DNA of 64,000 nucleotides from Candidatus Hydrogenedentota bacterium (GTDB lineage Bacteria > Hydrogenedentota > Hydrogenedentia > Hydrogenedentales > JAEUWI01), in the NCBI GenBank assembly GCA_016791475.1, contig JAEUWI010000044.1, positions 1-64,000 on the forward strand, in the 5' to 3' direction. Under the pieces are notes generated by a model. That model searched no databases, was not told the DNA's origin, and was given only the letters and a program-made list of their open reading frames with translations. Below are positions 1 to 64,000 of the stretch, piece by piece; the stretch's first letter is position 1, and every line of letters starts with the position of its first letter. The position numbers and the translations under genes were made by a program.

Positions 1-61
1 CGTGACCGATGGTGCCCACGTTCACGTGCGGCTTGTTGCGCTCGAATTTTGCCTTCGCCAT
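1..61 (-). CDS. tuf: Elongation factor Tu, N-terminal 20 residues (cut by the window edge)
   Basis: EF-Tu is the GTPase that brings aminoacyl-tRNA to the ribosome. Only the first codons lie in the window. The translation begins [20 protein letters not shown], the nearly invariant N-terminus of bacterial EF-Tu. An AAGGAG ribosome binding site sits 9 bases before the ATG. The gene follows four tRNA genes on the same strand, the classic tRNA-tuf arrangement, so it is probably cotranscribed with them. The rest of the gene lies outside the window. Confidence 0.95.
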
Positions 62-134
62 GTCTTCGTTTCTCCTTGCGCACACACCGGTGCTGCGACA
101 ACTTGGTCTTGCTGGGATATTGTAAGAGAAAAAA

Positions 135-210
<76 letters not shown>

Positions 211-225
211 GAACTGAAACTTTAA

Positions 226-301
226 TGGAGCGGGAAACGAGGTTCGAACTCGCGACCCTCAGCTTGGAAGGCTGATGCTCTACCAACTGAGCTATTCCCG
301 C
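226..301 (-). tRNA. tRNA-Gly, anticodon TCC
   Basis: A 76-nt cloverleaf with perfect acceptor stem GCGGGAA/TTCCCGC, T-loop GTTCGAAC and an encoded CCA end. The anticodon loop CTTCCAA gives TCC, reading GGA and GGG. It lies 15 bases upstream of tRNA-Thr(GGT) on the same strand. Confidence 0.97.
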
Positions 302-343
302 CCACGAATACGGCGGCACGCCGCCGGATACGATCAATTTAAA

Positions 344-429
344 TGGTGGTGGGTGCTGGATTTGAACCAGCGTAGGCGCAAGCCAACGGGTTTACAGCCC
401 GTCCCCTTTAGCCACTCGGGCAACCCACC
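344..429 (-). tRNA. tRNA-Tyr, anticodon GTA
   Basis: An 86-nt type II tRNA with a long variable arm, acceptor stem GGTGGGT/ACCCACC and an encoded CCA end. The anticodon loop CTGTAAA gives GTA. A tyrosyl-tRNA synthetase gene lies about 2.8 kb away on the other strand. Confidence 0.97.
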
Positions 430-449
430 ACAAAAGCTATTCAACTATA

Positions 450-525
450 TGGAGCTGGTGAAGGGATTCGAACCCCCGACCGGCTGATTACAAATCAGCT
501 GCTCTACCAACTGAGCTACACCAGC
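450..525 (-). tRNA. tRNA-Thr, anticodon TGT
   Basis: A 76-nt cloverleaf with acceptor stem GCTGGTG/CACCAGC and an encoded CCA end. The anticodon loop TTTGTAA gives TGT. It is the first tRNA of the cluster, so the order Thr(TGT)-Tyr-Gly-Thr(GGT)-tuf matches E. coli thrU-tyrU-glyT-thrT-tufB. Confidence 0.97.
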
Positions 526-537
526 TTGTCGTCGGTC

Positions 538-568
538 AAAAAGACAGCCGCCTCAACCGAGGCGGCTG
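538..568 (-). terminator. Intrinsic terminator of the upstream lipoprotein gene (or leader hairpin of the tRNA operon)
   Basis: A perfect 10-bp hairpin (CAGCCGCCTC, loop GGTT) is followed on the minus strand by TCTTTTT. It lies between the lipoprotein gene ending at 645 and the first tRNA. A promoter-like pair at 574-603 lies just before it, so the hairpin may instead fall at the very start of the tRNA transcript. Confidence 0.7.
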
Positions 569-573
569 CACGT

Positions 574-603
574 AGACTAACAAACACCGGCGGGCCATGT
601 CAA
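574..603 (-). promoter_or_regulatory. Candidate sigma70 promoter of the tRNA-tuf operon
   Basis: The minus strand has a perfect -35 box TTGACA (603-598), an 18-base spacer and TAGTCT (579-574) as a weaker -10. Transcription would start near 567, inside the hairpin at 545-568. No better promoter is visible before tRNA-Thr(TGT). Confidence 0.5.
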
Positions 604-644
604 CCTCCGAACCACTTTTTTTCGGTGGTCCGGCAACTTTTTTC

Positions 645-2846
645 TCAGTTGGCCTCTTCCGCGAGCGCGGCCTCGGCGACCATGGAGACGCTATTGGTCA
701 CGCTGAAGCTGTTATTGACGACGACGATGTAGAAAATGGCGCTATCGGAGCCGAGATCGGCCTCGTAGTTTTCGAAGACCAGGGTGGAGCCGTTGGACGG
801 CAGCACGGTGCCGGGAAGGCCCTCGCGATAGACGACCACGGTGATGCTCTGGTTGCGGCTGTCCGCAGTCCACTCGTCCCGGTTGAAGGTGAGGGTCAGC
901 GAATCGGAGGTGGGCGCGACGGCCAGACGGGCGACGCGCGTGCTCAGCGGCGGGATGGCGGTCAGTTCCACATCGGCGCCGCCGGTCGCGCCGGCGATGG
1001 CGGCGTCTTCAATGGCTTCCGGCGCGAAGCGGTCTTCGTCCAGGACCAGGGGGAGTCTTCCCTCGTCGGAGGAGCGCAGTACGCCGCTGGGCCCGTGCTC
1101 GAAGGCGAGGTCCAGGGCGTAGTTGAGGTAGGCCTCGCCGAGGGGCACATTCAAGTGGGCGAAGAAGGCATTGTCGACCGCGCCGGCGGTAAGGCGGGCG
1201 GCGGCGTCATAGGTGAGGAGATTGACCGAATCGAGGGCGAGCCGGATTTCTTCGAGCATACCTTTCACCGGTCCGGTACCCTGGGCCACATAGGCGAGTG
1301 CGGGTTCGGGCTCATAGTAATTGAGCACGAAGCGGAAGAAGTCCTGGCTTGCGGCGGCGTAACCGGCCACTTCGGCGTCGACGGGGGCCAACACGGGGGT
1401 GGAAAGGAGCGCGACGTCGCCTTCGAGTTGGGTGCGATTTGCGCCGACACCGCCGATTTCCTGGCCGACGTGGAGTGCGAGGCCCTCGGTGATACCGGCG
1501 ATGAAGGAGACGGCGGCATCATCGGCTTCGCTGTTGGCGGTCACTTCGGGGTAGTCGTAGCCGGCCACCACGGCGCGGGTGACGACTTCGGCGACCGCTT
1601 GATTTGCGCCGAGGATCTGGGCGATATCCGTATTTTCGGGATTGGCGGCCAGGCGGTCGGCGTTCCAGGTGGATATTGCGAGGAGCTGGCGGGGATCGAC
1701 GACGACGCTGCCGAAGGGGCTGCCGGCGTAGAAGACGCTGTCGATGCTGCCGATGGCGGCGGGATAGAGCTCAACGGTATTGAAGAAGGTGACGGTGTGG
1801 GCGCCGTTGAGGGTGACGAGTCGGGGGCTCCGGGAGAGGACGCTCTCGAAGGCGCTCTGGGTGGCCCGCAGTCCGTTCTGGAGGGCTTCAAGGGTCTCGT
1901 CGATCTGTTCCTGGGTGAATTCCCGCTCGCCGAAGGAGGCGGCGTTCATAATATTGCCGAGGCGCAGGGCGGTAAGCTGGCGGAGCAGTTCCGGGCTCAG
2001 GCTGAGGTCCCAGGCGTCGTTCCAGTTGGTTCCGGTGGCGGCTTTTCCGGCCTGAGCGGTGGTGACGCGCTCCAGGGCGGCATCGGGCCGGTAGACGACG
2101 GTATAGAGGGCGGAGGCGGGCAGGCCGGTCACGCTGGCGACGACGCTGCCGGAGCGGATCTCGCCGAGAATCGGAATGACGAGACCATCCTGAAGCTGGG
2201 CGAGGATGTGTACTTTGGCGGGGATACGGCTGCCCGTGGGCACGACGTCCTCGGCATAGGGAATGGCGAGGAGCACGGGTTCGCCCGTGGCGGACATGTC
2301 GTTGCGGTCGTTGTCGTGGGTGATGGTGAAGGAATCGCCGACGCGGTTGATCGTTTCAAACACGTTGAAATTGATCTCGCGGTCGACGCGGGTGATGCCG
2401 AAGTTCACGTCGCCTTCCAGCGCGCCGGCGGCGACGGTAATGCTGACGCCGTTGGCCGTTGCGGTGCCGCCCGCCTCATCGAGCTGGGCCGAACCCTGGG
2501 GCGACTCGACGCGGATGTAGCCGGCGCGGGTGCGGGTGTGGCTGCCGCCGCTGCTGGTGACGGTGAGGGAGACGTTGAAGTTTCCCGCCGCCAGATAGGT
2601 GTGCACGGGGTTGGGCTCGTTGCTTCTGCCGCCGTCGCCGAAGTTCCACTGCCAACTCGTGATGGCGCCGTCGGAAACGGTGGAGGAAAGATCGGTGAAG
2701 GTGACCCGTAGTCCCGTATTTCCCGAGCGGGGCGTGGCGGAAAAGTTCGCCACCGGCTCGGGGTCGGGGGTGACCGGAGGACACCCTACGAGGGCCAGAG
2801 CGGCTGCGAACACAGTCATCATATGAGTAAAGGACCAGCGAGGCAT
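645..2846 (-). CDS. PKD-domain lipoprotein of unknown function
   Basis: A 733-residue envelope lipoprotein. Residues 1-22 form a signal peptide ending in the lipobox LVGC, so Cys22 should be acylated. Residues 32-115 form a PKD beta-sandwich, with the VTFTDLSS and WNFGDGG strands and the VHTYLAAG turn usual for that fold. PKD domains usually serve in protein or sugar binding. The remaining 600 residues include a beta-rich segment (about 130-260) and an alpha-helical part that I do not recognise. AGGAGA lies about 10 bases before the ATG. Transcription probably ends at the hairpin 538-568. No neighbour points to a substrate. Confidence 0.85.
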   Translation of the reverse strand: MPRWSFTHMMTVFAAALALVGCPPVTPDPEPVANFSATPRSGNTGLRVTFTDLSSTVSDGAITSWQWNFGDGGRSNEPNPVHTYLAAGNFNVSLTVTSSGGSHTRTRAGYIRVESPQGSAQLDEAGGTATANGVSITVAAGALEGDVNFGITRVDREINFNVFETINRVGDSFTITHDNDRNDMSATGEPVLLAIPYAEDVVPTGSRIPAKVHILAQLQDGLVIPILGEIRSGSVVASVTGLPASALYTVVYRPDAALERVTTAQAGKAATGTNWNDAWDLSLSPELLRQLTALRLGNIMNAASFGEREFTQEQIDETLEALQNGLRATQSAFESVLSRSPRLVTLNGAHTVTFFNTVELYPAAIGSIDSVFYAGSPFGSVVVDPRQLLAISTWNADRLAANPENTDIAQILGANQAVAEVVTRAVVAGYDYPEVTANSEADDAAVSFIAGITEGLALHVGQEIGGVGANRTQLEGDVALLSTPVLAPVDAEVAGYAAASQDFFRFVLNYYEPEPALAYVAQGTGPVKGMLEEIRLALDSVNLLTYDAAARLTAGAVDNAFFAHLNVPLGEAYLNYALDLAFEHGPSGVLRSSDEGRLPLVLDEDRFAPEAIEDAAIAGATGGADVELTAIPPLSTRVARLAVAPTSDSLTLTFNRDEWTADSRNQSITVVVYREGLPGTVLPSNGSTLVFENYEADLGSDSAIFYIVVVNNSFSVTNSVSMVAEAALAEEAN

Positions 2847-3249
2847 GGCGGTTAAGTCTCTCCTGAGTTTGTTCCTCTACGGATTTGAATCGATCCAGGG
2901 ATATAGATTCCCTGCCCGGAGCATATACAAATCCCCAATTCGTTCACCAGTTTGCGGGAATGTAAAGAAAAAGTCAACTAAATACCCGCAGTGCCTGCAA
3001 GTCAATTCTGGAATTTCGAAGTTTGGCCCCCTGGGCGGGGCGGCGGGGCGACTTGCGCCCCCTTTTTGGTCTTTGTTAAAGTAGGCTCATGAACCCTTTC
3101 CCCGCCAGAATTCTGTCGTATCGGCGCCTCGATTGTGCCGGTCGATACGGTCGCCTCGCCGACTTCGCCCCCGTTCCGGCCGCCGTCTGAATCCGGCCCC
3201 CCCCATCCCCTTGTACCCGGCCCCGGCTGTTATCTGTGGAGCATATCCC
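2847..3249. other. Intergenic region between the divergent lipoprotein gene and tyrS
   Basis: About 400 bases with no convincing gene. The reading frame of tyrS stays open upstream to 3133 but has no family similarity there. The region must hold promoters for both genes, but I see no clear pair. It also holds a terminator-like hairpin at 3045-3067. I see no T-box features (no AGGGTGG-type specifier-pairing bulge) for tyrS. Confidence 0.6.
3045..3067 (+). terminator. Terminator-like hairpin 180 bases upstream of tyrS
   Basis: GGGGCG and CGCCCC pair around a 5-base loop (3045-3061) and are followed by CTTTTT. There is no plus-strand gene upstream that it could end, so it may be an attenuator in the tyrS leader or may end a short RNA. 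The stem is only 6 bp. Confidence 0.35.
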
Positions 3250-4521
3250 ATGACATTGATTGAAGAACTATCCTGGCGCGGCCTGCTCCACCAGCAGACC
3301 CATGAGACGATCGGGGCGGAACTGGAAAAGGGCCCGATGACCCTTTACTGCGGGTTTGACCCCACGGCGGACAGCCTTCACGTGGGCAGTCTGGTGCCGA
3401 TCATGGGTCTGGCCCATTTTCAGCGGGCGGGTCATCGCCCGATTGCGCTGGTGGGCGGCGGCACGGGCCTCATCGGCGATCCGAGCTTCAAGGCGACGGA
3501 ACGGGCGCTTTTGACGAAGGAGCAGGTGGAGATCAACGCGGCGGGTATCCAGAAGCAACTGGCGCTGGTGCTGGACTTTGAGGGGCCCAACGGCGCGATT
3601 CTGCTCAATAACATCGACTGGCTTGGGAAGCTGGGCTTCATCGATTTTCTGCGCGATGTGGGCAAGCATTTCAGTGTGAACGTGATGCTGGGGAAGGAGT
3701 CGGTTCGCCAGCGTCTTGAAGACCGGGATCACGGGATTTCCTACACGGAATTCACCTACAGCCTGCTCCAGGCCTATGATTTCATGCAACTGAACGCGCA
3801 CCATGGTTGCCGGCTGCAGATCGGGGGCAGCGATCAGTGGGGCAATATCGTGGCGGGGATGGACCTGACGCGGCGGGTGCTTAATGCGGAGACCTTCGGG
3901 CTGACGCTGCCGCTGGTGACAAAATCGGACGGTTCCAAGTTTGGCAAGTCGGAGTCGGGCAATATCTGGCTGGATGCGGCGCGGACTTCGCCCTATAAGT
4001 TTTACCAGTTCTGGTTGAATCAGGCGGATGCGGATGCGGCGCGGTATTTGAAATATTTCACCTTCCTCAGCCAGGAGGAGGTTGTGGATTATGAGCGCCA
4101 GATTTCGGAGGAGCCCCATAAGCGGGCCGCCCAGCAGCGCCTTGCGGAAGAGGTCACGCGCATGATTCATGGCGAGGATGCGCTGACCAACGCGGTGAAG
4201 GCGTCACAAGCCATGTTTGGCGGCGATCTGCGCGGTCTGGATGAGGCGACGCTGGCGGACCTGTTCAGCGAGGTGCCGAGCAGCACCCTCTCCCCCACTC
4301 TGCTTTCCGCGGGGCGGAACCTTCTGGAGGTTCTGGTGGAGGCGGGCGTTTTCCCGAGCAAGGGCGAGGGACGTCGCACGGTTAAGAATGGCGGACTTTA
4401 CTTGAACAGCGCGCGCGTTGAAGATGAGGGCGCGGTGCTGGGCGTGGATTCACTGCTTACGGGCACGATGGCCGTGGTGCGTGTTGGCAAGAAGAATTAC
4501 CACCTGCTGCGATTCGAGTGA
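3250..4521 (+). CDS. tyrS: Tyrosyl-tRNA synthetase
   Basis: Class I synthetase that charges tRNA-Tyr with tyrosine in the cytoplasm. The start at 3250 gives 423 residues, the normal length, with GGAG about 9 bases upstream. The longer frame from 3133 adds a proline/arginine-rich stretch unlike the family. The nucleotide-binding HIGH signature appears as HVGS (44-47) after the YCGFDPTADSLH segment. The second ATP signature is KFGKS (about 230-234), and the tyrosine pocket lies around the QIGGSDQWGN segment. An S4-type RNA-binding domain occupies roughly 355-423. It is a single-gene unit ending near a hairpin at 4555-4596. Confidence 0.97.
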   Translation: MTLIEELSWRGLLHQQTHETIGAELEKGPMTLYCGFDPTADSLHVGSLVPIMGLAHFQRAGHRPIALVGGGTGLIGDPSFKATERALLTKEQVEINAAGIQKQLALVLDFEGPNGAILLNNIDWLGKLGFIDFLRDVGKHFSVNVMLGKESVRQRLEDRDHGISYTEFTYSLLQAYDFMQLNAHHGCRLQIGGSDQWGNIVAGMDLTRRVLNAETFGLTLPLVTKSDGSKFGKSESGNIWLDAARTSPYKFYQFWLNQADADAARYLKYFTFLSQEEVVDYERQISEEPHKRAAQQRLAEEVTRMIHGEDALTNAVKASQAMFGGDLRGLDEATLADLFSEVPSSTLSPTLLSAGRNLLEVLVEAGVFPSKGEGRRTVKNGGLYLNSARVEDEGAVLGVDSLLTGTMAVVRVGKKNYHLLRFE

Positions 4522-4554
4522 CCGTAGAAACAGTTTTGCAGGCCGCATTCCATC

Positions 4555-4600
4555 CGTGCCACGCGAACCCGCCTTTTGGCGAGGTCGTGTGGCACGTTTC
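4555..4600 (+). terminator. Stem-loop after tyrS, probable terminator
   Basis: CGTGCCAC (4555-4562) pairs with GTGGCACG (4589-4596), with a smaller GCC-TTTT-GGC hairpin nested inside. It is followed by TTTCGT on the plus strand. It sits between convergent genes. The T-tract is short, so confidence is moderate. Confidence 0.45.
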
Positions 4601-4637
4601 GTATACCAGCGCCTCGGACGCTCTCTTGCACTTCTCG

Positions 4638-5510
4638 CTACCGCTGCTTGCGAAATTCGCCGGGGGTAACGCCGCAGAAACGCTTGAAGGCGACGGAGAA
4701 GGCGAACTCGTTGTGGTAGCCCACCATCTCCGCGACGTTGCGGATTTTGCAGTCGAGGATGATGAGCAGATCCTGGGCGCGTTCCATGCGCAGGCGGGTG
4801 ACCATGCGCATGGGCGAGGTGCCCGTGGCGGCCTGTACCATGCGGTGGAGGTGGGCCACCGACACGTGCAACTCTTCGGCCATGTGCTCGACTTCCCACT
4901 GGTGGTCGAGACTGGCGTTTACCTTTTCCCAGAGCTTGTCGAGGCGCACGTGCAGGTCGCTGCCTTCGGATTCGACACCGTGACCGAATTCGCGCTCCAG
5001 ATAGAGGGCGATCAACTCAGCGTGGAGACGCGCGGCCCGGGGCGATGAGCGGCTGATGCCATGAGATTCCCGCAGGAATTCCGCCATGGACTTCTCCAAC
5101 TGGGAGGTGAGGGCGGTGCCCCGGACGACGATGGTCTCCTCTCTCAGGTGGCGCCAGCGGCCGGTGTCGGTCAGGTGGAACCAGAGAAAGGACCAGGGTC
5201 CGCGGTAGGGCCGGTAGTTAAAGGCGGTTCCGGCGGGAATGAGGAGGGCCTGGTCGCGTCCGACGCGTCGGACGGGGTACTTGCTGAAGACCTGCCCATG
5301 TCCCTTAAAGGGATAGAGCAAAAGGTGAAAACCCGGATTGGTGCGTCCGATTTCGTAGCCGGGATGGGCCTCGGTGATTCCGCCTTCCGCGATGCCTTTT
5401 TTTTCCACGACGGCGGCCCGCTCGGAGCGGCGGGGAAAGTAGTGTTCCCGGCAGTAGGGCGACCACTTTTTCAAGTCTTGAATCACCAGATCCGGTACGA
5501 TGTCTGACAT
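4638..5510 (-). CDS. AraC-family transcriptional regulator
   Basis: A 290-residue activator-type regulator. Residues 1 to about 170 form a cupin-like ligand-binding domain, with GRDQALLIPAGTAFNYRPYR as the typical barrel strand pair. Residues 190-290 form the double helix-turn-helix of AraC proteins, with the WEVEHMAEELHVS first HTH and the second HTH before the VGYHNEFAFSVAFKRFCG signature and the terminal GVTPGEFRKQR. AGGTG lies 8 bases before the ATG. Such proteins often sense sugars and act on a neighbouring operon, but no sugar gene adjoins it. The effector and target are unknown. Confidence 0.92.
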   Translation of the reverse strand: MSDIVPDLVIQDLKKWSPYCREHYFPRRSERAAVVEKKGIAEGGITEAHPGYEIGRTNPGFHLLLYPFKGHGQVFSKYPVRRVGRDQALLIPAGTAFNYRPYRGPWSFLWFHLTDTGRWRHLREETIVVRGTALTSQLEKSMAEFLRESHGISRSSPRAARLHAELIALYLEREFGHGVESEGSDLHVRLDKLWEKVNASLDHQWEVEHMAEELHVSVAHLHRMVQAATGTSPMRMVTRLRMERAQDLLIILDCKIRNVAEMVGYHNEFAFSVAFKRFCGVTPGEFRKQR

Positions 5511-5701
5511 GGCGCATCACCTCATGATTCCGTAGTGCACGCGGGATTTTCACAGAATTTCCCGCAGTCCCGTGGTGCGAGATTGCTGGAGAAATCAGGG
5601 GATTCTCCGATCCCCCGCCAGTATACCCCATGAGATTCCGACAAATAAACTTGATAGATACAACCATGGATAGCGGGGACGGAGTTCGGTACTATTAGGC
5701 G

Positions 5702-5787
5702 TTGTCACTGAGAGTAGACTGATTGGACGTCGTCAATTCTCTTGTCTAGCCGGGGTGTGGCTCTGCTACACCCCGGTACTTTTTTTG
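5702..5787 (+). ncRNA. Candidate small RNA of about 85 nt
   Basis: A plus-strand promoter-like pair (TGGATA at 5667-5672, 17-base spacer, TACTAT at 5690-5695) is followed about 55 bases later by a strong intrinsic terminator. No reading frame of useful length lies between them. The 5' half can fold through short complementary stretches such as ATTG/CAAT and GAGA/TCTC. I do not recognise a known RNA family. The evidence is only a promoter and terminator with nothing coding between them. Confidence 0.4.
5750..5786 (+). terminator. Strong intrinsic terminator of the candidate small RNA
   Basis: CCGGGGTGT (5750-5758) pairs perfectly with ACACCCCGG (5768-5776) around a 9-base loop and is followed by TACTTTTTTT. 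It points rightward and has no protein gene in front of it. Confidence 0.75.
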
Positions 5788-6355
5788 GGGCCCATCCGGT
5801 TTGAGGAGACTTTGCGGTATCTCAGCGAGACCTTCCAGACTTTCCTCCGGCGGCCTCCCCGAGCATTTTGAACCAATTGGCGGTTGTGAGGGATCTGGAG
5901 ATCTGCCAATCCGCGAAGCGGATAGCAGATTACCGTGACTGCGTTTTCCACCGTCCGCTACGTGGATTCAACCCCAGGCAAACCCAAAGTCTGGGGCTTA
6001 CGCCCCGGGGCACTGACTCCCGTCTACTTCGTGGACTAAGACAAACGTACGGACGCACTTCCACCCCTTGCCATCCCTCTTGCACGTTCAAAGGTCATCG
6101 TTAGCTCCGCCAACGCCGTTCCCATTCGTGCCTGGGCTGGGCGGCCGAACAGCGTCTGATTTTTCTGCGCGGGGCGAACGGCTGTTCGAGATTCGGCGCA
6201 TCCCGCTCTTGGGTGGCGTTGGGGCACGGTCTTATCCCCGGCGGGTCGCGGTTGCGGGTGGCGCCCCGCACACTTTCGCTGGTGTTTTTTTTGCCGCCGC
6301 CTTCCTGCTACACTGTCGGGAACAAAAAATTCACCAGCAGAAGGAGCTCTCCGGC

Positions 6356-6553
6356 ATGATCTTTGTGAAGACGTTCAAGGGATACGAGGACAAGATTTTC
6401 GATCTGGATACCGCGGTCAACCAGTGGTTACTGCAGGCGCGGGTGGAAGTGGTTGACATCAAGACCGTACTGGCCCACGAGATCGACGGGCGCGCGGGCT
6501 CCGGGGATTTGATCTACACCGTGCTTTACAAGGCCGACGCCCCTCTCGACTGA
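6356..6553 (+). CDS. Small protein of 65 residues, possibly Cse60-like
   Basis: The ATG at 6356 has a good AAGGAG 9 bases upstream. The frame extends upstream to 6068, but without a start signal. The product is acidic and soluble, with no signal peptide or membrane segment. The pattern VKTFKGYED..LDTAVNQWL..VVDIKT..LIYTVLYKAD has the alternating beta-alpha-beta look of the small Bacillus Cse60 family, which also starts with a VKVF strand and an NEWL helix. That similarity is from memory and weak. The role is unknown. It is probably transcribed alone. Confidence 0.7.
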   Translation: MIFVKTFKGYEDKIFDLDTAVNQWLLQARVEVVDIKTVLAHEIDGRAGSGDLIYTVLYKADAPLD

Positions 6554-6620
6554 GGCGTTGCGGCAGCGTCCTTGCCTATATCTGAGATCTTCGGCCGCCG
6601 GCATGCGCCGGCGGCTATTT

Positions 6621-8810
6621 TTATGTCTCGTAGCGCCGTGGTCGCGCGGCGTCGAAGCGCGCGAGTTCCGCGTCCAGCGATTGCACATAGTCTTCGGTTT
6701 TGATTCCGGATTGAATCGCCCGGCGCAGCGCCTCGCCGCCTGCGAGGGTATCGAAGAAGGGCTTCCACTCCAGGTTTTTTTCGTGGGTTTGTTGGATGGC
6801 GCGAAGGAGGGCGCAGGCCAGCCGGAAGGGGCGCGCGTCGGCGGCACGCTCCAGATGGATCCGGATCCCGTTGCAGTTCTGATCGCGATAGACGGGTGAA
6901 CTTGCCTTGCCGGGAATGGCGCGAGGGGTGTAGGTGATGGCCTCCAGCCGGCAGCCGCGCTGGTCTTCCTTTTTGATTCCGCCGATGACTTTTCCCGCGT
7001 CGAGCCAGGGCGCGCCCAGGACCTGGAAGGGCGTATCGGTGCCCCTTCCCTCATTGAGATTGACGCCCTCGAAGAGGCAGGTCCCGATGTAGAGGAGTGC
7101 GGACTCGAAGGTGGGAATATTGGGTGAGGGCGGCACCCAGGGCAGGGCGCACTGGGGCGCCAGGAAGGATCGGGGCCAGGCGTTGAGTTCGCTTACGGAG
7201 AGATCGACGGCGGCGCAGGACGTGAAGGTGCTTTTGAAGAACATGGCAAGTTCGCCGAGGGTCATGCCATGGCGCACGGGGATGGGCGCGCAGCAGACGA
7301 GGGAACCCACGCTGGTGGCGATGGGTCCTTCGAGTATGGCGCCGCCGAGTGGGTTGGGCCGGTCCAGCACCATGACCGGTACGGCGGCCTCGGCACAGAC
7401 TTCCATGCAGTCTTTCATGGTGGCCATGTAGGTGTAGTACCGTGCGCCGATATCGGGAAGGTCGACGAGGAGCAGGTCCACATCGCGCAACTGGTCGCGG
7501 GTGGGCTTCTTCTGATCGCCGTAGAGGCTGACGAGGGGAATGGGGGCGCGCTGCACACCGACGTTCTCCCCCGCTTCCGCCTGGCCGCTGAACCCGTGCT
7601 CCGGACTGAAGACGCGCACCACGGTGACCTCGGACGCCAGTGCGAGGACGTCGAGGAGGGGGCGCCCGGCGAGGTCGATTGCGCCGTGATTGGCGAGGAC
7701 GGCGACACGCTTCCCCTTTAACGCGTCGAAGGCGTCCCAGGTGATTCGATCCAGGCCGGTATGTGCGTTGGTGGTGACGGGATGGCAGGCCGCGGCCACG
7801 GGTTCGTGAAAGGTGCGACGCAGTGTGGCGTTGTCCCGCAGGTCACGGGTCGGGTGGGGCGTGTTGCTCAGGAGTATCACGAAATGGTGGGAGTCGAGGT
7901 CCAACCAGAGGCTTGTGCCGGTCCAACCGGTGTGACCAATGGCGCGCCGCGAGCGCAAGTGCCCTTCGGAGCCCTCGGCCCAGGGATCGATCTTCCAGCC
8001 GAGCACCTGCCATGGGTAGCGGGCTACGGCGCCCGGCCGCGCCATCATGGCGATGGTCTCGGGCTTGAGTAGCTTTCCGCCCAGGAGCCCGCGACAGAAT
8101 CGCGCCAGGTCGCCCGCGGGCGCGAAGAGCCCGGCATGGCCGGAGACGCCACCGACGGCGTAGGCGTTTTCATCATGAACTTCGCCCCGCATCAATTTGC
8201 CGCGCCAGGGGCATTGCTCGGTTGCGGCGCAGCGCTCCCGCCAGGCCGCGGGAATATTGAAGCCGGTGTGTTCCATGCCGAGGGGCTTGAAGATATTCTC
8301 TTGGGCGAACGAATCCAGCGCATTCTTCCCGATGATTTCCACGATGCGCCCGAGCATCATGAATCCGAGATCGGAATAGACACGCTGTTCGCCGGGCGCC
8401 GATTCGAGGGGCAGGGCGGCGATGCGCTGGATATACTCATCGACGGAGCCGGCTTCCTTGTGCCAGGTCTTGAACGGAGGCAGGCCCGCGGTATGGGTGA
8501 GCAGATGGCGCGGGGTGATGGTCTTGAATGCGGGCAGGGGAAGTATTTCCGAGACCGGCCGATCGAGATCGAGCAGGCCCCGCTCGTGGAGGAGGAGGAC
8601 GGAAGTGGCCGTCGCGATGACTTTGGTGAGAGAGGCCAGGTCGTAGATAGTGTCGCGTCGGGCCGCTTCGGGCTCGGGCAGAAGGGTGCGCATGCCGACG
8701 GCCTCGTGAAAGAGCGTCTCGCCCCCATGGCCGACGTAGCCCACGGCTCCCGGCGCACCGGAGTCCTTGACGGCCCGCTCCAGCGCCTCGTTGAATTCGC
8801 TTGCTCCCAT
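6621..8810 (-). CDS. Fusion of a serine beta-lactamase-family amidase (AmiE-like) and exo-beta-N-acetylmuramidase (NamZ/DUF1343)
   Basis: A 729-residue two-domain enzyme. The first half (about 5-340) is a class C beta-lactamase-family hydrolase with SLTK (60-63) as the SxxK nucleophile motif, a YSD motif and an HTG triad. The second half (about 345-729) is DUF1343, with FSPEHGFSG, DIGARYYTY and LDRPNPLGG. In Bacillus subtilis the separate AmiE and NamZ remove the peptide from MurNAc and cleave terminal MurNAc in cell-wall recycling. I infer that this fusion does both. The start at 8810 has AAGGA 5 bases upstream; longer versions to 8999 lack a signal. No signal peptide is visible, so it may act in the cytoplasm. 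Confidence 0.85.
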   Translation of the reverse strand: MGASEFNEALERAVKDSGAPGAVGYVGHGGETLFHEAVGMRTLLPEPEAARRDTIYDLASLTKVIATATSVLLLHERGLLDLDRPVSEILPLPAFKTITPRHLLTHTAGLPPFKTWHKEAGSVDEYIQRIAALPLESAPGEQRVYSDLGFMMLGRIVEIIGKNALDSFAQENIFKPLGMEHTGFNIPAAWRERCAATEQCPWRGKLMRGEVHDENAYAVGGVSGHAGLFAPAGDLARFCRGLLGGKLLKPETIAMMARPGAVARYPWQVLGWKIDPWAEGSEGHLRSRRAIGHTGWTGTSLWLDLDSHHFVILLSNTPHPTRDLRDNATLRRTFHEPVAAACHPVTTNAHTGLDRITWDAFDALKGKRVAVLANHGAIDLAGRPLLDVLALASEVTVVRVFSPEHGFSGQAEAGENVGVQRAPIPLVSLYGDQKKPTRDQLRDVDLLLVDLPDIGARYYTYMATMKDCMEVCAEAAVPVMVLDRPNPLGGAILEGPIATSVGSLVCCAPIPVRHGMTLGELAMFFKSTFTSCAAVDLSVSELNAWPRSFLAPQCALPWVPPSPNIPTFESALLYIGTCLFEGVNLNEGRGTDTPFQVLGAPWLDAGKVIGGIKKEDQRGCRLEAITYTPRAIPGKASSPVYRDQNCNGIRIHLERAADARPFRLACALLRAIQQTHEKNLEWKPFFDTLAGGEALRRAIQSGIKTEDYVQSLDAELARFDAARPRRYET

Positions 8811-8965
8811 AACCATCCTTGTCGCGTGTGCATTGGGCCAAGGGCGCCGCGTCGGGCGCCACCGAGCCCCAAGCATAGCGTTCGCGGCATTCAAATTAAA
8901 GGGCGGCATGCCCGAGGTACCGCGCGGGCATGTGATCGCGGCACGCGAGATCGCCCGCGTAGACG

Positions 8966-8994
8966 AAAAAAGGCCCGCAGGAATCCTGCGGGCC
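8966..8994 (-). terminator. Intrinsic terminator of the histone-like gene
   Basis: GGCCCGCAGG (8972-8981) pairs perfectly with CCTGCGGGCC (8985-8994) around a 3-base loop. On the minus strand it is followed by six T residues. It separates the histone-like gene from the amidase-muramidase gene. Confidence 0.85.
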
Positions 8995-9066
8995 TCCACA
9001 ACTCAGCGCGGAAGAGCGCCAGCCACCATGGTCTCGGGGCTGGTGCCCTGGTGTATGTGGGGTAAC

Positions 9067-9339
9067 TTACTTTGCGGCGGCTTTCTTGGCGGCCGGCTTT
9101 TTCGCAGCGGGCTTCTTTGCGGCGGCTTTTTTCGCAGCAGGCTTCTTCGCGGCGGGCTTCTTCGCAGCAGGCTTCTTGGCGGCCGGCTTCTTCGCGGCGG
9201 GCTTCTTCGCGGCCGGCTTCTTCGCAGCAGGCTTCTTCGCGGCGGCCTTCTTCGCAGCGGGTTTCTTCACAGCGGCCTTCTTGGCGGCGGGTTTCTTTGC
9301 AGCCGGCTTCTTAGCGGCAGGCTTCTTTGCAGCGACCAT
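9067..9339 (-). CDS. Histone H1-like lysine/alanine/proline-rich DNA-binding protein
   Basis: A 90-residue protein made almost entirely of 5-residue AAKKP-type repeats, the pattern of eukaryotic H1 tails and of bacterial H1-like proteins (for example chlamydial Hc1/Hc2 and AlgR3/HrpK-like tails). It is expected to be disordered and to bind DNA without sequence preference, compacting the nucleoid. AGGAG lies 7 bases before the ATG at 9339; a longer frame to 9387 has no signal. It ends at a strong terminator (8966-8994). A shorter paralogue with the same leader lies 370 bases upstream. The repeat makes the length prone to change. Confidence 0.88.
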   Translation of the reverse strand: MVAAKKPAAKKPAAKKPAAKKAAVKKPAAKKAAAKKPAAKKPAAKKPAAKKPAAKKPAAKKPAAKKPAAKKAAAKKPAAKKPAAKKAAAK

Positions 9340-9708
9340 GTCATTTCTCCTTTTGTATTCCATCGTTGTACCACTTCGAACACACACAGCATTGAATCAC
9401 GGCAACAGGCCGTGTGCTGCCGGCCTCCCGCCTTCCGCGGGGCGAGGGGCCTACCAAGCGGGTTGCAGCCCGCGAATTGGCAGTTTAAACCGGGGCGCCA
9501 CAACGGCGCCCATTCAACTTTACTCCGGCGATATCCCGCTGGGAACACGCCATCAAACGAATGCGACCCGCACCTGCGCGGGCGCATGAATACCCTTTAT
9601 CGATACCTGGAGGATTCCGCGCGCCCAATTTCGCGCGGTATCGCCGCCGTGAGCGGCACGGTGTAGTGATTGACGGGCCTTCGTTGGGCCATCGTCGGCG
9701 GAGCGCAA
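9340..9708. other. Intergenic segment between the two histone-like genes, partly duplicated
   Basis: No gene is visible. The first 45 bases before the 9339 start (CATGTCATTTCTCC..., TTCGAACAC on the plus strand) and a stretch near 9420-9480 recur before the second gene at 9805-9850 and 9880-9950. This suggests duplication of the gene with its leader. Confidence 0.55.
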
Positions 9709-9807
9709 CTACTTCTTTGCGGCCGGTTTCTTGGCGACCGGCTTTTTCGCAGCGGGCTTCGCGGCGGCCGCCGTTTTCGCGGCGGGCTTCTTTTTGTCAG
9801 CGGCCAT
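9709..9807 (-). CDS. Short histone H1-like protein, 32 residues
   Basis: A tiny basic protein, MAADKKKPAAKTAAAA at its start followed by KPAAKKPVAKK-type repeats, ending in KK and a TAG stop. Its leader AGGAGAAATGAC before the ATG is identical to that of the 90-residue paralogue at 9067-9339. It has one acidic residue and about ten lysines. It is either a recent partial duplicate or the remains of a longer repeat gene that contracted. The frame is intact with a good ribosome binding site, so I call it a gene. Its role would be DNA binding, by composition only. Confidence 0.7.
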   Translation of the reverse strand: MAADKKKPAAKTAAAAKPAAKKPVAKKPAAKK

Positions 9808-10238
9808 GTCATTTCTCCTGTTGCATTTTCACCTTCGAACACTTCACCCGCAGCCCGGCGCCTGGCAAGAGGCCACGAACCGGCCGCCTTTCGCGTTCCG
9901 CGGGGCGAAAGGCCAGCTCAGCGGGAACAGCCCGCATGAGCGCATGGATGGTGTAGCGTGCCCGGACCGAATCCGGCGCGGGCGGGCGCGTTCAAGGCGG
10001 AGGGGAAAGCGAAGCGTTCTAGGGCACTAATCGCGCCGCTGTCACATGAGCGACCTCCTGTACGAAAGCGCTTCTGTGTCCTTTGCTTCATCCGATCCGT
10101 GCGAACCTCGCTCCGGGAAGTGCAGCCTGCGCTTCATTGAGAGGTGGTTCACGCGCCGTCGAAATTTTTGATTCAAATTTTCTCTACCGATTGTGTAACA
10201 GACAAACAAGAAAAAGGCAAGTATTTTTTTGTGCTTTT
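9808..10238. other. Gene-poor region upstream of the histone-like genes
   Basis: About 430 bases with no supported gene. It starts with the duplicated leader of the 32-residue gene and ends in an A/T-rich stretch (10161-10255) with runs of seven or more T residues. The T-runs have no strong hairpin in front of them on either strand. Confidence 0.5.
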
Positions 10239-10388
10239 TTAAAATTTTTTTTGGTTTGATCCACGCTCTCGCACAGGCATGCGCGCCTTGATCGCGCGAA
10301 GGTGCGCGCGACTTCGACGCACTTCGCGCCTTAACGTCGCGCGGCGACGGCGCTTCACCGCGGCCATTCGCGGGGATAGAGCATGCAT
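10239..10388 (-). CDS. Possible arginine-rich basic small protein
   Basis: A 49-residue frame from ATG 10388 with AAGGG 4-5 bases upstream. It contains 14 arginines and 4 lysines, including AAVKRRRRATLRREVRRSR, and no cysteine. The composition recalls arginine-rich DNA- or RNA-binding peptides and fits beside the histone-like genes. The surrounding DNA is rich in CGCG, which by itself yields arginine codons, so this could be chance. A TATAAG sequence lies just before the ribosome binding site. Confidence 0.35.
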   Translation of the reverse strand: MHALSPRMAAVKRRRRATLRREVRRSRAHLRAIKARMPVRERGSNQKKF

Positions 10389-10701
10389 TTCACCCTTATA
10401 AACAAAGGGTAAAATAGAACTCACTCACCACACCAGGAGCGGGCGCGCATGCGCGGCGGGTGCGGCGACGCGACGTTTCCCGGTGACGCCCAACACGCCA
10501 ACGAAGCATTGATCGGAGTCAACACGGCGCGGCGACCATCAGAAAAAAAATTTCGTTACGGCGATCTTTGCGACGCTTCGCCGCAGTGAAATCGATCGCG
10601 CGCGCGATGGAACGCGACGACGTTGCGGCGCGAACGTGTTGATCGCGAATGGATGGGGAGAGCCGTCGCGGTGCTTTCGCGTGTGCGGCGGCGTCATCGC
10701 A
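10389..10701. other. CG-dinucleotide-rich intergenic region
   Basis: About 310 bases without a supported gene. CGCG and GCGC words are very dense, interrupted by an A8-T3 tract at 10542-10552. The composition differs from neighbouring coding DNA. I see no hairpin terminator for either flanking gene. Confidence 0.45.
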
Positions 10702-11688
10702 TCATGCGGGTGGGACGAAGAGATCGACGATGATGGGCAGATGATCGGAGCCGATATCCGGACCCGTCGCGAAGGATGTGACGTCGATGTCGCCCCGGAT
10801 CAGACATTGATCGAGCGGCAGACGCGCGAAAGGCACCCAAGTGGGCCAGGTGCCCCGCGGCCCGAAGCCCTGCCGCGCGTTGCGCAGGTCCATCCCTTGC
10901 ACAAATCGCCGGTATTCCGGCGAGAACATGGTGAGATTGAGGTCTCCGAGCAGTACAGCGGGGCCGGATTGTTCCTCGAACCAGTTTCGGATCGATTTGA
11001 GGTGTCGATTTCGATGATCGGCCATGAGCTTTCCAATAGGGGGCAATGCGTGCACATCGAGGATGGACAGTGTGCGTCCCGCGACTTCAACGGTGGCCGC
11101 GAGCGCGGGCACGTCGTGCTCCCGTTGAAACAATACGCCGCTCATGCCGCCCGGCAGGCGGCTGTAGAAGGCGATACCGAAATTGTCGGCGCGGGGCACG
11201 ATGGAATTGACTGGAAATCGGACATGGAGCGCTTCGAGGGCCTCCGCCCAGGCGTCATCCGCCTCCTGCACGCAGATCACATCGGGGTCCACGGCGTCCA
11301 CGAGGGCGAGGAATCGATCTTTGTCCATGTTGGAGGTAAGCACGTTGGCCAGCAGGAGGCGCAGGTTGGGCTGTTGGGATGTTGATGGGGTGGGCAGATA
11401 CCACGATAGAGGCTGCATGAGCTGGAGCGCGAGCACGATAGCCGCGGCTCCGGCCCATCGCCATCGCCTTATCAGCGAAAATTGCAGGAGTGCCGCGGCG
11501 GTTAGCATCCCATGCCAGGCGACGAAGTGGCTGAGTATTTCCAGAAGCCAGTGGAGCGTTCCCAACGCGCCCAGAAGCGTGGCGAGGCCCGACACGACGA
11601 GGAGAATCTTTGCGCGCAGGAAAATTCCACGCGCGAGGCCGCTTTCCGGCGTCGCCAGTGCGGTCAAGGTCGTCCCGATCCGACTCAT
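10702..11688 (-). CDS. Membrane-anchored endonuclease/exonuclease/phosphatase (EEP) family protein
   Basis: A 328-residue protein with about three N-terminal membrane segments (residues 22-95) and a C-terminal EEP hydrolase fold. Motifs seen in order are LLLANVL (usual N strand), ICVQEAD (metal-binding Glu), DVHALPP (catalytic His region), LLGDLN (Asp/Asn pair) and IGSDHLPI (terminal Asp-His). These proteins are Mg-dependent phosphodiesterases acting on DNA, phospholipid or phosphoesters; the substrate here is unknown. The ATG overlaps the stop of the TPR gene (ATGA at 11685-11688), so the two are translationally coupled. Confidence 0.88.
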   Translation of the reverse strand: MSRIGTTLTALATPESGLARGIFLRAKILLVVSGLATLLGALGTLHWLLEILSHFVAWHGMLTAAALLQFSLIRRWRWAGAAAIVLALQLMQPLSWYLPTPSTSQQPNLRLLLANVLTSNMDKDRFLALVDAVDPDVICVQEADDAWAEALEALHVRFPVNSIVPRADNFGIAFYSRLPGGMSGVLFQREHDVPALAATVEVAGRTLSILDVHALPPIGKLMADHRNRHLKSIRNWFEEQSGPAVLLGDLNLTMFSPEYRRFVQGMDLRNARQGFGPRGTWPTWVPFARLPLDQCLIRGDIDVTSFATGPDIGSDHLPIIVDLFVPPA

Positions 11689-12155
11689 GGCAACTCCAGC
11701 AGCGCGAAGTCCGGGCTTTCGCGGAAGTCTCGGAGGCGGGGATCGCTCTGGATACGCTGGGCGGCGTCCGGGTCGGCAGCGACGGCGTCCCTCAGTAGCG
11801 CGACGCCTTCCTTGATGCTGCGGGCGGCCGTGATGTAGAAGATGCCGAGTTCAATCATTCCTTCGGCCTCGCGCGGCTGGAGCGCCTGGGCCATCTTGAA
11901 CTGGCTTTCGGCTTCGCCGAGGCGGCCCAGCCGGGCCAGGAGCGCGCCGAGTGCGAAGCGGGGCGGAAGCCACAGGGGCATGATGCGAATGCATTCTTCC
12001 AGGTGGGCCGCGCTTGCTTCGTGATTGCCGCGGGCGAGTTCGGCCTGGGCCTTTTCCCAGGCGTCGACCATCCGTCGCTGGCTCCGCTGGCGCATGGCCA
12101 TCTGGAAGACCACAAGTCCGCCGAGGCTGCAAATTCCGATCAATAATTCCGTCAT
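11685..12155 (-). CDS. Membrane-anchored TPR protein
   Basis: A 156-residue protein beginning [17 protein letters not shown], one N-terminal membrane anchor, followed by two to three tetratricopeptide repeats (about 30-120), including the [18 protein letters not shown] unit. TPRs scaffold protein contacts. GGAAG lies before the start at 12155; the longer frame to 12248 adds residues unlike a TPR protein and runs into the hslV promoter region. It is coupled to the EEP membrane hydrolase, so it may organise that enzyme at the membrane. Confidence 0.8.
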
Positions 12156-12311
12156 GGTACTTCCGACTTTCCGCGCGATCGTTGTCCCGGCGCGCTGAAT
12201 CTTAGCGCGGGGCAACCCGCATTTTGTACAATGGCGCGGCCCGCTCATTGCAGGGCCTCACAGTCTCAATTTCGGCACCACCGGTCGGCGCCTCGCCGCG
12301 GGAGCACAGGT

Positions 12312-12854
12312 ATGCATGAATTCCACGCCACCACGGTCATCTCTGTCCGCAAGAATGGCATCGTAGCCATTGGCGGCGACGGTCAGGTCACCCTCGGCAA
12401 CACGGTGATGAAGGGCAACGCGATGAAAGTGCGCCGCCTGGCCGACGGCGCGGTGCTCGCGGGCTTTGCCGGGGCGGTGTCCGACGCCTTCGCATTGTTC
12501 GAGCGCTTTGAAGGCAAGTTGCAGGAGTATAACAAGAATCTTGCCCGCGCCGCCGTTGAACTGGGCAAGGAGTGGCGCACGGACAAGTACTTGCGCCAGC
12601 TCAACGCCTTGCTTGCGGTCTGCGACAAAGATCAGTCGCTCCTTATCGCCGGTACGGGGGAGATTATCGAGCCTGAGGATGGCATCCTCGCCATCGGTTC
12701 GGGCGGATCATTCGCCCTGGCGGCGGCGCGCAGCCTGATCAAGCACACGGACATGAGCGCGGAGGACGTGGTGCGCGAGTCGCTGCTGACGGCGGCGGAG
12801 ATCTGCATCTACACCAACACGAATATCAATATCGAGACCCTTAAGTCGAATTGA
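12312..12854 (+). CDS. hslV: HslV, proteolytic subunit of the HslUV protease
   Basis: Threonine peptidase of the proteasome-like ATP-dependent HslUV (ClpYQ) protease. The 180-residue product starts [12 protein letters not shown]. The short propeptide before TTV resembles B. subtilis ClpQ rather than E. coli HslV, which starts MTTIVSV. Conserved [30 protein letters not shown] and IYTN segments are all present. The start has GGAG 7 bases upstream; the frame to 12231 is not family-like. The HslU ATPase gene is not next to it in this window and must be elsewhere. Confidence 0.95.
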
Positions 12855-12936
12855 CCGGTACGGGTTTCGGGATTCAGGATGAATGATCGGGCCGATCTGA
12901 TCTGGGTGATCGACCCTACTCCAGACTCCAGGCTTT

Positions 12937-13656
12937 TCAAAGCGGCGCGCTGTCGAATCGACGGAGGTGCACGATGTCCGTGGCGGCGCGGGGGCTCTGG
13001 GTCGCCAGGAAGAGGGCCGCGTGGGCGATATCCTCGGGCAGCATCCATCCGGTCTTGTCGCGATGGGGCATGGCCTCTTCCGACAATCGCGTGACGACGC
13101 CGCCGGGGCACAAGGCGTGGACGCCGATGCCGAATTCGCTCAATTCGAGGGCGAGGGTCTTGGTCAATCCATTCACGGCGTGCTTCGCGGCACAATAGGC
13201 GCTCTGCTCTGCGATGGGTTTCAGGCCGGACACGCTTGAGACGTTGATGATGCGTCCCGCGCGCCGGGCCATCATGGCGGGCAGCACGCGCCGGGTGCAG
13301 AGAAAAACGCTGGTGAGGTTTGCCGCGAGGGTTTCGTTCCAATCGTCCAGCGAGAGGTCCGCAAAGGGCTTGAAGCGCGCCATCCCTGCGTTGTTAACGA
13401 GGATGTCGGTGGGTCCGAGTACGGATTCAGCGGCGGCAAAGGCCTGGTTTACCGAGTCTTCGCGGGTCACGTCGCAGACGATTGCTTCGGCGCGCGCGCC
13501 CAGGCCTCGGACGATGGACGCGGTCTCCTCGATCTCGTCCTTACTGCGCGCCAGGGCGGCGATGTTGCAGCCCTGCGCCGCGAAGGCTTCCGCGATGGCC
13601 CTCCCTATTCCGCGGCCGGCTCCCGTGATAATTGCATTCTTTCCCTTCAACAACAA
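12937..13656 (-). CDS. Short-chain dehydrogenase/reductase (SDR)
   Basis: A classical 239-residue NAD(P)-dependent SDR. It shows the TGAGRGIG cofactor loop, NNAG, a catalytic Ser in INVSSVSG and the YCAAK active site. The order resembles FabG-type 3-oxoacyl reductases, but the end of the protein is not specific enough to name a substrate. The best start is TTG 13656, which has AAGGAAGGA just upstream and lies 2 bases after the stop of the YihY gene, so the two are probably cotranscribed. The longer frame to 13707 overlaps that gene and has no signal. Confidence 0.88.
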   Translation of the reverse strand: MLLKGKNAIITGAGRGIGRAIAEAFAAQGCNIAALARSKDEIEETASIVRGLGARAEAIVCDVTREDSVNQAFAAAESVLGPTDILVNNAGMARFKPFADLSLDDWNETLAANLTSVFLCTRRVLPAMMARRAGRIINVSSVSGLKPIAEQSAYCAAKHAVNGLTKTLALELSEFGIGVHALCPGGVVTRLSEEAMPHRDKTGWMLPEDIAHAALFLATQSPRAATDIVHLRRFDSAPL

Positions 13657-13658
13657 GG

Positions 13659-15191
13659 CTATCCTTCCTTTGTGGCGAGGTCGGCCAGGCTGATGGCCGC
13701 CGCGCATCCATCCGCGGCCCCGAGGCCCGCGTATATTTCTCGATACAACTCTTCCCCCCGCAACTGGGAGGGCTCTTCCCCATGTTCGCGCTGGGCCCGG
13801 ACCACGTCGATCACGTGTATGGTGTCCGCCGCGCGCGCCGGTTGATAGGTTACGGGCTGGGTGGCGCAGGCGGTCGCGAGGCGGGCCGCGAGCAGCACGT
13901 TGAGGGCCTCGTTGACGAGGCGGAGGGGAACGTTCCAGGCGTTGGCTACTTCTCCCGCGGACAGGGCGGGCTTGCCGTGGGCGAAGCGGCGGACCATTTC
14001 GACCATGAGTCGCAACGCGACGGACTCGCGGTAGGCGTAGCTTGCTCTGTCCGCGAGACGTTCCAGGGCGAAGGTTTTTTCATTCTGGTATGCGAAGGTA
14101 ACGAGCGCGCCGAAGAGGAGGATGACCCAGCTTGTGTATATCCAGGCGAGGAGCATGGGGAACAGGGCGAAGGTTGAGAAGAAGAAGGTGTATTGCGCGA
14201 GGCCCACATTGAAGGCCACATAGGCCCAGGAGGTCAGGGTCCAGAGAATGCCGGCGAAGAGCCCGCCGACGAAGGCGCAGCGGGCGCTCACGGAGGTGTT
14301 GGGCACGAAGTAGTAGAGGGCCGCGAAGGTGCATGAGATGATGAGCACCTGGGAGCCGCGGAGGACCACGGACAGATTGCCGAGCGAATCGTTGGTGCCG
14401 AGCGCGGCGGCGAGTCCGAAGACGGCGGCGGCCACGATGGGCAGGAGCAGCGTGATCATGACGTAGTCGCTGAGGCTGTGGAAGATACTCCGGGTTTCTT
14501 TCACGCCCCAGATCCGATTAAAGGCCCATTCCACGTTGCGCATGAGTCCGAGGACGGTGATGAGGATGTACATGAGGCCGGTCAGCCCCAGGGTGCGCAC
14601 GTCGGTGGCCTTTGATTCTACGATATCCACGATGAACTCTACGGGATCGGCGAGCCCGTTTTCATCGGCCTCCTGAGAAATGGTGGGCAGGAAAATTCGG
14701 AGGATGTCGGTCACCAGCTCCTGGCTTGCATCGCTCGCTTCGGGCGGCGTCGCGGCGGGCGCCACGGCTACGGTGGCGGCCTCATGCGCGGCGGGCACGA
14801 CCTCTTCGCCGACGTCGTCGCGGGGCGTTTCCTCGCCTCCGATGGAGGAGCGGACGACGTGTACGACCTGCTCGATGCGATGGTTGACCCAGTCGGAGAT
14901 CTGGCCATAGATATGGTCGCCCAGATTGAAGGTCTGGATGAAGGAGAACATGAACACGAGAAAGGGAACGAGGAAGAGCAGCGTGGTGAAGGAGAGTGCG
15001 GAGGCGCGCAGCAGCAGCGTCTCCTCCACGATGCCGCGGAAGAGGAGGATACCCACGCGGACCTGGCGGATGACAAAGCCCGAGGGAACGGCCTCGCCCG
15101 GCTTGCCGATATACCAGATATCGTGGCGCAGGAATCGTTCGCCCCGTTCGAGCGCCGCGGAGGCGCGCGCGATGTAGTTTCTAACGTTCAT
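13659..15191 (-). CDS. YihY/BrkB family inner-membrane protein
   Basis: A 510-residue polytopic membrane protein. The RASALSFTTLLFLVPFLVF segment is the signature of the YihY/BrkB (UPF0761) family, and five further membrane helices follow in residues 200-410. An acidic/alanine-rich insertion (about 95-160) separates the first helix from the rest. The C-terminus (about 420-480) looks like a winged helix (GEVANAWNVPLRLVNEAL), as in longer YihY proteins once misnamed RNase BN. The function of the family is unsettled; transport has been proposed. It is followed 2 bases later by the SDR gene. Confidence 0.88.
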   Translation of the reverse strand: MNVRNYIARASAALERGERFLRHDIWYIGKPGEAVPSGFVIRQVRVGILLFRGIVEETLLLRASALSFTTLLFLVPFLVFMFSFIQTFNLGDHIYGQISDWVNHRIEQVVHVVRSSIGGEETPRDDVGEEVVPAAHEAATVAVAPAATPPEASDASQELVTDILRIFLPTISQEADENGLADPVEFIVDIVESKATDVRTLGLTGLMYILITVLGLMRNVEWAFNRIWGVKETRSIFHSLSDYVMITLLLPIVAAAVFGLAAALGTNDSLGNLSVVLRGSQVLIISCTFAALYYFVPNTSVSARCAFVGGLFAGILWTLTSWAYVAFNVGLAQYTFFFSTFALFPMLLAWIYTSWVILLFGALVTFAYQNEKTFALERLADRASYAYRESVALRLMVEMVRRFAHGKPALSAGEVANAWNVPLRLVNEALNVLLAARLATACATQPVTYQPARAADTIHVIDVVRAQREHGEEPSQLRGEELYREIYAGLGAADGCAAAISLADLATKEG

Positions 15192-15262
15192 ACTTCATGC
15201 TATCGCCCGCTGTGGGTGGAAGGCAAACCGGGAAAGGATGCCGGAGTGGGGGCTGCCGTCTT

Positions 15263-16789
15263 CTAGAGGGCCCGTATGCTGACGGGCGTGCCAACTTCGA
15301 CGAAGGTGAACAGTTCTTCCACGTCCGCCGGTCGCATGCGGATGCACCCCCGGCTCATGTTTGCGCCGATGGAGGCGAGATCGTCCGTGGCGTGAATGCC
15401 GAGGGGCGTGGGGCCGGAAGCGTCGCCGAGGCCTATCCATCGCGAGCCGAGTTCATTGCCCGGCGCGCCGGCCGGTATGGGATTGCCCCGGTTGTACCAC
15501 TCGGGGTCTTCAATCTTGTTTACGATCTCAAATTCCCCTTCCGGGGTTTTGCCCGGCGCGCCGAGGCCGATGGGATAGACCGCCCGTATGGCGTTGTTGT
15601 CCAGCACGCTCAAGATGTGCCGCGTGGTGTCGATTTCGATGCGCATGCGCGCGGCCGATGGATCGGCTCCCCCCTCTTCCGCGGTCTTTTCGGGTGGTTG
15701 AAAGGCGAAGGCATTGACGAGGGGCGCTTGGGCCTCGGGACTATCGGGGGAGGCGCTCAAGGCGGCCAGAAACTCTTGCCGCAGCGCCCGCCACGATTCG
15801 GGAATGGCTTGCGCCTCTTCCCAGGGCCGTTTCAGGATGTTGAGGGCCTCATCCGTGTCGCCTTCGCCCGCGAGGGCCTGGGCCTCGCCCAGTTCCGCGA
15901 TGAATCGCTCCAGCGGTGTTCCCTCGGGGCGGCTCTGGGCCGTGTTGAAGGCTTGTGCGGCGGCGGGGAATCGCCCTTGAATGAGAAAGAGGCTCCCCCG
16001 GTTCAAATAGTAGGATGGGCCCGATTCCAATATATGTTCGATGCGCGCATTGATTCTGGCGGAGGGATCGGCGCCCGGGGAGTCGCCGGAGGCTTTCGCC
16101 GTTGGTACCGCCGCCGGCACGGAGATGGAGGCTGGGGTCGGCCGCGGGGTTTGGATACTTGTTGTTCCTGGCGACTGTTCGTAGAAGCCGAGTCGCCAGA
16201 GCGCCAGCATGGTCAACGTGGAAACGGTCGCGCCGAAGCACAGCATCAACAGGAGCAGCCAGAGCCATCGGTAGGAGCGCCTTCGGGTCGTGTCCGGGTC
16301 GGGCAGTCCGTCTTGTGCCTCGGCCGCGCCCTTGCGGCGGGCGGCGTCACTGATTTCGACGCGGACGGCGGGCTCCATGGCGGCGAGCCGCCGCTGAATC
16401 GAGGCGGCCAGCTCGGCGGATTCGTCGCGGGTGGCGGGCCGGTAGCCCGCGCCGGTCATATCGGTTGCGGGAAAGGACTGGAGGAAGCGAACGCCCATGG
16501 CATAGTCTCCCCGGCCCTGTAGCGGGCGCGTCCATACGACTTCGCCGCGCACCATGATCACGTCGCCGGGTTCGGCGGCGCCGTCGGGATGGAGCTCGAG
16601 CTCCAGGTGGCGACCGGCGAGGTCGGGCTGGGAGGTGTGAACGAGGAGGCCGCTGGCGCTGATATCCACAGCCATCCCCTGGCGCAGCAATCCCTCGCCG
16701 CGCACCCCGGCAAAGACCACGCGTCTGCTGATGGGCTCCCGACGCGCCGTTCGGCGTTCCTGTCCTTTGCCGGAGAGTTCTACCGACAT
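15263..16789 (-). CDS. PilZ domain fused through a membrane helix to an L,D-transpeptidase
   Basis: A 508-residue fusion. Residues 10-108 form a PilZ domain with an RxxxR segment (R12-R17) and DISASG (42-47), the two motifs that bind cyclic di-GMP. One membrane helix follows at about 173-198. Residues 240-355 look TPR-like. Residues 380-508 form a YkuD L,D-transpeptidase with His466 and the catalytic SRGC motif (Cys482). Such enzymes make 3-3 peptidoglycan crosslinks or attach proteins to the wall. Topology puts PilZ in the cytoplasm and the enzyme outside. I infer that cyclic di-GMP controls wall crosslinking. AAGGA precedes the ATG. It is divergent from the MshEN genes. Confidence 0.88.
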   Translation of the reverse strand: MSVELSGKGQERRTARREPISRRVVFAGVRGEGLLRQGMAVDISASGLLVHTSQPDLAGRHLELELHPDGAAEPGDVIMVRGEVVWTRPLQGRGDYAMGVRFLQSFPATDMTGAGYRPATRDESAELAASIQRRLAAMEPAVRVEISDAARRKGAAEAQDGLPDPDTTRRRSYRWLWLLLLMLCFGATVSTLTMLALWRLGFYEQSPGTTSIQTPRPTPASISVPAAVPTAKASGDSPGADPSARINARIEHILESGPSYYLNRGSLFLIQGRFPAAAQAFNTAQSRPEGTPLERFIAELGEAQALAGEGDTDEALNILKRPWEEAQAIPESWRALRQEFLAALSASPDSPEAQAPLVNAFAFQPPEKTAEEGGADPSAARMRIEIDTTRHILSVLDNNAIRAVYPIGLGAPGKTPEGEFEIVNKIEDPEWYNRGNPIPAGAPGNELGSRWIGLGDASGPTPLGIHATDDLASIGANMSRGCIRMRPADVEELFTFVEVGTPVSIRAL

Positions 16790-16935
16790 TGTGTTTCCTT
16801 GCAGTGTGATGGAGCCGAGATTGCGCTACCGGTGGGAAGTATATCATGAAATGCGGCGCACCCTTGAAGGCAAGGCGGAGCCGCTCCTATAATGGGTTCT
16901 GATCGGCAACCCGAGTATCAAGAACGAACAGCACA

Positions 16936-18036
16936 ATGCGCAACAGCACCTTCAAAGCGCCCACGGCGCTGAGCGCGGCCGTCGCCGCCTGGAACAACAA
17001 GGCGCGCGGGACTTCGGCTCCGGTGCTGCGCCACATCTTTGCGACCATCCGCAATCTCCAGCGTCTTCGATCGGGCATACGGCACTTTGGCGCCGTGGAC
17101 GAGGCGAACTTGAAGGTTGAGGGGGCCGGGCCGGTCGACGCGCTGCGGGTGTTGTGCGCGCGGCTGGACGACTTTGAGCAGTCTCTGGCGGACCTGAGCC
17201 AGCAGGCCCATGGCGTGACCCAGCAGGGGGAGTCCCTTGTTCAGGACTTCCTGGCGCTTTCGCTTCACGGCGCGGGGGCGGGCGATGGTTCGGCCGGAGA
17301 ATTTCAGGTCCCTGTGGCGAATTGGGACGAGGGCGGCGCGGAGCGTTTGCTGGAGGCGGATGTGCGCGCGCTGGATCACCTTATCGAGATGCAGCGGGCG
17401 GAGATCGACGCCTTGAACCGGCAACTGTCCGATGCGGAGCACTGGCTGACGCCGCGTGAAGCATCCGCGCCGGAAGAGCCGCCCCGATTCAGCGGCCAGA
17501 TCGAGCTCCAGAGTGTGCGGGAGTTTGTTCAGAACTCGCCGATTGCCTCGATACCGATCAACGCTTCGTATTACGAGCGGATACTTGAGGCCGCGAGCAA
17601 CCCCGAGGGACACAAGGTCCCGATGGGCCGGATTCTGACGGGCGCCGGCGTGGTGACGGAGCGGCAACTCCAGAGCGCTCTGGAATACCAGCGCGAGGGA
17701 CGTCGCCAGGCCCTGGGCGGGCTGCTGGTCGATCTGGGCTATACCACGGAGGACGCGATTGCGCAGGCGCTGGCCGCGCAGTTGGCCCTGCCCTATGTGG
17801 TGCTGGCGAACGAAGCGGTGGACTCGGCCGCCGTTTCCGCGGTACCCGCGCATCTGGCCCGGCGTCACACCGCCTTTCCCCTGCGCTTCCATGGCCACGC
17901 GCTGTGCGTCGCCATGGCCAATCCCCTGGATCTTATCGCGCTGGAGGACCTTCGGATCGCCTCGGACAAGCACATCCGGCCCGTTGTGGCCGCGCGGGGC
18001 GCGATCACGGGTCTGATCGAGCGCTACTGCGTTTAG
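16936..18036 (+). CDS. MshEN-domain protein without an ATPase domain
   Basis: A 366-residue soluble protein. Residues 1-190 are helical with a likely coiled coil (100-155). Residues 205-366 form an MshEN domain (GspE/PilB N-terminal), with MGRILTGAGVVTERQLQSAL and LGGLLVDLGY repeats and the LALPYVVL and MANPLDLIALEDL segments. In Vibrio MshE this domain binds cyclic di-GMP and controls the attached ATPase. Here no ATPase follows, so it is probably a free sensor or adaptor. Its upstream neighbour on the other strand is the PilZ fusion; a paralogue follows 164 bases downstream. Its ribosome binding site is weak. Confidence 0.82.
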   Translation: MRNSTFKAPTALSAAVAAWNNKARGTSAPVLRHIFATIRNLQRLRSGIRHFGAVDEANLKVEGAGPVDALRVLCARLDDFEQSLADLSQQAHGVTQQGESLVQDFLALSLHGAGAGDGSAGEFQVPVANWDEGGAERLLEADVRALDHLIEMQRAEIDALNRQLSDAEHWLTPREASAPEEPPRFSGQIELQSVREFVQNSPIASIPINASYYERILEAASNPEGHKVPMGRILTGAGVVTERQLQSALEYQREGRRQALGGLLVDLGYTTEDAIAQALAAQLALPYVVLANEAVDSAAVSAVPAHLARRHTAFPLRFHGHALCVAMANPLDLIALEDLRIASDKHIRPVVAARGAITGLIERYCV

Positions 18037-18199
18037 GGGGTGGTCGCATTTCCGCCACCGTGCGTTTCGAATCGCGCGCGCTTCGATGTCGGGGCCTTTC
18101 ACAATTTTCGCGGCGGCCTTGACGCTGTACACCAGCGTTTCTATAATCTATAGAGGGTGGCTGGCGTTTGCCACAGTACGTTGCAGGAAAGGATGAGCC

Positions 18200-19123
18200 G
18201 TGTCGAGTACCAGCGAAGATGTTTTCTCGCGGCTGAGTCTGGTCATCGAGGACTGGAACGCGCAGATCGTCCGTTCCCACGAGGAACTTTCCCAGCAGGT
18301 GGGTGTGGCCCGAGGGCATCTGGAGCGGCTGCATGGAACCGGGGACCCGGGGCCCGCCACCGAACTGGAAGAGGCGCTGGCGCTGGCGCGTGAAGAGCTT
18401 GCGGAGCGGGCCGCCGCGAAGGCGTGCCTGGAACGGGAGTTGCAGGAGGCGACTGCCGAGATCGAAGCCCTGGCCGCGGCGCTGGAAGCGGCGCGGGCTG
18501 CGGAGAATGCCGCGACGGACAGCAGCGCGGATGTGGAATCGCTGCGCTCCAGTCTCGAATTGCTCCAACTCGAACATGCCCAGGCCCAGGATCAGATCCG
18601 CACGCTGAAGCAGGCGCTGAACTCGGCCGCATCCGGGCCCTCCGCCCCGCCCCGCCCCACGGGAATCGAAGCGTTTGACGCCAACGGGCACAAGAAGCGC
18701 ATGGGTGAAATTCTTGTGGAGCTGGGCCTCCTCACCGAGGTGCAGTTGAAGTCGGTGCTGAAGGAGCAGAATGCCGATCCGCAGCGCAGGCTCGGCCAGC
18801 TCGTGGTTGACCATGGTTTCACGGGCGAGGATATTGTGGCCAAGATTGTGGCGGCCCAGTTGCGTCTCCCCTACCAGGAAATCGTGGATACCGATGTGGA
18901 GCCGAGGGCCGTCGCGGCGGTCAGCCCCCACGTGGTGCGCCTCCATCGTTCCCTTCCCCTGCGTCTGGAAGATGGTGTTCTCACGGTGGCCATGATCAAT
19001 CCGCTCGATCTCATCGCGATTGAGGATTTGGAGCTTGCGAGCCGTTACCGGGTCAGTCCGGTGGTTTCGACGCCTTCCAATATCGACAGTCTGATCGCCC
19101 TCTTCTACCCGGCGCTGGATTAA
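18200..19123 (+). CDS. Second coiled-coil plus MshEN-domain protein
   Basis: A 307-residue paralogue of the preceding protein. Residues 45-155 form a long alanine/glutamate-rich coiled coil, and residues 165-307 an MshEN domain (MGEILVELGLLTEVQLKSVL, RLGQLVVDHGF, LRLPYQEI, INPLDLIAIEDL). It again lacks the PilB/GspE ATPase. The start is GTG 18200 with AAGGA upstream. The tandem arrangement suggests that both act on the same cyclic di-GMP-dependent process, perhaps through oligomerising coiled coils. Its stop overlaps that of the convergent glycosyltransferase gene by four bases. Confidence 0.82.
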   Translation: MSSTSEDVFSRLSLVIEDWNAQIVRSHEELSQQVGVARGHLERLHGTGDPGPATELEEALALAREELAERAAAKACLERELQEATAEIEALAAALEAARAAENAATDSSADVESLRSSLELLQLEHAQAQDQIRTLKQALNSAASGPSAPPRPTGIEAFDANGHKKRMGEILVELGLLTEVQLKSVLKEQNADPQRRLGQLVVDHGFTGEDIVAKIVAAQLRLPYQEIVDTDVEPRAVAAVSPHVVRLHRSLPLRLEDGVLTVAMINPLDLIAIEDLELASRYRVSPVVSTPSNIDSLIALFYPALD

Positions 19124-20436
19124 CAGGCGTCGAGGTTTGCCTGGGCATCGTGGAGGGCGGGCGCCAGTTTCAGCGCGCGAATGAAGGCTTCCCGCGCGCG
19201 ATCCGGCGCCCCGAGCCGGTGAAGCACCACGCCCACGTTATTGTGGGCGAGCGGATCTTCTGAGTCGGCCTCCAGGGCGCCCACGAAGTATCGCAGGGCC
19301 TCTTCCAACTGCCCGGCGGCGAAGTGCGCCTCGCCCTGACGACGCAATTCCAAGGCTCGGATTCGCCGCGCCACTTCCTCCAGCGCGGGCAGGGCGCTCG
19401 CCAGTTCACTCAGGCATGTCAGGGCTTCGTCTCCCCTGCCTTGCGCGTCGAGTGCGCGGGCCAGGTAGAGCGTGGCGAGGGGCGCGGGGGGCGCTTCGGA
19501 GCGCGCCGCTTCGAGCCGGGCGTAGGCCTCTTCCCACAGGCCGCGCCGCACGGCGATGGCCCCGAGGGCGGTCTGCACGTGGGGCAGGGCGCAGCCACCG
19601 CCCGCGAGCGTGCAAAGCAGTTCGTGGGCCTCGTCCAGATCACCCCGATTGAGACAGATATTGGCCAGGGTCGTTGCGGCGGCGACGTGCAGGGGGTTGT
19701 CCGCCAGGATCCGGCGGCATGCGGATTCGGCGACGTCGGCCTCGCCGCAGGCGAGGGCCTGTTCGGCGAGATCGTGGAGGCATTTGGCGTCGCCGGGATT
19801 TGTTCTTACCTTGTCCCGAGCCAGGGCGTAGTAGAAGCGGGCCTTTTCCGGGCGGCGTTCCGGGGGAGCGTCGTAGCCGTAGTGGTGGATAACGATGTTT
19901 GAGCGCCAGATGTGTCCGCCGCGCTCCAGCACGCTCGCGGTGATGTTCTCATGGACCGCTTCACGGTATTCGATGCCCCGGTGATTGCGGAAGAGGCGCA
20001 GGAGGCCGACGGGCAGATAGCCGGCGTAGCCCCTCGCCAGGGGTGCGCCGGGCGGCACCGCCACCCAGCGCCAGGCGCGGGGATCGTTGCAATAGTTGGC
20101 GAGGATGACCTCCACGGCATCGGCGTCGGAGTTGGTATCAACGATTTCCCGCAGTGCGGGCGCATCCAGGGGGTCGAGCACTTCATCGGCGTCCATGTGG
20201 AGCAGCCAATCGCCGGAGGCGCGGGCGATGGAGGCGTTGCGCGCCTTCGCAAAATCATTCTCCCAGGGGATGACATGCACCTGGGCGCCGAAGCTGCGCG
20301 CGACGTCCACCGTGTTGTCGGTAGAGCCCGTATCGCAGACCACAATCTCGTCGGCGATTGCGGCGACGCTTTCGAGGCATTGGGCGAGGACGGCCGATTC
20401 GTTTTTCACAATCAGGATGACACTGAGCGAGGGCAT
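19120..20436 (-). CDS. Family 2 glycosyltransferase with C-terminal TPR repeats
   Basis: A 438-residue cytoplasmic protein. Residues 1-220 form a GT2 (GT-A fold) domain with LSVILIVKNE, VVCDTGSTDNT and the metal-binding LHMDADEVLDP (DxD-type). Residues 230-438 hold about five TPR units. This SunS-like architecture is common in bacterial protein and glycan glycosyltransferases; donor and acceptor cannot be told from sequence. AGGAG precedes the ATG. The DtxR gene ends 30 bases upstream on the same strand, so they may be cotranscribed. Confidence 0.88.
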   Translation of the reverse strand: MPSLSVILIVKNESAVLAQCLESVAAIADEIVVCDTGSTDNTVDVARSFGAQVHVIPWENDFAKARNASIARASGDWLLHMDADEVLDPLDAPALREIVDTNSDADAVEVILANYCNDPRAWRWVAVPPGAPLARGYAGYLPVGLLRLFRNHRGIEYREAVHENITASVLERGGHIWRSNIVIHHYGYDAPPERRPEKARFYYALARDKVRTNPGDAKCLHDLAEQALACGEADVAESACRRILADNPLHVAAATTLANICLNRGDLDEAHELLCTLAGGGCALPHVQTALGAIAVRRGLWEEAYARLEAARSEAPPAPLATLYLARALDAQGRGDEALTCLSELASALPALEEVARRIRALELRRQGEAHFAAGQLEEALRYFVGALEADSEDPLAHNNVGVVLHRLGAPDRAREAFIRALKLAPALHDAQANLDAC

Positions 20437-20466
20437 CGAATACTCCTGGCGGGAAACGGGGCGCCT

Positions 20467-21162
20467 TCAAAGGGCCGGGGGGCAGTCCGTCACGGGCGCG
20501 ACGAAGACCTGGCTGGCCACCCGCTGCCCCAGGGCATGGATCTGGGCCTCGCCGTTGAGCATGACGCGGACGTAGATGGGCCCATCGAAGGGGGCCTTTT
20601 CCGCCAGGGTTATCCGTGCCTTGGGAATGATGCCGAGACTGGCCACGTAGCGCAGCACCTCGGAATCGTCGTCGCAGACGCGACGCACCACGCATTCCTG
20701 ACCCTCGGGCATCTGTACCAGGTTCATCAGCGCGCCGCCTTCGGGCATGAGGCCGGACTTGGAGGGGATGGGGTCGCCGTGGGGGTCGAACTGGGGATGG
20801 CCGAGGACCTCGGCCATGCGATCGGCCAGGGTTTCGGACACCACGTGCTCCAGGCGCTCGGCTTCCCGATCAACTTCGTCCCAGCTCATGCCGAGCGCTT
20901 CCTGGAGGAAGAGTTCCACCAGTCGGTGGTGGCGGATGACTTCGAGAGCGATTTTCTCGCCGTGGGCGGTCAACTGTACGCCATGATGGCGCTTGTAGAG
21001 CACGAGTTTGGGTTTCATTTCCGCCAGCTTCTTGAGCATCTGGGTGACGGATGCCGGTGCGACGCCGAGTCGTGCGGCGATGGCCGATGTGCTGACGGGC
21101 TTATCGCCGTCGGCAATGGTATAGATGGCTTTGAGGTAGTCCTCAACGGCCTCAGAGAGCAT
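20467..21162 (-). CDS. DtxR/MntR-family metal-dependent repressor
   Basis: A 231-residue regulator that uses bound Fe(II) or Mn(II) to bind DNA. Residues 1-65 form the winged helix (LSEAVEDYLKAIY, TSAIAARLGVAPASVTQMLKKL). Residues 70-145 form the dimerisation and metal domain, with HHRLVELFL, GMSWDEVDREAERLEH and HPQFDPHGDPIP. Residues 150-231 form an SH3-like (FeoA) domain. The start at 21162 has AAGGA 5 bases upstream; the frame to 21240 adds a tail unlike the family. It is the only metal-responsive repressor seen in the window. Its targets are unknown, and it is unlinked to the metal-type operon at 44-52 kb. Confidence 0.92.
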   Translation of the reverse strand: MLSEAVEDYLKAIYTIADGDKPVSTSAIAARLGVAPASVTQMLKKLAEMKPKLVLYKRHHGVQLTAHGEKIALEVIRHHRLVELFLQEALGMSWDEVDREAERLEHVVSETLADRMAEVLGHPQFDPHGDPIPSKSGLMPEGGALMNLVQMPEGQECVVRRVCDDDSEVLRYVASLGIIPKARITLAEKAPFDGPIYVRVMLNGEAQIHALGQRVASQVFVAPVTDCPPAL

Positions 21163-21296
21163 GGCATCCTTTCGCGCGGGCCGCAAAGTCCGGACTCGAT
21201 TCAGGCGGGGGCTGGCGGAAGGCCGGGCCCCTTTAGGCAACGGCTAAAACTACACGAATTGTCCGGGAAGTTCAAGTAGAAATCTGGGGAAGAAAC

Positions 21297-21324
21297 AAAA
21301 AAAAACACGCTCAGGGAGCGTGTT
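21297..21324 (-). terminator. Intrinsic terminator after the FlgM-like gene
   Basis: AACACGCTC (21304-21312) pairs perfectly with GAGCGTGTT (21316-21324) around a 3-base loop and is followed on the minus strand by nine T residues. It ends the small FlgM-like gene. Confidence 0.9.
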
Positions 21325-21360
21325 GGAATGGTATGGATTCAGCACGTGACGCGGGGAGGC

Positions 21361-21678
21361 TCAGCCGAGATATTTGAGAATCTTGTCCGCCATTTGGCCG
21401 ACGACTTCGGGATCCTTGTAGGAGCCTTGCTCGATACGGGCGCGGGCAGCTTCCACACGATCGGCGCGCACATCGGCTTCGGTGCGCGTGGCCTGCACCA
21501 GCCGGGCGACTTCCGCCGCGACCTGGGCTTCCGAACTGATGGATACGTTATCTTCCGAAGAGTTGCTGGCCGTTGTACTGTTGAGGGTTCGGGTCTCAGA
21601 TTCCCGTTCGCTTCGTACTTTGGCCGGCCCACCAGACTTCGGCTCTGGTATGCCTCCAAGTCCTTGTATACCAACCAT
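21361..21678 (-). CDS. flgM: FlgM-like anti-sigma-28 factor
   Basis: A 105-residue polar protein. The N-terminal 40 residues look disordered. The C-terminus has DNVSISSEAQ, a long helix, RVEAARARIEQGSYKDPEVV and a final helix, the pattern of FlgM, which holds the flagellar sigma factor FliA inactive until it is exported through the hook-basal body. AAGGAG lies before the ATG, and a strong terminator follows, so it is a single-gene unit. No flagellar gene adjoins it. The family call rests on a short weak motif, so it is less certain than the others. Confidence 0.7.
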   Translation of the reverse strand: MVGIQGLGGIPEPKSGGPAKVRSERESETRTLNSTTASNSSEDNVSISSEAQVAAEVARLVQATRTEADVRADRVEAARARIEQGSYKDPEVVGQMADKILKYLG

Positions 21679-21780
21679 TTGTCAATCTCCTTAAGCGTCA
21701 CATGCTTTGTGCTTATCTAAATCCTTGCTTCTCTTATCGGCAATATTAACCCAGACTTTAGCGGGAAAGCGAAAATAGTC

Positions 21781-21843
21781 TGAAGGATGAAGGATGAAGG
21801 ATGAAGGGTGAAGGGTGAAGGGTGAAGGGTGAAGGGTGAAGGG
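21781..21843. repeat. Nine 7-nt tandem units
   Basis: Three copies of TGAAGGA then six of TGAAGGG, head to tail, between the FlgM-like gene and the alcohol dehydrogenase gene. A second array of a different 7-nt unit starts 7 bases later. The grouping of variants suggests growth by slippage. Confidence 0.9.
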
Positions 21844-21849
21844 TGGCGG

Positions 21850-21877
21850 TCAATTGTCAATTGTCAACTGTCAACTG
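21850..21877. repeat. Four 7-nt tandem units of a second type
   Basis: Two copies of TCAATTG and two of TCAACTG directly after the TGAAGGR array and 6 bases before the stop codon of the alcohol dehydrogenase gene. Confidence 0.85.
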
Positions 21878-21882
21878 TCCAC

Positions 21883-23034
21883 TCACGTCACCTGGCCGGA
21901 CCAGGCGGCCTCGAACAAGCCCTCTACGTCGGCGGCGGTGAACTCCCCGATCTGGTTCTTGAAGCGATAGGGGGCCTTGATGATGCGTTCGGCGAATCGG
22001 GCGTTGGCCTCTTGGGGGACGCCGTGGTCCCGGGCGGCGGATGGAAATTCGATCTCGGCGTAGAAATCGTAGAGGGCTGCGACGATGGCCCGTGCGGCGG
22101 AGTCGGATTTGGGCGGGCCCGGGTAGCCCAGGGTACCGGCGATGGACGCGACGGTTGCGGGCAGGAGGACGGCGTTCCAGGCGAATACCGGGGGCAGGAG
22201 GAGGGCGTTGGCCGCGCCGTGGGCGATGCCGTAGTCGAGGGTGTAGTGATAGCCCATGCCGTGGACAAGGGTGGTACCGCTTTGGGCGATGACCACGCCG
22301 CTGAGCATGGCGGCATAGAGCAGCAGTCCCCTTGCCTCCTCATCGTGGGGGGCGGTGAGGACCCAGGGGAGGGTGGCCCGAATGAGGCGGCAGGCTTCGA
22401 GGGCGAGTAAATCGCCCAAGGGGGTAGCCCGTTTTGAGACCATGCCCTCCATGGCCTGGCTGAGGGCGTCGAGGGCGGTGGCCACGGTGATATCGCGCGG
22501 CAGGGCCAGGGTGAGCCTGGAATCGAGGATGGCGGCGCGGGGATAGAGGGTGGGGTGGCGCAGGGTCTTTTTCTCGCGGAGCGCGGTATCCACCAGGACG
22601 GCGTAGGGCGTCACTTCGCTCCCGGTTCCGGCGGTGGTTGGTATGGCGAGGATTGGCAAGGCAGGGTTGCAGGCGCTGGAATCGTCGAGGTAGTCGGCGC
22701 AGTCTCCGTCGTTCGTCGCGAGGAGCGCGATGGCTTTTGCCGCATCGAGGGCGCTGCCGCCGCCGAGACCTATGATGCAATCAACCCCGGCCTGGCGACA
22801 GGCGCGGGCGTGTGCCTCACAGTGGCTTGTTTCGGGGTTTTCGGGGATACCATCGAGCACGAGCGCGCCGGGGAAAAACTCCATCACGCGATCCAGCGCG
22901 CCACTTGCGCGGGCGGAACGACGACCGCAAATGAGGGCGGGCCGCCGTCCCAGTTGGCGATATCGGGTTAGCTCGGCGAGGGCGCCGGGCCCGAAATGGA
23001 TCTCTACGGGTAGTTGGAAGGCGAAGTTCTTCAT
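21883..23034 (-). CDS. Iron-containing (group III) alcohol dehydrogenase family protein
   Basis: A 383-residue cytoplasmic dehydrogenase with the GLGGGSALDAAK nucleotide loop and AGTGSEVT. Metal ligands of the family are one Asp and three His. Here Asp189, His263 and His272 are seen, but the first His (in DALTHA) is Gln193 (DALSQA). Substrates of the family include lactaldehyde, butanol, glycerol and hydroxyacids; I cannot choose. The start at 23034 matches the family N-terminus, but its ribosome binding site is poor. The longer frame overlaps the upstream PilZ gene, which lies 40 bases away and is probably cotranscribed. Confidence 0.88.
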   Translation of the reverse strand: MKNFAFQLPVEIHFGPGALAELTRYRQLGRRPALICGRRSARASGALDRVMEFFPGALVLDGIPENPETSHCEAHARACRQAGVDCIIGLGGGSALDAAKAIALLATNDGDCADYLDDSSACNPALPILAIPTTAGTGSEVTPYAVLVDTALREKKTLRHPTLYPRAAILDSRLTLALPRDITVATALDALSQAMEGMVSKRATPLGDLLALEACRLIRATLPWVLTAPHDEEARGLLLYAAMLSGVVIAQSGTTLVHGMGYHYTLDYGIAHGAANALLLPPVFAWNAVLLPATVASIAGTLGYPGPPKSDSAARAIVAALYDFYAEIEFPSAARDHGVPQEANARFAERIIKAPYRFKNQIGEFTAADVEGLFEAAWSGQVT

Positions 23035-23074
23035 CGGCTCGGAATCCGCGGCGAGTGTTTTGCTCCGGGAGATA

Positions 23075-23446
23075 TCATGCGTCGCGGAGCAGGTGACCGC
23101 CCTGCATTTCTTCCCAGACGATATCCGGCTCCCGGGCATTGAAGGTAATGATGTTCCTCAGGTGCTCCACGCTCTCGATATCCACTTCGGTGAAGTGGAC
23201 CCCGAGTCCCCCCTCTTCCCGTCGCACCACGGTGGCCCGCGCCTTGACTGGAATATCATCGATGCCCCCATGGAGGAGGATAGTGACTTCGACGGGCGTT
23301 CCGAGTTCCATGGCGGGTTCACAGATGATAAAGGCGCCCTGAACGGCGATATCCCGCAAGGTGCCCGCCAGGAAAATTCCATCGTCACGGGTGAGGCTCA
23401 CGTCGAATATAGCCGTTACCCGGCTGAAGCGTCGCTTGTTGTCCAT
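23075..23446 (-). CDS. Stand-alone PilZ-domain protein
   Basis: A 123-residue protein formed by one PilZ beta-barrel: KRRFSRV (RxxxR) at residues 4-10, DIAVQGAFI in place of the usual DxSxxG, VVRREEGGLGVHF and a C-terminal helix. PilZ proteins bind cyclic di-GMP and pass the signal to partners. The Ser-to-Ala change in the second motif may weaken binding. Three other proteins with cyclic-di-GMP-type domains lie within 8 kb (15263-19123). Confidence 0.82.
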   Translation of the reverse strand: MDNKRRFSRVTAIFDVSLTRDDGIFLAGTLRDIAVQGAFIICEPAMELGTPVEVTILLHGGIDDIPVKARATVVRREEGGLGVHFTEVDIESVEHLRNIITFNAREPDIVWEEMQGGHLLRDA

Positions 23447-23526
23447 CGCTCGATTCCCTCCTGGTAGGTCACTCTATCCTACGCCAAAACGATATCCGGC
23501 GCAACGCGCGGGCTCCATCGGCCCTC

Positions 23527-24528
23527 TCAGGGTTCACTGCAACTCGCGCCGTAGCGGAAGCATGAAAAACAGCGGTGGTGGCGCATCATGACCCGCCGCG
23601 TCATGGCCCCGGCGAGGGAGCTCCCCTGATCGTAGTCGGGATCATCGTCAACGAGGGTGCAGGCGTAGACGCGCATCCGCCCGGCGGACTTGACGACCAT
23701 CTTACTGAAATTGCACATGAAGGCCGCGCGGCTCTCGGCGGTCTGGTAGCGGGTCATGCAATCCTCGGTGATGTGTGGCACACCGGAGGGGTGGGTGCCG
23801 GGGCCGTGAAAATCGGGGAAGACCACCTGGTGTATATCCTCGGGAAGGCCCGCCTTGCGAAACCAGCCCCGGAAGGCTTCCTCGACGGCGGGTCGGTCCT
23901 CATCCCGTGTCATCTGCCTTGCGATGGACACGGAAAAACCGGCTTTGTGGAGGAGGGCCAGGCTTTCCAGGGCCAGGGCGAAGTTGCCTTCGCCCCGGGC
24001 CGCGTCGTGGCGCGCGGGATCGGGAAAATCGAGACTGATGCGAAAGCGCAGGGCATGGTCGGCGTCCCGCAGGGCGAGAACTTCGTTCCAGCGTTTGCGC
24101 AGGGGGCGGGTGCCGTTGGTCAGGACCATGCAGGGCCGCAGCGCGAGGGCATGCTGAAGGATTCCGAAAATTTCGCGGTTGATGAAGGGCTCACCGCCGG
24201 TGAAGGAGAACTGGTCAACGCCCAGACCGACGGCTTCCTCCATCCAGGGGACGGCATCGGCCAGGGTGATCTGCTCCAGGCGGTGGTCGCCGGGTTTGGA
24301 GCCTTCGAGGCAGAAAGGGCAAGCGAGATTGCACGCGGTGCCGGTGTGGAACCAGAGTTCCCGAAGCGATTGGGGCTGGATATAGCCGCGCGGGGTGCCA
24401 TCGGGCGTGTACAACCAGTCGTTGAGTGGATCGTTCTCCTGTGTTGATTGAGCAATGACCAAGACGTACACCTGCTTCCCGTTGACTGTAGTTCCAAACA
24501 CAAATTGAACCGGACCACGAATGGACAC
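23527..24528 (-). CDS. Radical SAM protein with a cysteine-rich C-terminus
   Basis: A radical SAM enzyme of up to 333 residues. CNLACPFC (CxxxCxxC) binds the 4Fe-4S cluster that cleaves S-adenosylmethionine, followed by FSFTGGEPF. The C-terminal 70 residues carry six or more Cys, including CFSCFRYGASC, probably for an auxiliary cluster as in SPASM proteins. The substrate is unknown, and no small peptide precursor is seen nearby. The start is uncertain: GTG 24528 lies in repeat-like ATTCGTG DNA, and the conserved part begins about 35 residues later. A GTG or TTG around 24460-24475 is an alternative. Confidence 0.85.
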   Translation of the reverse strand: MSIRGPVQFVFGTTVNGKQVYVLVIAQSTQENDPLNDWLYTPDGTPRGYIQPQSLRELWFHTGTACNLACPFCLEGSKPGDHRLEQITLADAVPWMEEAVGLGVDQFSFTGGEPFINREIFGILQHALALRPCMVLTNGTRPLRKRWNEVLALRDADHALRFRISLDFPDPARHDAARGEGNFALALESLALLHKAGFSVSIARQMTRDEDRPAVEEAFRGWFRKAGLPEDIHQVVFPDFHGPGTHPSGVPHITEDCMTRYQTAESRAAFMCNFSKMVVKSAGRMRVYACTLVDDDPDYDQGSSLAGAMTRRVMMRHHRCFSCFRYGASCSEP

Positions 24529-24730
24529 GAACTTACACGAATAAGATATTGGGATGAACTTCGGGAAATCGGCATGTTTGCCGGCCCGCTGTCCGTCGGA
24601 GAAACGAGGACGCGATCAACTTCAAATGACTCGACGCCTCACAGGAGGCCTTTTATGGTTGTATTTGAGTCCCTCGGGGTTAACTCCTTTTCCACAATAC
24701 CCCGAACCAGGTTAATCGTAGCTCTTATTC

Positions 24731-24992
24731 GTACTACTAACTGCAATCTTGATGCATTTTTTCGTTGAAATTGAAAGACTGCAAAATCTGTATGCTTGCC
24801 TGGTGTCGCGCCCTTACAGGGCTTATATATTTCTTGAACGCGTTTAACCCTGGGCGTTGCCCAGGGCTAATATGTCGGTGGCCCTTCGGGCCGGAATACC
24901 ATATTCCTATCAAACCCCAATTTTGATGTTCTCATTCGTGAAGATTTGTGTTCATTCGTGGTTCAAAACTTTGGTTGTGGCTACGCCACGCT
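24731..24992. repeat. 262-bp direct repeat, copy 1
   Basis: This segment recurs immediately at 24993-25254 with only a few mismatches. It contains three short perfect hairpins: GCCC-TTACA-GGGC, CCTGGGC-GTT-GCCCAGG and GGCCC-TTC-GGGCC. It ends in ATTCGTG-type motifs. No reading frame is conserved. It resembles interspersed palindromic elements of other genomes, from memory. Confidence 0.9.
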
Positions 24993-25254
24993 GTACTACT
25001 ACCTGCGATCTTGATGCATTTTTTCGTTGAAATTGAAAGACTGCAAAATCTGTATGCTTGCCTGGTGTCGCGCCCTTACAGGGCTTATATATTGTTTGAA
25101 CGCACTTAACCCTGGGCGTTGCCCAGGGCTAATATGTCGGTGGCCCTTCGGGCCGGAATACCATATTCCTATCAAACCCCCATTTTGATGTTCTCATTCG
25201 TGAAGATTTGTGTTCATTCGTGGTTCAAAACTTTGGTTGTGGCTACGCCACGCT
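24993..25254. repeat. 262-bp direct repeat, copy 2
   Basis: Tandem partner of 24731-24992 at a constant offset of 262 bases, with all three hairpins intact. It ends 44 bases before the stop codon of nadE, so the element is the 3' flank of that gene. Confidence 0.9.
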
Positions 25255-25297
25255 GTGTGAATTGGTTTTCGTTCGTGGTTCGACTTTCCTTCCGAAC

Positions 25298-27220
25298 TCA
25301 CCGAACTTTGGCGTCCTTCAAATCGTCCAGCTCATACTGAATACTCTGCATGACCGGGAAGCGGAAGCCGGTCTTGGGGTCGAGATCGAGATCCATGACC
25401 TTGAGCGCCACGGGGTGCTGATCGCGCTTCCACTGGTTCGAGGCGAAGCGCTGGGCAAAGTCCTTCGCCCACTTTCGGAGCTGCTCGGGATCGTGACCGG
25501 GATGGCGCTTGCAGACAATGCGCCAACAATCCACCAGGGGCATGCGGCGGCGCGCGTAGAGATAGAGGAGGTCATCCAGTACGACATAGGGCATGAGGTC
25601 GTCCTCGTCCCGCTGGTCCGGCGCCAGCTCGGCACTCGGCGGCATGGCGAGAATATCCTGCAGCGAGCGGATGTCGTCGCGCTCGGAGAGGTATTCGAGC
25701 AACTCGGAGACCAGGGTCTTGGGGACGTTGGCGATGGGCGAATAGCCGCCCTGGTTATCGCCGCCGGTGGTGCTGTAGCCCACGGCCATTTCGCTGAGGT
25801 TGGAGGTGACCAGCACGATGCCTCCGGCGCTGTTGGCCCAGTTCAGAATCATGTTGCCGCGGATGCGCGCCTGGAGGTTCTGTTTGGCCAGGGGGTGAAT
25901 GGCGGAAGTGGAACCGAGGATTTCCGCCTGCTTCTTGAGGGCGATGGTGGCTTCTTCGTCGATGTTCACCACCTTGAAGGAGACCCCCAGTTCGGCGGCG
26001 AGGGCCCGGGCGGCTTTCTCCGTGCCTTTGGAGCTGTATTTCGCGGTGGGCAGATAGATGGTGCTGACGCGCCGGGCGAACTTTTCGGCTTCCAGGCCTT
26101 CCTTGAAGGACTTGGCGGCCTCCACGGCGAGCAGCAGGCACAGGGCGCTGTCGCGTCCGCCGGACAGGGCGACGATCATGCGTTCGAACACGCCGACCTT
26201 CTCCACATAGTCGCGCAGGCCCAGCACGAGGGCGTCGAAGAGATCGTCCAGATAGGGATTGCGCGATTTTTCTCTGGGCGAAACGTCGGGGATATAAAAG
26301 CTGCGGGGCAACTGATCCGCGAAATCATCGACGGGGGCCTGGGAATAGGTGAGGCCGGAAACGGTGATGGTTTTGACGTGGTCGACGGTGCTGGCAACGC
26401 CTTCGCGCCAGGTGGTGTTCTCGCTGCGGAGCCGGGTCAGATTGTCGAGATCCACGATACCCGTGGCGAGGGACCAGGACTGGCGGGAAAGGAGCGGCCC
26501 GGTGGCCACGATGCCCTCGGGATCGGCGATGATGCCGCCGCCGTCGAAAACGAGGCGGCTGTTGTCGCAACCGAGTAGGTTGGAATAGGCATAGACGGAT
26601 TTGAGATTCGCGGCACTCTGGAGCACGAGGCGCTTTCGCTCTTCATTTTTTCCGGGGAGGAAAGGGGAGGCGCTGGGGTTGCAAATGATTTCGGCACCGG
26701 CGCGGACACGTTCGTGGGCGGGCGACGTGGGCGACCAGAGATCCTCGCAGATTTCGGCGGAGACCTTGCCGAAGGGGAGGTCGAAGACGAGATCGCCGGC
26801 GGGTACGCCGTTGATGGTGGTGGCGCCGCCCGGCCAGGCGCTGTAGTTCCGGCTTTCATAGAAGATACTGTACATGGGCAGGTATTTTTTCAGCACGAGG
26901 CCCTGGACACGGCCATCGGCTATGAGCGCGGCGGCGTTGTAGGTCTGGGCGCCTATGCGAACGGGCAGGCCCACGAAGGCCGCCATGTTTTTGCAGCACT
27001 CCGCCAATTCCACGAGGTTGGCCCAGCTCTGGCGCGTGATGTCGGCCCAGGTGATGCGATCTTCGAGGCTGTAACCGGAAATACCCAACTCGGGCGTTAC
27101 GAGGAGGTGTACGCCCTGCTCTCGGGCCGCTTCGATGACGACGCGGAGGCGGCTGGCATTCCAGGGAAAGTCCCCCACCTTGACCGAGATCGCGGCGGTT
27201 CCAATCCGAACGAGGCGCAT
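25298..27220 (-). CDS. nadE: Glutamine-dependent NAD(+) synthetase
   Basis: Catalyses the last step of NAD synthesis, amidation of nicotinate adenine dinucleotide using glutamine and ATP. The 640-residue protein has an N-terminal nitrilase-type glutaminase (1-270) with the Glu-Lys-Cys triad in PELGISGYS, LKKYLPM and AEICEDLW, and a C-terminal ATP pyrophosphatase-type synthetase (300-640) with the P-loop SGGRDSA. This two-domain length is usual for eukaryotic-type and many bacterial enzymes. It lies 2-3 kb from pncB and pncA on the same strand and so forms part of a Preiss-Handler salvage group. Confidence 0.96.
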   Translation of the reverse strand: MRLVRIGTAAISVKVGDFPWNASRLRVVIEAAREQGVHLLVTPELGISGYSLEDRITWADITRQSWANLVELAECCKNMAAFVGLPVRIGAQTYNAAALIADGRVQGLVLKKYLPMYSIFYESRNYSAWPGGATTINGVPAGDLVFDLPFGKVSAEICEDLWSPTSPAHERVRAGAEIICNPSASPFLPGKNEERKRLVLQSAANLKSVYAYSNLLGCDNSRLVFDGGGIIADPEGIVATGPLLSRQSWSLATGIVDLDNLTRLRSENTTWREGVASTVDHVKTITVSGLTYSQAPVDDFADQLPRSFYIPDVSPREKSRNPYLDDLFDALVLGLRDYVEKVGVFERMIVALSGGRDSALCLLLAVEAAKSFKEGLEAEKFARRVSTIYLPTAKYSSKGTEKAARALAAELGVSFKVVNIDEEATIALKKQAEILGSTSAIHPLAKQNLQARIRGNMILNWANSAGGIVLVTSNLSEMAVGYSTTGGDNQGGYSPIANVPKTLVSELLEYLSERDDIRSLQDILAMPPSAELAPDQRDEDDLMPYVVLDDLLYLYARRRMPLVDCWRIVCKRHPGHDPEQLRKWAKDFAQRFASNQWKRDQHPVALKVMDLDLDPKTGFRFPVMQSIQYELDDLKDAKVR

Positions 27221-27259
27221 GGGCTTTTCCTTCCGGGGTTCAGGGGGTGCGTTTCAGCT

Positions 27260-27787
27260 TCAACGGGCGGCCATGCACTGGTCAACGGCCGCCTTCAATT
27301 CTTCGGGGTAACGGGTGCCAATGAGGAGATGGTAGCCGTTCTCATAGTCGATTCTCACGCCCAGATCTCCGGAGACGTTGTAGGCCATCCCGCGGCGTCC
27401 CCGGCGTATGCCCCAGCCGCCATACTCCATCGCGGGGCGATATTTTACCGAGGCGACGGAAGTCACGCCGGTGAGATCGATCTTGCGGGTCTTCCGGTGG
27501 ATTGGCTTGAATCGCACGAAGAGGCCGGCCTCCGTGACCTCGGTCTGGAGTTTCATCGCGTGCAGCAGCCACAGGACGAAGGCGTTCAGGAGCACGATAG
27601 TCGCGCCGAGGGCGACCATCTGGTCGTTGGACATGGCGTCTTCACCGAAGGGGATGCCCTGGAGCACCTGGCGGCTGATCATCCAGGCGATGGTGCCGAT
27701 GCAGAAGGCCGACACGCCCAGTAGTACGATCCAGAGGATGGGCTGTCGAAATTGCTGGTCTTCGCGAAACAGTATTTCCGGAGGCAT
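27260..27787 (-). CDS. Two-helix membrane protein of unknown function (DUF6141-like)
   Basis: A 175-residue protein with FREDQQFRQPILW at the N-terminus, two membrane helices (18-42 and 60-82) and a soluble beta-rich C-terminus (85-175) with RYGGWGIR-like sequence, as in PH-like domains of bacterial membrane proteins. From memory it resembles DUF6141. It lies between pncB and nadE on the same strand, 39 bases before nadE, so it is probably in their transcript. A link to NAD metabolism is only positional. Confidence 0.7.
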   Translation of the reverse strand: MPPEILFREDQQFRQPILWIVLLGVSAFCIGTIAWMISRQVLQGIPFGEDAMSNDQMVALGATIVLLNAFVLWLLHAMKLQTEVTEAGLFVRFKPIHRKTRKIDLTGVTSVASVKYRPAMEYGGWGIRRGRRGMAYNVSGDLGVRIDYENGYHLLIGTRYPEELKAAVDQCMAAR

Positions 27788-28026
27788 GGAATCGTTGGCT
27801 CTCTAGCAGGGGGAATGGGAATTGACGCGTTAAGTATAGCGCGATTCGCCGGTTGATTTCCCGTGGCGAGTGCGCGCGGACAATGAGATGCGCCCTTGCC
27901 GGTTTCCAGGGACAACGGGGACGCCAGAGACAACAGCGACGGGTGTGGTTGTTACCCGCCGTCTCTGTCGTCGCTGGTGTTCCTGCGTGCTCGGCGGTTG
28001 CACCCGCGACTCCAACCGCAAGCCCT

Positions 28027-29490
28027 CTACGCCAGTTCCGGATTGCTCAGCATGTTGTCTTTGAGCTGGCCGAGTTCCTCGGAGAGCAGGGATTGGAAGA
28101 TGTGGGGGTTTCGCATGCGCTTGAACTCTTCCGGGAGTGCGGCGATCTGGGCGAGGGCCCGTTCGCGGACGGCGGAGAGGCCTGGCGAATCCGCAGTGCG
28201 CTGGCCGCCGCGGAATACGGTTTGCAGGAGCGACTCGCCGCGGCTGGCCTGGCCCTGGGATACCTTGCGGTGGGGCCAGGTGCGATTGCGGCCGCGCACG
28301 ACGCCCGACTCGATGGGGGTCTCGCCATCGAGGTACATGACGTCGCACATCGGGTGGCCTTCGTCGTCGAAATAGCGAAGCAGTTGCTTTCGGCCGGGGT
28401 CGGTGGCTTTTTCGATGTTGGAAGAAATCTTCATGCGGCTCTGCCAGGTCCCGTTTTCGTGGATGGCGACCAGCTTGTAAACGCCGCTGAGTGCGGGATT
28501 GTCATAAGCCGTGACCATGTGGGTGCCCACGCCCCACGCATTGATCTTTGCGCCCTGGCGCTTGAGGTCCACGATGAGTTCTTCGTCGAGATCATTGGAC
28601 GCGACGATGAGGGGGTTTTCGAGGCCCGCCTCCATCATTTTCTGATACGCGATTTTGCTCAGACGTGAAAGGTCGCCGGAGTCCAGCCGGATCGCGGGGC
28701 GGATGTCGGTGCCCGCGTCGCGCAGCTCCTTGAAAACTTTGATGGCGTTGGGCACGCCGCTCTTTTCGGTATCATAGGTATCGACCAGCAACACGCAGCG
28801 ATCAGGATAGTGGCGCGCAAAGGTGCGAAAAGCCTCCAGCTCGGAGGGGAAGCTCATCACCCAACTGTGGGCATGGGTGCCGCTGACGGGAATTCCGTAG
28901 ACTTTGCCGGCGAGCACGTTGGAGGTCGTGTTGCAGCCGCCGATATGGGCCGCGCGGGAGGCGCTTACCGCGCCATCGGGGCCGTGGGCGCGGCGGAGGC
29001 CGAACTCCATGACGGGATCGCCGCTGGCCGCGAGACAAATGCGCGCGGCTTTGGTGGCGATGAGGGTCTGGTAATTGAGGATGTTCAGGAGCGCCGATTC
29101 GATGATCAGCGTCTCGAAGATATTACCTTCGATCTGGAGGATAGGCTCGTAGGGGTAGACGGGCGTACCTTCGGGCACGGCCTGCACCGTGCAGGTGGGA
29201 CGGAAACCCTTGAGGTGCTCCAGGAAGTCCTCGCCGAAGATATTGAGCGAGCGCAGATAGTCAATATCGTCTTCCTCGAATTTCAGATTGGTGAGGTAAT
29301 CGAGGAAGGGCTCCAGGCCCGCAAACACGGCGAAACCGGTGTGTGGCGGCAGGCTGCGGAAGAAGTAGTTGAAGGTGACGCGCTGGTCGGCTCGCCGCTC
29401 GCTCCACTGGCCGGCCATCATGGTCAGCTCATAGAAGTCGGTCAGCAGGGCGAGGCCCTCCCGCCGGAACCAGGGATTGGTGGCGTTCAC
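28027..29490 (-). CDS. pncB: Nicotinate phosphoribosyltransferase
   Basis: Makes nicotinate mononucleotide from nicotinate and PRPP, the committed step of Preiss-Handler salvage. The 487-residue product starts at GTG 29490 with a strong GGAGGT site and overlaps pncA by GTGA. The frame continues to 29889, but that part is not family-like and lies in pncA. Signatures seen are LLTDFYELTM, FNYFFRSLPP, FGLRRAHG, THAHSWVMSF, LLVDTYDT, IRLDSGDL and GVGTHMVT. The length fits the longer bacterial PncB group. Confidence 0.95.
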   Translation of the reverse strand: MNATNPWFRREGLALLTDFYELTMMAGQWSERRADQRVTFNYFFRSLPPHTGFAVFAGLEPFLDYLTNLKFEEDDIDYLRSLNIFGEDFLEHLKGFRPTCTVQAVPEGTPVYPYEPILQIEGNIFETLIIESALLNILNYQTLIATKAARICLAASGDPVMEFGLRRAHGPDGAVSASRAAHIGGCNTTSNVLAGKVYGIPVSGTHAHSWVMSFPSELEAFRTFARHYPDRCVLLVDTYDTEKSGVPNAIKVFKELRDAGTDIRPAIRLDSGDLSRLSKIAYQKMMEAGLENPLIVASNDLDEELIVDLKRQGAKINAWGVGTHMVTAYDNPALSGVYKLVAIHENGTWQSRMKISSNIEKATDPGRKQLLRYFDDEGHPMCDVMYLDGETPIESGVVRGRNRTWPHRKVSQGQASRGESLLQTVFRGGQRTADSPGLSAVRERALAQIAALPEEFKRMRNPHIFQSLLSEELGQLKDNMLSNPELA

Positions 29491-30059
29491 GGGCTTACCT
29501 CCGCGCCGCGGCAGAACACGGCGCCGGCGGCGCGCATTTCGGAGAGGGCGCGCACGGTTCCCTCGTCGTCGACGCCGCGGCAGGCGTCTTCCACGAGTAC
29601 GGCCTCGAAACCGAGGTGGATTGCATCGAGCACCGTGGCCTTGACGCAATAGTCGGTGGCGAGGCCCGCGACAAAGACGCGCGTCACGCCGGCCCTCTGA
29701 AGTTGCTGACCGAGGCTGGTGCCCTGGAAGCCGCTGTAGGCCTCTTCGTTCGGATCGGCGCCCTTGCTGATGACCACGGCATCGGAAGGCACGTGCAGGC
29801 TGCCATGAAACTCCGCACCGGGGGAATCCTGAACGCAGTGGACCGGCCAGCTCTGATCGGTGAAGGCGGGGGCGTCGCTGAAGCTGCAATGATCCTGGGG
29901 GTGCCAGTCGCGGGTGAAGTAGATCCGCTGAAATTTCATTTGCAACGGGTTGATCACTCGGACCACCCCCTCTCCCCCGCGTACGGGCAGCGCACCGCCG
30001 GGGCAGAAGTCGTTCTGGACATCTACGACTATGAGGGCATCGCTTTCGGTGAGGTTCAT
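29487..30059 (-). CDS. pncA: Nicotinamidase
   Basis: Hydrolyses nicotinamide to nicotinate and ammonia and so feeds PncB. The 190-residue isochorismatase-fold enzyme has the catalytic triad Asp (VDVQNDF), Lys (ISKG) and Cys (TDYCVK). The metal-site DWHPQDH and the cis-peptide region just before TDYC are present. It is the first gene of the NAD salvage group and is coupled to pncB by GTGA. A 9-nt tandem array lies just upstream, between its start and the next gene. Confidence 0.95.
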   Translation of the reverse strand: MNLTESDALIVVDVQNDFCPGGALPVRGGEGVVRVINPLQMKFQRIYFTRDWHPQDHCSFSDAPAFTDQSWPVHCVQDSPGAEFHGSLHVPSDAVVISKGADPNEEAYSGFQGTSLGQQLQRAGVTRVFVAGLATDYCVKATVLDAIHLGFEAVLVEDACRGVDDEGTVRALSEMRAAGAVFCRGAEVSP

Positions 30060-30133
30060 GGGGGGCAGTCCTTGGTTTTCAGGCTTCAGGCTTCAGGCTT
30101 GAGGCTTCAGGCTGGAGGCTGGAGGCTGGAGGA

Positions 30134-30241
30134 ATGGGTCTTATGGGTCTTATGGGTCTTATGGGTCTTATGGGTCTTATGGGTCTTATGAGTCTTATGA
30201 GTCTTATGGGGCTTATGGGGCTTATGGGGCTTATGGGGCTT
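30134..30241. repeat. Twelve 9-nt tandem units, ATGGGTCTT type
   Basis: Six copies of ATGGGTCTT, two of ATGAGTCTT and four of ATGGGGCTT, without interruption. The blockwise order of variants suggests expansion by slippage. A second array of nearly complementary units lies 81 bases to the right. Confidence 0.95.
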
Positions 30242-30322
30242 ATGGCTTGGGGGACCATTTGCGTGGGTTTTCCGCTAAGTATTGTATGCTATCGAACTTG
30301 CCGAGTTTTGAATGCGTGCCAA

Positions 30323-30385
30323 CCCATACGACCCATACGACCCATACGACCCATACGACCCATACGACCCATACGACCCATACGA
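30323..30385. repeat. Seven 9-nt tandem units, CCCATACGA type
   Basis: Seven perfect copies of CCCATACGA. The reverse complement, read as ATGGGTCGT, differs from the 30134-30241 unit by one base, so the two arrays can pair over about 60 bases as a long imperfect hairpin. Confidence 0.95.
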
Positions 30386-30390
30386 CTCCT

Positions 30391-31185
30391 TCATTCCTTC
30401 TTCTGCTTCAGTAGCCACGCGATCGTTTCTTCGCTCTGGTAGGCGGGATCCCAGGAGTTGTGATCCACGCCTTCGAATTCGGTGTACTGAATGTTGCCCC
30501 CGGCGGCCTTTATGGCTTCGACCATGGTCCGCGTGTTTTCCGGCGGCACGACGCTGTCACTGCCGCCGTGAAAAGCCCAGATGGGCAGGGTGGCCAGGGC
30601 GCGCACACGGGAGGCGTGGCTGCCGTAGGGGTTGGCGTGGGGCGCGCCGACGATCTTCTGGATATCGTCGGGATCGCCGCCGCCGCAGATCGGCACGAGG
30701 GCGGCGAACGTATCCGTCTTGATGGCGCCCCAGAGCCAGGTGCCGTAGCCGCCCATGGACAGCCCGGTCAGGTAGATGCGTTTCGGGTCGATCTTATATT
30801 CGGACAGGACGACTTCCAGTTCAGCATCGAGCAGATCGTGGTGGAAGGCCCAATCGGAGCCGATGGCGCACTGGGGAAAGAGTACGACGGTCGGAAAGCG
30901 TTCGGGGTTTTTCCGAATGGCGTTGCCAATTCCAGCCTGGGCCGGGGCGAGGCCATCGTCGCCCCGCTCCCCCGCGCCGTGCAGAAAGACGATGAGCGGC
31001 CAGGCACTATCGGGCGTGTAGCCCGGGGGCTCGTACACCAGGTATCGGTGGGATTTGCCGCCGACATCAATGCTCTTGGAAATCAGGCGCTTATCCACCT
31101 CGCTCTTTTCCTCCGCCGTTTGCTCGGCCCGCATCGCGGAGCAGGCGAGCACCGCGGCCACCAGCGCAAACCATCGAATCATCAT
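30391..31185 (-). CDS. Secreted alpha/beta hydrolase (esterase/peptidase-like)
   Basis: A 264-residue protein with an N-terminal signal peptide (1-20). The alpha/beta hydrolase core has VFLHGAGERG as oxyanion region, the nucleophile elbow GLSMGGYGTW, an acid in GGSDSVVP and the catalytic His in GVDHNSW. This arrangement is that of the carboxylesterase, phospholipase and PHB-depolymerase-like group often annotated as a secreted prolyl oligopeptidase-family hydrolase. The substrate is unknown. It lies 5 bases after the metallophosphoesterase gene and is very likely cotranscribed with it. Confidence 0.9.
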   Translation of the reverse strand: MMIRWFALVAAVLACSAMRAEQTAEEKSEVDKRLISKSIDVGGKSHRYLVYEPPGYTPDSAWPLIVFLHGAGERGDDGLAPAQAGIGNAIRKNPERFPTVVLFPQCAIGSDWAFHHDLLDAELEVVLSEYKIDPKRIYLTGLSMGGYGTWLWGAIKTDTFAALVPICGGGDPDDIQKIVGAPHANPYGSHASRVRALATLPIWAFHGGSDSVVPPENTRTMVEAIKAAGGNIQYTEFEGVDHNSWDPAYQSEETIAWLLKQKKE

Positions 31186-31190
31186 GGTGA

Positions 31191-32096
31191 TTACTTTCCT
31201 TCTAAAACTTTACTTTCCGCGCCGAGGCGGTCGTACGAGAACGGGTGTTGCGGGTCTTCCGGCGAGACCGTGATATGAACCGGCCGAGCTTTGGTTACCT
31301 GATCTACCTGTATGCGCAGTAGATTGGGAGCACGCCAGGAATCTTCATACTCCCATACGTGGCCGTCGCCGTGAAGATAGAGCACGGGCTTACCGAAGGC
31401 CTCCACGGCTGGCACAAATCGGCGGAAGAAATCCTCGTGATAGGCCTTGGGTGCGGCCTGGCCGATCACGACCACGGCATAGGCATTCCGGCCCCGTGTG
31501 TCCAGGTTGTGCTCGACCCAGTCGGCATTGGCCCGATGACGGTAGCCCCACTCCTCCACATCGTGCATGCGGCCGGAGACGATATTGATGCCGACGAACA
31601 ATACCCCGCCGTCCATCCAGGCGATATTCTCCGGGCGACCCTCCTGGCGATTCAGCTTCGGGCTCTCGGGGAACTGCTCCGAGAAACGCAAGAAATGCTT
31701 CTCCCATAGCGCCCATGCGGCATCGGGATTGGCCTGATCGTTCCACTCGTTGTCCCCCGGCACGAGGATAACGGGGATGGAGGACTGGCGATAGAGATCG
31801 GCCACCTTCGCACTGTATGCGGCGTCAAAGAGCTGGGAACCCTTGCAGAGATCGCCCACGTGAATCAGGTAGCGGGCGCGACCATCCGCCTTTTCCGCTG
31901 CGAAATACTGGGGGAGGAGCGTCCAGTCCTCCTCGCCCCGGGGGCCATCGCCCGTCGCCGCGAAGGTGACGGGCCGGGGCGACGAAAGGGCGTCGTGGTC
32001 CACGGGAACGCCGCCGCAGGCGATACAGCCCGCCAGGCCGAGCGATGCAACAAGCACGAGCGAGAGCCGAAATCCGGCGCGCTGCATGGATAACAT
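31191..32096 (-). CDS. Lipoprotein metallophosphoesterase
   Basis: A 301-residue calcineurin-like phosphoesterase exported as a lipoprotein (signal ending GLAGC, Cys24). Metal-site motifs are ATGDGP, HVGDLC, PGDNEW and the late LHGDGHVWEYE. Such enzymes hydrolyse phosphomonoesters or diesters outside the cytoplasm. AGGAG lies 9 bases before the ATG at 32096. Its stop is 5 bases before the esterase start, so the two form a pair. Confidence 0.88.
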   Translation of the reverse strand: MLSMQRAGFRLSLVLVASLGLAGCIACGGVPVDHDALSSPRPVTFAATGDGPRGEEDWTLLPQYFAAEKADGRARYLIHVGDLCKGSQLFDAAYSAKVADLYRQSSIPVILVPGDNEWNDQANPDAAWALWEKHFLRFSEQFPESPKLNRQEGRPENIAWMDGGVLFVGINIVSGRMHDVEEWGYRHRANADWVEHNLDTRGRNAYAVVVIGQAAPKAYHEDFFRRFVPAVEAFGKPVLYLHGDGHVWEYEDSWRAPNLLRIQVDQVTKARPVHITVSPEDPQHPFSYDRLGAESKVLEGK

Positions 32097-32195
32097 GGTT
32101 CAGGTCTCCTGGCGGGTTGGAAGCAAATTGGTAGCGACGAGATTATGGCAATCGCCGGGGAGGATTGCAACGCAGGGAAGGTATTGGGGCGAAGG

Positions 32196-32240
32196 GATCG
32201 GACGGATCAGACTGATCGGACGGATCGGACGGATCGGACG
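32196..32240. repeat. Five 9-nt tandem units, GATCGGACG type
   Basis: Four copies of GATCGGACG and one variant GATCAGACT in the 155-base gap between two minus-strand genes. Same unit length as the arrays at 30134 and 30323, but a different sequence. Confidence 0.9.
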
Positions 32241-32251
32241 CGCCGCAATCT

Positions 32252-33205
32252 TCAGCCCAGCCGGAGCAGCTTCCGCGCGTTGTCGCAGAAGATCTTTGCC
32301 TCAACCTCGACCGGGAGCTTGAAGCTCTCGAAGATATCGAACTGACGTACGTCCTGGCCGGGTTCAAGGTAGTCCGTGCCGAAGAGAAGCCGATCGGCGT
32401 ATTGGATGCAGAAGGCGCGGCCATGCTCGGGGTCGCGGCTGAGGGCGTTGGAGCCGCTGCCGGCCGACAGGTCGCCGTAAAGATTGGGGTAGGTGTCGAA
32501 GAGTCGCCCTACGGCGCCGCCGGGCGCGACCTTCCCTTCGGGATAGCCCTTCAGATCGCCCTCCTGGAGTCCGCCGCTGATGGAGGCCCACCAGCCGGTG
32601 GCATGGCCGATAAAAATACCGTTGGGCACTGCTTTGAGGACGGCTTCGAGCCCGGGTAGTCCGGGCCTGTCCGTGTTTCGAATGTTGTCGAGATGGAAGA
32701 GCATGGGAAAGCCCACATCGGCGCAGGCCTGAAAGAGTTCGATGTTGCGCGGATCGGCCATTTCCACGCCCGGCTTGTGCTCGCCGAAGCCTTTGCAGCC
32801 CGCGTCCTGATATTTCTTCATCTGATCACGCTTTTCCTGCGCGCCTAGCATGACCGCCCGGGGATCGATGGCGCAAAAGGGTATAAGACGATCCCGATGG
32901 GGCTTTGTTTCCCGCAGGACGTAGTCGGTGCTGATCGGGTAATCCCAGGACTCGGGATTTACCAGGGGCAGCACAACGGCCTGCGCGATCTCGTGGAGAT
33001 CCATCCACTCGAGCAGGGACTTGGCGGTAAGCTTTTCCTTCGCCCCCCACTCCTGACCGATGTGGGTGTGGATGTCGAAGTATTGGCCGGGAGGAAAGGA
33101 CTGTGCGCGGGCCGGACGCGTGAGGGCGGCGGCGCCGAGTACGACGGCGCCGGCAATGTGACGGTGGAATTCACGACGGGTGATGAAAGATTGATTATTC
33201 TGCAA
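32252..33205 (-). CDS. Exported amidohydrolase (amidohydrolase-2 family)
   Basis: A 317-residue TIM-barrel metal hydrolase. The N-terminus has a twin-arginine pattern (TRREFHRHIAG followed by a hydrophobic stretch), so it is probably exported folded by Tat. Metal ligands are seen in DIHTHIG, GEHKPG, FHLDN, IGHATGWW and GTDY. The family hydrolyses or decarboxylates small organic compounds. The start is TTG 33205, with GGGAG 7 bases upstream; no ATG fits the signal peptide as well. Its stop adjoins a 9-nt repeat array. Confidence 0.88.
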   Translation of the reverse strand: MQNNQSFITRREFHRHIAGAVVLGAAALTRPARAQSFPPGQYFDIHTHIGQEWGAKEKLTAKSLLEWMDLHEIAQAVVLPLVNPESWDYPISTDYVLRETKPHRDRLIPFCAIDPRAVMLGAQEKRDQMKKYQDAGCKGFGEHKPGVEMADPRNIELFQACADVGFPMLFHLDNIRNTDRPGLPGLEAVLKAVPNGIFIGHATGWWASISGGLQEGDLKGYPEGKVAPGGAVGRLFDTYPNLYGDLSAGSGSNALSRDPEHGRAFCIQYADRLLFGTDYLEPGQDVRQFDIFESFKLPVEVEAKIFCDNARKLLRLG

Positions 33206-33243
33206 TGGGCTGCTCCCGTGGCGGCAATTGAGTCGGACGCCCG

Positions 33244-33576
33244 TCAGACTGCGACGGTGAGATGCGCGTCCTGATTCGGGACTGGCGCAACGGAAATCTG
33301 AACTCCATGTCCCAACGCGACGAGGTAGCGGCAGAGCTCATCGATTGTCACATCATCGAATTCAATTGCCCGTAGCTGCGCCATTCTGTTTTGCGTGCAT
33401 CCAGCCAGCCTGGCAAGTTCCTTGTCGTTCAGATTCCTATCATCCGCGATGTGAAAGATCTTGCTGACCAGTTCGCATCGAGCCATTTCTTCTTCCGGAT
33501 TGTCAAAGCCAAGTGCCACAAAGACATCATCTACGATCTCAGCCTCTATCCTGTTCGACTTGCTATCGACAGCCAT
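33244..33576 (-). CDS. HigA-like antitoxin (XRE helix-turn-helix)
   Basis: A 110-residue protein. The central NDKELARLAGCTQNRMAQLR is a helix-turn-helix of the XRE/HigA type, followed by IDELCRYLVALG. It should neutralise the toxin encoded just upstream and repress the pair. The start at 33576 (GGAGG 9 bases upstream) is preferred to 33585. It overlaps the end of the toxin gene by 14 bases. Toxin-first order is typical of HigBA. Confidence 0.82.
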   Translation of the reverse strand: MAVDSKSNRIEAEIVDDVFVALGFDNPEEEMARCELVSKIFHIADDRNLNDKELARLAGCTQNRMAQLRAIEFDDVTIDELCRYLVALGHGVQISVAPVPNQDAHLTVAV

Positions 33577-33928
33577 TTCGCTCATCCTCCATTTGTATTG
33601 CTTTCGCCAGGCGACGCTGGATCAGCTCCAAATCGCGCGGGGGGATACCGATTCCGCTCTTGGACTTTTTGTGAAACACGTGCAGTAAGTATACCCTATC
33701 GCCCAAGTGGACCGTGTATACGGCACGGTAGGCTTCACGGTCATGTGACACACGAATCTCGTCCACGGCAACAGAAAACCCCTTCAACGCCTTCACACCT
33801 ACAAGCCTGTTGCCCATTTGAATCACTGCAAGAAAGCGTCCAATCCTGTGCCTCACTGGAGCGGGAAGCTCATGGACTATCTCCCGCGTATCTCCAAGAA
33901 AAACAAGTTGCTTCCTCGACGTCCCCAT
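33563..33928 (-). CDS. HigB/RelE-family toxin
   Basis: A 121-residue RelE-superfamily protein of the Gp49/HigB type: EIVHELPAPVRHRIGRFL helix, VKALKGFS..VDEIRVSHD strand pair, YRAVYTVHLGDRVYLLHVFHKKSKSG and a final Arg-rich helix. HigB toxins cut mRNA on the ribosome. GGAGGGCGAAGG lies directly before the ATG. It forms an overlapping pair with the HigA-like gene; the cassette looks intact. Confidence 0.85.
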   Translation of the reverse strand: MGTSRKQLVFLGDTREIVHELPAPVRHRIGRFLAVIQMGNRLVGVKALKGFSVAVDEIRVSHDREAYRAVYTVHLGDRVYLLHVFHKKSKSGIGIPPRDLELIQRRLAKAIQMEDERNGCR

Positions 33929-34040
33929 CCTTCGCCCTCCTATGCTTTTGCGCTCAATTACCCCGCATTCCTATAATAAACCGCCCCGAACCGAAGGGTC
34001 CAGGGCGGTGTTTCAGTTTTCTGATGTTTGTCTTTTCGCC

Positions 34041-37000
34041 TCAGGAACTCAGCGACACGAGATAGGCAATCAGATCGGCCATGGCCTGTTGGTCGATGGC
34101 TGCTTCGAGGCCCTCGGGCATCAGGGACAGTTCCGCGCTCTCCACGGACTCGATGTTGACGCGCAGGATGGTGTCCGCTTCGCCGCTGGCACGGCTCAGG
34201 GTGATGCTGGTGGCGGTTTCGCCGGAGATGAGTCCGCTGTAAGTTTCCAGGTCGAGGGTTTCGACCGTGTAATTCACGTAGGCGGGGTTGATCTCGCGAT
34301 TGGGATCGAGGACGTTGAGCAAAATGGCCTCCGCGCCGCGATTGCCGATGGCGGAGAGGTCGGGACCGACCGCGAAGCCCTGACCTTCAAGCTGGTGGCA
34401 TTTGCTGCACTGCTCCATGAAGAGCGCGCGGCCCTTTTCTTTGTCACCGGTCAGGGAAAGGGCTGGGCGGTAGGCTTCCACGACTTGATCGCGGGCGGTG
34501 GGCGCCTGGGCGCCGAGGAGGGCGGCGGCCTTTTCCTTGATGGCGGCGTCGGAATGATTCAGCAGGAAGTGGATGCGATTGGAATCGAGATCCTTCGCGG
34601 AGAAGGTTCCTGCTTCGAGGGCGGCAAGGAGCCGGCTCACCCAGGACTTGCGGGAGAACAGGGTCTCCACGGCCTGAGCGCGGACGGCGGGGCTGAATGC
34701 GCTGAAGTGGGCCAGCAGGGCATCGGCGCCTGCTTCCGTGTCGTAACCGCTCAGGGTGCGGATGGCGGCCACCTGGACTTCGCTGGCGTTCTGCCCTGCG
34801 AGGATTTCATCCAACAGGGGCAAGGTTGCCTCGGCGGGCGCAAAGGCCAGATTGCCGATGGCGGCTATCCGTTTGGGGGCTTCCTGGGCGCTGTCCGCGG
34901 AGATGGTGCGGGCTTCGGCGATCATGCCCTCGAGCAGGGCCTTGGCCTGGGCGCTTCCGGCGAGGACTTCGGGGGCGAGGGTGCCTTGACCGCCCATCTG
35001 CATGCCGGTGATGATGCCGCGGACGGCGGCCTGAGCGAGGGCCTCGTCGGCCCCTTCCAATTGCTCAATATCGTTTACCGTGGAGGCGAGGGTCTCGCGG
35101 GAACCGGTGGCGCCGGCATATTTCGCCAGCTCTTCCACCAGCGCGGGGGCCTTGGCGTTGCCACGGAAGGCGTCGTTGGCCAGCACGATCTGGAGCACTT
35201 CACCGGCGCCCGTGTAGAGCGAACTTTTGGCGGCGAGCTGGATCCACTCGTCATCCAAATCGGCCAGGAGCAGTTGGGCCAGGGCTTCATTGCGTTTGGC
35301 ACCCGTGGCCGCTCCAAGACTGAAGGCGAGCTGGTAGCGAACCTGGGGCGTGGGGTCGCTCAACTGGGCCACGACGGCGTCCATCACCGCTTCATCGCTG
35401 TCGAGGAAGGCTTCGGCATGGCGAATGGCGTGTTCGCGCACCTTGGGGGATGTATCCTTCAGGCCGGTGAGCACGTCTTTCGCCGTCAGCGCGCCGAGAC
35501 TGTTCAACGCATAGAGGGCGCGGAGGCGGCCTTGGGGATTTTTGCCCTTGACCAGCAGCACGCGGAGGGCGGGGGCGGCGCTGGGGTCCTGCTGTTCATA
35601 GAGCAGGCGGGCGGCGGTGTCCTGATGCCAGCCATTGTCGTGATCGAGGGTCAATACCAATTCGTTCGTATCGGCTGCGTCCAGGCGGGGCAGTGGGCGC
35701 TGTTTGAAGCCCTCGGGCAGCACACGGTAGATACGGCCCCGGTCCCGGCCGCTGGTGAGGTCGAGGTGCTGCTTGATGATGGGCGGCAGGCTGGCGGGGT
35801 GCTCGATGACCTCGCGGTACATATCCATTATATAGAGTGTGCCGTCGGGCGCGTTGGCGTACTGGGCCGGGCGGAACCAGATGTCCTTTGAGCGGACAAA
35901 CTCGGTGTTTTCATCGGCGCGGCTGGCTTTGAGCTGGATGGCGCTTTCGTCGATGGTCTTGCGGTGGATCAGGTTGCTGCCCACGTCGCCGACGAAGGCG
36001 TTGCCATAGAATTCCTTCGGCCAGGCATCGCCGCGATAGATGGTGACGCCGGTGGCGCCGGTGAAATAGCCCGCGGGCTGTCCACCGCCTTCCACGATGC
36101 CGGGGACGATACCCTTGGCGCGCAGGCGGGTGCGGACGATGCGCCAGGGCTCCACGGGGCTGATGCGATACACGGTGGCCGCGGGGCCGTCGGTGGCGAT
36201 GCTCACATGGGCCGTTGGGGAGGCCAGGTAGGGATTGCGGGCGAGGTAGTTGTCGTCGAACATGATCTGCTGGATGTGATCGCTGTTGGAGCTGACATAG
36301 CGCCGGCCCCAGGCATCGAGGCTCATGCCGTGCTGGCCGCCGCCGCTTACGGGGGTCAGTTTGCGGGTCCTGGGCTCGATCTTGAAATCGCGACCGCGCA
36401 GGGAGATGGGCAGGGCCGCCGGATCATTCCCGGGCTTTACATCCGCGCCGGAGGTGCTGGTTGCGCCGACGATCTGATTGTCCAGGTCCCACTGGAAGGT
36501 GTTGAGCAGGCCCTGAACGTTTTTCAGGCTGAATCCGGTATAGACCACCTCGCGGATATCGGCCACCCCGTCGCCTGTGGTGTCTTTGCAGTAAAGAATG
36601 TCCGGCGGGACGCCGACAAAGACGCCGCCGTCGTAGCAGATAACGGCGGTGGGCCAGGCGAGATCGCTCACATAGGTGGAGCGCTTGTCGAAGTGTCCGT
36701 CCTCGTCTGTATCCTCAAGCATGGCGATGAGGCCGCGGCGCTCTTCGTATTCCTCGGAGTAGTCGCGCATTTCGACGACGAACATGCGGCCGCGTTCGTC
36801 GAAGGAGAGGGCGATGGGGTCGGCGACGAGGGGTTCGGCGGCGACCTGGTCCATCTTGAAGCCGGGCAGCACCTCGAAGGAGGCTATGGCGTCTTCGGGC
36901 ATCAGCGGGGCGATGCGCGGCAGTTCGGCGGTGTAGTCCCGCTCCAGGCTGTCGTTTTCGGCGTTCTGTGCGGGGGCGCCGCCGGCGCCGAGGGTGGCCA

Positions 37001-37058
37001 CACAGGCACAGACAAGGGCACGGCGAGCCCAGGGACGCATCCGGTTCGAATACTTCAT
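34041..37058 (-). CDS. PVC-type membrane-bound dehydrogenase/cytochrome (CxxCH) protein
   Basis: A 1005-residue secreted protein. A signal peptide (to about residue 31) is followed by a six-bladed propeller-like dehydrogenase domain (about 50-440, with FDERGRMFVVEMRDY and APDGTLYIMDMYRE), HEAT-like helical repeats (about 470-830), and a c-type cytochrome domain with CSKCH near residue 875 followed by a short beta domain. This architecture is abundant in Planctomycetes, Verrucomicrobia and relatives and probably oxidises sugars or alcohols in the periplasm. The start at 37058 has GGAG upstream; the longer frame is rejected. It is divergent from the cupredoxin and oxidase genes, to which it might pass electrons. 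Confidence 0.9.
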   Translation of the reverse strand: MKYSNRMRPWARRALVCACVATLGAGGAPAQNAENDSLERDYTAELPRIAPLMPEDAIASFEVLPGFKMDQVAAEPLVADPIALSFDERGRMFVVEMRDYSEEYEERRGLIAMLEDTDEDGHFDKRSTYVSDLAWPTAVICYDGGVFVGVPPDILYCKDTTGDGVADIREVVYTGFSLKNVQGLLNTFQWDLDNQIVGATSTSGADVKPGNDPAALPISLRGRDFKIEPRTRKLTPVSGGGQHGMSLDAWGRRYVSSNSDHIQQIMFDDNYLARNPYLASPTAHVSIATDGPAATVYRISPVEPWRIVRTRLRAKGIVPGIVEGGGQPAGYFTGATGVTIYRGDAWPKEFYGNAFVGDVGSNLIHRKTIDESAIQLKASRADENTEFVRSKDIWFRPAQYANAPDGTLYIMDMYREVIEHPASLPPIIKQHLDLTSGRDRGRIYRVLPEGFKQRPLPRLDAADTNELVLTLDHDNGWHQDTAARLLYEQQDPSAAPALRVLLVKGKNPQGRLRALYALNSLGALTAKDVLTGLKDTSPKVREHAIRHAEAFLDSDEAVMDAVVAQLSDPTPQVRYQLAFSLGAATGAKRNEALAQLLLADLDDEWIQLAAKSSLYTGAGEVLQIVLANDAFRGNAKAPALVEELAKYAGATGSRETLASTVNDIEQLEGADEALAQAAVRGIITGMQMGGQGTLAPEVLAGSAQAKALLEGMIAEARTISADSAQEAPKRIAAIGNLAFAPAEATLPLLDEILAGQNASEVQVAAIRTLSGYDTEAGADALLAHFSAFSPAVRAQAVETLFSRKSWVSRLLAALEAGTFSAKDLDSNRIHFLLNHSDAAIKEKAAALLGAQAPTARDQVVEAYRPALSLTGDKEKGRALFMEQCSKCHQLEGQGFAVGPDLSAIGNRGAEAILLNVLDPNREINPAYVNYTVETLDLETYSGLISGETATSITLSRASGEADTILRVNIESVESAELSLMPEGLEAAIDQQAMADLIAYLVSLSS

Positions 37059-37489
37059 CGAAATCTCCACGGGTTTGGAACAAACATTGGATCGTGCGCG
37101 TCGGCGCGAAAATCGGGGCGCGGACGGGCGCGGGAAATGCCTGGGCTGGCGCACAAGGCGGCAACTGTGACGGGCGGACGCCTAGTATCGGAGTTACCCG
37201 CGTGGAATTTCAACCTTGGCGGGCGCTTCATCCGGGAATGGCGCGGTTGAATGAATTGCGCGGCATTGCGTCTGACTGATCGGGTGTGTATAGGTTTACG
37301 GTTTGAAGGCGGTCGCGATTTCTGGTATTGTTAGGGTTCCGCGAGAGTTGGGGCGACCTTCAATATCCGCCCCGGAACGCCCGTTCCGCCTCGGCCGGTT
37401 TGCAGTCTACGAATTGCAGGCCGCTTGCCCACTTTGGTTTGTCGATGATCCAATTGTATGGTCCAACATCCGTCAGGAGTACCAAACTC

Positions 37490-38206
37490 ATGTACCGTTC
37501 TCTCCGCAGCACCGCCCTGACCGCGGCCCTCATGGCCGCGACCGTCGCATCGGCCGGCTCCATAACCGGCAAGGTGGTCTACGAAGGCAATGTCCCCCAG
37601 TTCAAACCCGTAGACACGAGCGGCGATCCGTCGTGCGCGGCGCATTTTGGCGACAATCCGCCCGTGAGCGAGGTGCTGGTGCTGGGTGAAGGCAATTCCC
37701 TGGCCAACATTCTGGTGAAGGTGACCAAGGGCCTGCCCGAGAAGACCTGGGAGGCGCCCAAAGAGCCGGTGGTGATGACCCAGGCGGGTTGCCGTTACTC
37801 GCCCCATGTGGCGGTGGTGCAGTTGGGCCAGGTGCTGAAGGTGCAGAATCCGGACGGGATCCTGCACAACGTGAACTGCCAGCCCAAGGTGAACCAGCCG
37901 GCGAACAAGGCGATGCCGAAGAACCTGACGGAGATCGACTTCAACTTCGACAAGCCCGAAGAGACACCCTTCCGCTTCAAGTGCGACGTGCACCCCTGGA
38001 TGATGGCGTTCTGCGCCGTGATCCCCCACCCCTTCTTTGATGTAACGGAGAAGGACGGCGTGTTCACGATTGAGAATCTTGATCCGGGCGAGTACGAGAT
38101 TGAAGCGTGGCACGAGCGCCTGGGCGTGCAGAAGGCGACGGTGACGGTGGCCGCCGACAAGCCGGGCGAGGCCAACTTCAAGTTCTCCAAGCCGACGCGG
38201 GAATAG
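37490..38206 (+). CDS. Secreted plastocyanin-like (type 1 copper) protein with a carboxypeptidase-regulatory-like end
   Basis: A 238-residue exported protein (signal 1-22). Residues 100-180 look like a cupredoxin: HNV after LKVQNPDGIL gives one His ligand, and CDVHPWMM gives Cys, His and Met in the spacing of plastocyanin. The C-terminal 60 residues (VFTIENLDPGEYEIEAWHE) look like a carboxypeptidase regulatory-like beta-sandwich. It is a likely electron carrier for the oxidase, whose genes follow 134 bases later. AGGAG lies 11 bases before the ATG at 37490; the longer frame has no signal peptide. Confidence 0.85.
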   Translation: MYRSLRSTALTAALMAATVASAGSITGKVVYEGNVPQFKPVDTSGDPSCAAHFGDNPPVSEVLVLGEGNSLANILVKVTKGLPEKTWEAPKEPVVMTQAGCRYSPHVAVVQLGQVLKVQNPDGILHNVNCQPKVNQPANKAMPKNLTEIDFNFDKPEETPFRFKCDVHPWMMAFCAVIPHPFFDVTEKDGVFTIENLDPGEYEIEAWHERLGVQKATVTVAADKPGEANFKFSKPTRE

Positions 38207-38340
38207 GGCGTCGATCCGACGCCTGTTGCGGCCGGGCCATCCCTCGCCGCTCCGCGCCTAGACTGTCTTGAGCAATTGACGGACCCGGTCAGCCCCGGCT
38301 GGCCGGGACCTTTCACCAACAGGGGGTAAGGTTCGCACTC

Positions 38341-40080
38341 ATGGACGCATCAACCGGCAATCGGACCGGGCGCGGGGGAATCGCGCGACTTCTATTTTCC
38401 ACGGACCACAAAGTAGTCGCGCTACTTTACGTGGTGACGGCGCTGACCATGCTCATGACGGGGTTTCTCTTCATGTTGCTGATGCGCTGGCAGCTTGCCT
38501 ACCCCCTCCAGCCCCTTCCCTGGGTCGGGAGCTGGTTTGCGGCGGATCACCCCTCCATGCCGGGCGGCGTGATCACCGCGAATTTCTACAACCAGTTGGG
38601 GGCGATGCACGGGACCATCATGGTGTTCCTGGCGGTGGTGCCCCTGGTCGTGGGCGGGTTTGGCACCTATCTCGTGCCGCTGATGCTGGGTGCGTCGGGT
38701 CTGGCCTTTCCGCGTCTGAGCCGGGCGGGCTACTGGTTTTATCTCGGGGGTGTCGTGGTGCTTCTGGGCAGTTTCTTCTCCCCCGGTGGCGCGGCCAACT
38801 CCGGCTGGACGGCCTATGCGCCGCTGGCGGTTATTGAGAACGCGGGCCAGTCCATCTGGCTTGTGGGCATGGCGCTGGTGTATCTGTCTTCGCTCCTGCT
38901 GAGCATCAACATGCTGGTTACGATTGTGCAGCTTCGGGCCGAGGGCATGCACTTCATGCGCCTGCCCTATTTCGTGTGGGCGCAACTGGTCACGGCGGTG
39001 CTACTGATTCTGGCTTTCCCGCCGCTGGCGGCGGCGGCCGTGATGCAGCTCATGGACCGGTTGATGGGATCGAGCTTTTTCCTCCCCAGCGGTCTGGTCG
39101 TGAGCGGCGAGGCGCTGGACGTGAGCGGCGGCGGCAGCGCCCTGCTGTGGCAGCATCTGTTCTGGTTCCTGGGCCATCCCGAGGTCTACGTGCTGCTGCT
39201 GCCTTCCTTCGGCATCATCGCGGAGATTATCGCCAACAACACGCGCAAGCCCCTTTTCGGCTACCGGGGCATGGTGTACGCCAGCCTGGGACTGGGCGCG
39301 CTTTCGCTGCTGGTCTGGGCCCACCACATGTATCTCACGGGTATGGGCGCGGCGCTGAGCGAATTTTTCCAATTGACAACCATCATGATCTCCGTGCCGT
39401 CGGTGATTATTGTCACGTCCCTTGTGGTTTCCCTCTGGGGCGGCTCCATCCGCTTTAATGTGCCCATGCTCTACGCCCTGGCCTTTCTGCCCATGTTCGG
39501 CATCGGCGGTCTCACGGGACTTCCCCTGGCGATGTCGGCCACCAATATTGTGCTGCACGACACGTATTACGTGATCGGCCACTTCCACTACGTGGTGGCG
39601 CCGGGCATACTTTTCGCCGTCTTCGCGGGGATCTATTACTGGTATCCCAAGGCCACGGGGCGGCAGATGAACACGCTGCTGGGCCACCTCCATTTCTGGC
39701 CTACGCTCATCTGCATGAACGGTATTTTCTCCCACCTTATCCTGCAAGGTTTCGCGGGGGTTTCCCGGCGCCTCTATGACGGCGGCGAGACCTACGCCCA
39801 TGGTCTGGAAAACTTCGGGCTGAACTCCGCCGCGACCTGGTCCGCCTTTGGCCTGGGCGTCGTGCAGATCTTCTTCATTATCAATTTCTTCGGCAGCCTC
39901 AAGTGGGGCAGCAAGGTCGACAGCAATCCGTGGCGCGCGACGTCGATGGAGTGGGCGGCGCCGTCGCCCCCCCTGCCCGACATCAATTTTGACGCGCCGC
40001 CGAAGGCGTACCGAGGCTCGATGACCTACAGCCAGCCGGGCGCCGCGACCGATTTCACGCCCCAATGGGAGGAAGCGTAA
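38341..40080 (+). CDS. Heme-copper oxidase subunit I, without usual D- and K-channel residues
   Basis: A 579-residue protein with 12 membrane helices. Heme ligands are His90 (MHG) and the HFH pair after HDTYYVIG. CuB ligands are His279 (in HPEVY, with Tyr283 for the His-Tyr link), His328 and His329 (WAHHMY). A gap-free comparison with the Rhodobacter aa3 subunit from memory puts Gly120 at the D132 position, Thr109 at N121, Ile357 at K362 and Ser354 at T359; only E286 is kept (Glu281). So oxygen or NO chemistry seems intact while proton pathways differ. It overlaps subunit III by 1 base. Confidence 0.92.
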   Translation: MDASTGNRTGRGGIARLLFSTDHKVVALLYVVTALTMLMTGFLFMLLMRWQLAYPLQPLPWVGSWFAADHPSMPGGVITANFYNQLGAMHGTIMVFLAVVPLVVGGFGTYLVPLMLGASGLAFPRLSRAGYWFYLGGVVVLLGSFFSPGGAANSGWTAYAPLAVIENAGQSIWLVGMALVYLSSLLLSINMLVTIVQLRAEGMHFMRLPYFVWAQLVTAVLLILAFPPLAAAAVMQLMDRLMGSSFFLPSGLVVSGEALDVSGGGSALLWQHLFWFLGHPEVYVLLLPSFGIIAEIIANNTRKPLFGYRGMVYASLGLGALSLLVWAHHMYLTGMGAALSEFFQLTTIMISVPSVIIVTSLVVSLWGGSIRFNVPMLYALAFLPMFGIGGLTGLPLAMSATNIVLHDTYYVIGHFHYVVAPGILFAVFAGIYYWYPKATGRQMNTLLGHLHFWPTLICMNGIFSHLILQGFAGVSRRLYDGGETYAHGLENFGLNSAATWSAFGLGVVQIFFIINFFGSLKWGSKVDSNPWRATSMEWAAPSPPLPDINFDAPPKAYRGSMTYSQPGAATDFTPQWEEA

Positions 40081-40667
40081 TGTCCACACCCTATTCCACG
40101 GGCATTCGACCCGATACCGGCCTGTATAACAGCAAGCTCGGCATGTGGCTTTTCCTCGCGGCGGAAGCCATGTTCTTTGGCGCGCTCTTTTCCAGCTATG
40201 CGTTCCTGCGCACGGCGTCGGCGTCCTGGCCCGATGGGTCAGACATCCTGCCCACCATCCCTGCACTGATCGCGGTGGTGGCGTGCGCGGTTGCCGCGGC
40301 CGCGGCAACCTACGCGTGGCGGGGAGCATCGAGGTCGGGCGGTTTCCCCGCGCGGGCACTCTGGATCGTGGCGGCCGCAAGTTTGGCCTCCGCCGTATTC
40401 ATGGGACTGGGGCTCCGCCTGGAGTTTTCCGAGGGCATGACACCGGCCACGAACACGTTTTACGCCTGCTGGTACCTGATCACGGCGATGACCGCGGCCC
40501 ATGCGGCGCCGGCGGGCGGATACGCCCTTTTTCTTTTGTGGCCCCGCCCCGAGGGGGATGAGGTTGGCTGCCAGTGCCTTCGGAACCGCATCGAGTGCCT
40601 GGGACTGTTGCTGCAATTCGTTGCCCTCGTTTGGGTGGCGGCGTTTGCCTGTTTTTACGTATTCTAG
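40080..40667 (+). CDS. Heme-copper oxidase subunit III
   Basis: A 195-residue protein with five membrane helices, matching short subunit III (CoxC/CtaE) proteins that lack the first two helices. KLGMWLFLAAEAMFFGALF is the family signature with its conserved Glu. The region GLHVxxG of classical subunit III is changed here (AAHAAPAGG). The ATG at 40080 shares its A with the stop of subunit I (TAATG), so the two are coupled. A longer frame from 40065 lies inside subunit I. Confidence 0.9.
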   Translation: MSTPYSTGIRPDTGLYNSKLGMWLFLAAEAMFFGALFSSYAFLRTASASWPDGSDILPTIPALIAVVACAVAAAAATYAWRGASRSGGFPARALWIVAAASLASAVFMGLGLRLEFSEGMTPATNTFYACWYLITAMTAAHAAPAGGYALFLLWPRPEGDEVGCQCLRNRIECLGLLLQFVALVWVAAFACFYVF

Positions 40668-40680
40668 GGACCTTCAGGTC

Positions 40681-40884
40681 ATGTCGCTCAAGGCATTTCA
40701 CTGCTTCTTTGTCGCAATCGGCGTACTCGTCTGCAGCGCCTATGGCATGTGGCGGCTCGTGGCGGCGATGCGCGAGGGCGCGGGAGAGCTTGGCCCGGCT
40801 GTGCTTTCGCTAGCCACCGGCGCGGTCCTGCTGGTACACGGCATCCACTTTTACAAACAAACCGAGAAGGAGCCCTGGCTGTGA
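40681..40884 (+). CDS. Small two-helix membrane protein in the oxidase operon
   Basis: A 67-residue protein with two hydrophobic helices (8-27 and 38-58) and a charged tail KQTEKEPWL. It sits between oxidase subunit III and another small protein, overlapping the next gene by GTGA. It may be a small structural subunit like CtaF/CoxD, but the sequence does not match one that I know. Its ribosome binding site is weak (CAGG). Confidence 0.65.
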   Translation: MSLKAFHCFFVAIGVLVCSAYGMWRLVAAMREGAGELGPAVLSLATGAVLLVHGIHFYKQTEKEPWL

Positions 40885-41141
40885 AGTATCTCGCTCTGAT
40901 TTGCACCGTGCTCGCCTCCCCGCTTGCCATGGCCTGCGCGACCTGTTCCGGGCCGGCGGACGCCCCCCAGAGCCAGGGCATGAACGCCGCCATCCTTACA
41001 CTGTTTTTCGTGCTGGGTTTTGTGGCGCTCACGGTCCTCTCCTTTGTCATCGCCATCGCCCTGCGCATCGCGCGGCACCGGCCCGAAGAGGCCACCGAGG
41101 CCGCAATTCAACCCCAAACCCTGGCAGGTTCCGTGTCATGA
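40881..41141 (+). CDS. Small exported membrane protein with an N-terminal CATC motif, in the oxidase operon
   Basis: An 86-residue protein with a signal-like N-terminus ending AMACATCSG and a second hydrophobic helix (36-60). The cysteines may be a lipobox (acylated Cys19) or a metal-binding CxxC. It lies directly before subunit II, whose ATG overlaps its stop (ATGA). Start GTG 40881 overlaps the previous gene. A role in CuA insertion or as a small subunit is conceivable; I do not recognise the family. Confidence 0.6.
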   Translation: MKYLALICTVLASPLAMACATCSGPADAPQSQGMNAAILTLFFVLGFVALTVLSFVIAIALRIARHRPEEATEAAIQPQTLAGSVS

Positions 41142-41962
41142 ACTTCTATCCGTTTTCCTATTTTCCGGTTCTGGCCTCGGCCCACGGTGGCGCGATCGAC
41201 CGTCTGATGGTGATCATTTTCAGCTTCATGCTGGTGGTGTTTACGGGATGGCTCGTCTTTTTCATCTGTGCCCTGTTCAAATTTCGTCAAGGCAAGAATC
41301 CCCAGGCCGTCAGCGAGGGTGTGAAAGGCAAGTGGGTCTATGGCCTCGCCGCTGGACTCTTCGTCGCGGAGATGATCATCCACTTCGGTCTTGGCGGCGG
41401 CATCAGCGCGGCTCAGCTCTCCGCCATCAGCCCGACGGAAGACACGCTCCAGGTGCGCGTGCTCGCCCAGCAGTTTGCCTGGAACATCCACTATCCCGGG
41501 GCCGATGGGATTTTTGGCACAACCGCGCCAAAGTTCTATAACGATCAGGGCAATCCCGTTGGCCTCGATCCGGACGACCCCCACGGCAAGGACGACATCG
41601 TCACTTTCAAGCAGCTTTTTCTGCCGGTGAATAAGCCGGTCCGTATCGAGGTGTCGTCGAAGGACGTGGTGCACGGCTTTTATCTGCCGGAGTTTCGCGT
41701 CAAGCAGGACGTGATCCCCGGAATGACAATCCCGGTTACCTTTGTACCCACGATGACCACGGATGAATTCCGGAAACTCAAAGGCAATGATACGCGGGAT
41801 TTTGAGATTGCCTGCGCGCAGCTTTGTGGCATCACGCACTACACCATGAAGGGCATGGTGCGCGTGCTTGAGCCCGAGGCTTTTGACGCGTGGCTCCAGG
41901 AAAAGGCGCCGGCCGCGGACGAAGGCGGCGAGGACGAGTTCTGGTCCGAGGATGCTCAATGA
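41138..41962 (+). CDS. Cytochrome c oxidase subunit II with CuA site
   Basis: A 274-residue protein with two membrane helices (24-48 and 68-90) and a periplasmic cupredoxin domain. The CuA ligands are present: His in DVVHGFYLPEF, and CAQLCGITHYTM (about 226-237) with two Cys, His and Met. The usual Glu between the cysteines (CxELC), whose side chain also binds Mg, is Gln. RVKQDVIPG is the typical following strand. CuA means that the enzyme takes electrons from a cytochrome c or cupredoxin, not quinol. It is the last oxidase gene, which is unusual; most operons start with it. Confidence 0.93.
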   Translation: MNFYPFSYFPVLASAHGGAIDRLMVIIFSFMLVVFTGWLVFFICALFKFRQGKNPQAVSEGVKGKWVYGLAAGLFVAEMIIHFGLGGGISAAQLSAISPTEDTLQVRVLAQQFAWNIHYPGADGIFGTTAPKFYNDQGNPVGLDPDDPHGKDDIVTFKQLFLPVNKPVRIEVSSKDVVHGFYLPEFRVKQDVIPGMTIPVTFVPTMTTDEFRKLKGNDTRDFEIACAQLCGITHYTMKGMVRVLEPEAFDAWLQEKAPAADEGGEDEFWSEDAQ

Positions 41963-42074
41963 CGACGAAGCGCCTTGGCGCATTCGAAGCATAATCAAAA
42001 CTGGCCGCGGTCGGGCGCGGTCCAAGCGTAGTACACCGCAAGGTGCTGATTAATCCGCGAAGGAACCCCTGCCC

Positions 42075-44225
42075 ATGCTTAAGAGAATTGCCGCACACGG
42101 CGTATTGTCCGTGCTCGCCCTCACGTCCATTGCCGAGGAAGATCTTTCCAAGCTTCCCTTTCCCCTGCACAACGTGGTGCCGCCCCTTTTCGACACGGAC
42201 GACCCGAAGGCCAGCTTCAAGCATCCCGAGGGGCGCCTGCCCATCGTGGTGCCGCCCTTCGAAGAGCAGGTGCGGCGCTGGCTGCCGGAGTCGGTGGGCC
42301 AGGAGCCCCTGCAGGCGGTGCGCCTGGCCGACGGCGCCGTCGAGGTCGGCGCGAGCAATTTACTGACCACCTACAATCCTGTGGATTGGACCACCACCTC
42401 GAGAGCCGAACTGGAACGCGATGGCTTCTTTCACCTTCGCACCGGAAAAAAGTTGGGCGAGTCGGCCCGCGCGCTCATCGATGCCAACCGAGCAAAACTG
42501 ACGGCGGCTTCGGTGGAGCAAATACAGGATATTGCGGAGGGTGCGGGCGAAGTCTGGCTGGCGACGGCCAAAGGATTATTTCGCGCCACCGCCGATTCCC
42601 TGGAGCGCCACGAGTCCTACGGTGTTGACGGCCCTCTCGCGACGAACGTGACCGCCGTGGCTTTGGACAGCAAGGGTGCGCTCTGGACCGGATCGCCTGC
42701 GGGAATCGCCGTGCGTAACCCGGATGGCACGTGGCGCGCGATTCGGGGACGGGATGGACTTCCGGTGGAAAGTATTACGGCGATTGCCATCGACGCCGCC
42801 GACCGCCTCTGGATCGGCACGGTGGAGGGCCTGATTCACTATCGCCCTTACGAGGAGGGCCGCCAGTGGTTCTACCGCGAGGGCGAGCGCTATCTGCCGA
42901 ACAATCATGTCAACGATATCGCCATCACGGCCGACGGCAAGACGATCTACACGGCAACCGAGGGCGGCCTTGGCCAGCTCGACTTCACGGAGACCACGCT
43001 GCTCGCCAAGGCGGAGGCGATTGAGTCCCTGCTCAACAAGCGCCACCGCCGATTCGGCATGGTGGGGGCTTGCGTGCTGGACGACGCGGTGAATCCCACG
43101 TCCTATGAAATCGGCGATAACGACAACGACGGGCTCTGGACTTCGTACCACGTGGCGGCCATGTCGCTGGCCTACAGCGTCACGGGCGACCCCGCCATGA
43201 AGGCCTCGGCCAAGGAGAGCATGGACGCGATCTATATGCTGCAGAACGCCTCGGGTGTTCCGGGCCTGGTCGCGCGCAGCGTGGTGCCGCTGGAGAAGGC
43301 CAAAGAGATTGGCAAAGACAAGGACCCCCAGTGGCGCCTGACCCCCGACGGCAAGTTCTACTGGAAGAGCGACACGTCGTCCGACGAGATCGACGGCCAC
43401 TATTTTGCTTTCTTCACCTACTGGGAGCACATTGCAAAGAACGATCCGGCGGAGCGCGAGAAGTGCATTGCGCAGGTGCGCGCGCTGACCGATTATCTCG
43501 TGGACAACGGCTACCGGCTGCTGGACTGGGATGGCGAGCAGACCCGCTGGGGCTTCTGGGATCCGGAACAACTGAACAACCGCCCGAGACATTTCCTGGA
43601 GAGCGGCCTCAATTCGCTGCAGATGCTTTCCTTCCTCAAGACGACCTGGTACATCACGGGCGACGAGAAGTACCAGCAGCATTACATGAACCTCATCACG
43701 GAGCACCATTACCTCGCGAACGTGCTGCTGGAGAAGAAGGTTTTTCCCGATTCGAACAACCACTCCGACAACCAGCTCGGTTATGTGGCCTGGTACCCCA
43801 TTCTCCAGATCGAGCAGGATCCCGATATCCGTCTCCAGCTTCACAAGGCGGTGCGGCGGCACTACAAGACCATCAACCGCGACCGCAGCAGTTTCTTCTA
43901 CTACGTCACGGCTACCATCGATCCCGACTATGTGGATCTGGAGTCGGCGGCGGAGAATCTGAAAGGGATTCCCACCGACCGACGTCAGTGGCGGCAGCGC
44001 AACAGCCACCGGGCTGATCTGATCTTCGATCCGCGGGTGGACCGCTTCGGCAAGAAGCAGTTGATGACCGTGCTGCCGGAGGATGAGCGCGCCTGGGACC
44101 GCTGGAACGGCAATCCCTATCTGCCGGACGACGGCAGCAGCGGGACAGTGGAAGACGCGGGCGCGGACTACCTCCTGCCCTACTGGATGGGCCGTTTCCA
44201 CGGGTTTATCACGGAAGCCAACTAA
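42075..44225 (+). CDS. Secreted beta-propeller plus alpha/alpha-toroid protein of unknown function
   Basis: A 716-residue protein with a short signal-like N-terminus. Residues 140-320 hold regulator-type propeller repeats (VEQIQDIAEGAGEVWLAT, LWTGSPAGIAV, LWIGTVEGLIHY). Residues 330-690 look like an alpha/alpha-toroid of the glycoside hydrolase or lyase type (DGLWTSYHVAAMSLAYSVTG, YLVDNGYRLLDWDGEQT, HYLANVLL). Aromatic and acidic clusters suit sugar binding, but I see no known catalytic motif. It follows the oxidase operon after 112 bases and ends at a good terminator. The signal peptide is short, so export is probable, not certain. Confidence 0.8.
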   Translation: MLKRIAAHGVLSVLALTSIAEEDLSKLPFPLHNVVPPLFDTDDPKASFKHPEGRLPIVVPPFEEQVRRWLPESVGQEPLQAVRLADGAVEVGASNLLTTYNPVDWTTTSRAELERDGFFHLRTGKKLGESARALIDANRAKLTAASVEQIQDIAEGAGEVWLATAKGLFRATADSLERHESYGVDGPLATNVTAVALDSKGALWTGSPAGIAVRNPDGTWRAIRGRDGLPVESITAIAIDAADRLWIGTVEGLIHYRPYEEGRQWFYREGERYLPNNHVNDIAITADGKTIYTATEGGLGQLDFTETTLLAKAEAIESLLNKRHRRFGMVGACVLDDAVNPTSYEIGDNDNDGLWTSYHVAAMSLAYSVTGDPAMKASAKESMDAIYMLQNASGVPGLVARSVVPLEKAKEIGKDKDPQWRLTPDGKFYWKSDTSSDEIDGHYFAFFTYWEHIAKNDPAEREKCIAQVRALTDYLVDNGYRLLDWDGEQTRWGFWDPEQLNNRPRHFLESGLNSLQMLSFLKTTWYITGDEKYQQHYMNLITEHHYLANVLLEKKVFPDSNNHSDNQLGYVAWYPILQIEQDPDIRLQLHKAVRRHYKTINRDRSSFFYYVTATIDPDYVDLESAAENLKGIPTDRRQWRQRNSHRADLIFDPRVDRFGKKQLMTVLPEDERAWDRWNGNPYLPDDGSSGTVEDAGADYLLPYWMGRFHGFITEAN

Positions 44226-44233
44226 TCGCGCAC

Positions 44234-44270
44234 GGGGGGCAGGCTCCTTCAGGGAACCTGCCCCCCTTTT
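44234..44270 (+). terminator. Intrinsic terminator after the propeller-toroid gene
   Basis: GGGGGGCAGG (44234-44243) pairs perfectly with CCTGCCCCCC (44257-44266) and is followed by TTTT on the plus strand. Confidence 0.85.
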
Positions 44271-44297
44271 CCGCTCGCTATCTCACTCCGATCTGTT

Positions 44298-45290
44298 TCA
44301 CGGGAAATCGCTGCCCGGCCACGGCACGCTCTGGTAGAAGCCACTGTCGATTCCCTCTTCCCCCGGCGCGAAGATATGGTTCGCGATGTGAATCGCGATA
44401 CCCGCCGCGTTCATTGGGAATTGCCCGCCCACCGGCAGGGGCGCGCTTTCAAAGACAACCGTTTCGGTCGTTTTCTCCGCGAATTTGGAATAGGCCACGT
44501 GTCCGTCCGCGAATAGCAGATTGGCACCGCCGGGAACGTGATTAAAGCTCTCGGCCGCATCGGCGATGTTGTCCAGCATCACCACGAGCCGGGATTGCGC
44601 CACGGCGGAGGCACCGGCGTTATTGATGTCGGTGATGAAGAAACGCTCGATGCCTTCGCGCAACCGAAGCGCCCGTGTATAGTTGCCGGGCAGCGGGGTT
44701 GAGAAAACCCAGTCCTCCTGCACGCGATACGAGTTTTCATAGATGCGCGCGCCGAAATCCTGGACGCTGGCGTAGAAGGCCGACGCCTGGGCCGCCGTCT
44801 GGAGCATTTCGTCGCTGAAGGCCCAGCCGAGATACGTGTAGGGATGGCCCAGGAATTCGCAGGGCTCGATCTTCCCGCTGTTTGTGAACCCCGGCGTATC
44901 GACGAAGTTATCCGAACCCACGTGGCCCGCGTCGTATGTGTTCAACGCGTCGCCATCCGCGGACATGGCGCTCGGGCAGATCAGGATATCCGGATCGTTC
45001 ATGTATTCCGGAAACACCAGTTCGCCGTCGAACACGGTGTCGAAGGACGACACCGTGCCGTCACAACGCTTTGTCTTCATGTACGGGTAGCTCTGCCCCT
45101 TGCTCTCGCTCGCATACATTTTGAAGACGAGCCCGAATTGCTTCAGGTTGTTCTGGCAGCTTGCGCGACGCGCGGCTTCCCTGGCGCGCGCCAGGGCGGG
45201 CAGCAGAACGGCCGCCAGAATGCCGATGATGGCAATCACCACCAGGAGTTCGATCAGGGTAAATCCCCGTTGGGAATGCTTTTTTTTCAT
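44298..45290 (-). CDS. Prepilin-like protein with H-X10-DG motif (copy 2)
   Basis: A 330-residue type IV pilin-like protein. MKKKHSQRG is the short basic leader, cleaved before [18 protein letters not shown], the methylated pilin helix. The globular part has Cys pairs (CQNNLKQ, CDG, ICPS, PCEFL), and the C-terminus has [17 protein letters not shown], the H-Xn-DG motif of PVC-type pseudopilins. AAGGTG precedes the start at 45290; 86 extra residues upstream are not pilin-like. It is a paralogue of the 46245-47144 product, and each follows a His-rich membrane protein gene. It is the last gene of the metal-type operon. Confidence 0.92.
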
Positions 45291-45370
45291 TGGATGCACC
45301 TTTTGTGTTTCCGTACGCGGGCACACGACCCCACGGGCCGCCACGGCCACGCCGCACGGAATGGATTTAA

Positions 45371-45970
45371 TTAAGTGAAAGCAAGACCTGTGGAACCCGC
45401 CTTCGGCGGCGGGCCGCGAGGACTCCAGGCGCGCCGATGGGCGCGTTGCTTCACCGGGGTGCATGCATAGAACACACCCGCCAGGCGGGCGGGTGCAGGG
45501 AGAGGCGAAAGGGATTCTGCCGCCAGCAAAGACATGGCCGCGGCGCAATAGTAATTTTCCGGCGCCCTTTCCCGGTCCGGCCCGCGATGATGATTGCCGC
45601 GCTCATCACCGGACGGACGGGATGACTGATTGCCGCGCGCTGGGGCGGGATGGGCGTGTCCCCCGGAAGAACCGTGGGTGTGAACGTGCTCCCAATCGGC
45701 CGGGCGGGTGCGCACCGCGATGCGAATTGGGTAGTTGGTGCGGTCCGCGCGGTCCCCCGAAAGGTGCTGATGGATAACCCCGCCCGATGCATGGGTGTGG
45801 GTTGCGCCGCCGTGAGTGTGGGGCGTGTAGACCCCCGGAAAACCTGCCACGAGGCGCAGCCCGAGGAGGGCCAGCATGAGAAAAGCCACAGGAAGATTTC
45901 GGCCGCCGGGCGATCCGCGCCTGCGGCCAGGTTCTGCGATACGAAAACTGGACCCGCGATCGAAAGTCAA
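45371..45970 (-). CDS. Histidine-rich membrane protein (copy 2)
   Basis: A protein of up to 199 residues with one hydrophobic helix (about 27-45, [19 protein letters not shown]) followed by [20 protein letters not shown] and further HxH clusters (HQH, HVHTHG, HAHP). About 14 histidines in 100 residues point to binding of Zn, Ni or Cu outside the membrane. It resembles the 47214-47669 product in order (helix, PGV, HxH, THA.GG, HxH). The annotated start is TTG 45970 with no good ribosome binding site; a GTG just before the helix is possible. It lies 80 bases before its partner pilin gene. Confidence 0.68.
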
Positions 45971-46244
45971 TGTGGTGGTCTGCCGACTGGAGAAATGCCC
46001 CGTTTAGTGCCGCAGGTGAAGGTTGGAAAAGGCCTTCCGGCCAGCGCGTCACCCTTTAGACGCGCCCCGGAATTATTACATTGGAACCCGGCAAGATTCA
46101 ACGCGCGCAATAGTATCAAGTGGCGCACAAGGGGAGTCCGGGGCGCGGGTTGTGGTCGGGTACCCGCGCCCCGGTGGAGCAGGATGCGATTGGCGGCGCA
46201 TCCGTGGGAGGCGTGATGATAGCGATGAACTTCGGATTCAGGAT

Positions 46245-47144
46245 CTACACGCCGTTGAAGGGCCGGTTGTAGCGACCAAAGGTCCGGGCGCTGTCGACGC
46301 TCATGGGAAATTCCTCATGAGGATATTTCATGAAATCGACATGGCCGTCCATGTAGAGAACGTTGCCACCTCCAGGAATGTGGCTGAAGTCGGCCGGGTT
46401 CGTGGTGACGTGGTCCCACATGACCGCCACGTCGCTTTGGGCCCTGGCTGTGGCGCCCGCATTGTTTATGTCTGTAATGAGGAATCGCTCGATACCTTCG
46501 CGCAGTCGGTACAGCACGTTTCCGCCGTTCGCCTGGGTGCCGGCGTAGGCGCCGCTCACGGTGAAATCACGATCGCTCTGGGCGCCGGACGAGGCCACAT
46601 TGGCGCGGGCCAATTCTCCCCAGGGCGTGCTGGTGTCGAACTGGCCCTCCGAGAAGCGACCTCCGGTGTCGGTGCCGACCGTGCCCGTGAGTGGCCCAAC
46701 AATGTTCACATCTTTCAGAATCAACCAACCGATGTAGTTGTAGGGTTCTTTGAGAAACTCGCAGGGATCGACTCGGCCATTGGCATTGGCGTCATAACGC
46801 TCCACCGCGCTTTTGTGTTTTCCCCAGGAGGGACACATCACGATTTCGGCGTCGGTAAGATATTCGGGCATGAGGAGGGTACCGTCGAAGATCATGGTGT
46901 CGCTCAACGTGGCGCCGTCGCAATTGTAGGTCTTGCGCCGCGGCAGCTTCTCTCCATCGGACTCGTTGGCGTACATTTTGAAAATGACGCCCAGTTGTTT
47001 CAAATTGTTCTGGCAGGAGGCTCTTCGGGCGGCCTCCCGTGCGCGCGCCAATGCCGGAAGCAAGATGGCCGCGAGTATGCCAATGATGGCTATCACCACC
47101 AGCAGCTCGATCAGGGTAAAACCCCGTCGTGGTGCTTCATTCAT
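46245..47144 (-). CDS. Prepilin-like protein with H-X10-DG motif (copy 1)
   Basis: A 299-residue pseudopilin. MNEAPRRG is the leader and [18 protein letters not shown] the pilin helix. [19 protein letters not shown] is shared almost word for word with the 44298-45290 product, as are [17 protein letters not shown] and PCEFL; the end has [18 protein letters not shown] prepilin peptidase elsewhere must process it. GGAG precedes the start at 47144. It follows a His-rich membrane protein gene by 69 bases, forming the first copy of the module. Pseudopilins of this type are usually secretion- or surface-related; why one sits with metal genes is not known. Confidence 0.92.
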
Positions 47145-47213
47145 ATTCGGTACTCCACTATTTGATGCAGCCGAAGCGGCGGGAAAGGACGGCATCTTGC
47201 CGCGGATTGAAAA

Positions 47214-47669
47214 CTACACGAGTTCTGTCCTTTCCGGTTGAGGTGGAGCCCGTGCCTGGAGGTCCTCCACCCCATCTTGCGACTCGGGCACCCGCACCCA
47301 CAGGGGATGAGGCCACCCGGCCGCTTGTTCCATCGGTACCGTCTGCGAAGCGTCCGCATCTTCTACAGCCGCACTGTTGGGCGAGTAGTAGCCCGCGGCG
47401 ACTGGGAAGTGTCCGTCCGGCTGCGGACCGTCACCCGATTGATCCCCGTGTTCGTGGGGCAGCCCACCACCGGCGTGGGTGTGGAAGCGCCCATCGGTAC
47501 CATGCCAATGCAGCACCGGCACGCCCGGCACGGCGCTCAGCAGCCGAATCACTACGGCCGCCACCATGACAGGCAAGGCCCATGAGACCGCAGCGCAATA
47601 CCTGGCTCCCGAGGGGCGGCAACCGATGGTGCGGCCACCCGAGCTCCGGACTTTCCGTTTCACGCGCAT
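47214..47669 (-). CDS. Histidine-rich membrane protein (copy 1)
   Basis: A 151-residue protein with one membrane helix (about 27-48) followed by VPGVPVLHWHGTDGRFHTHAG and PHEHG. The order matches the product of 45371-45970, so they are paralogues. The His pairs suggest metal binding on the outer side of the membrane. The C-terminal half is polar and not recognised. It starts 13 bases after the TPR gene, in the same operon. Its ribosome binding site is weak (GAG), so the exact start is open. Confidence 0.72.
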   Translation of the reverse strand: MRVKRKVRSSGGRTIGCRPSGARYCAAVSWALPVMVAAVVIRLLSAVPGVPVLHWHGTDGRFHTHAGGGLPHEHGDQSGDGPQPDGHFPVAAGYYSPNSAAVEDADASQTVPMEQAAGWPHPLWVRVPESQDGVEDLQARAPPQPERTELV

Positions 47670-47682
47670 GCCGCAGCTCGCG

Positions 47683-48687
47683 CTAACTGACCGGTTCGGC
47701 GGTTTCGCCGTTCTTCAGGCGCTCCGCGACGCGGCGCTGCGAGCGCAGGAGATTGTGCCGGGAGTACTCAAGACCTTCATCGCAGACGGCCATGGCCTTG
47801 TCATATTCACCCAGCTCGGTGAGGGCGCGCGCCAGGAAGAGATAGGTTTCGCCGTGGACCTGGTCCTGAAACTCATCGAAAACCTCGCGCTTGTCGCGCA
47901 TGGCGAGTTTGAGCTTCAGCGCGTCCCGTGCGCCCTCGGTCAGTACTTCGACCGCGACGCGGTAGGCCTCGGTGGCGTTGCTGGGGTGAAACCGCTTCAG
48001 ATCTTCCGGAATTTCGATTTCCTTTCCCCGGTTCTCCTCGTGGATGAGCAACTCAAGACGGTCGGCATACTCAAAGAAGAGGCGACCCAGCGCGGCCTTG
48101 ACTTCGAAACTGTTGGGGTTCGCTTTCAAACCGGCCACGAGCAAATCCTTCGCCTCGGCGGGATCACCGGCGAAGTCGGTGAGGTAGAAGGCGCCCAGGG
48201 TGTAGAGGCGCTCGAGCCGCGGATTGAGCTTGACGGCCAATTGGTACCACGGAATGATTTCTTTCGGGTCGTCGTGGACGTGCCCTTCCTGATAGCAGGT
48301 CACGTTGCGATGAATTTCGCCGAGCAGGCCGCGCCAGTCCCGATTTTTGTCCAGAACCATGTTCACACCTTCGGTGTGGCCCATGCCCACGGCGGTTCCG
48401 GTGGCGTCCTGCCGCATGAAGCCTTCTTCCTCCTCGCCTTTGGTGGGCATGCGCTGGACCATGCCGACGTGGAGGTATTCCATGCTCTTCAGCCACATCA
48501 GGTCGCCCACGGACATCTGGAGCTGGCCCATGAGGGACAGGGCGATAGACTCTTTGGCCGCTTCGATTTCACTGGGCTGGTAGGTGGCGTCGGAGACCAC
48601 CACGGCGGCGGATAGCCGTCCCGGCATGGCGCCCGCGACGAGGGCGATGGCGACGAGGCCCAGAACCACCAGGGTATCTTTTTTCAT
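47683..48687 (-). CDS. Exported TPR-repeat protein of the metal-type operon
   Basis: A 334-residue protein with a signal peptide or anchor (1-28), then helical repeats (about 35-320) that look like TPRs, for example YLFLARALTELGEYDKAMAVCDEG. A His-containing stretch CYQEGHVHDDP lies near residue 130. It starts 12 bases after the ABC permease gene and should work in the envelope beside the transporter, perhaps as a scaffold. No enzyme motif is seen. Confidence 0.78.
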   Translation of the reverse strand: MKKDTLVVLGLVAIALVAGAMPGRLSAAVVVSDATYQPSEIEAAKESIALSLMGQLQMSVGDLMWLKSMEYLHVGMVQRMPTKGEEEEGFMRQDATGTAVGMGHTEGVNMVLDKNRDWRGLLGEIHRNVTCYQEGHVHDDPKEIIPWYQLAVKLNPRLERLYTLGAFYLTDFAGDPAEAKDLLVAGLKANPNSFEVKAALGRLFFEYADRLELLIHEENRGKEIEIPEDLKRFHPSNATEAYRVAVEVLTEGARDALKLKLAMRDKREVFDEFQDQVHGETYLFLARALTELGEYDKAMAVCDEGLEYSRHNLLRSQRRVAERLKNGETAEPVS

Positions 48688-48699
48688 CGGAAAAACTCC

Positions 48700-49467
48700 T
48701 TAGAGATCGACACGGTGGAAGCGGCGAACGCCCACGGCGATGAACACCGACGCGTAAACCAGGGCGTAGAGCGTCAGCGCCGCGAGCACCCAGAAGGGGG
48801 TGGGCAGGTAACCGTGGACCTCGCGCTTGGTGAGATCGAAGAGCTCGAGATGGGGCAGGACCCAGTAGAGGACTTCCATCAGCGTGCGCCCCCATCCTTC
48901 CAGGTCGGTGCGGACCGTGGTGAGGGTATTGGCGAAGGTCTGCATGGCCAGGGCCAGGAGCATGGACACGGTAACGTTGCCGCTGTGGGTCAGAAAGACC
49001 GACAGGCACAGGGTGAGTCCGGCGATGATCCACATGGCGAGGATGCGCAGGTAGACGGCCTGGAAGAAGACCGCCGATACGGGGACGCCGAGAATCTTGA
49101 AGAGCAGGAAGAGCTCGGCCGAGAAGAGCACGACCACGGCGGAGGCCATGGCGCAGACGCCCAGGTATTTGCCGAGAAAGACCTGCAGCCGGGAAACGGG
49201 CTTGGCCAGGAGGGGATAGAGGGTCCGGTTTTGTATTTCGTTGGGGAGCTGGCGGGCGGCGGTGACCACACAGATGAGTACCGCAAGCAGCCCGGTGGTG
49301 GTGAAGCCCACGTCCTTCACGAATTTCCCGAGCCCTTCGGTGCCGAAACGGCTGAAGAGCCCCGCGCCGAATACGATGAGCGCGGCGAGAATAAGGACGA
49401 CGTAGGGATCTTTGCGCCGAAAGGAATCGATGATGGTGACTTGGGCGATGCCCAGAATTTTATCCAT
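48700..49467 (-). CDS. ABC transporter permease (ABC-2/NosY-like)
   Basis: A 255-residue membrane protein with about six helices. LPNEIQNRTLYPLLAKPVSR is the cytoplasmic signature of the ABC-2 type NosY/YhaP permeases that pair with an ATPase encoded next to them. NosDFY delivers copper or sulfur for nitrous oxide reductase, and other ABC-2 systems export drugs, polysaccharides or lipids. The start at 49467 has GGAAAG upstream; a longer frame to 49524 is not hydrophobic. The ATPase gene ends 57 bases upstream. Confidence 0.9.
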   Translation of the reverse strand: MDKILGIAQVTIIDSFRRKDPYVVLILAALIVFGAGLFSRFGTEGLGKFVKDVGFTTTGLLAVLICVVTAARQLPNEIQNRTLYPLLAKPVSRLQVFLGKYLGVCAMASAVVVLFSAELFLLFKILGVPVSAVFFQAVYLRILAMWIIAGLTLCLSVFLTHSGNVTVSMLLALAMQTFANTLTTVRTDLEGWGRTLMEVLYWVLPHLELFDLTKREVHGYLPTPFWVLAALTLYALVYASVFIAVGVRRFHRVDL

Positions 49468-49524
49468 GGGAAATGGCTTTCCAAGAGTATGCGCGGCCCA
49501 TCGGGGCCACGGCGATAGTTCCAA

Positions 49525-50454
49525 TCAACTGACTTTGTGACCAATGCGCTGGACGAAGAAGTCTTCCAGGGAGCCGGGCTCCTCATAGGAGGATTTCGCC
49601 TCCACATTGAGTTCCCTGAGCAACTGGTCGATGGATTCCCGCGCCTCCACGCTGTCCGCGGAGAAGGTGGTCTGGCCGTTGCTCACGGCGTGGATATAGA
49701 CGCCCGGCGGCAGCACCGGCGGCGAGAGCAGGCCGTCCACTTTCACAATATGGCGCCGGATGGCGTTCGACATGGCCGCAAGGTGATCTTCCGCCAGCAC
49801 CTTGCCCTCGTCGATCAGGATCACCCGATCGCAGAGCATGGTGACCTCGGAGAGCTCGTGGGACGAGAAGAACACCGTCTTCCCCTTCGCCTTGAAGTCC
49901 ATGAGGATGCGGCGAACGTCGTAGCGCGCCACGGGATCGAGCCCGGAAGTGACCTCGTCCAGGATCAGCAGGTCGGGTTCGCCCATGATGGCCTGGGCGA
50001 TGCCCACGCGCTGGAGCATGCCCTTGGAGAAGCCGCGCACCGGCTCGCGATCGCGTCCCGTGAGCTTCACCTTCGCGAGCAACTCGTCGATCATGGCCTC
50101 GCGTTGTGGCTTTGGTATCTCCCGCAGTTTCGCAAACATGCGGAGGGTTTCCCGCGCGGTCAGAAAGGGATAGTACAGCGCGACTTCCGGCAGGAAGCCC
50201 ACCTGGCGCCGACCATCCATGTGACCCGCGGGCAGGCCCATGACTTTCACGGTGCCTTTGGTGGGCTTCCTGAAGCCCATCAGCACTTTGATCGCGGTGG
50301 ACTTTCCCGCGCCGTTGGGACCGATGAAACCCACGACCTCGCCGCGCTTCACGGAGAGATTGAGTCCGTCGACGGCGCGGATGAGCTTCCCGCTGTCGGT
50401 CGTGTACTCGACCATGAGATCCCGGATTTCGATAACATTCTCGTTGCTGATCAT
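49525..50454 (-). CDS. ABC transporter ATP-binding protein (NosF-like)
   Basis: A 309-residue ATPase with Walker A GPNGAGKST, a Q-loop region around FLPEVALYYP, a modified signature FSKGM (in place of LSGGQ), Walker B LLILDEVTSGLDP and switch His in SSHE. The C-terminal 80 residues are the extension usual in ABC-2 exporters. The ATG at 50454 overlaps the stop of the upstream gene (ATGA), which rejects the longer frame to 50541. It energises the permease encoded by the next gene. Confidence 0.94.
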   Translation of the reverse strand: MISNENVIEIRDLMVEYTTDSGKLIRAVDGLNLSVKRGEVVGFIGPNGAGKSTAIKVLMGFRKPTKGTVKVMGLPAGHMDGRRQVGFLPEVALYYPFLTARETLRMFAKLREIPKPQREAMIDELLAKVKLTGRDREPVRGFSKGMLQRVGIAQAIMGEPDLLILDEVTSGLDPVARYDVRRILMDFKAKGKTVFFSSHELSEVTMLCDRVILIDEGKVLAEDHLAAMSNAIRRHIVKVDGLLSPPVLPPGVYIHAVSNGQTTFSADSVEARESIDQLLRELNVEAKSSYEEPGSLEDFFVQRIGHKVS

Positions 50455-51194
50455 TGCGCTTCCATTCCGTCCGGCTGAATTTCCGTAGCTTCTTCCTGTT
50501 TCAATTTGCGCGCTTCCTTCCGGGCCTGCCGCTCGTCCCACATGCGATCCAATTGTTTCTCCCTTATCGTGGGGGTATGGGGGACGGCTTCACCTTCCGA
50601 AGACGCCGACACCGTCGATGCCGCGCCTTGCTCGACGGACTGGAGCGCCGGCTCGTCGTGGTCGTGCCCATCGTGTAATCCGCCGCCCTCATAGGGCCGG
50701 CCCTCCAGGTGCGCGCGGAGCTTCTCCACGTCAAACTCGATGCCCAGGGCATCGTCAAAAACGCGCTCCTCGATGCCCATGCCTTTCTCGAGGTAGGTTT
50801 CGAAGGCCCGGATGTGGTGCTCTTTCGCGGAGCACCCGGCACTGTCCCCCAGCTCCCACTCGTTGCCATCGTGCTTGTAGTAGTACTCGATGCCCTTGAA
50901 GGTCTTGCAATCCTTGTCGCCCTTCTCGCGGATGTAGACGTGCACCACGCCATAGGAAGGGCCAAAGAGTTCGTAGGGGCGCTCGGTGTCCACAATGGCC
51001 ACATACTCGAAGTCTTCCCGCTTCACCTGCGGTGACTCCGTGTTGAACCATTCGTCCACGTGCCTGGATGCGAGCTCCCGCAGGCGAGCCTGCATGGAGC
51101 GATTTTCAAACTTGGCGTAGGCGACCCAGCATACAAAGAGGAAGAGGACGGTAAAAACAACATAGATGTCGCGGCGACGGATGATGATTTCCAT
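50451..51194 (-). CDS. Membrane-anchored protein with a His/Asp cluster
   Basis: A 247-residue protein with a single N-terminal helix (about 11-28) after MEIIIRRRD and an extracytoplasmic domain with VDTERPYELFGPSYGVVHVY and one Cys pair (DCK and GCS). Near residue 180 it has GLHDGHDHDEP, a probable metal-binding cluster. The end is charged and coiled-coil-like. GGAGA precedes the ATG at 51194. It is the second gene of the operon, coupled by ATGA to the ABC ATPase. The family is unknown to me. Confidence 0.75.
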   Translation of the reverse strand: MEIIIRRRDIYVVFTVLFLFVCWVAYAKFENRSMQARLRELASRHVDEWFNTESPQVKREDFEYVAIVDTERPYELFGPSYGVVHVYIREKGDKDCKTFKGIEYYYKHDGNEWELGDSAGCSAKEHHIRAFETYLEKGMGIEERVFDDALGIEFDVEKLRAHLEGRPYEGGGLHDGHDHDEPALQSVEQGAASTVSASSEGEAVPHTPTIREKQLDRMWDERQARKEARKLKQEEATEIQPDGMEAQ

Positions 51195-51304
51195 GACAAT
51201 TCTCCACGCGGAACGGGTGCGGTTTGGAATGGGGACCCGACCGGGCACACTACGGGCGCAGTTATCCGGATCGGGATGCATTCAGCGAGCAAAAAAAGGG
51301 GGAA

Positions 51305-51697
51305 TCAGGCCCCGGTTACGGGGAAATCCTCCTGCGGAGGACCTCGCTGAAATTCGTGCCCCGCCGGGACACCGTGGAGGGTTCCGGGGCTGCCTGGCGC
51401 CCCGGTCGGCCCGGTCAGTTCGGGCGCTCTGGAAGAGATCGCGGGCAGGATACCGACGATTCGGGTCGCGCCCTGGCAGATAAGGCAGGCGTCTTCCCCG
51501 TGACGGTGCTCCCCGTGCCCTTCGTGGGGCGTGAGGAACGTTGCGCGCCCGCCGCAATCCAGGTGCCCATGGGCGACAAGCGCCGCGTTATGGGTAGCCT
51601 GGTGGAGGGGGACGGCGAGGTTCATGGCAAAAAGCAGGACGGCCAACGCCGCGGCGCTGAAATTCCATCCTGTCCTGCTGAATGCGCTGTTGACCAC
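51305..51697 (-). CDS. His/Cys-rich membrane protein (DUF2946-like), first gene of the metal-type operon
   Basis: A 130-residue protein with a hydrophobic helix (12-32) followed by LHQATHN, HGHLDCGG and HEGHGEHRHGEDACLICQ. The HxxC/CxxC ending recalls DUF2946 proteins found near copper and zinc genes, and the cluster can hold several metal ions. The start is GTG 51697, with GGAG 7 bases upstream. The open frame continues to 51748, but that part overlaps the promoter, so it cannot be translated from this transcript. A Fur/Zur-like operator lies at 51728-51751. Confidence 0.75.
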   Translation of the reverse strand: MVNSAFSRTGWNFSAAALAVLLFAMNLAVPLHQATHNAALVAHGHLDCGGRATFLTPHEGHGEHRHGEDACLICQGATRIVGILPAISSRAPELTGPTGAPGSPGTLHGVPAGHEFQRGPPQEDFPVTGA

Positions 51698-51727
51698 TGA
51701 TCTGCTCCAATGCCCCCGCTGATTTCG

Positions 51728-51759
51728 GTAATGATAAGGCAGTATCATTACTTTGTCAA
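51728..51759 (-). promoter_or_regulatory. Sigma70-type promoter with Fur/Zur-like operator for the metal-type operon
   Basis: The minus strand has -35 TTGACA (51759-51754), a 17-base spacer and -10 TATCAT (51736-51731). A perfect inverted repeat, GTAATGATA (51751-51743), six bases, TATCATTAC (51736-51728), covers the spacer and the -10 box. A repressor bound here would block RNA polymerase. The half-site resembles the AATGATAA words of Fur and Zur boxes. The transcript would start near 51724. Confidence 0.82.
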
Positions 51760-51812
51760 GTGGAAATTTCGCGCCGATTGGCGGCGGGAACGTTGAGGCG
51801 CGCCTGGTGTGG

Positions 51813-52172
51813 TTAGAAGAGAGAAAAGAACCCGCGAATCGCGAGGAAGACGAAAAGTATCAGGCCGGCGCAACCGAAGAGACAGCAGCCGGAGCCATCC
51901 CCGCCCCGGTCGATGCGGATGGTACGTCCCCACATGTTGCCCGACGGCGGACGCTGGTATTCCGGGTTGAAGAAGGGATCGTCTTCGTAGTTCGGTTCTT
52001 TTTCGGGCTCCGGGTCATTCAGGGCCACGGCGCGCACGTCTATCACCTCGGCGGAAACGGGTACGGGCACCCGGACGGCAGCGCCGCACGACGGGCAGTT
52101 GACGCCATTTCCGGCGAGGTCTGTCGGCGCTTCCAGCACGGTATTGCAATGGGGGCAACGAACTTCTATCAC
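51813..52172 (-). CDS. Zinc-ribbon protein with a C-terminal membrane helix
   Basis: A 119-residue protein. The N-terminus has RCPHCNTVLEAPTDLAGNGVNCPSCG, compressed here as CxxC-18-CxxC, a zinc ribbon of the type found in many PVC proteins. The middle is acidic (PEPEKEPNYEDDPFF) and the end is a glycine-rich membrane helix (GCCLFGCAGLILFVFLAI). The start is GTG 52172; the ORF to 52265 is not protein-like. It lies behind the metal-type operon promoter on the same strand, 54 bases upstream of it. The function is unknown. Confidence 0.7.
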   Translation of the reverse strand: MIEVRCPHCNTVLEAPTDLAGNGVNCPSCGAAVRVPVPVSAEVIDVRAVALNDPEPEKEPNYEDDPFFNPEYQRPPSGNMWGRTIRIDRGGDGSGCCLFGCAGLILFVFLAIRGFFSLF

Positions 52173-52303
52173 AAGTAAACTCTCTATACAGTAGGGACGG
52201 ACACGGTCCCGAGACCAACTACTCAACACTTGGCAATTGTTGAGCCCTGAGTCCAGTACACTCAACTCTTCACGCTTATTCTATACAAAGCCCCGCGTGC
52301 GCG

Positions 52304-52891
52304 TCAGGTTGCGGCGAGGGACTTCAAGCGCGCGATGGCATAGGCCGCACTCGGGCACGCGGGATGTGCCGCGGCGCGGGTAAGGTCGAAGCCATGACGC
52401 TGGATAAACTTCTCGGCGAACTTGGGCTTGCTTGCCCCCGGGCCTCGACCTGTATGCTCAACGAGCACGGACTTCAGTCTTTCCCATGCATTCGCATAAA
52501 CCTCGGGCATCGCTTCGAAGAATTCGTTATTGCCCATGTAACTTCGCATGGCTTCGGTATCTCCAAGAAACCACGATTCCACCGATGTTCTGGCGATCAG
52601 CACGAGATCCACACCATCTGCGAAAATCAATTGCTTTCTGCCGGTGATGCAAGGTACGACCGCGCTTGGATCGAGATCGGCAAGGATAACGACCTTGTCG
52701 GGCCGCGCCTCCTTGACGAAGGCTGGAAATTGTAAAGATAGTCGGTGTGACCTCAAATTGTCGATGCTCGACACGTTCAGGACAGGATCAGCCACCTCCA
52801 GACCGAGGTCTCCGTGCATCCAGTTGCGAAAGCAACTGCTTTCGACCAAGAGTTTCTCTGTGTCGCCTTCGACTATGAAACCCACCCTCAC
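52304..52891 (-). CDS. TOPRIM-like protein (DUF4276 type) of an ATPase pair
   Basis: A 195-residue protein with FIVEGDTEKLLVE at the N-terminus (the acidic TOPRIM motif, Glu in a GxxE-like position), then VVILADLDP (the DxD motif) and a helical end. This pattern is seen in RloB and in DUF4276 partners of AAA ATPases, which act as nucleases. GTG 52891 overlaps the stop of the ATPase gene (GTGA), so the pair is coupled. TTG 52894 is an alternative start. Together they look like an anti-phage or conflict module. Confidence 0.75.
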   Translation of the reverse strand: MRVGFIVEGDTEKLLVESSCFRNWMHGDLGLEVADPVLNVSSIDNLRSHRLSLQFPAFVKEARPDKVVILADLDPSAVVPCITGRKQLIFADGVDLVLIARTSVESWFLGDTEAMRSYMGNNEFFEAMPEVYANAWERLKSVLVEHTGRGPGASKPKFAEKFIQRHGFDLTRAAAHPACPSAAYAIARLKSLAAT

Positions 52892-54045
52892 CAAGGCAGT
52901 CCCGCACCCAGAAGATTGGACAGCCAGGCCTCATCCATGCCGAACGGGCGAATATCCTCATCGGTCAGATTGCCATCGGAAGCATGTTTCATTATCGTGG
53001 CGCCCTCCTTTCGGTCTACAAGCCACAACTCTTCCAGCTTCGTGTGCCTCACGACGGACTCGGAATGGGTCGTGATCCAAATCGCGTGCTCCGGCGTCGC
53101 GGTTTCCCGCATCAACTCGATCAACTCGCCTATTGCTTTTGGATGCAATCCCCGCTCCGGCTCCTCGATGAGTGTTAGGCTGAGAGGGGCGGGTTTGTCG
53201 AGAATAGCGACAAGAAGAGACAGTGCAAACATGGTACCTTGGGATACAAAGCCTGCGGGAAACGCGCGCGCCGCATGCTTTTCCTTGAACGTGATCTCAG
53301 ATCTTTGATCAAGATGCCTGCGCTCGATATTTACCGATTCGACCGTCGGCACTAAGAACTCCATCCATTCGCGAATGTCTTCCCGCACATTGGGATCTTT
53401 CCCCATGCGGGACAGTACCGCCGCCAGATTGCGACCGCTCACGTCGAGGAATGTGTCATCGCCATCTGGCTCAAAGGCCCCCGTCGCCGCGCCAGGATCG
53501 ATTCTGTACAGACGGATATTTCGTGCGAGTTCACCGACGGCAATACCCTCAAACATTGATAAGTTTGAATAGTCGTCGCGGATTCTTGGACTAATTGGAT
53601 GCCCCGTAATTGTGGTGTATTCAAGCCCCGACTTTCCACGAGGTCGGTTGTACGTCTTGCCGGATTGTGTCAGACCCTCCTCCAACTGGGGCCCAGATTC
53701 TCCGCCATGGATTGTCATGGAATAACTTGTTGGTACAAACACCCCGGCTTGCGCCTCGGAGCTATCTAAAAGGACACCGTCCAGCTCAATGCCAAAATTA
53801 GTTTCATCAGACGACTTAAGCGCGGTCGCATTTCGGACAAATTCAGAGCCCCCCGAAGAACGAATCGCTTCTACCGCGCCACTGACCACCACCCTCTGAA
53901 AAAACGCCAATGCATCAAAAAAATTGCTCTTACCCGTCCCGTTGGCCCCGGCAAATACTGAAAAGGGGCCAACATCGTGCAATTCGAGCGTATCGATGCT
54001 CTTGAAGTTTGAAATCTTGAGTCGCTTGATGAACGGCTTACTCAT
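52888..54045 (-). CDS. AAA-family ATPase (OLD/RloA-like) paired with a TOPRIM protein
   Basis: A 385-residue ABC/SMC-like ATPase: KRLKISNFKSIDTLELHDVGP at the start, Walker A GANGTGKS (33-40), a signature-like VSQGT region, Walker B TLIEEPERGLHP and TTHSESVV. The two-gene arrangement with a TOPRIM protein resembles split OLD nucleases and PARIS-like AAA-TOPRIM systems that block phage. The start at 54045 has AGGTG 6 bases upstream; the frame to 54216 is not conserved-looking. The pair sits among housekeeping genes with no other defence gene nearby. Confidence 0.85.
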   Translation of the reverse strand: MSKPFIKRLKISNFKSIDTLELHDVGPFSVFAGANGTGKSNFFDALAFFQRVVVSGAVEAIRSSGGSEFVRNATALKSSDETNFGIELDGVLLDSSEAQAGVFVPTSYSMTIHGGESGPQLEEGLTQSGKTYNRPRGKSGLEYTTITGHPISPRIRDDYSNLSMFEGIAVGELARNIRLYRIDPGAATGAFEPDGDDTFLDVSGRNLAAVLSRMGKDPNVREDIREWMEFLVPTVESVNIERRHLDQRSEITFKEKHAARAFPAGFVSQGTMFALSLLVAILDKPAPLSLTLIEEPERGLHPKAIGELIELMRETATPEHAIWITTHSESVVRHTKLEELWLVDRKEGATIMKHASDGNLTDEDIRPFGMDEAWLSNLLGAGLPW

Positions 54046-54170
54046 GGTGGCACCTGTGGGTCGATTCCCATGGAAAAAACGCGCGCGGCTGTCTCGCCGT
54101 TGGCACCAGCATAGCACATTCGCGCGGGGCTTCGACCCTGCCTTTCCGCGCCATCCGTGGTAGGCCAAGA

Positions 54171-54200
54171 GGGCGGACCCCGGCGCACCCGGGTCCGCCC
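54171..54200 (-). terminator. Hairpin after the VWA lipoprotein gene, possible terminator
   Basis: GGGCGGACCC (54171-54180) pairs perfectly with GGGTCCGCCC (54191-54200). On the minus strand it is followed only by TCTTGG, so it is a weak terminator. It lies between the VWA gene (54226-55944) and the ATPase gene. Confidence 0.45.
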
Positions 54201-54225
54201 TTGCAATTCCATTCATGCCATCGGC

Positions 54226-55944
54226 TTACTTCACCGGCGGTGTGTTGTCGTAGCCCTCCACCACGAAGCTCTGGCCTCCGCCGCCCTCGTAGAGGGTGTT
54301 GTCCACGTAGACCTGGGAGAAGAGGGGTTCGCCCTCGGGTATGAGCGCGTCAAAGCTGATGCGCAGCATGGGACCGAAGGCGCCAAAGGGCATGGGGTCA
54401 TCGGGCGACTGGAAATCGAGGGTGATGCCGTTGCCCTCGGGGTCGTCGGTGCTGGCGAGGGTCCAGCCGCTCAGCAGACCGTCATTTGACGCGTCCACCA
54501 CGTCGATCGTGAAACCCGTGTCGCTCGCGAGATAGATGCTGAATCGGCTGATCAGCCGGGGGATATAATCCGCGCGGAGGAAGACGGTGGTGGCGTTTTC
54601 GCTGTCGGAGGAGACGAAGCGGAGCTTCCCTTCCAGTGGACCATTGCCCGCGTGCTGGGTGGGGACGAAGTTGGTCTCCGCGGTATAGCTGGTTGAGTCG
54701 TCGCCGAGGATCAGCGTGAAGCCCGGCAGGAAGGGGGTATTGCTTCGGGCAACGGAGGCCCAGCGAAGGGTGTACTGGCCGTCGAGGTCCTGCACGATTT
54801 GCATGAAGGAATCATCCAGATCGGCCACGGTTTCGGCGGTGAAGAGGGTGCCGTCGGTGCGCTCCGTGAGTTCATCGAGATCGGTGGAGACTGCATCCGT
54901 GCCAAAGTCGATGGCATAGATCCGGATGCCCCGGGCTTTCGCGAGATTCACCACGGCGTTGGTGTCGGCGGTGCTGGAGGTATCGTCGCCATCGGTAAAG
55001 AGCAGGATATACCGCGACTCCTCGTCTTGACTGGCGGACTCGAAGGCGCCCGCGGCGTCGAGCACGGCGTCGAGCATGCGCGATGCGGAATAGAATCCGC
55101 GAACGAACTCGCTCTGGATTGCGTCGATCCGGTCGCGGGTAAAGGCGCGATCCACGGTGAAGGGCGTCACGATTTCCGCCTCGGCATCGTCCCGGTGAAA
55201 CTCGGTGACGCTGACCAGGGCATCGTCGTTGAGGGCGGGCAGAAGAATATTTTTCGCGGCATCCTCCATGGCCGCGATGGCGCCACCGGACTCCTGCATG
55301 GACTGGGTGTAGTCCAGCACGAGTGCGACCTTCAATTGGCGGGCCGCGCCGCGCTGGAGGTAGACGTCGGTTTCATTGGGGATGACCTGTGCGCCTTCCC
55401 TCGCGAGGACGGCGAAGAGATCGGGATCCCGCACGACGCCGTGCCCGTCGCTGTCGTGGAGGGAGAAGGAGAAATCGATGAGGTAGGGCGAGGAATAGGT
55501 GGTCACGGGGTTTATGACGTTCAGCGCGCCGGAGCCGCCCGTTTCATCCTGGGTAACGGTCACCTGGACGGAGCGGGTGATGATGCCGGGCGCACTGAAG
55601 ATGATGCTGCCCGTGTGCTGGCCGGCCGATAACCGGGTGCGATCAATGGAGACCTGGAGGGTCTGCTTGTTGAAGGGGCCCGAGGTCTGTGCGGGCGCGT
55701 TGCTTGCCACCGTGCGGACGTTGACCACGATCCACGAGTTGGAGGGTGTCACGGCGAGCGTGAGTCGCTCGACGTCGGGATTGTTGTTCCACACTTCGAG
55801 AAAGCGCGGCAATTCGCTGCGCTCGAAATCGAGGGTGGCATTGGAAAAGGAAATGGCTTCCACGGGATCGGGGGGACAGCCCGTTCCCAGCAGGCCAAGC
55901 GCCGCCATGAGGAATACGCCGAGGATTTGAAGTGAGACGCGCAT
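54226..55944 (-). CDS. VWA-domain lipoprotein
   Basis: A 572-residue lipoprotein (signal ending LLGTGC, Cys23). Residues 28-140 look like a BACON-type beta-sandwich (LPRFLEVWNNN). Residues 200-395 form a von Willebrand A domain with the metal-site DYTQSMQES, a variant of DxSxS (Thr replaces the first Ser), TEFH and LLFTDGDDTSS. The C-terminal 170 residues are beta-rich, with a cohesin-like last strand. VWA proteins mediate protein contacts, often surface or matrix. It ends before the hairpin at 54171-54200. No partner is apparent. Confidence 0.88.
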   Translation of the reverse strand: MRVSLQILGVFLMAALGLLGTGCPPDPVEAISFSNATLDFERSELPRFLEVWNNNPDVERLTLAVTPSNSWIVVNVRTVASNAPAQTSGPFNKQTLQVSIDRTRLSAGQHTGSIIFSAPGIITRSVQVTVTQDETGGSGALNVINPVTTYSSPYLIDFSFSLHDSDGHGVVRDPDLFAVLAREGAQVIPNETDVYLQRGAARQLKVALVLDYTQSMQESGGAIAAMEDAAKNILLPALNDDALVSVTEFHRDDAEAEIVTPFTVDRAFTRDRIDAIQSEFVRGFYSASRMLDAVLDAAGAFESASQDEESRYILLFTDGDDTSSTADTNAVVNLAKARGIRIYAIDFGTDAVSTDLDELTERTDGTLFTAETVADLDDSFMQIVQDLDGQYTLRWASVARSNTPFLPGFTLILGDDSTSYTAETNFVPTQHAGNGPLEGKLRFVSSDSENATTVFLRADYIPRLISRFSIYLASDTGFTIDVVDASNDGLLSGWTLASTDDPEGNGITLDFQSPDDPMPFGAFGPMLRISFDALIPEGEPLFSQVYVDNTLYEGGGGQSFVVEGYDNTPPVK

Positions 55945-56357
55945 TGTGACCCCTTTCCTGTATCGTTTTACCCATCGCGCAAGCCGGTTACTCGATCATG
56001 GTACCACGTGGGGCCGGAAACCGACCCGACAGGTTGCATTGCACCCTTCCACAATACCACGGCGCGGCCATTTCGTTGCTTTCCGAAGGCGGCGGCAGGT
56101 ATACTTTTCCATTCCGGGCCAGTGCTTTTCCCCATCCATTGACGACCTATACCCAACGGGTTCAAGGGGATAAGTCCAACCCGGCCCGCCTGTGAATACC
56201 TGTCTCCCGGAAAGTCGGAAGGGCCTGTCCGTGGAGACTCCGGGAGCGACGGCTCCCCGGCGGCGTGACAGGAAATTGTAACTATTCAGCCAGATGCGGC
56301 CTGAAGGCCAGGGGCCCACCGCGTCGCCAATGATTCAATTCACGGAAGGTTTTCGCC
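55945..56357. other. Intergenic region between the VWA gene and DAHP synthase
   Basis: About 410 bases with no gene. It must carry promoters for both divergent transcripts, but I see no convincing pair. A GC-rich hairpin (CCGGGAGC with GCTCCCCGG, about 56243-56263) is present without a T-tract. The reading frames on both strands have no start signals. Confidence 0.5.
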
Positions 56358-57374
56358 ATGATTATCATAATGGCCTCCCGAAGCAAGGAAGATGTCGACT
56401 ACGTAATCCAGAAGGTCGAAGACCTGGGTTATCGCCCCCACGTCATCGAGGGTGTGGAACGCACCGTCATCGCGGCGGTGGGCGACGAGCGGGGCAAGGA
56501 ACGCCTCGCCGCGCTGGAAAGCCTGCCGCACGTGGAGAAGGTGGTTCCCATCCTTAAGCCCTTCAAGCTGGCCGGTCTGGAGGTGAAGCAGGAGCGCTCC
56601 GTCGTTGAATGCGGCAACGTGAAAATCGGCAATGGCAACTTCTGCATTGTGGGTGGCCCCTGCTCTGTGGAATCCCGTGACCAGATCTTCGAGACGGCCA
56701 AGGTCTGCAAGGAAGCGGGTGCGAACATGCTCCGCGGCGGCGCTTACAAGCCCCGCACCTCGCCTTACAGCTTCCAGGGCATGGAAGAAGAGGGCCTGAT
56801 TCTCCTGGAAGAGGCGGGCAAGGAATACGGCATGCCGGTGGTCACGGAAGTCATGACGACGGAGCAGGTTCCCCTTGTGGAGAAGCACGCCGACATGTTC
56901 CAGATCGGCGCGCGCAACATGCAGAACTTCGGTCTGCTCAAGGCCGTGGGCAAGGCCCGCAAGCCGGTCTTCCTCAAGCGCGGCATGATGTCCACCATCC
57001 AGGAACTGCTCATGTCCGCCGAGTACATCATGTCCGAGGGTAATCCGAACGTGGTGCTGTGCGAACGCGGCATCCGCACCTTTGAAACCGAGACGCGCAA
57101 CACGCTGGACATCCAGGCGGTGCCGGTGCTCCAGAAATACACGCACCTGCCCGTGGTCATCGATCCGAGCCACGCCGCCGGCATGTGGGACCTCGTGCGC
57201 CCCATGTCCCGCGCTTCCGTGGCCGCTGGTGCCGATGGTCTGATGATCGAAGTACACCCCCGCCCGGCGGAAGCCTTCTCCGATGGTCCCCAGTCCCTGA
57301 AGCCCCACAAGTTCGCGGCGCTGGTCGAAGAATTGCGGCCCTTCCTGGAACTGATGGGGCAGAAGGTGAGCTGA
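56358..57374 (+). CDS. aroF: 3-Deoxy-7-phosphoheptulonate (DAHP) synthase, AroF type
   Basis: First enzyme of aromatic amino acid synthesis, joining phosphoenolpyruvate and erythrose 4-phosphate. The 338-residue type I-beta enzyme has an N-terminal ferredoxin-like regulatory domain (1-75, starting [18 protein letters not shown]) and a TIM barrel with [46 protein letters not shown] and the metal/PEP-site [14 protein letters not shown] lies 8 bases before the ATG. The next gene, scpB, starts 1 base after its stop, so they are cotranscribed. Confidence 0.96.
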
Positions 57375-57375
57375 G

Positions 57376-58014
57376 GTGGCCGAGAACGAGGAACATAAGG
57401 GCATCGAAGGCAGCCAGGTCGAGGGCGAAGCCCCCGGCGAGGACGAGGATTACGACGAGGAGATCGTCTCCATCGAGTCCATGGGCCGCGAAGAGACGCG
57501 CCAGGCGCTTTACGCGCTTTTGTTTGCCAGCGACCGGCCCATGAACGCCACGCGCCTCGCCGAGGCCATCAGCGAGCACATGGACCCGGAAATCGTGGGT
57601 ATGCTGCTGGAAGAGCTGCGCGAGGACTTGAACAAGCGCCCGGAGATCCCCTATTTCCTGAAGGAAATCGGCGGCGGCTACCAGTTGCTCACGAAACCCG
57701 AGTTTGCCCCCTTCATCCGCCGTCTTTTCCAGATCAAGCGGAGCAAGCGTCTTTCCAAGTCTGTGCTGGAAACCTTGGCCATCATCGCCTATAAACAGCC
57801 CACGACGCGCGCCGAAGTGGAAGCGATCCGCGGCGTGAGCGTGTCCCACGCTTTTGAGCAACTGCAGGAGCGCCACTTCATCAAGGTAAGCGGCGTCTCC
57901 GATTCTCCCGGGCGCCCCAAGCTGTATCGCACGACGGACGATTTCCTGGTGCAGTTCGGCCTGGGCAGCCTCAAGGAACTGCCCACCCTGGAAGAACTCC
58001 AGGAAACGCGGTAG
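57376..58014 (+). CDS. scpB: Segregation and condensation protein B
   Basis: ScpB binds the kleisin ScpA and SMC and helps chromosome condensation. The 212-residue protein has an acidic tail (1-35) and two winged helices (40-115 and 120-200): RQALYALLFASDRPMNATRLAEAI, KEIGGGYQLLTKPEFAPFIRRL, LSKSVLETLAIIAYKQPTTRAEVEAIRGVS and SPGRPKLYRTTDDFLVQFGL. Start GTG 57376 directly follows the DAHP synthase stop. The usual partner scpA is not next to it in this window. The downstream pseudouridine synthase, 4 bases away, is a common neighbour of scpB. Confidence 0.95.
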   Translation: MAENEEHKGIEGSQVEGEAPGEDEDYDEEIVSIESMGREETRQALYALLFASDRPMNATRLAEAISEHMDPEIVGMLLEELREDLNKRPEIPYFLKEIGGGYQLLTKPEFAPFIRRLFQIKRSKRLSKSVLETLAIIAYKQPTTRAEVEAIRGVSVSHAFEQLQERHFIKVSGVSDSPGRPKLYRTTDDFLVQFGLGSLKELPTLEELQETR

Positions 58015-58018
58015 GGCC

Positions 58019-58732
58019 GTGGAACGGCTCCAGAAATACCTGGCCGCCTGCGGCGTGGCCTCGCGCCGCGCCGCGGAAGTGTTGATCGAGGATGGCCGCG
58101 TCACGGTCAATGGTGAGGTGGCATCGCTCGGCTGCAAGGTCGAGCCCGGCACCGACACGGTACACGTGGACGGCAAGCCCGTGGGCACCGAGGCCCACGT
58201 CTACCTGGTGTTGAACAAACTCCCAAATACCATCACCACGGCCAAAGATACCCATGGCCGCACGACGGTGCTCGACGGCCTCGGCGATGTGGGCGCGCGG
58301 GTCTTCCCCATCGGCCGACTCGATCTCGATGTGGGTGGCGTGCTCCTCCTCACCAACGACGGCGAGTTGGCCAACCGCCTCATCCATCCGCGCTACCAGA
58401 TCCCCAAGGTCTACCTCGCATGGGTCTGGGGCCGCGTCACCGACGAAGCCCTCGTGCGGCTCCGCGCGGGAGTCGAGCTGGAAGACGGCATGACGGCCCC
58501 CGCGAAGGCCCAGGTGATGAAGCACACACCGAAGCAGAGCCTCGTCCGCCTACAGATCCATGAGGGCAAGAACCGCGAGGTGAAGCGCATGTGCAAGGCG
58601 GTAGGGCACCCCGTGGCACAACTCACCCGCATCGCCTTCTGCGGCATCCAGGCCAGCGAGCTCAAACCGGGCGAATGGCGCTACCTGACGGAAGAGGAAG
58701 TCGGGATGCTCAAGAGGAAGACGGGGCTGTAA
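58019..58732 (+). CDS. RsuA/RluB-family rRNA pseudouridine synthase
   Basis: Converts uridine to pseudouridine in ribosomal RNA. The 237-residue protein has an S4 domain (1-55, ERLQKYLAACGVASRRAAE) and the catalytic domain with GRLDLDVGG, whose Asp is the nucleophile, and KTYxAWV- and EGKNREVKRM-like segments. Whether it acts on 16S (RsuA) or 23S (RluB) cannot be told, though an scpB neighbour favours RluB. Start GTG 58019 lies 4 bases after scpB. Confidence 0.93.
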   Translation: MERLQKYLAACGVASRRAAEVLIEDGRVTVNGEVASLGCKVEPGTDTVHVDGKPVGTEAHVYLVLNKLPNTITTAKDTHGRTTVLDGLGDVGARVFPIGRLDLDVGGVLLLTNDGELANRLIHPRYQIPKVYLAWVWGRVTDEALVRLRAGVELEDGMTAPAKAQVMKHTPKQSLVRLQIHEGKNREVKRMCKAVGHPVAQLTRIAFCGIQASELKPGEWRYLTEEEVGMLKRKTGL

Positions 58733-58761
58733 CGCGCATTTTTTGATGCTATACTGTGGGT

Positions 58762-59235
58762 ATGAAGCCCACAGTGTACATCGAAACGAGTGTAATTAGT
58801 TACTTGACCAGTCGCCCGAGCAGGGACCTGATTGCCGCCGCGCGCCAGGAAGTGACCCAGCGCTGGTGGGTAGATTCCGCCCAAGCCTTTGAATTGGTCA
58901 CTTCGGAAATTGTCACACTGGAAGCATCGAGAGGGGATCTGAACGCAGCGCAGCAGCGGATTGCGGCACTTTCCGGGTGCAAGCTCCTGGATGTGAGCGA
59001 AGCGGCTCGATTATTGGCGCGGGCCATCCTCGATGACGGTATCCTCCCGACAAACTCTGGGGCAGATGCCCTCCACATTGCGGTCGCTTCGATCCATCGC
59101 GCTGAATTCTTGCTTACCTGGAACTACCGGCATATCGCAAACGCAACGCTCCGAAAGCGCATGAATTCCATTATCGAACGCTCTGGTTACGAATGCCCGG
59201 TTATCTGTAGTCCCGAAGAACTTATGGAGCATTAA
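58762..59235 (+). CDS. PIN-domain ribonuclease toxin (VapC-like)
   Basis: A 157-residue PIN-fold protein. Acidic residues of the active site are seen in VYIETSVISYL (Glu instead of the usual Asp), LVTSEIVTLEA and the DALHIAVA Asp, with TWNYRHIAN at the end. VapC-type proteins cut tRNA or rRNA. ATG 58762 is preferred to GTG 58756; no clear ribosome binding site is seen. The gene after it, 3 bases away, is a small acidic protein that should be the antitoxin, so the order is toxin-first, opposite to classical VapBC. Confidence 0.85.
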   Translation: MKPTVYIETSVISYLTSRPSRDLIAAARQEVTQRWWVDSAQAFELVTSEIVTLEASRGDLNAAQQRIAALSGCKLLDVSEAARLLARAILDDGILPTNSGADALHIAVASIHRAEFLLTWNYRHIANATLRKRMNSIIERSGYECPVICSPEELMEH

Positions 59236-59238
59236 GCC

Positions 59239-59445
59239 ATGTCCGCCGACCCCATTCTCGAAGAAGTGTGGCGAATCAAGGACGAGATCGCGAAAGAATT
59301 CAACTGCGACCTTGACGCGTTGGTGAAGTACCTACAGGAGAAACAACAGGAACACCCTGAGCGTGTCGTGCTCGCTCCGCTGCCTCTCCAGCAACGGGCC
59401 GCCGCGCGGGAATCTAGTGACGACTACGGGAATCAGAAGTCCTGA
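59239..59445 (+). CDS. Probable antitoxin partner of the PIN toxin
   Basis: A 68-residue protein, MSADPILEEVWRIKDEIAKE followed by a mixed-charge helix. It has no DNA-binding motif that I recognise, but small proteins of this kind regularly follow PIN genes in PVC and relatives. It starts 3 bases after the PIN stop, so both are on one transcript. The antitoxin role comes from position only. Confidence 0.65.
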   Translation: MSADPILEEVWRIKDEIAKEFNCDLDALVKYLQEKQQEHPERVVLAPLPLQQRAAARESSDDYGNQKS

Positions 59446-59474
59446 TTTTTCAAGACTCAAGGCGAGCAGCGGAC

Positions 59475-59804
59475 ATGGACAAACAATCACTGCGGGAGCC
59501 AGACAGCGACGGGGGCAAGAGAGCCGTCACGCAGTTGGTGCAGATCAAGTATATCCTCACGGGGATACTCGGGCTGGCCGTGTTTGGCCGTTCGGGGGAT
59601 TTGAACACCAATCTATTTGCGGTCGCCGCGACGCTTTCGTTCGTATATTCCGTCGAGACAACTTGCGCCTGGATTCCGGGAACTGCCAGCCGGCTCGCTT
59701 CGATCCACCGTCGCCGAAAGGCAGCGGCGGCGGAAAGCGCCCAGAGAATGAGGAAATTGCTGAGAGAGCTGGAGGAAGCGGAGCGGCAGGTCCGAAACGA
59801 GTAG
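59475..59804 (+). CDS. Small membrane protein of unknown function
   Basis: A 109-residue protein with a hydrophobic region of two weak helices (about 25-68, with LTGILGLAVFG and LFAVAATLSFVYS) and an Arg/Ala-rich helical tail (RRRKAAAAESAQRMRKLL). No family is recognised. It starts 29 bases after the antitoxin gene, without a good ribosome binding site; the frame is intact. Confidence 0.45.
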   Translation: MDKQSLREPDSDGGKRAVTQLVQIKYILTGILGLAVFGRSGDLNTNLFAVAATLSFVYSVETTCAWIPGTASRLASIHRRRKAAAAESAQRMRKLLRELEEAERQVRNE

Positions 59805-59924
59805 ACCGTGGGTTACAACGCAAACAAGTTCGTGGCTCGGACGTTATATTTGATGATGGTACTGTTCTCTTTCTGAAAATGGCGACTCCGACCGAACGAC
59901 ACGACTACTCCAGGAGGGCGTGCG

Positions 59925-60911
59925 ATGCGTATTCTCAACGGGCTGGCGCTCGCGTTTTTCCTGTGCTGTAGCGCAAGCCTTGTCTATTCCGAGCCAACCC
60001 TTCAGTCAATTATCGACGCGATCCAAGCCAACGCGGAGAAGCGCGCAGCGCTCCTGAAGCATTCATCCGGTGCCTGTACCGTCCGCCTGCAACGCGAGGT
60101 GGCGGAAGATCGCCCAGCGGAAAAGCTCCCCTTTTCGATGGATAATTTCCACTTTGACCCGAACCACACGGCGAAGGTCACGTGGATGCAGCGAGGTGAC
60201 CTGCTGCGCTTCGATGTAGTGATTCCGCAGCCGGCCACGCCATCCACCATCTGGTCGCCTTTCCCCCCTCAAAACACGCGAACACTACTGGATGGCCACC
60301 GCTCCGTGACTTACGACGTTACGGCAGATTCGGTTTTTATCGACACGCAACCACCGGCGTCGGTAAATCCGATAGCCATTCTTTACCGTTTTGAGCCCGA
60401 ACTGTTGTACCGGTTTCGAGGCTACGTACTGCATGAACTGCTGAAAGAGTTCCTTGAACAAGACCGGCTTCCGAAGATCAGCGAAGTCCATCGGAACGGC
60501 CAACGCCTGCTCGAACTGAAATTCACCTGGAAACGCGGTGACCATGGCCGTGATCGGGAAGGGGTAACGCAGTACGTCGTGGCTCCGGACCAGGGTTACT
60601 CCCTGGTCGAGGGCCTGTACAGCAACCGATTCTTCGACAAAGGAGTGTTCAGCACAGAAACCTTCGAGCGTTTCGACGGGACCTATGTAGAATCCACGGA
60701 GTATCGCGGCATCTGGCTCCTCTCGCATCTGCGGCACCTGACGGACACTTCGGGAACTTTGGATGCCGTTGAAGTCACATTAAAAGAGACTCGCGTCGGT
60801 ATTGACTCACCCGACGTTAATTTCACCGAAGAGGGCCTCGGAATCAAGGATGGCGCGCCGACGGTGGATCGACGCGTACCCTCGACAGGCACGGCGGAAG
60901 GCAACCCCTGA
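59925..60911 (+). CDS. Secreted protein of unknown function (LolA-like fold suspected)
   Basis: A 328-residue protein with a signal peptide (1-22, ending LVYSEP). The alternating strands (KVTWMQRGDLLRFDVVI, LLELKFTWKRG, QYVVAPDQGYSLVEGLY, FERFDGTYVESTEYRGIWL) resemble the half-barrel of LolA and related lipoprotein-binding proteins. AGGAGG precedes the ATG. It converges with the similar gene 60934-62217. No enzymatic motif is seen. Confidence 0.7.
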   Translation: MRILNGLALAFFLCCSASLVYSEPTLQSIIDAIQANAEKRAALLKHSSGACTVRLQREVAEDRPAEKLPFSMDNFHFDPNHTAKVTWMQRGDLLRFDVVIPQPATPSTIWSPFPPQNTRTLLDGHRSVTYDVTADSVFIDTQPPASVNPIAILYRFEPELLYRFRGYVLHELLKEFLEQDRLPKISEVHRNGQRLLELKFTWKRGDHGRDREGVTQYVVAPDQGYSLVEGLYSNRFFDKGVFSTETFERFDGTYVESTEYRGIWLLSHLRHLTDTSGTLDAVEVTLKETRVGIDSPDVNFTEEGLGIKDGAPTVDRRVPSTGTAEGNP

Positions 60912-60933
60912 CGCTGCAGAGTCAGCGCCCGCG

Positions 60934-62217
60934 TCAGGACGGCTTGGTGCGATTCTTCCGGTAGCTCGCATAGGCGATTCCGCCATTGATCAGCAGGGCG
61001 GCGATGGCGCAGACAGCAATCAGAAACTTGCTGTCGATTCGCTGGAGATTCTGAAGGGAGAAGTCTCGCCCGAGCCGGCCCAGATCTTCCCGGAGATCGC
61101 CCAGATAGTCTTTGAAGCTCCTGCTGGCGGGGAGTCGCTGACCACCGGTCAGGGTGTAGCGCTCGACCGAGTCTGGAGCGTTACCTGGTTCCGGCCAATA
61201 TTCCTGCACAGGCGTCCCGTCTCGCATGAGCCCCTTGAACTCAAGAAAGCCCGGTATATCCAGACGCCCGTCCGAGGCGTAGTCTCCAGTCTTGAGAATG
61301 ATCCGTTCCGAACATACACTTCCCCCGTCGAAATATTGGGTCCGCTCAAGCACAGCGGTTTCGATGACAAAGTGGCCACTTTGTCGTGCGAGTTCCGTAA
61401 CGGACAGCAACTCCTCCGTCCTGACGGGTATGGTGTTCTGATCTATTACGGGGGGAGGTGCCAGAAGCCTCTCGTCTCTCGAATCACGCCAGCCGCGCCG
61501 TCGGCTGCTTGCCTCACTGGCGTGAGTGACCTGAATGGTATACCTGCGCGGCAGGCAGCCGAATTCGGGGTCGAGCCAGAACGTGAAAATTCTCCCATTC
61601 CACTCCCCTGTAATTTCATGGCACGGGTGCCCGTCAACCTCGACCAATTGGCCTTTGTCTGCCAATGCCTTGTACCCAAAACCGAAGCGACCCGGTGGTC
61701 CACACAGCCGATCAAGATAATTGAGCAGGGGAAGGCGGATGTATGGGCCGCGGCCAAACCCATGGCGGATACTCAATTTACCCGCCACTGCTACTTCATC
61801 ACTTACCGTCAAGTCGAATTCGAACTCGCGTCGCTCTTCATCCAGATACACGGTACGCGTCTTACGGTCGCCGTCGGGAGACTGCCGGAACCGCTCGGTC
61901 CCGTATCGCTCGCCGTCGCTGAGGACCAGCCACTGGTCCACCACGCGCCCCGAGCGTAATGCGGGCCCGTCTTTCTCCAACCGCCAGGTCACCTCCGCCT
62001 CGATCCGGTTTCCGATGCTGGCCCCCGATTCCAACAAGAAGTTGGAACGCATACGTTCGAACATCTGGGCGGGTTCCGTCACCTGGGCGTCCGATCGGAA
62101 ACAGCATAGAAAGACCAGGGCAACGACATTCCCCCATCGCGCCAGCACTGCCAATCGGGCATGACCCTCCCGGCGTGAACCATCATTCATCCGTTTGACC
62201 AGAAACACGTTCACCAT
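60934..62217 (-). CDS. Membrane-anchored protein of unknown function (LolA-like fold suspected)
   Basis: A 427-residue protein. A signal-like helix (about 27-42, WGNVVALVFLCCF) leads to a beta-rich domain with EAEVTWRLEKDG, GHPCHEITGEWNG and FWLDPEFGCLPRRYTI, a LolA-like pattern. The C-terminus has a membrane helix (about 398-418) and a charged tail KNRTKPS. The start at 62217 has GGAGGA just before it; the longer frame to 62370 is not conserved-looking. It faces the similar gene 59925-60911, ending 22 bases from it. Confidence 0.7.
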   Translation of the reverse strand: MVNVFLVKRMNDGSRREGHARLAVLARWGNVVALVFLCCFRSDAQVTEPAQMFERMRSNFLLESGASIGNRIEAEVTWRLEKDGPALRSGRVVDQWLVLSDGERYGTERFRQSPDGDRKTRTVYLDEERREFEFDLTVSDEVAVAGKLSIRHGFGRGPYIRLPLLNYLDRLCGPPGRFGFGYKALADKGQLVEVDGHPCHEITGEWNGRIFTFWLDPEFGCLPRRYTIQVTHASEASSRRRGWRDSRDERLLAPPPVIDQNTIPVRTEELLSVTELARQSGHFVIETAVLERTQYFDGGSVCSERIILKTGDYASDGRLDIPGFLEFKGLMRDGTPVQEYWPEPGNAPDSVERYTLTGGQRLPASRSFKDYLGDLREDLGRLGRDFSLQNLQRIDSKFLIAVCAIAALLINGGIAYASYRKNRTKPS

Positions 62218-62497
62218 TCCTCCATCCTCCGCGCGGATTTCGAATCCTCGCGCGGCTGCCCGATTCGACGTCTGTTCTCCCCGAAGGGAATAGGGGTCGA
62301 CTCCGGTTCGATGATAGCAGTTGAACATCGATCCGAGAAAGTGTGGGACCCGTCGCTTTCCCTCCGGCAATGTTCACGGGCAAACGGACCATCGCGGCCC
62401 GATCATCCACGGAAAATCTCCTCCCGGTAGTGTATTCCCCGCGATGGGTTGATCAAGTCGCCGATCAGTACCTCTTTATCCGCGCCGATCCGCCGGA

Positions 62498-64000
62498 CTA
62501 TTGCGCCAACCACTGAACGCAGTCCGCGCTGAGGACCCCGCCGGCATCGGGACTGCCGACAATTTCAACCGTCCCGCCGCCCGCCGCGATATCGTACAGA
62601 CCGAGGTTCACAAAGGGCGCGAGCGCTCCCTGAGAGGCGCGCTGGTCCAGATGCAATTCGACCACTCCGCTGGCGGTATGAACCCGCACGAGCGCCCGCA
62701 CCGCCCGATTCGGATTGGCCGAGTAGGACAGTCGGATCTCATAGCGACCCGGAGCCAATGACCCGGGGTTAAATCGAGCCATATTTTCGGAGCTGGCCGC
62801 GTTGTCGTCGTGCACATAATCGAGTCCCACAAAGGGTCCCGCGCTCACGGATGGCTTCCAATTCCCGATGAGTTCGGCGCGGTCATTGTCCATCACTACG
62901 CCGGGCAGATCCGAGGCCCGCAGCCAGTCGGGGTTGGCCTCGTCCTCGTGGAGAATGGCCCCAAGACTCCGAAGTTTCGCCTGCAACGCGGTGACGTCGA
63001 TATCCTGGACGGGGGTATTCCCTTCGCGCGCCAAAGCTGCGGCTATGCCGAGGGCCTGGCCAATGATCATGTACTGGGGCTCCATACGCATGCTGGAATA
63101 GGCCACATGGGAGGCGGAAAAGGCACAGCCCACGAGCAGATTCTCGCATTCCGCCGCCTGCGGCACAAAGGAACAATAGGACATGTCGTAGGGCCGCACG
63201 CCGACCTGCATATCGCCCTCGTTGAGGGTGGAGGGTGTGCCGTCGGGCCAGTGGGGCGATGCGGTGGCCGGAAGACGCTGGACATGATGCGAGTCGGAGT
63301 TGTAAGAGGCCATGCCGATGCTGTCGTCTTTCCGGCGGTTCTCTTGCAGATCGCTCTGGCGCGTGACATAGCTCCCGACCATACGCCGGGCTTCGCGCAC
63401 GTAGAGCTGGTGCGGCCAGTTGTCGGTATCGGTAAACTCATCTTTCGCCAGGCCCCAGGAGCGCACTTCGGCCTGGAGCTCGGCGGGCACGCCCGCATCG
63501 TGGGCGAGAAAGTAAAAAAAGCCCTTCACGTAACGCTCGTGGTCCGCCCAGATTGCCGCCTGTTCTTCGTAGCTCCCCTCGGGATAACCCCAGCTTGCGC
63601 CGATGTAGTCTGTAGAAATGGGGCCGTTGTTGTTGGTGTCCGTCTTGCCGCCGGGCATGGCGATGGGATTGCACAACTCGGCGAATTTCGTCTCCGGGCG
63701 CGCCGCGAGATAGCGCCGCAGCAGTTCCCATTGCGCCGGGTCGAAGCCCTCGGGTCGGGGCCAGGCCACACGGTTCTTGGGATTCTGGGTCATGCAGAGC
63801 CGGAAGTTGTAGGCCTGAACCTTTTGGTCAGCCGAACCCGGCGCGCCCCCTTCGCCGGTGAAGACTAGCGGCAACAAATTGCCCGCGTCATCCCGCGGAT
63901 TCACCGGCACGGAGAACTGGTGCTTGTCGCTGTATTCGATGCGACCCGCAAGGCTTTCGCCATAAGCATCCCGCCCTTCCCGGCCCCACGTGTATGAAAC
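62498..64000 (-). CDS. FAD-dependent oxidoreductase with golvesin-like C-terminus (5' end cut off)
   Basis: The C-terminal 500 residues of a large secreted FAD oxidoreductase. The frame is open through the window edge, where TWGREGRDAYGES is typical of the FAD_oxidored family (PF12831). It contains WPRPEGFDP, SYNSDSHHVQRLP, RPYDMSYCSFVP, ENLLVGCAFSASHVAYSSMR and MIIGQALGIAAALA, the last two the usual FAD-site and family end. The final 120 residues form a golvesin/xanthan-lyase-type sandwich. These enzymes are common in PVC and related phyla and probably act on sugars or their acids. The start lies outside. Confidence 0.9.
   Translation of the reverse strand, partial: VSYTWGREGRDAYGESLAGRIEYSDKHQFSVPVNPRDDAGNLLPLVFTGEGGAPGSADQKVQAYNFRLCMTQNPKNRVAWPRPEGFDPAQWELLRRYLAARPETKFAELCNPIAMPGGKTDTNNNGPISTDYIGASWGYPEGSYEEQAAIWADHERYVKGFFYFLAHDAGVPAELQAEVRSWGLAKDEFTDTDNWPHQLYVREARRMVGSYVTRQSDLQENRRKDDSIGMASYNSDSHHVQRLPATASPHWPDGTPSTLNEGDMQVGVRPYDMSYCSFVPQAAECENLLVGCAFSASHVAYSSMRMEPQYMIIGQALGIAAALAREGNTPVQDIDVTALQAKLRSLGAILHEDEANPDWLRASDLPGVVMDNDRAELIGNWKPSVSAGPFVGLDYVHDDNAASSENMARFNPGSLAPGRYEIRLSYSANPNRAVRALVRVHTASGVVELHLDQRASQGALAPFVNLGLYDIAAGGGTVEIVGSPDAGGVLSADCVQWLAQ

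Follow-up and report, generated by a model that had tools for sequence, protein, structure and literature searches.

What controls the run of minus-strand genes that opens near position 51,700 of this contig, and what might their products do? The window analysed here is the first 64,000 nucleotides of a contig from the MAG of an uncultured Candidatus Hydrogenedentota bacterium (7.7 Mb, 529 contigs). Comparison of its sequence with related genomes leads us to propose, with a probability of roughly 0.85, that the locus is a Zur-controlled zinc-starvation operon, most likely a zinc-handling module of the envelope.

A perfect dyad overlaps the promoter core

The original prediction described a minus-strand TTGACA, a 17-base spacer and TATCAT, with a perfect dyad laid across them, and this arrangement was confirmed at 51728-51759 (CTTGACA-AAGTAATGATACTGCCT-TATCAT-TACCG, spacer 17 nt). 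The dyad, GTAATGATA-N6-TATCATTAC, is 24 bp long with both 9-bp arms perfect and AGGCAG as its centre, and when up to three mismatches are allowed it is the sole match in the window (chance expectation 0.01). It covers both the spacer and the -10 hexamer, placing the operator over the promoter core in a repressing position, as is typical of Zur operators. The promoter is the best sigma-70-like site between 44000 and 52400, agreeing at 11 of 12 positions. Gene 1 is read from a GTG at 51697, preceded at 7 nt by GGAG; as this start leaves a short 5′ UTR, initiation is not placed at the ATG within the operator (51748). A zinc-ribbon ORF upstream (51813-52265) forms a separate unit.

A second copy lies between a Fur-family gene and znuACB

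A genome-wide pattern search at up to three mismatches found two places, the window site and C10:145316. The second copy (TTAATGATACGTTGTTATCATTAC, one mismatch) is situated between a Fur-family gene (L003:9917-10294, minus strand) and the genes for ZnuA, ZnuC and ZnuB (L003:10384-12876, plus strand), the Pfam matches at this locus including ZnuA (1e-58), ABC_tran and ABC-3. The search had been proposed to look for another dyad near a metal gene, and it returned one. The gap between zur and znuACB is the classic position of a Zur site.

The genome encodes three Fur-family proteins. Of the other two, one is encoded on C2 next to a gene for ferritin, with a 7-1-7 box, CTATTAATAATCATTATTAATTAG, upstream of the regulator gene; the other is encoded on C23 next to a Dps-like gene. 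Such a 7-1-7 box with a link to iron genes is the mark of a Fur (iron) operator, and the spacing of the window site differs from it. The C10 regulator matches PF01475 above cut-off, and the Zur structures 3mwm and 2o03 are among its best matches, beside Fur. Its nearest NCBIfam models are PerR/Fur, scored far below their cut-offs, and it reaches no equivalog cut-off; as family models do not separate it from PerR and Fur, the name Zur rests on genomic context. That context, with the dyad at znuACB and at zinc genes across relatives and the remaining Fur-family genes beside ferritin and Dps, argues that the site is a box for Zur and not for Fur, and supports narrowing the predicted metal-repressor site to Zur.

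The motif recurs ahead of zinc genes in related genomes

Across 64 genomes of the order, the dyad at up to one mismatch gave 48 matches versus 4 for the control. Four low-GC genomes of a single family, which carry no ortholog of this Zur, showed no enrichment (15 versus 20 control matches). About 20 relatives carry the motif in front of zur and/or znuA. Most close orthologs of zur have a site a short distance upstream, and in other families a site precedes znuA (sites in G001, G003, G004, G013, G015, G022, G027 and G034, and further in G041, G043, G046, G047, G049, G055 and G065). The motif also precedes MacB/FtsX genes (G022, G034, G027) and MerC genes (G028, G035). On the strength of this recurrence ahead of zur/znuA, MacB/FtsX and MerC across genomes, we conclude that this motif is the phylum's Zur box. 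A match scoring 30.0 was seen in another lineage (L017; G083:C38), between a similar Fur-family gene and the gene for a very His-rich protein; this type of box may thus extend past Hydrogenedentota.

Orthologous operons were found in G001, in G003, where the contig ends inside the operon, and in G048. The promoters of the first two have TTGACA, 17 nt and TATCGT or TATCAT; the dyad keeps its register relative to them, and a small His/Cys gene comes next. The G001 operon includes a P1B heavy-metal ATPase, and its gene 2 product has a long His tail. In G048 (L110 / L114) the operon, gene 1 included, has a promoter region without a Zur dyad, while the zur gene of that genome has one. The G001 ATPase gene (L108:9926-12247) stands where the window has its 274-nt gap, between genes 7 and 8.

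A candidate Zur regulon

A Zur matrix was built from 12 sites close to zur orthologs, with the window site left out, and the regulon of this genome was sought by pattern searches and matrix scoring of fetched loci. Among these, the sites scored 34.4 (C5), 28.2 (C10, a member of the training set), 27.9 (window), 27.0 (C20), 26.3 (C71) and 26.0 bits (C82); a score of at least 26 is expected 0.007 times per genome given the dinucleotide make-up of the window and 0.07 times under an AT-rich intergenic model. Non-training sites precede COG0523 (ZigA-like), MacB/FtsX/DUF3299 and MerC genes. The C20 site is followed by a COG0523 GTPase gene (NCBIfam ZigA, 565 bits against a cut-off of 600) and then by a paralog of window gene 2, the C71 site by genes for a MacB-like ATPase, for an FtsX permease whose loop is His-rich and for a DUF3299 protein, and the C82 site by a gene for a MerC protein. 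Together with the C10 copy, motifs ahead of zur/znuA, MerC, COG0523 and Zrg-like ABC genes bear out the earlier suggestion of a Fur/Zur-type metal repressor site, and the predicted regulation of the operon by Zur is strongly supported at the sequence level.

With a shorter 14-position pattern, up to two mismatches gave 7 matches in this genome versus 3 with the reversed pattern; at three mismatches it was rejected as too noisy for listing the regulon (43 versus 34 for the control). Weak candidates on C56, C26, C11, C8, C2 and C3 were dropped, having no convincing zinc gene adjoining. For Hydrogenedentota this would seem to be the first zinc regulon, and the first Zur box, on record: no paper on a Zur regulon in this phylum was found in the literature searched, with subscription papers mostly outside it.

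Two further features of these loci were observed. The highest-scoring site (L105:5232-5255; G000:C5:145231-145254) precedes the gene for a lipoprotein related to vanadium haloperoxidase (DUF6851/VCPO). On C82, masked bases are followed by nine-base repeats that form PKR/RPI repeats in a predicted ORF (L103:6569-7020).

The operon encodes His-rich exported proteins

Nine genes extend from 51697 to 44298 with mostly short gaps (Table 1) and are predicted to be co-transcribed. Gene 8 is preceded by a 274-nt gap, so genes 8 and 9 may be a separate unit, possibly with a second promoter there. The expectation of a multi-gene operon of no recognised kind, with His/Cys-rich envelope proteins, holds: the products of genes 1, 6 and 8 are exported and His-rich.

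Table 1. Promoter elements and genes of the predicted operon (window coordinates).
Feature	Position	Strand	Description
Zur box / operator	51728..51751	.	24-bp dyad GTAATGATA-N6-TATCATTAC; pattern, matrix score, conserved in G001 and G003
-35 hexamer	51754..51759	-	TTGACA; same sequence and offset in G001 and G003
-10 hexamer	51731..51736	-	TATCAT; right half-site of dyad
Gene 1	51305..51697	-	small exported His/Cys protein, CLIC motif, C-terminal RGPP, DUF2946-like
Gene 2	50451..51194	-	single-pass envelope protein, no assigned family, His-rich stretch; paralog after Zur-site COG0523 gene (C20)
Gene 3	49525..50454	-	ABC ATPase; NosF is best bacterial match of known structure
Gene 4	48700..49467	-	ABC-2 permease, PF12679
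Gene 5	47683..48687	-	exported TPR protein, conserved N-terminal region
Gene 6	47214..47669	-	exported His-rich protein, ends RAPP
Gene 7	46245..47144	-	DUF1559 / H-X9-DG pilin-like protein
Gene 8	45371..45970	-	exported His-rich protein, ends RGPP; start uncertain, ATG at 45877
Gene 9	44298..45290	-	DUF1559 pilin-like protein, C-terminal extension

The gene 1 product aligns to the last position of the DUF2946 model (PF11162) with 19.9 bits, below the Pfam gathering score of 23.7; its orthologs score 15.2 and 13.9, the one in G001 not being listed. For gene 2, an AlphaFold model of mean pLDDT 68 gave no significant match in a Foldseek search. The gene 3 ATPase also resembles ABCA lipid transporters, and a sequence search found no solved relative of the gene 4 permease. 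A scan of genome contigs with gene 5 returned two loci only, both in Hydrogenedentota, and its model (pLDDT 58) is confident only within part of the C-terminal half. Genes 7 and 9 score above cut-off for SBP_bac_10 and have the N-methylation motif, as expected of DUF1559 / type IV pilin-like proteins; gene 7 has no His tail.

Genes for R[GA]PP proteins are paired with those for His-tailed DUF1559 proteins

All 12 small exported proteins considered (genes 1, 6 and 8 and nine from related loci) carry R[GA]PP near the C-terminus, a motif present in the last 30 residues of 4 of 291 background ORFs; the DUF2946 model ends similarly. A Zur box immediately precedes a pair of genes, for an R[GA]PP protein and then a DUF1559 pilin, in other families as well (G035, G006, G034 and G004); three of these pilins, for which the C-terminus was read, have ..LHE.. 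or a His-rich extension. Among the DUF1559 loci analysed across the phylum, an R[GA]PP gene lies just upstream in 45 of 52 rows of His-tailed pilins versus 3 of 27 untailed rows (with one gene entered twice), where the tail was called by a simple regular expression and the upstream pattern was R[GAPS]PP. Zur matrix scores of at least 17 occur within 700 nt upstream of 13 of 47 tailed and 0 of 23 untailed pilins (reversed matrix, 0 of 47; shuffles, 0.65 on average); because the DUF1559 loci were partly chosen by likeness to a Zur-linked pilin, such fractions are biased and it is the contrast with controls that counts. Many tailed pilins have no recognisable Zur box.

DUF1559 has 70 matches in this genome. 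One locus (L142:6201-8705; G000:C36) holds two DUF1559 pilin genes with a small His/Cys RGPP protein gene between them, and a weak Zur-like site (15.8) precedes the latter.

While the Zur box itself belongs to a known kind, the operon seems to be new, as do the Zur-linked R[GA]PP-DUF1559 pairs; the literature searched, with most subscription papers outside it, held no paper on Zur control of pilin-like proteins or on DUF1559 with zinc. We tentatively suggest, at somewhat less than even odds, that Hydrogenedentota possess an extracellular or periplasmic zinc-catching system of Zur-controlled, His-tailed DUF1559 pilins, each with an exported, His-rich R[GA]PP partner, of which the window operon would be the largest form, equipped with a dedicated NosFY-like ABC machine.

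Comparison with known systems

Zur operators and regulons have been described in E. coli, Caulobacter, Vibrio and Pseudomonas (reviewed in PMC6103462 and PMC10393844). The present system resembles them in having a Fur-family regulator gene adjoining znuABC, a palindrome over the -10 or spacer, and COG0523, ZnuABC and Zrg/PA4063-66-like ABC genes. The box itself differs, its 24 bp containing AATGATA half-sites six bases apart, whereas PMC6103462 lists 9-1-9, 7-1-7 and 23-bp boxes. Caulobacter znuGHI, an ABC-2 transporter repressed by Zur through an operator over the -10 (PMC4176598), shares with the window a Zur-controlled ABC-2 type ATPase and permease and the -10-overlapping operator; here, however, a DUF2946-like gene, gene 2, a TPR gene and pilin-like genes are present and the operon has no TonB receptor.

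Vibrio ZrgABCDE (PMC9817125) and Pseudomonas PA4063-PA4066 (PMC8561739) are Zur-controlled ABC systems with His-rich periplasmic proteins. In this genome the C71 operon corresponds to the MacB/FtsX/DUF3299 part of Vibrio Zrg, its ABC part being as in PA4063-66, whereas the window operon has ABC-2 instead of MacB/FtsX and neither DUF3299 nor DUF2796. A likeness to the copper-maturation ABC system NosDFY is seen in gene 3, closest to NosF among bacterial ATPases of known structure, and in the PF12679 match of the permease, but no operon protein has a NosD-like family match and control by Zur speaks for zinc; the parallel between the two whole systems is offered only as a lead. Among protein families, genes 7 and 9 pass the DUF1559 (PF07596) and N-methylation cut-offs, and gene 1, although similar to DUF2946 (PF11162) up to its C-terminal end, falls below the cut-off and is named DUF2946-like only.

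Alternative explanations

Inverted repeats rich in AT do occur in promoters, and the dyad might be a chance palindrome of this type, the more so as the 14-position pattern at three mismatches barely exceeds its control. Such an origin is extremely improbable in view of a perfect 18-position match expected 0.01 times per window, a held-out matrix score of 27.9 and a layout kept in two sister species. It is also improbable that the box serves another Fur-family protein, Fur or PerR, with the operon answering to iron, manganese or peroxide. Half-sites are alike across the Fur family, two more of its genes are present in the genome and sequence models cannot tell the C10 regulator from PerR/Fur. 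Against this, the two additional genes sit beside ferritin and Dps, and a 7-1-7 box (TAATAATCATTATTA) belongs to the one by ferritin. The occurrence of the N6 dyad, moreover, follows that of zur and znuA from family to family, and the dyad is not enriched in the four genomes, all of one family, that lack this Zur.

A further alternative accepts Zur control, with the products forming a surface or biofilm response to zinc shortage, by pilin-like fibres or export of other substrates, and not serving zinc acquisition. DUF1559 proteins are abundant in this genome and have been reported as stress-responsive in Rhodopirellula (PMC2754498), ABC-2 permeases often export lipids or peptides, and the gene 3 ATPase resembles ABCA lipid transporters as well. 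Yet the Zur-linked subgroup stands out by its His-rich tails and partners, the G001 operon contains a P1B metal ATPase, and the gene 2 paralog follows a COG0523 metallochaperone gene. We consider a surface response unlikely, though a reading that deserves some weight.

A model for zinc-dependent control

We favour the zinc-handling envelope module, and these comparisons suggest the following model. When zinc is sufficient, Zn-Zur would bind the 24-bp box, in which the -10 hexamer forms the right half, and exclude RNA polymerase from a strong sigma-70-type promoter. When zinc drops, Zur would leave and the operon from 51697 to 44298 would be transcribed, along with a predicted co-induced set of zur/znuACB, the COG0523 metallochaperone, the Zrg-like ABC system and the MerC protein. 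Most of the products are exported or lie in the membrane, and they contain many histidines, which fits zinc binding in the periplasm or on fibres. The exported His-rich R[GA]PP and DUF1559 pilin-like proteins may bind zinc on the outer side of the inner membrane or on pilin-like fibres, and may pass it to ZnuABC or another importer. The NosFY-like ABC-2 machine, with the anchored gene 2 product and the TPR protein, could power assembly, export or metal transfer.

The model would place under zinc control DUF2946-like proteins and members of DUF1559, a large pilin-like family with no assigned role. Should these proteins indeed bind zinc, metal would be captured in a new way, through pilin-like proteins, and what some members of DUF1559 do would become directly testable.

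Other features of the window

Two loci outside the operon were also observed. An ORF at 58756-59235 resembles, by eye, a PIN-domain toxin (VapC-like), for which no partner was identified. At 52304-54216, two adjacent minus-strand genes encode what we take to be a DUF4276-type protein and an AAA ATPase, a pairing that occurs in putative defence loci.
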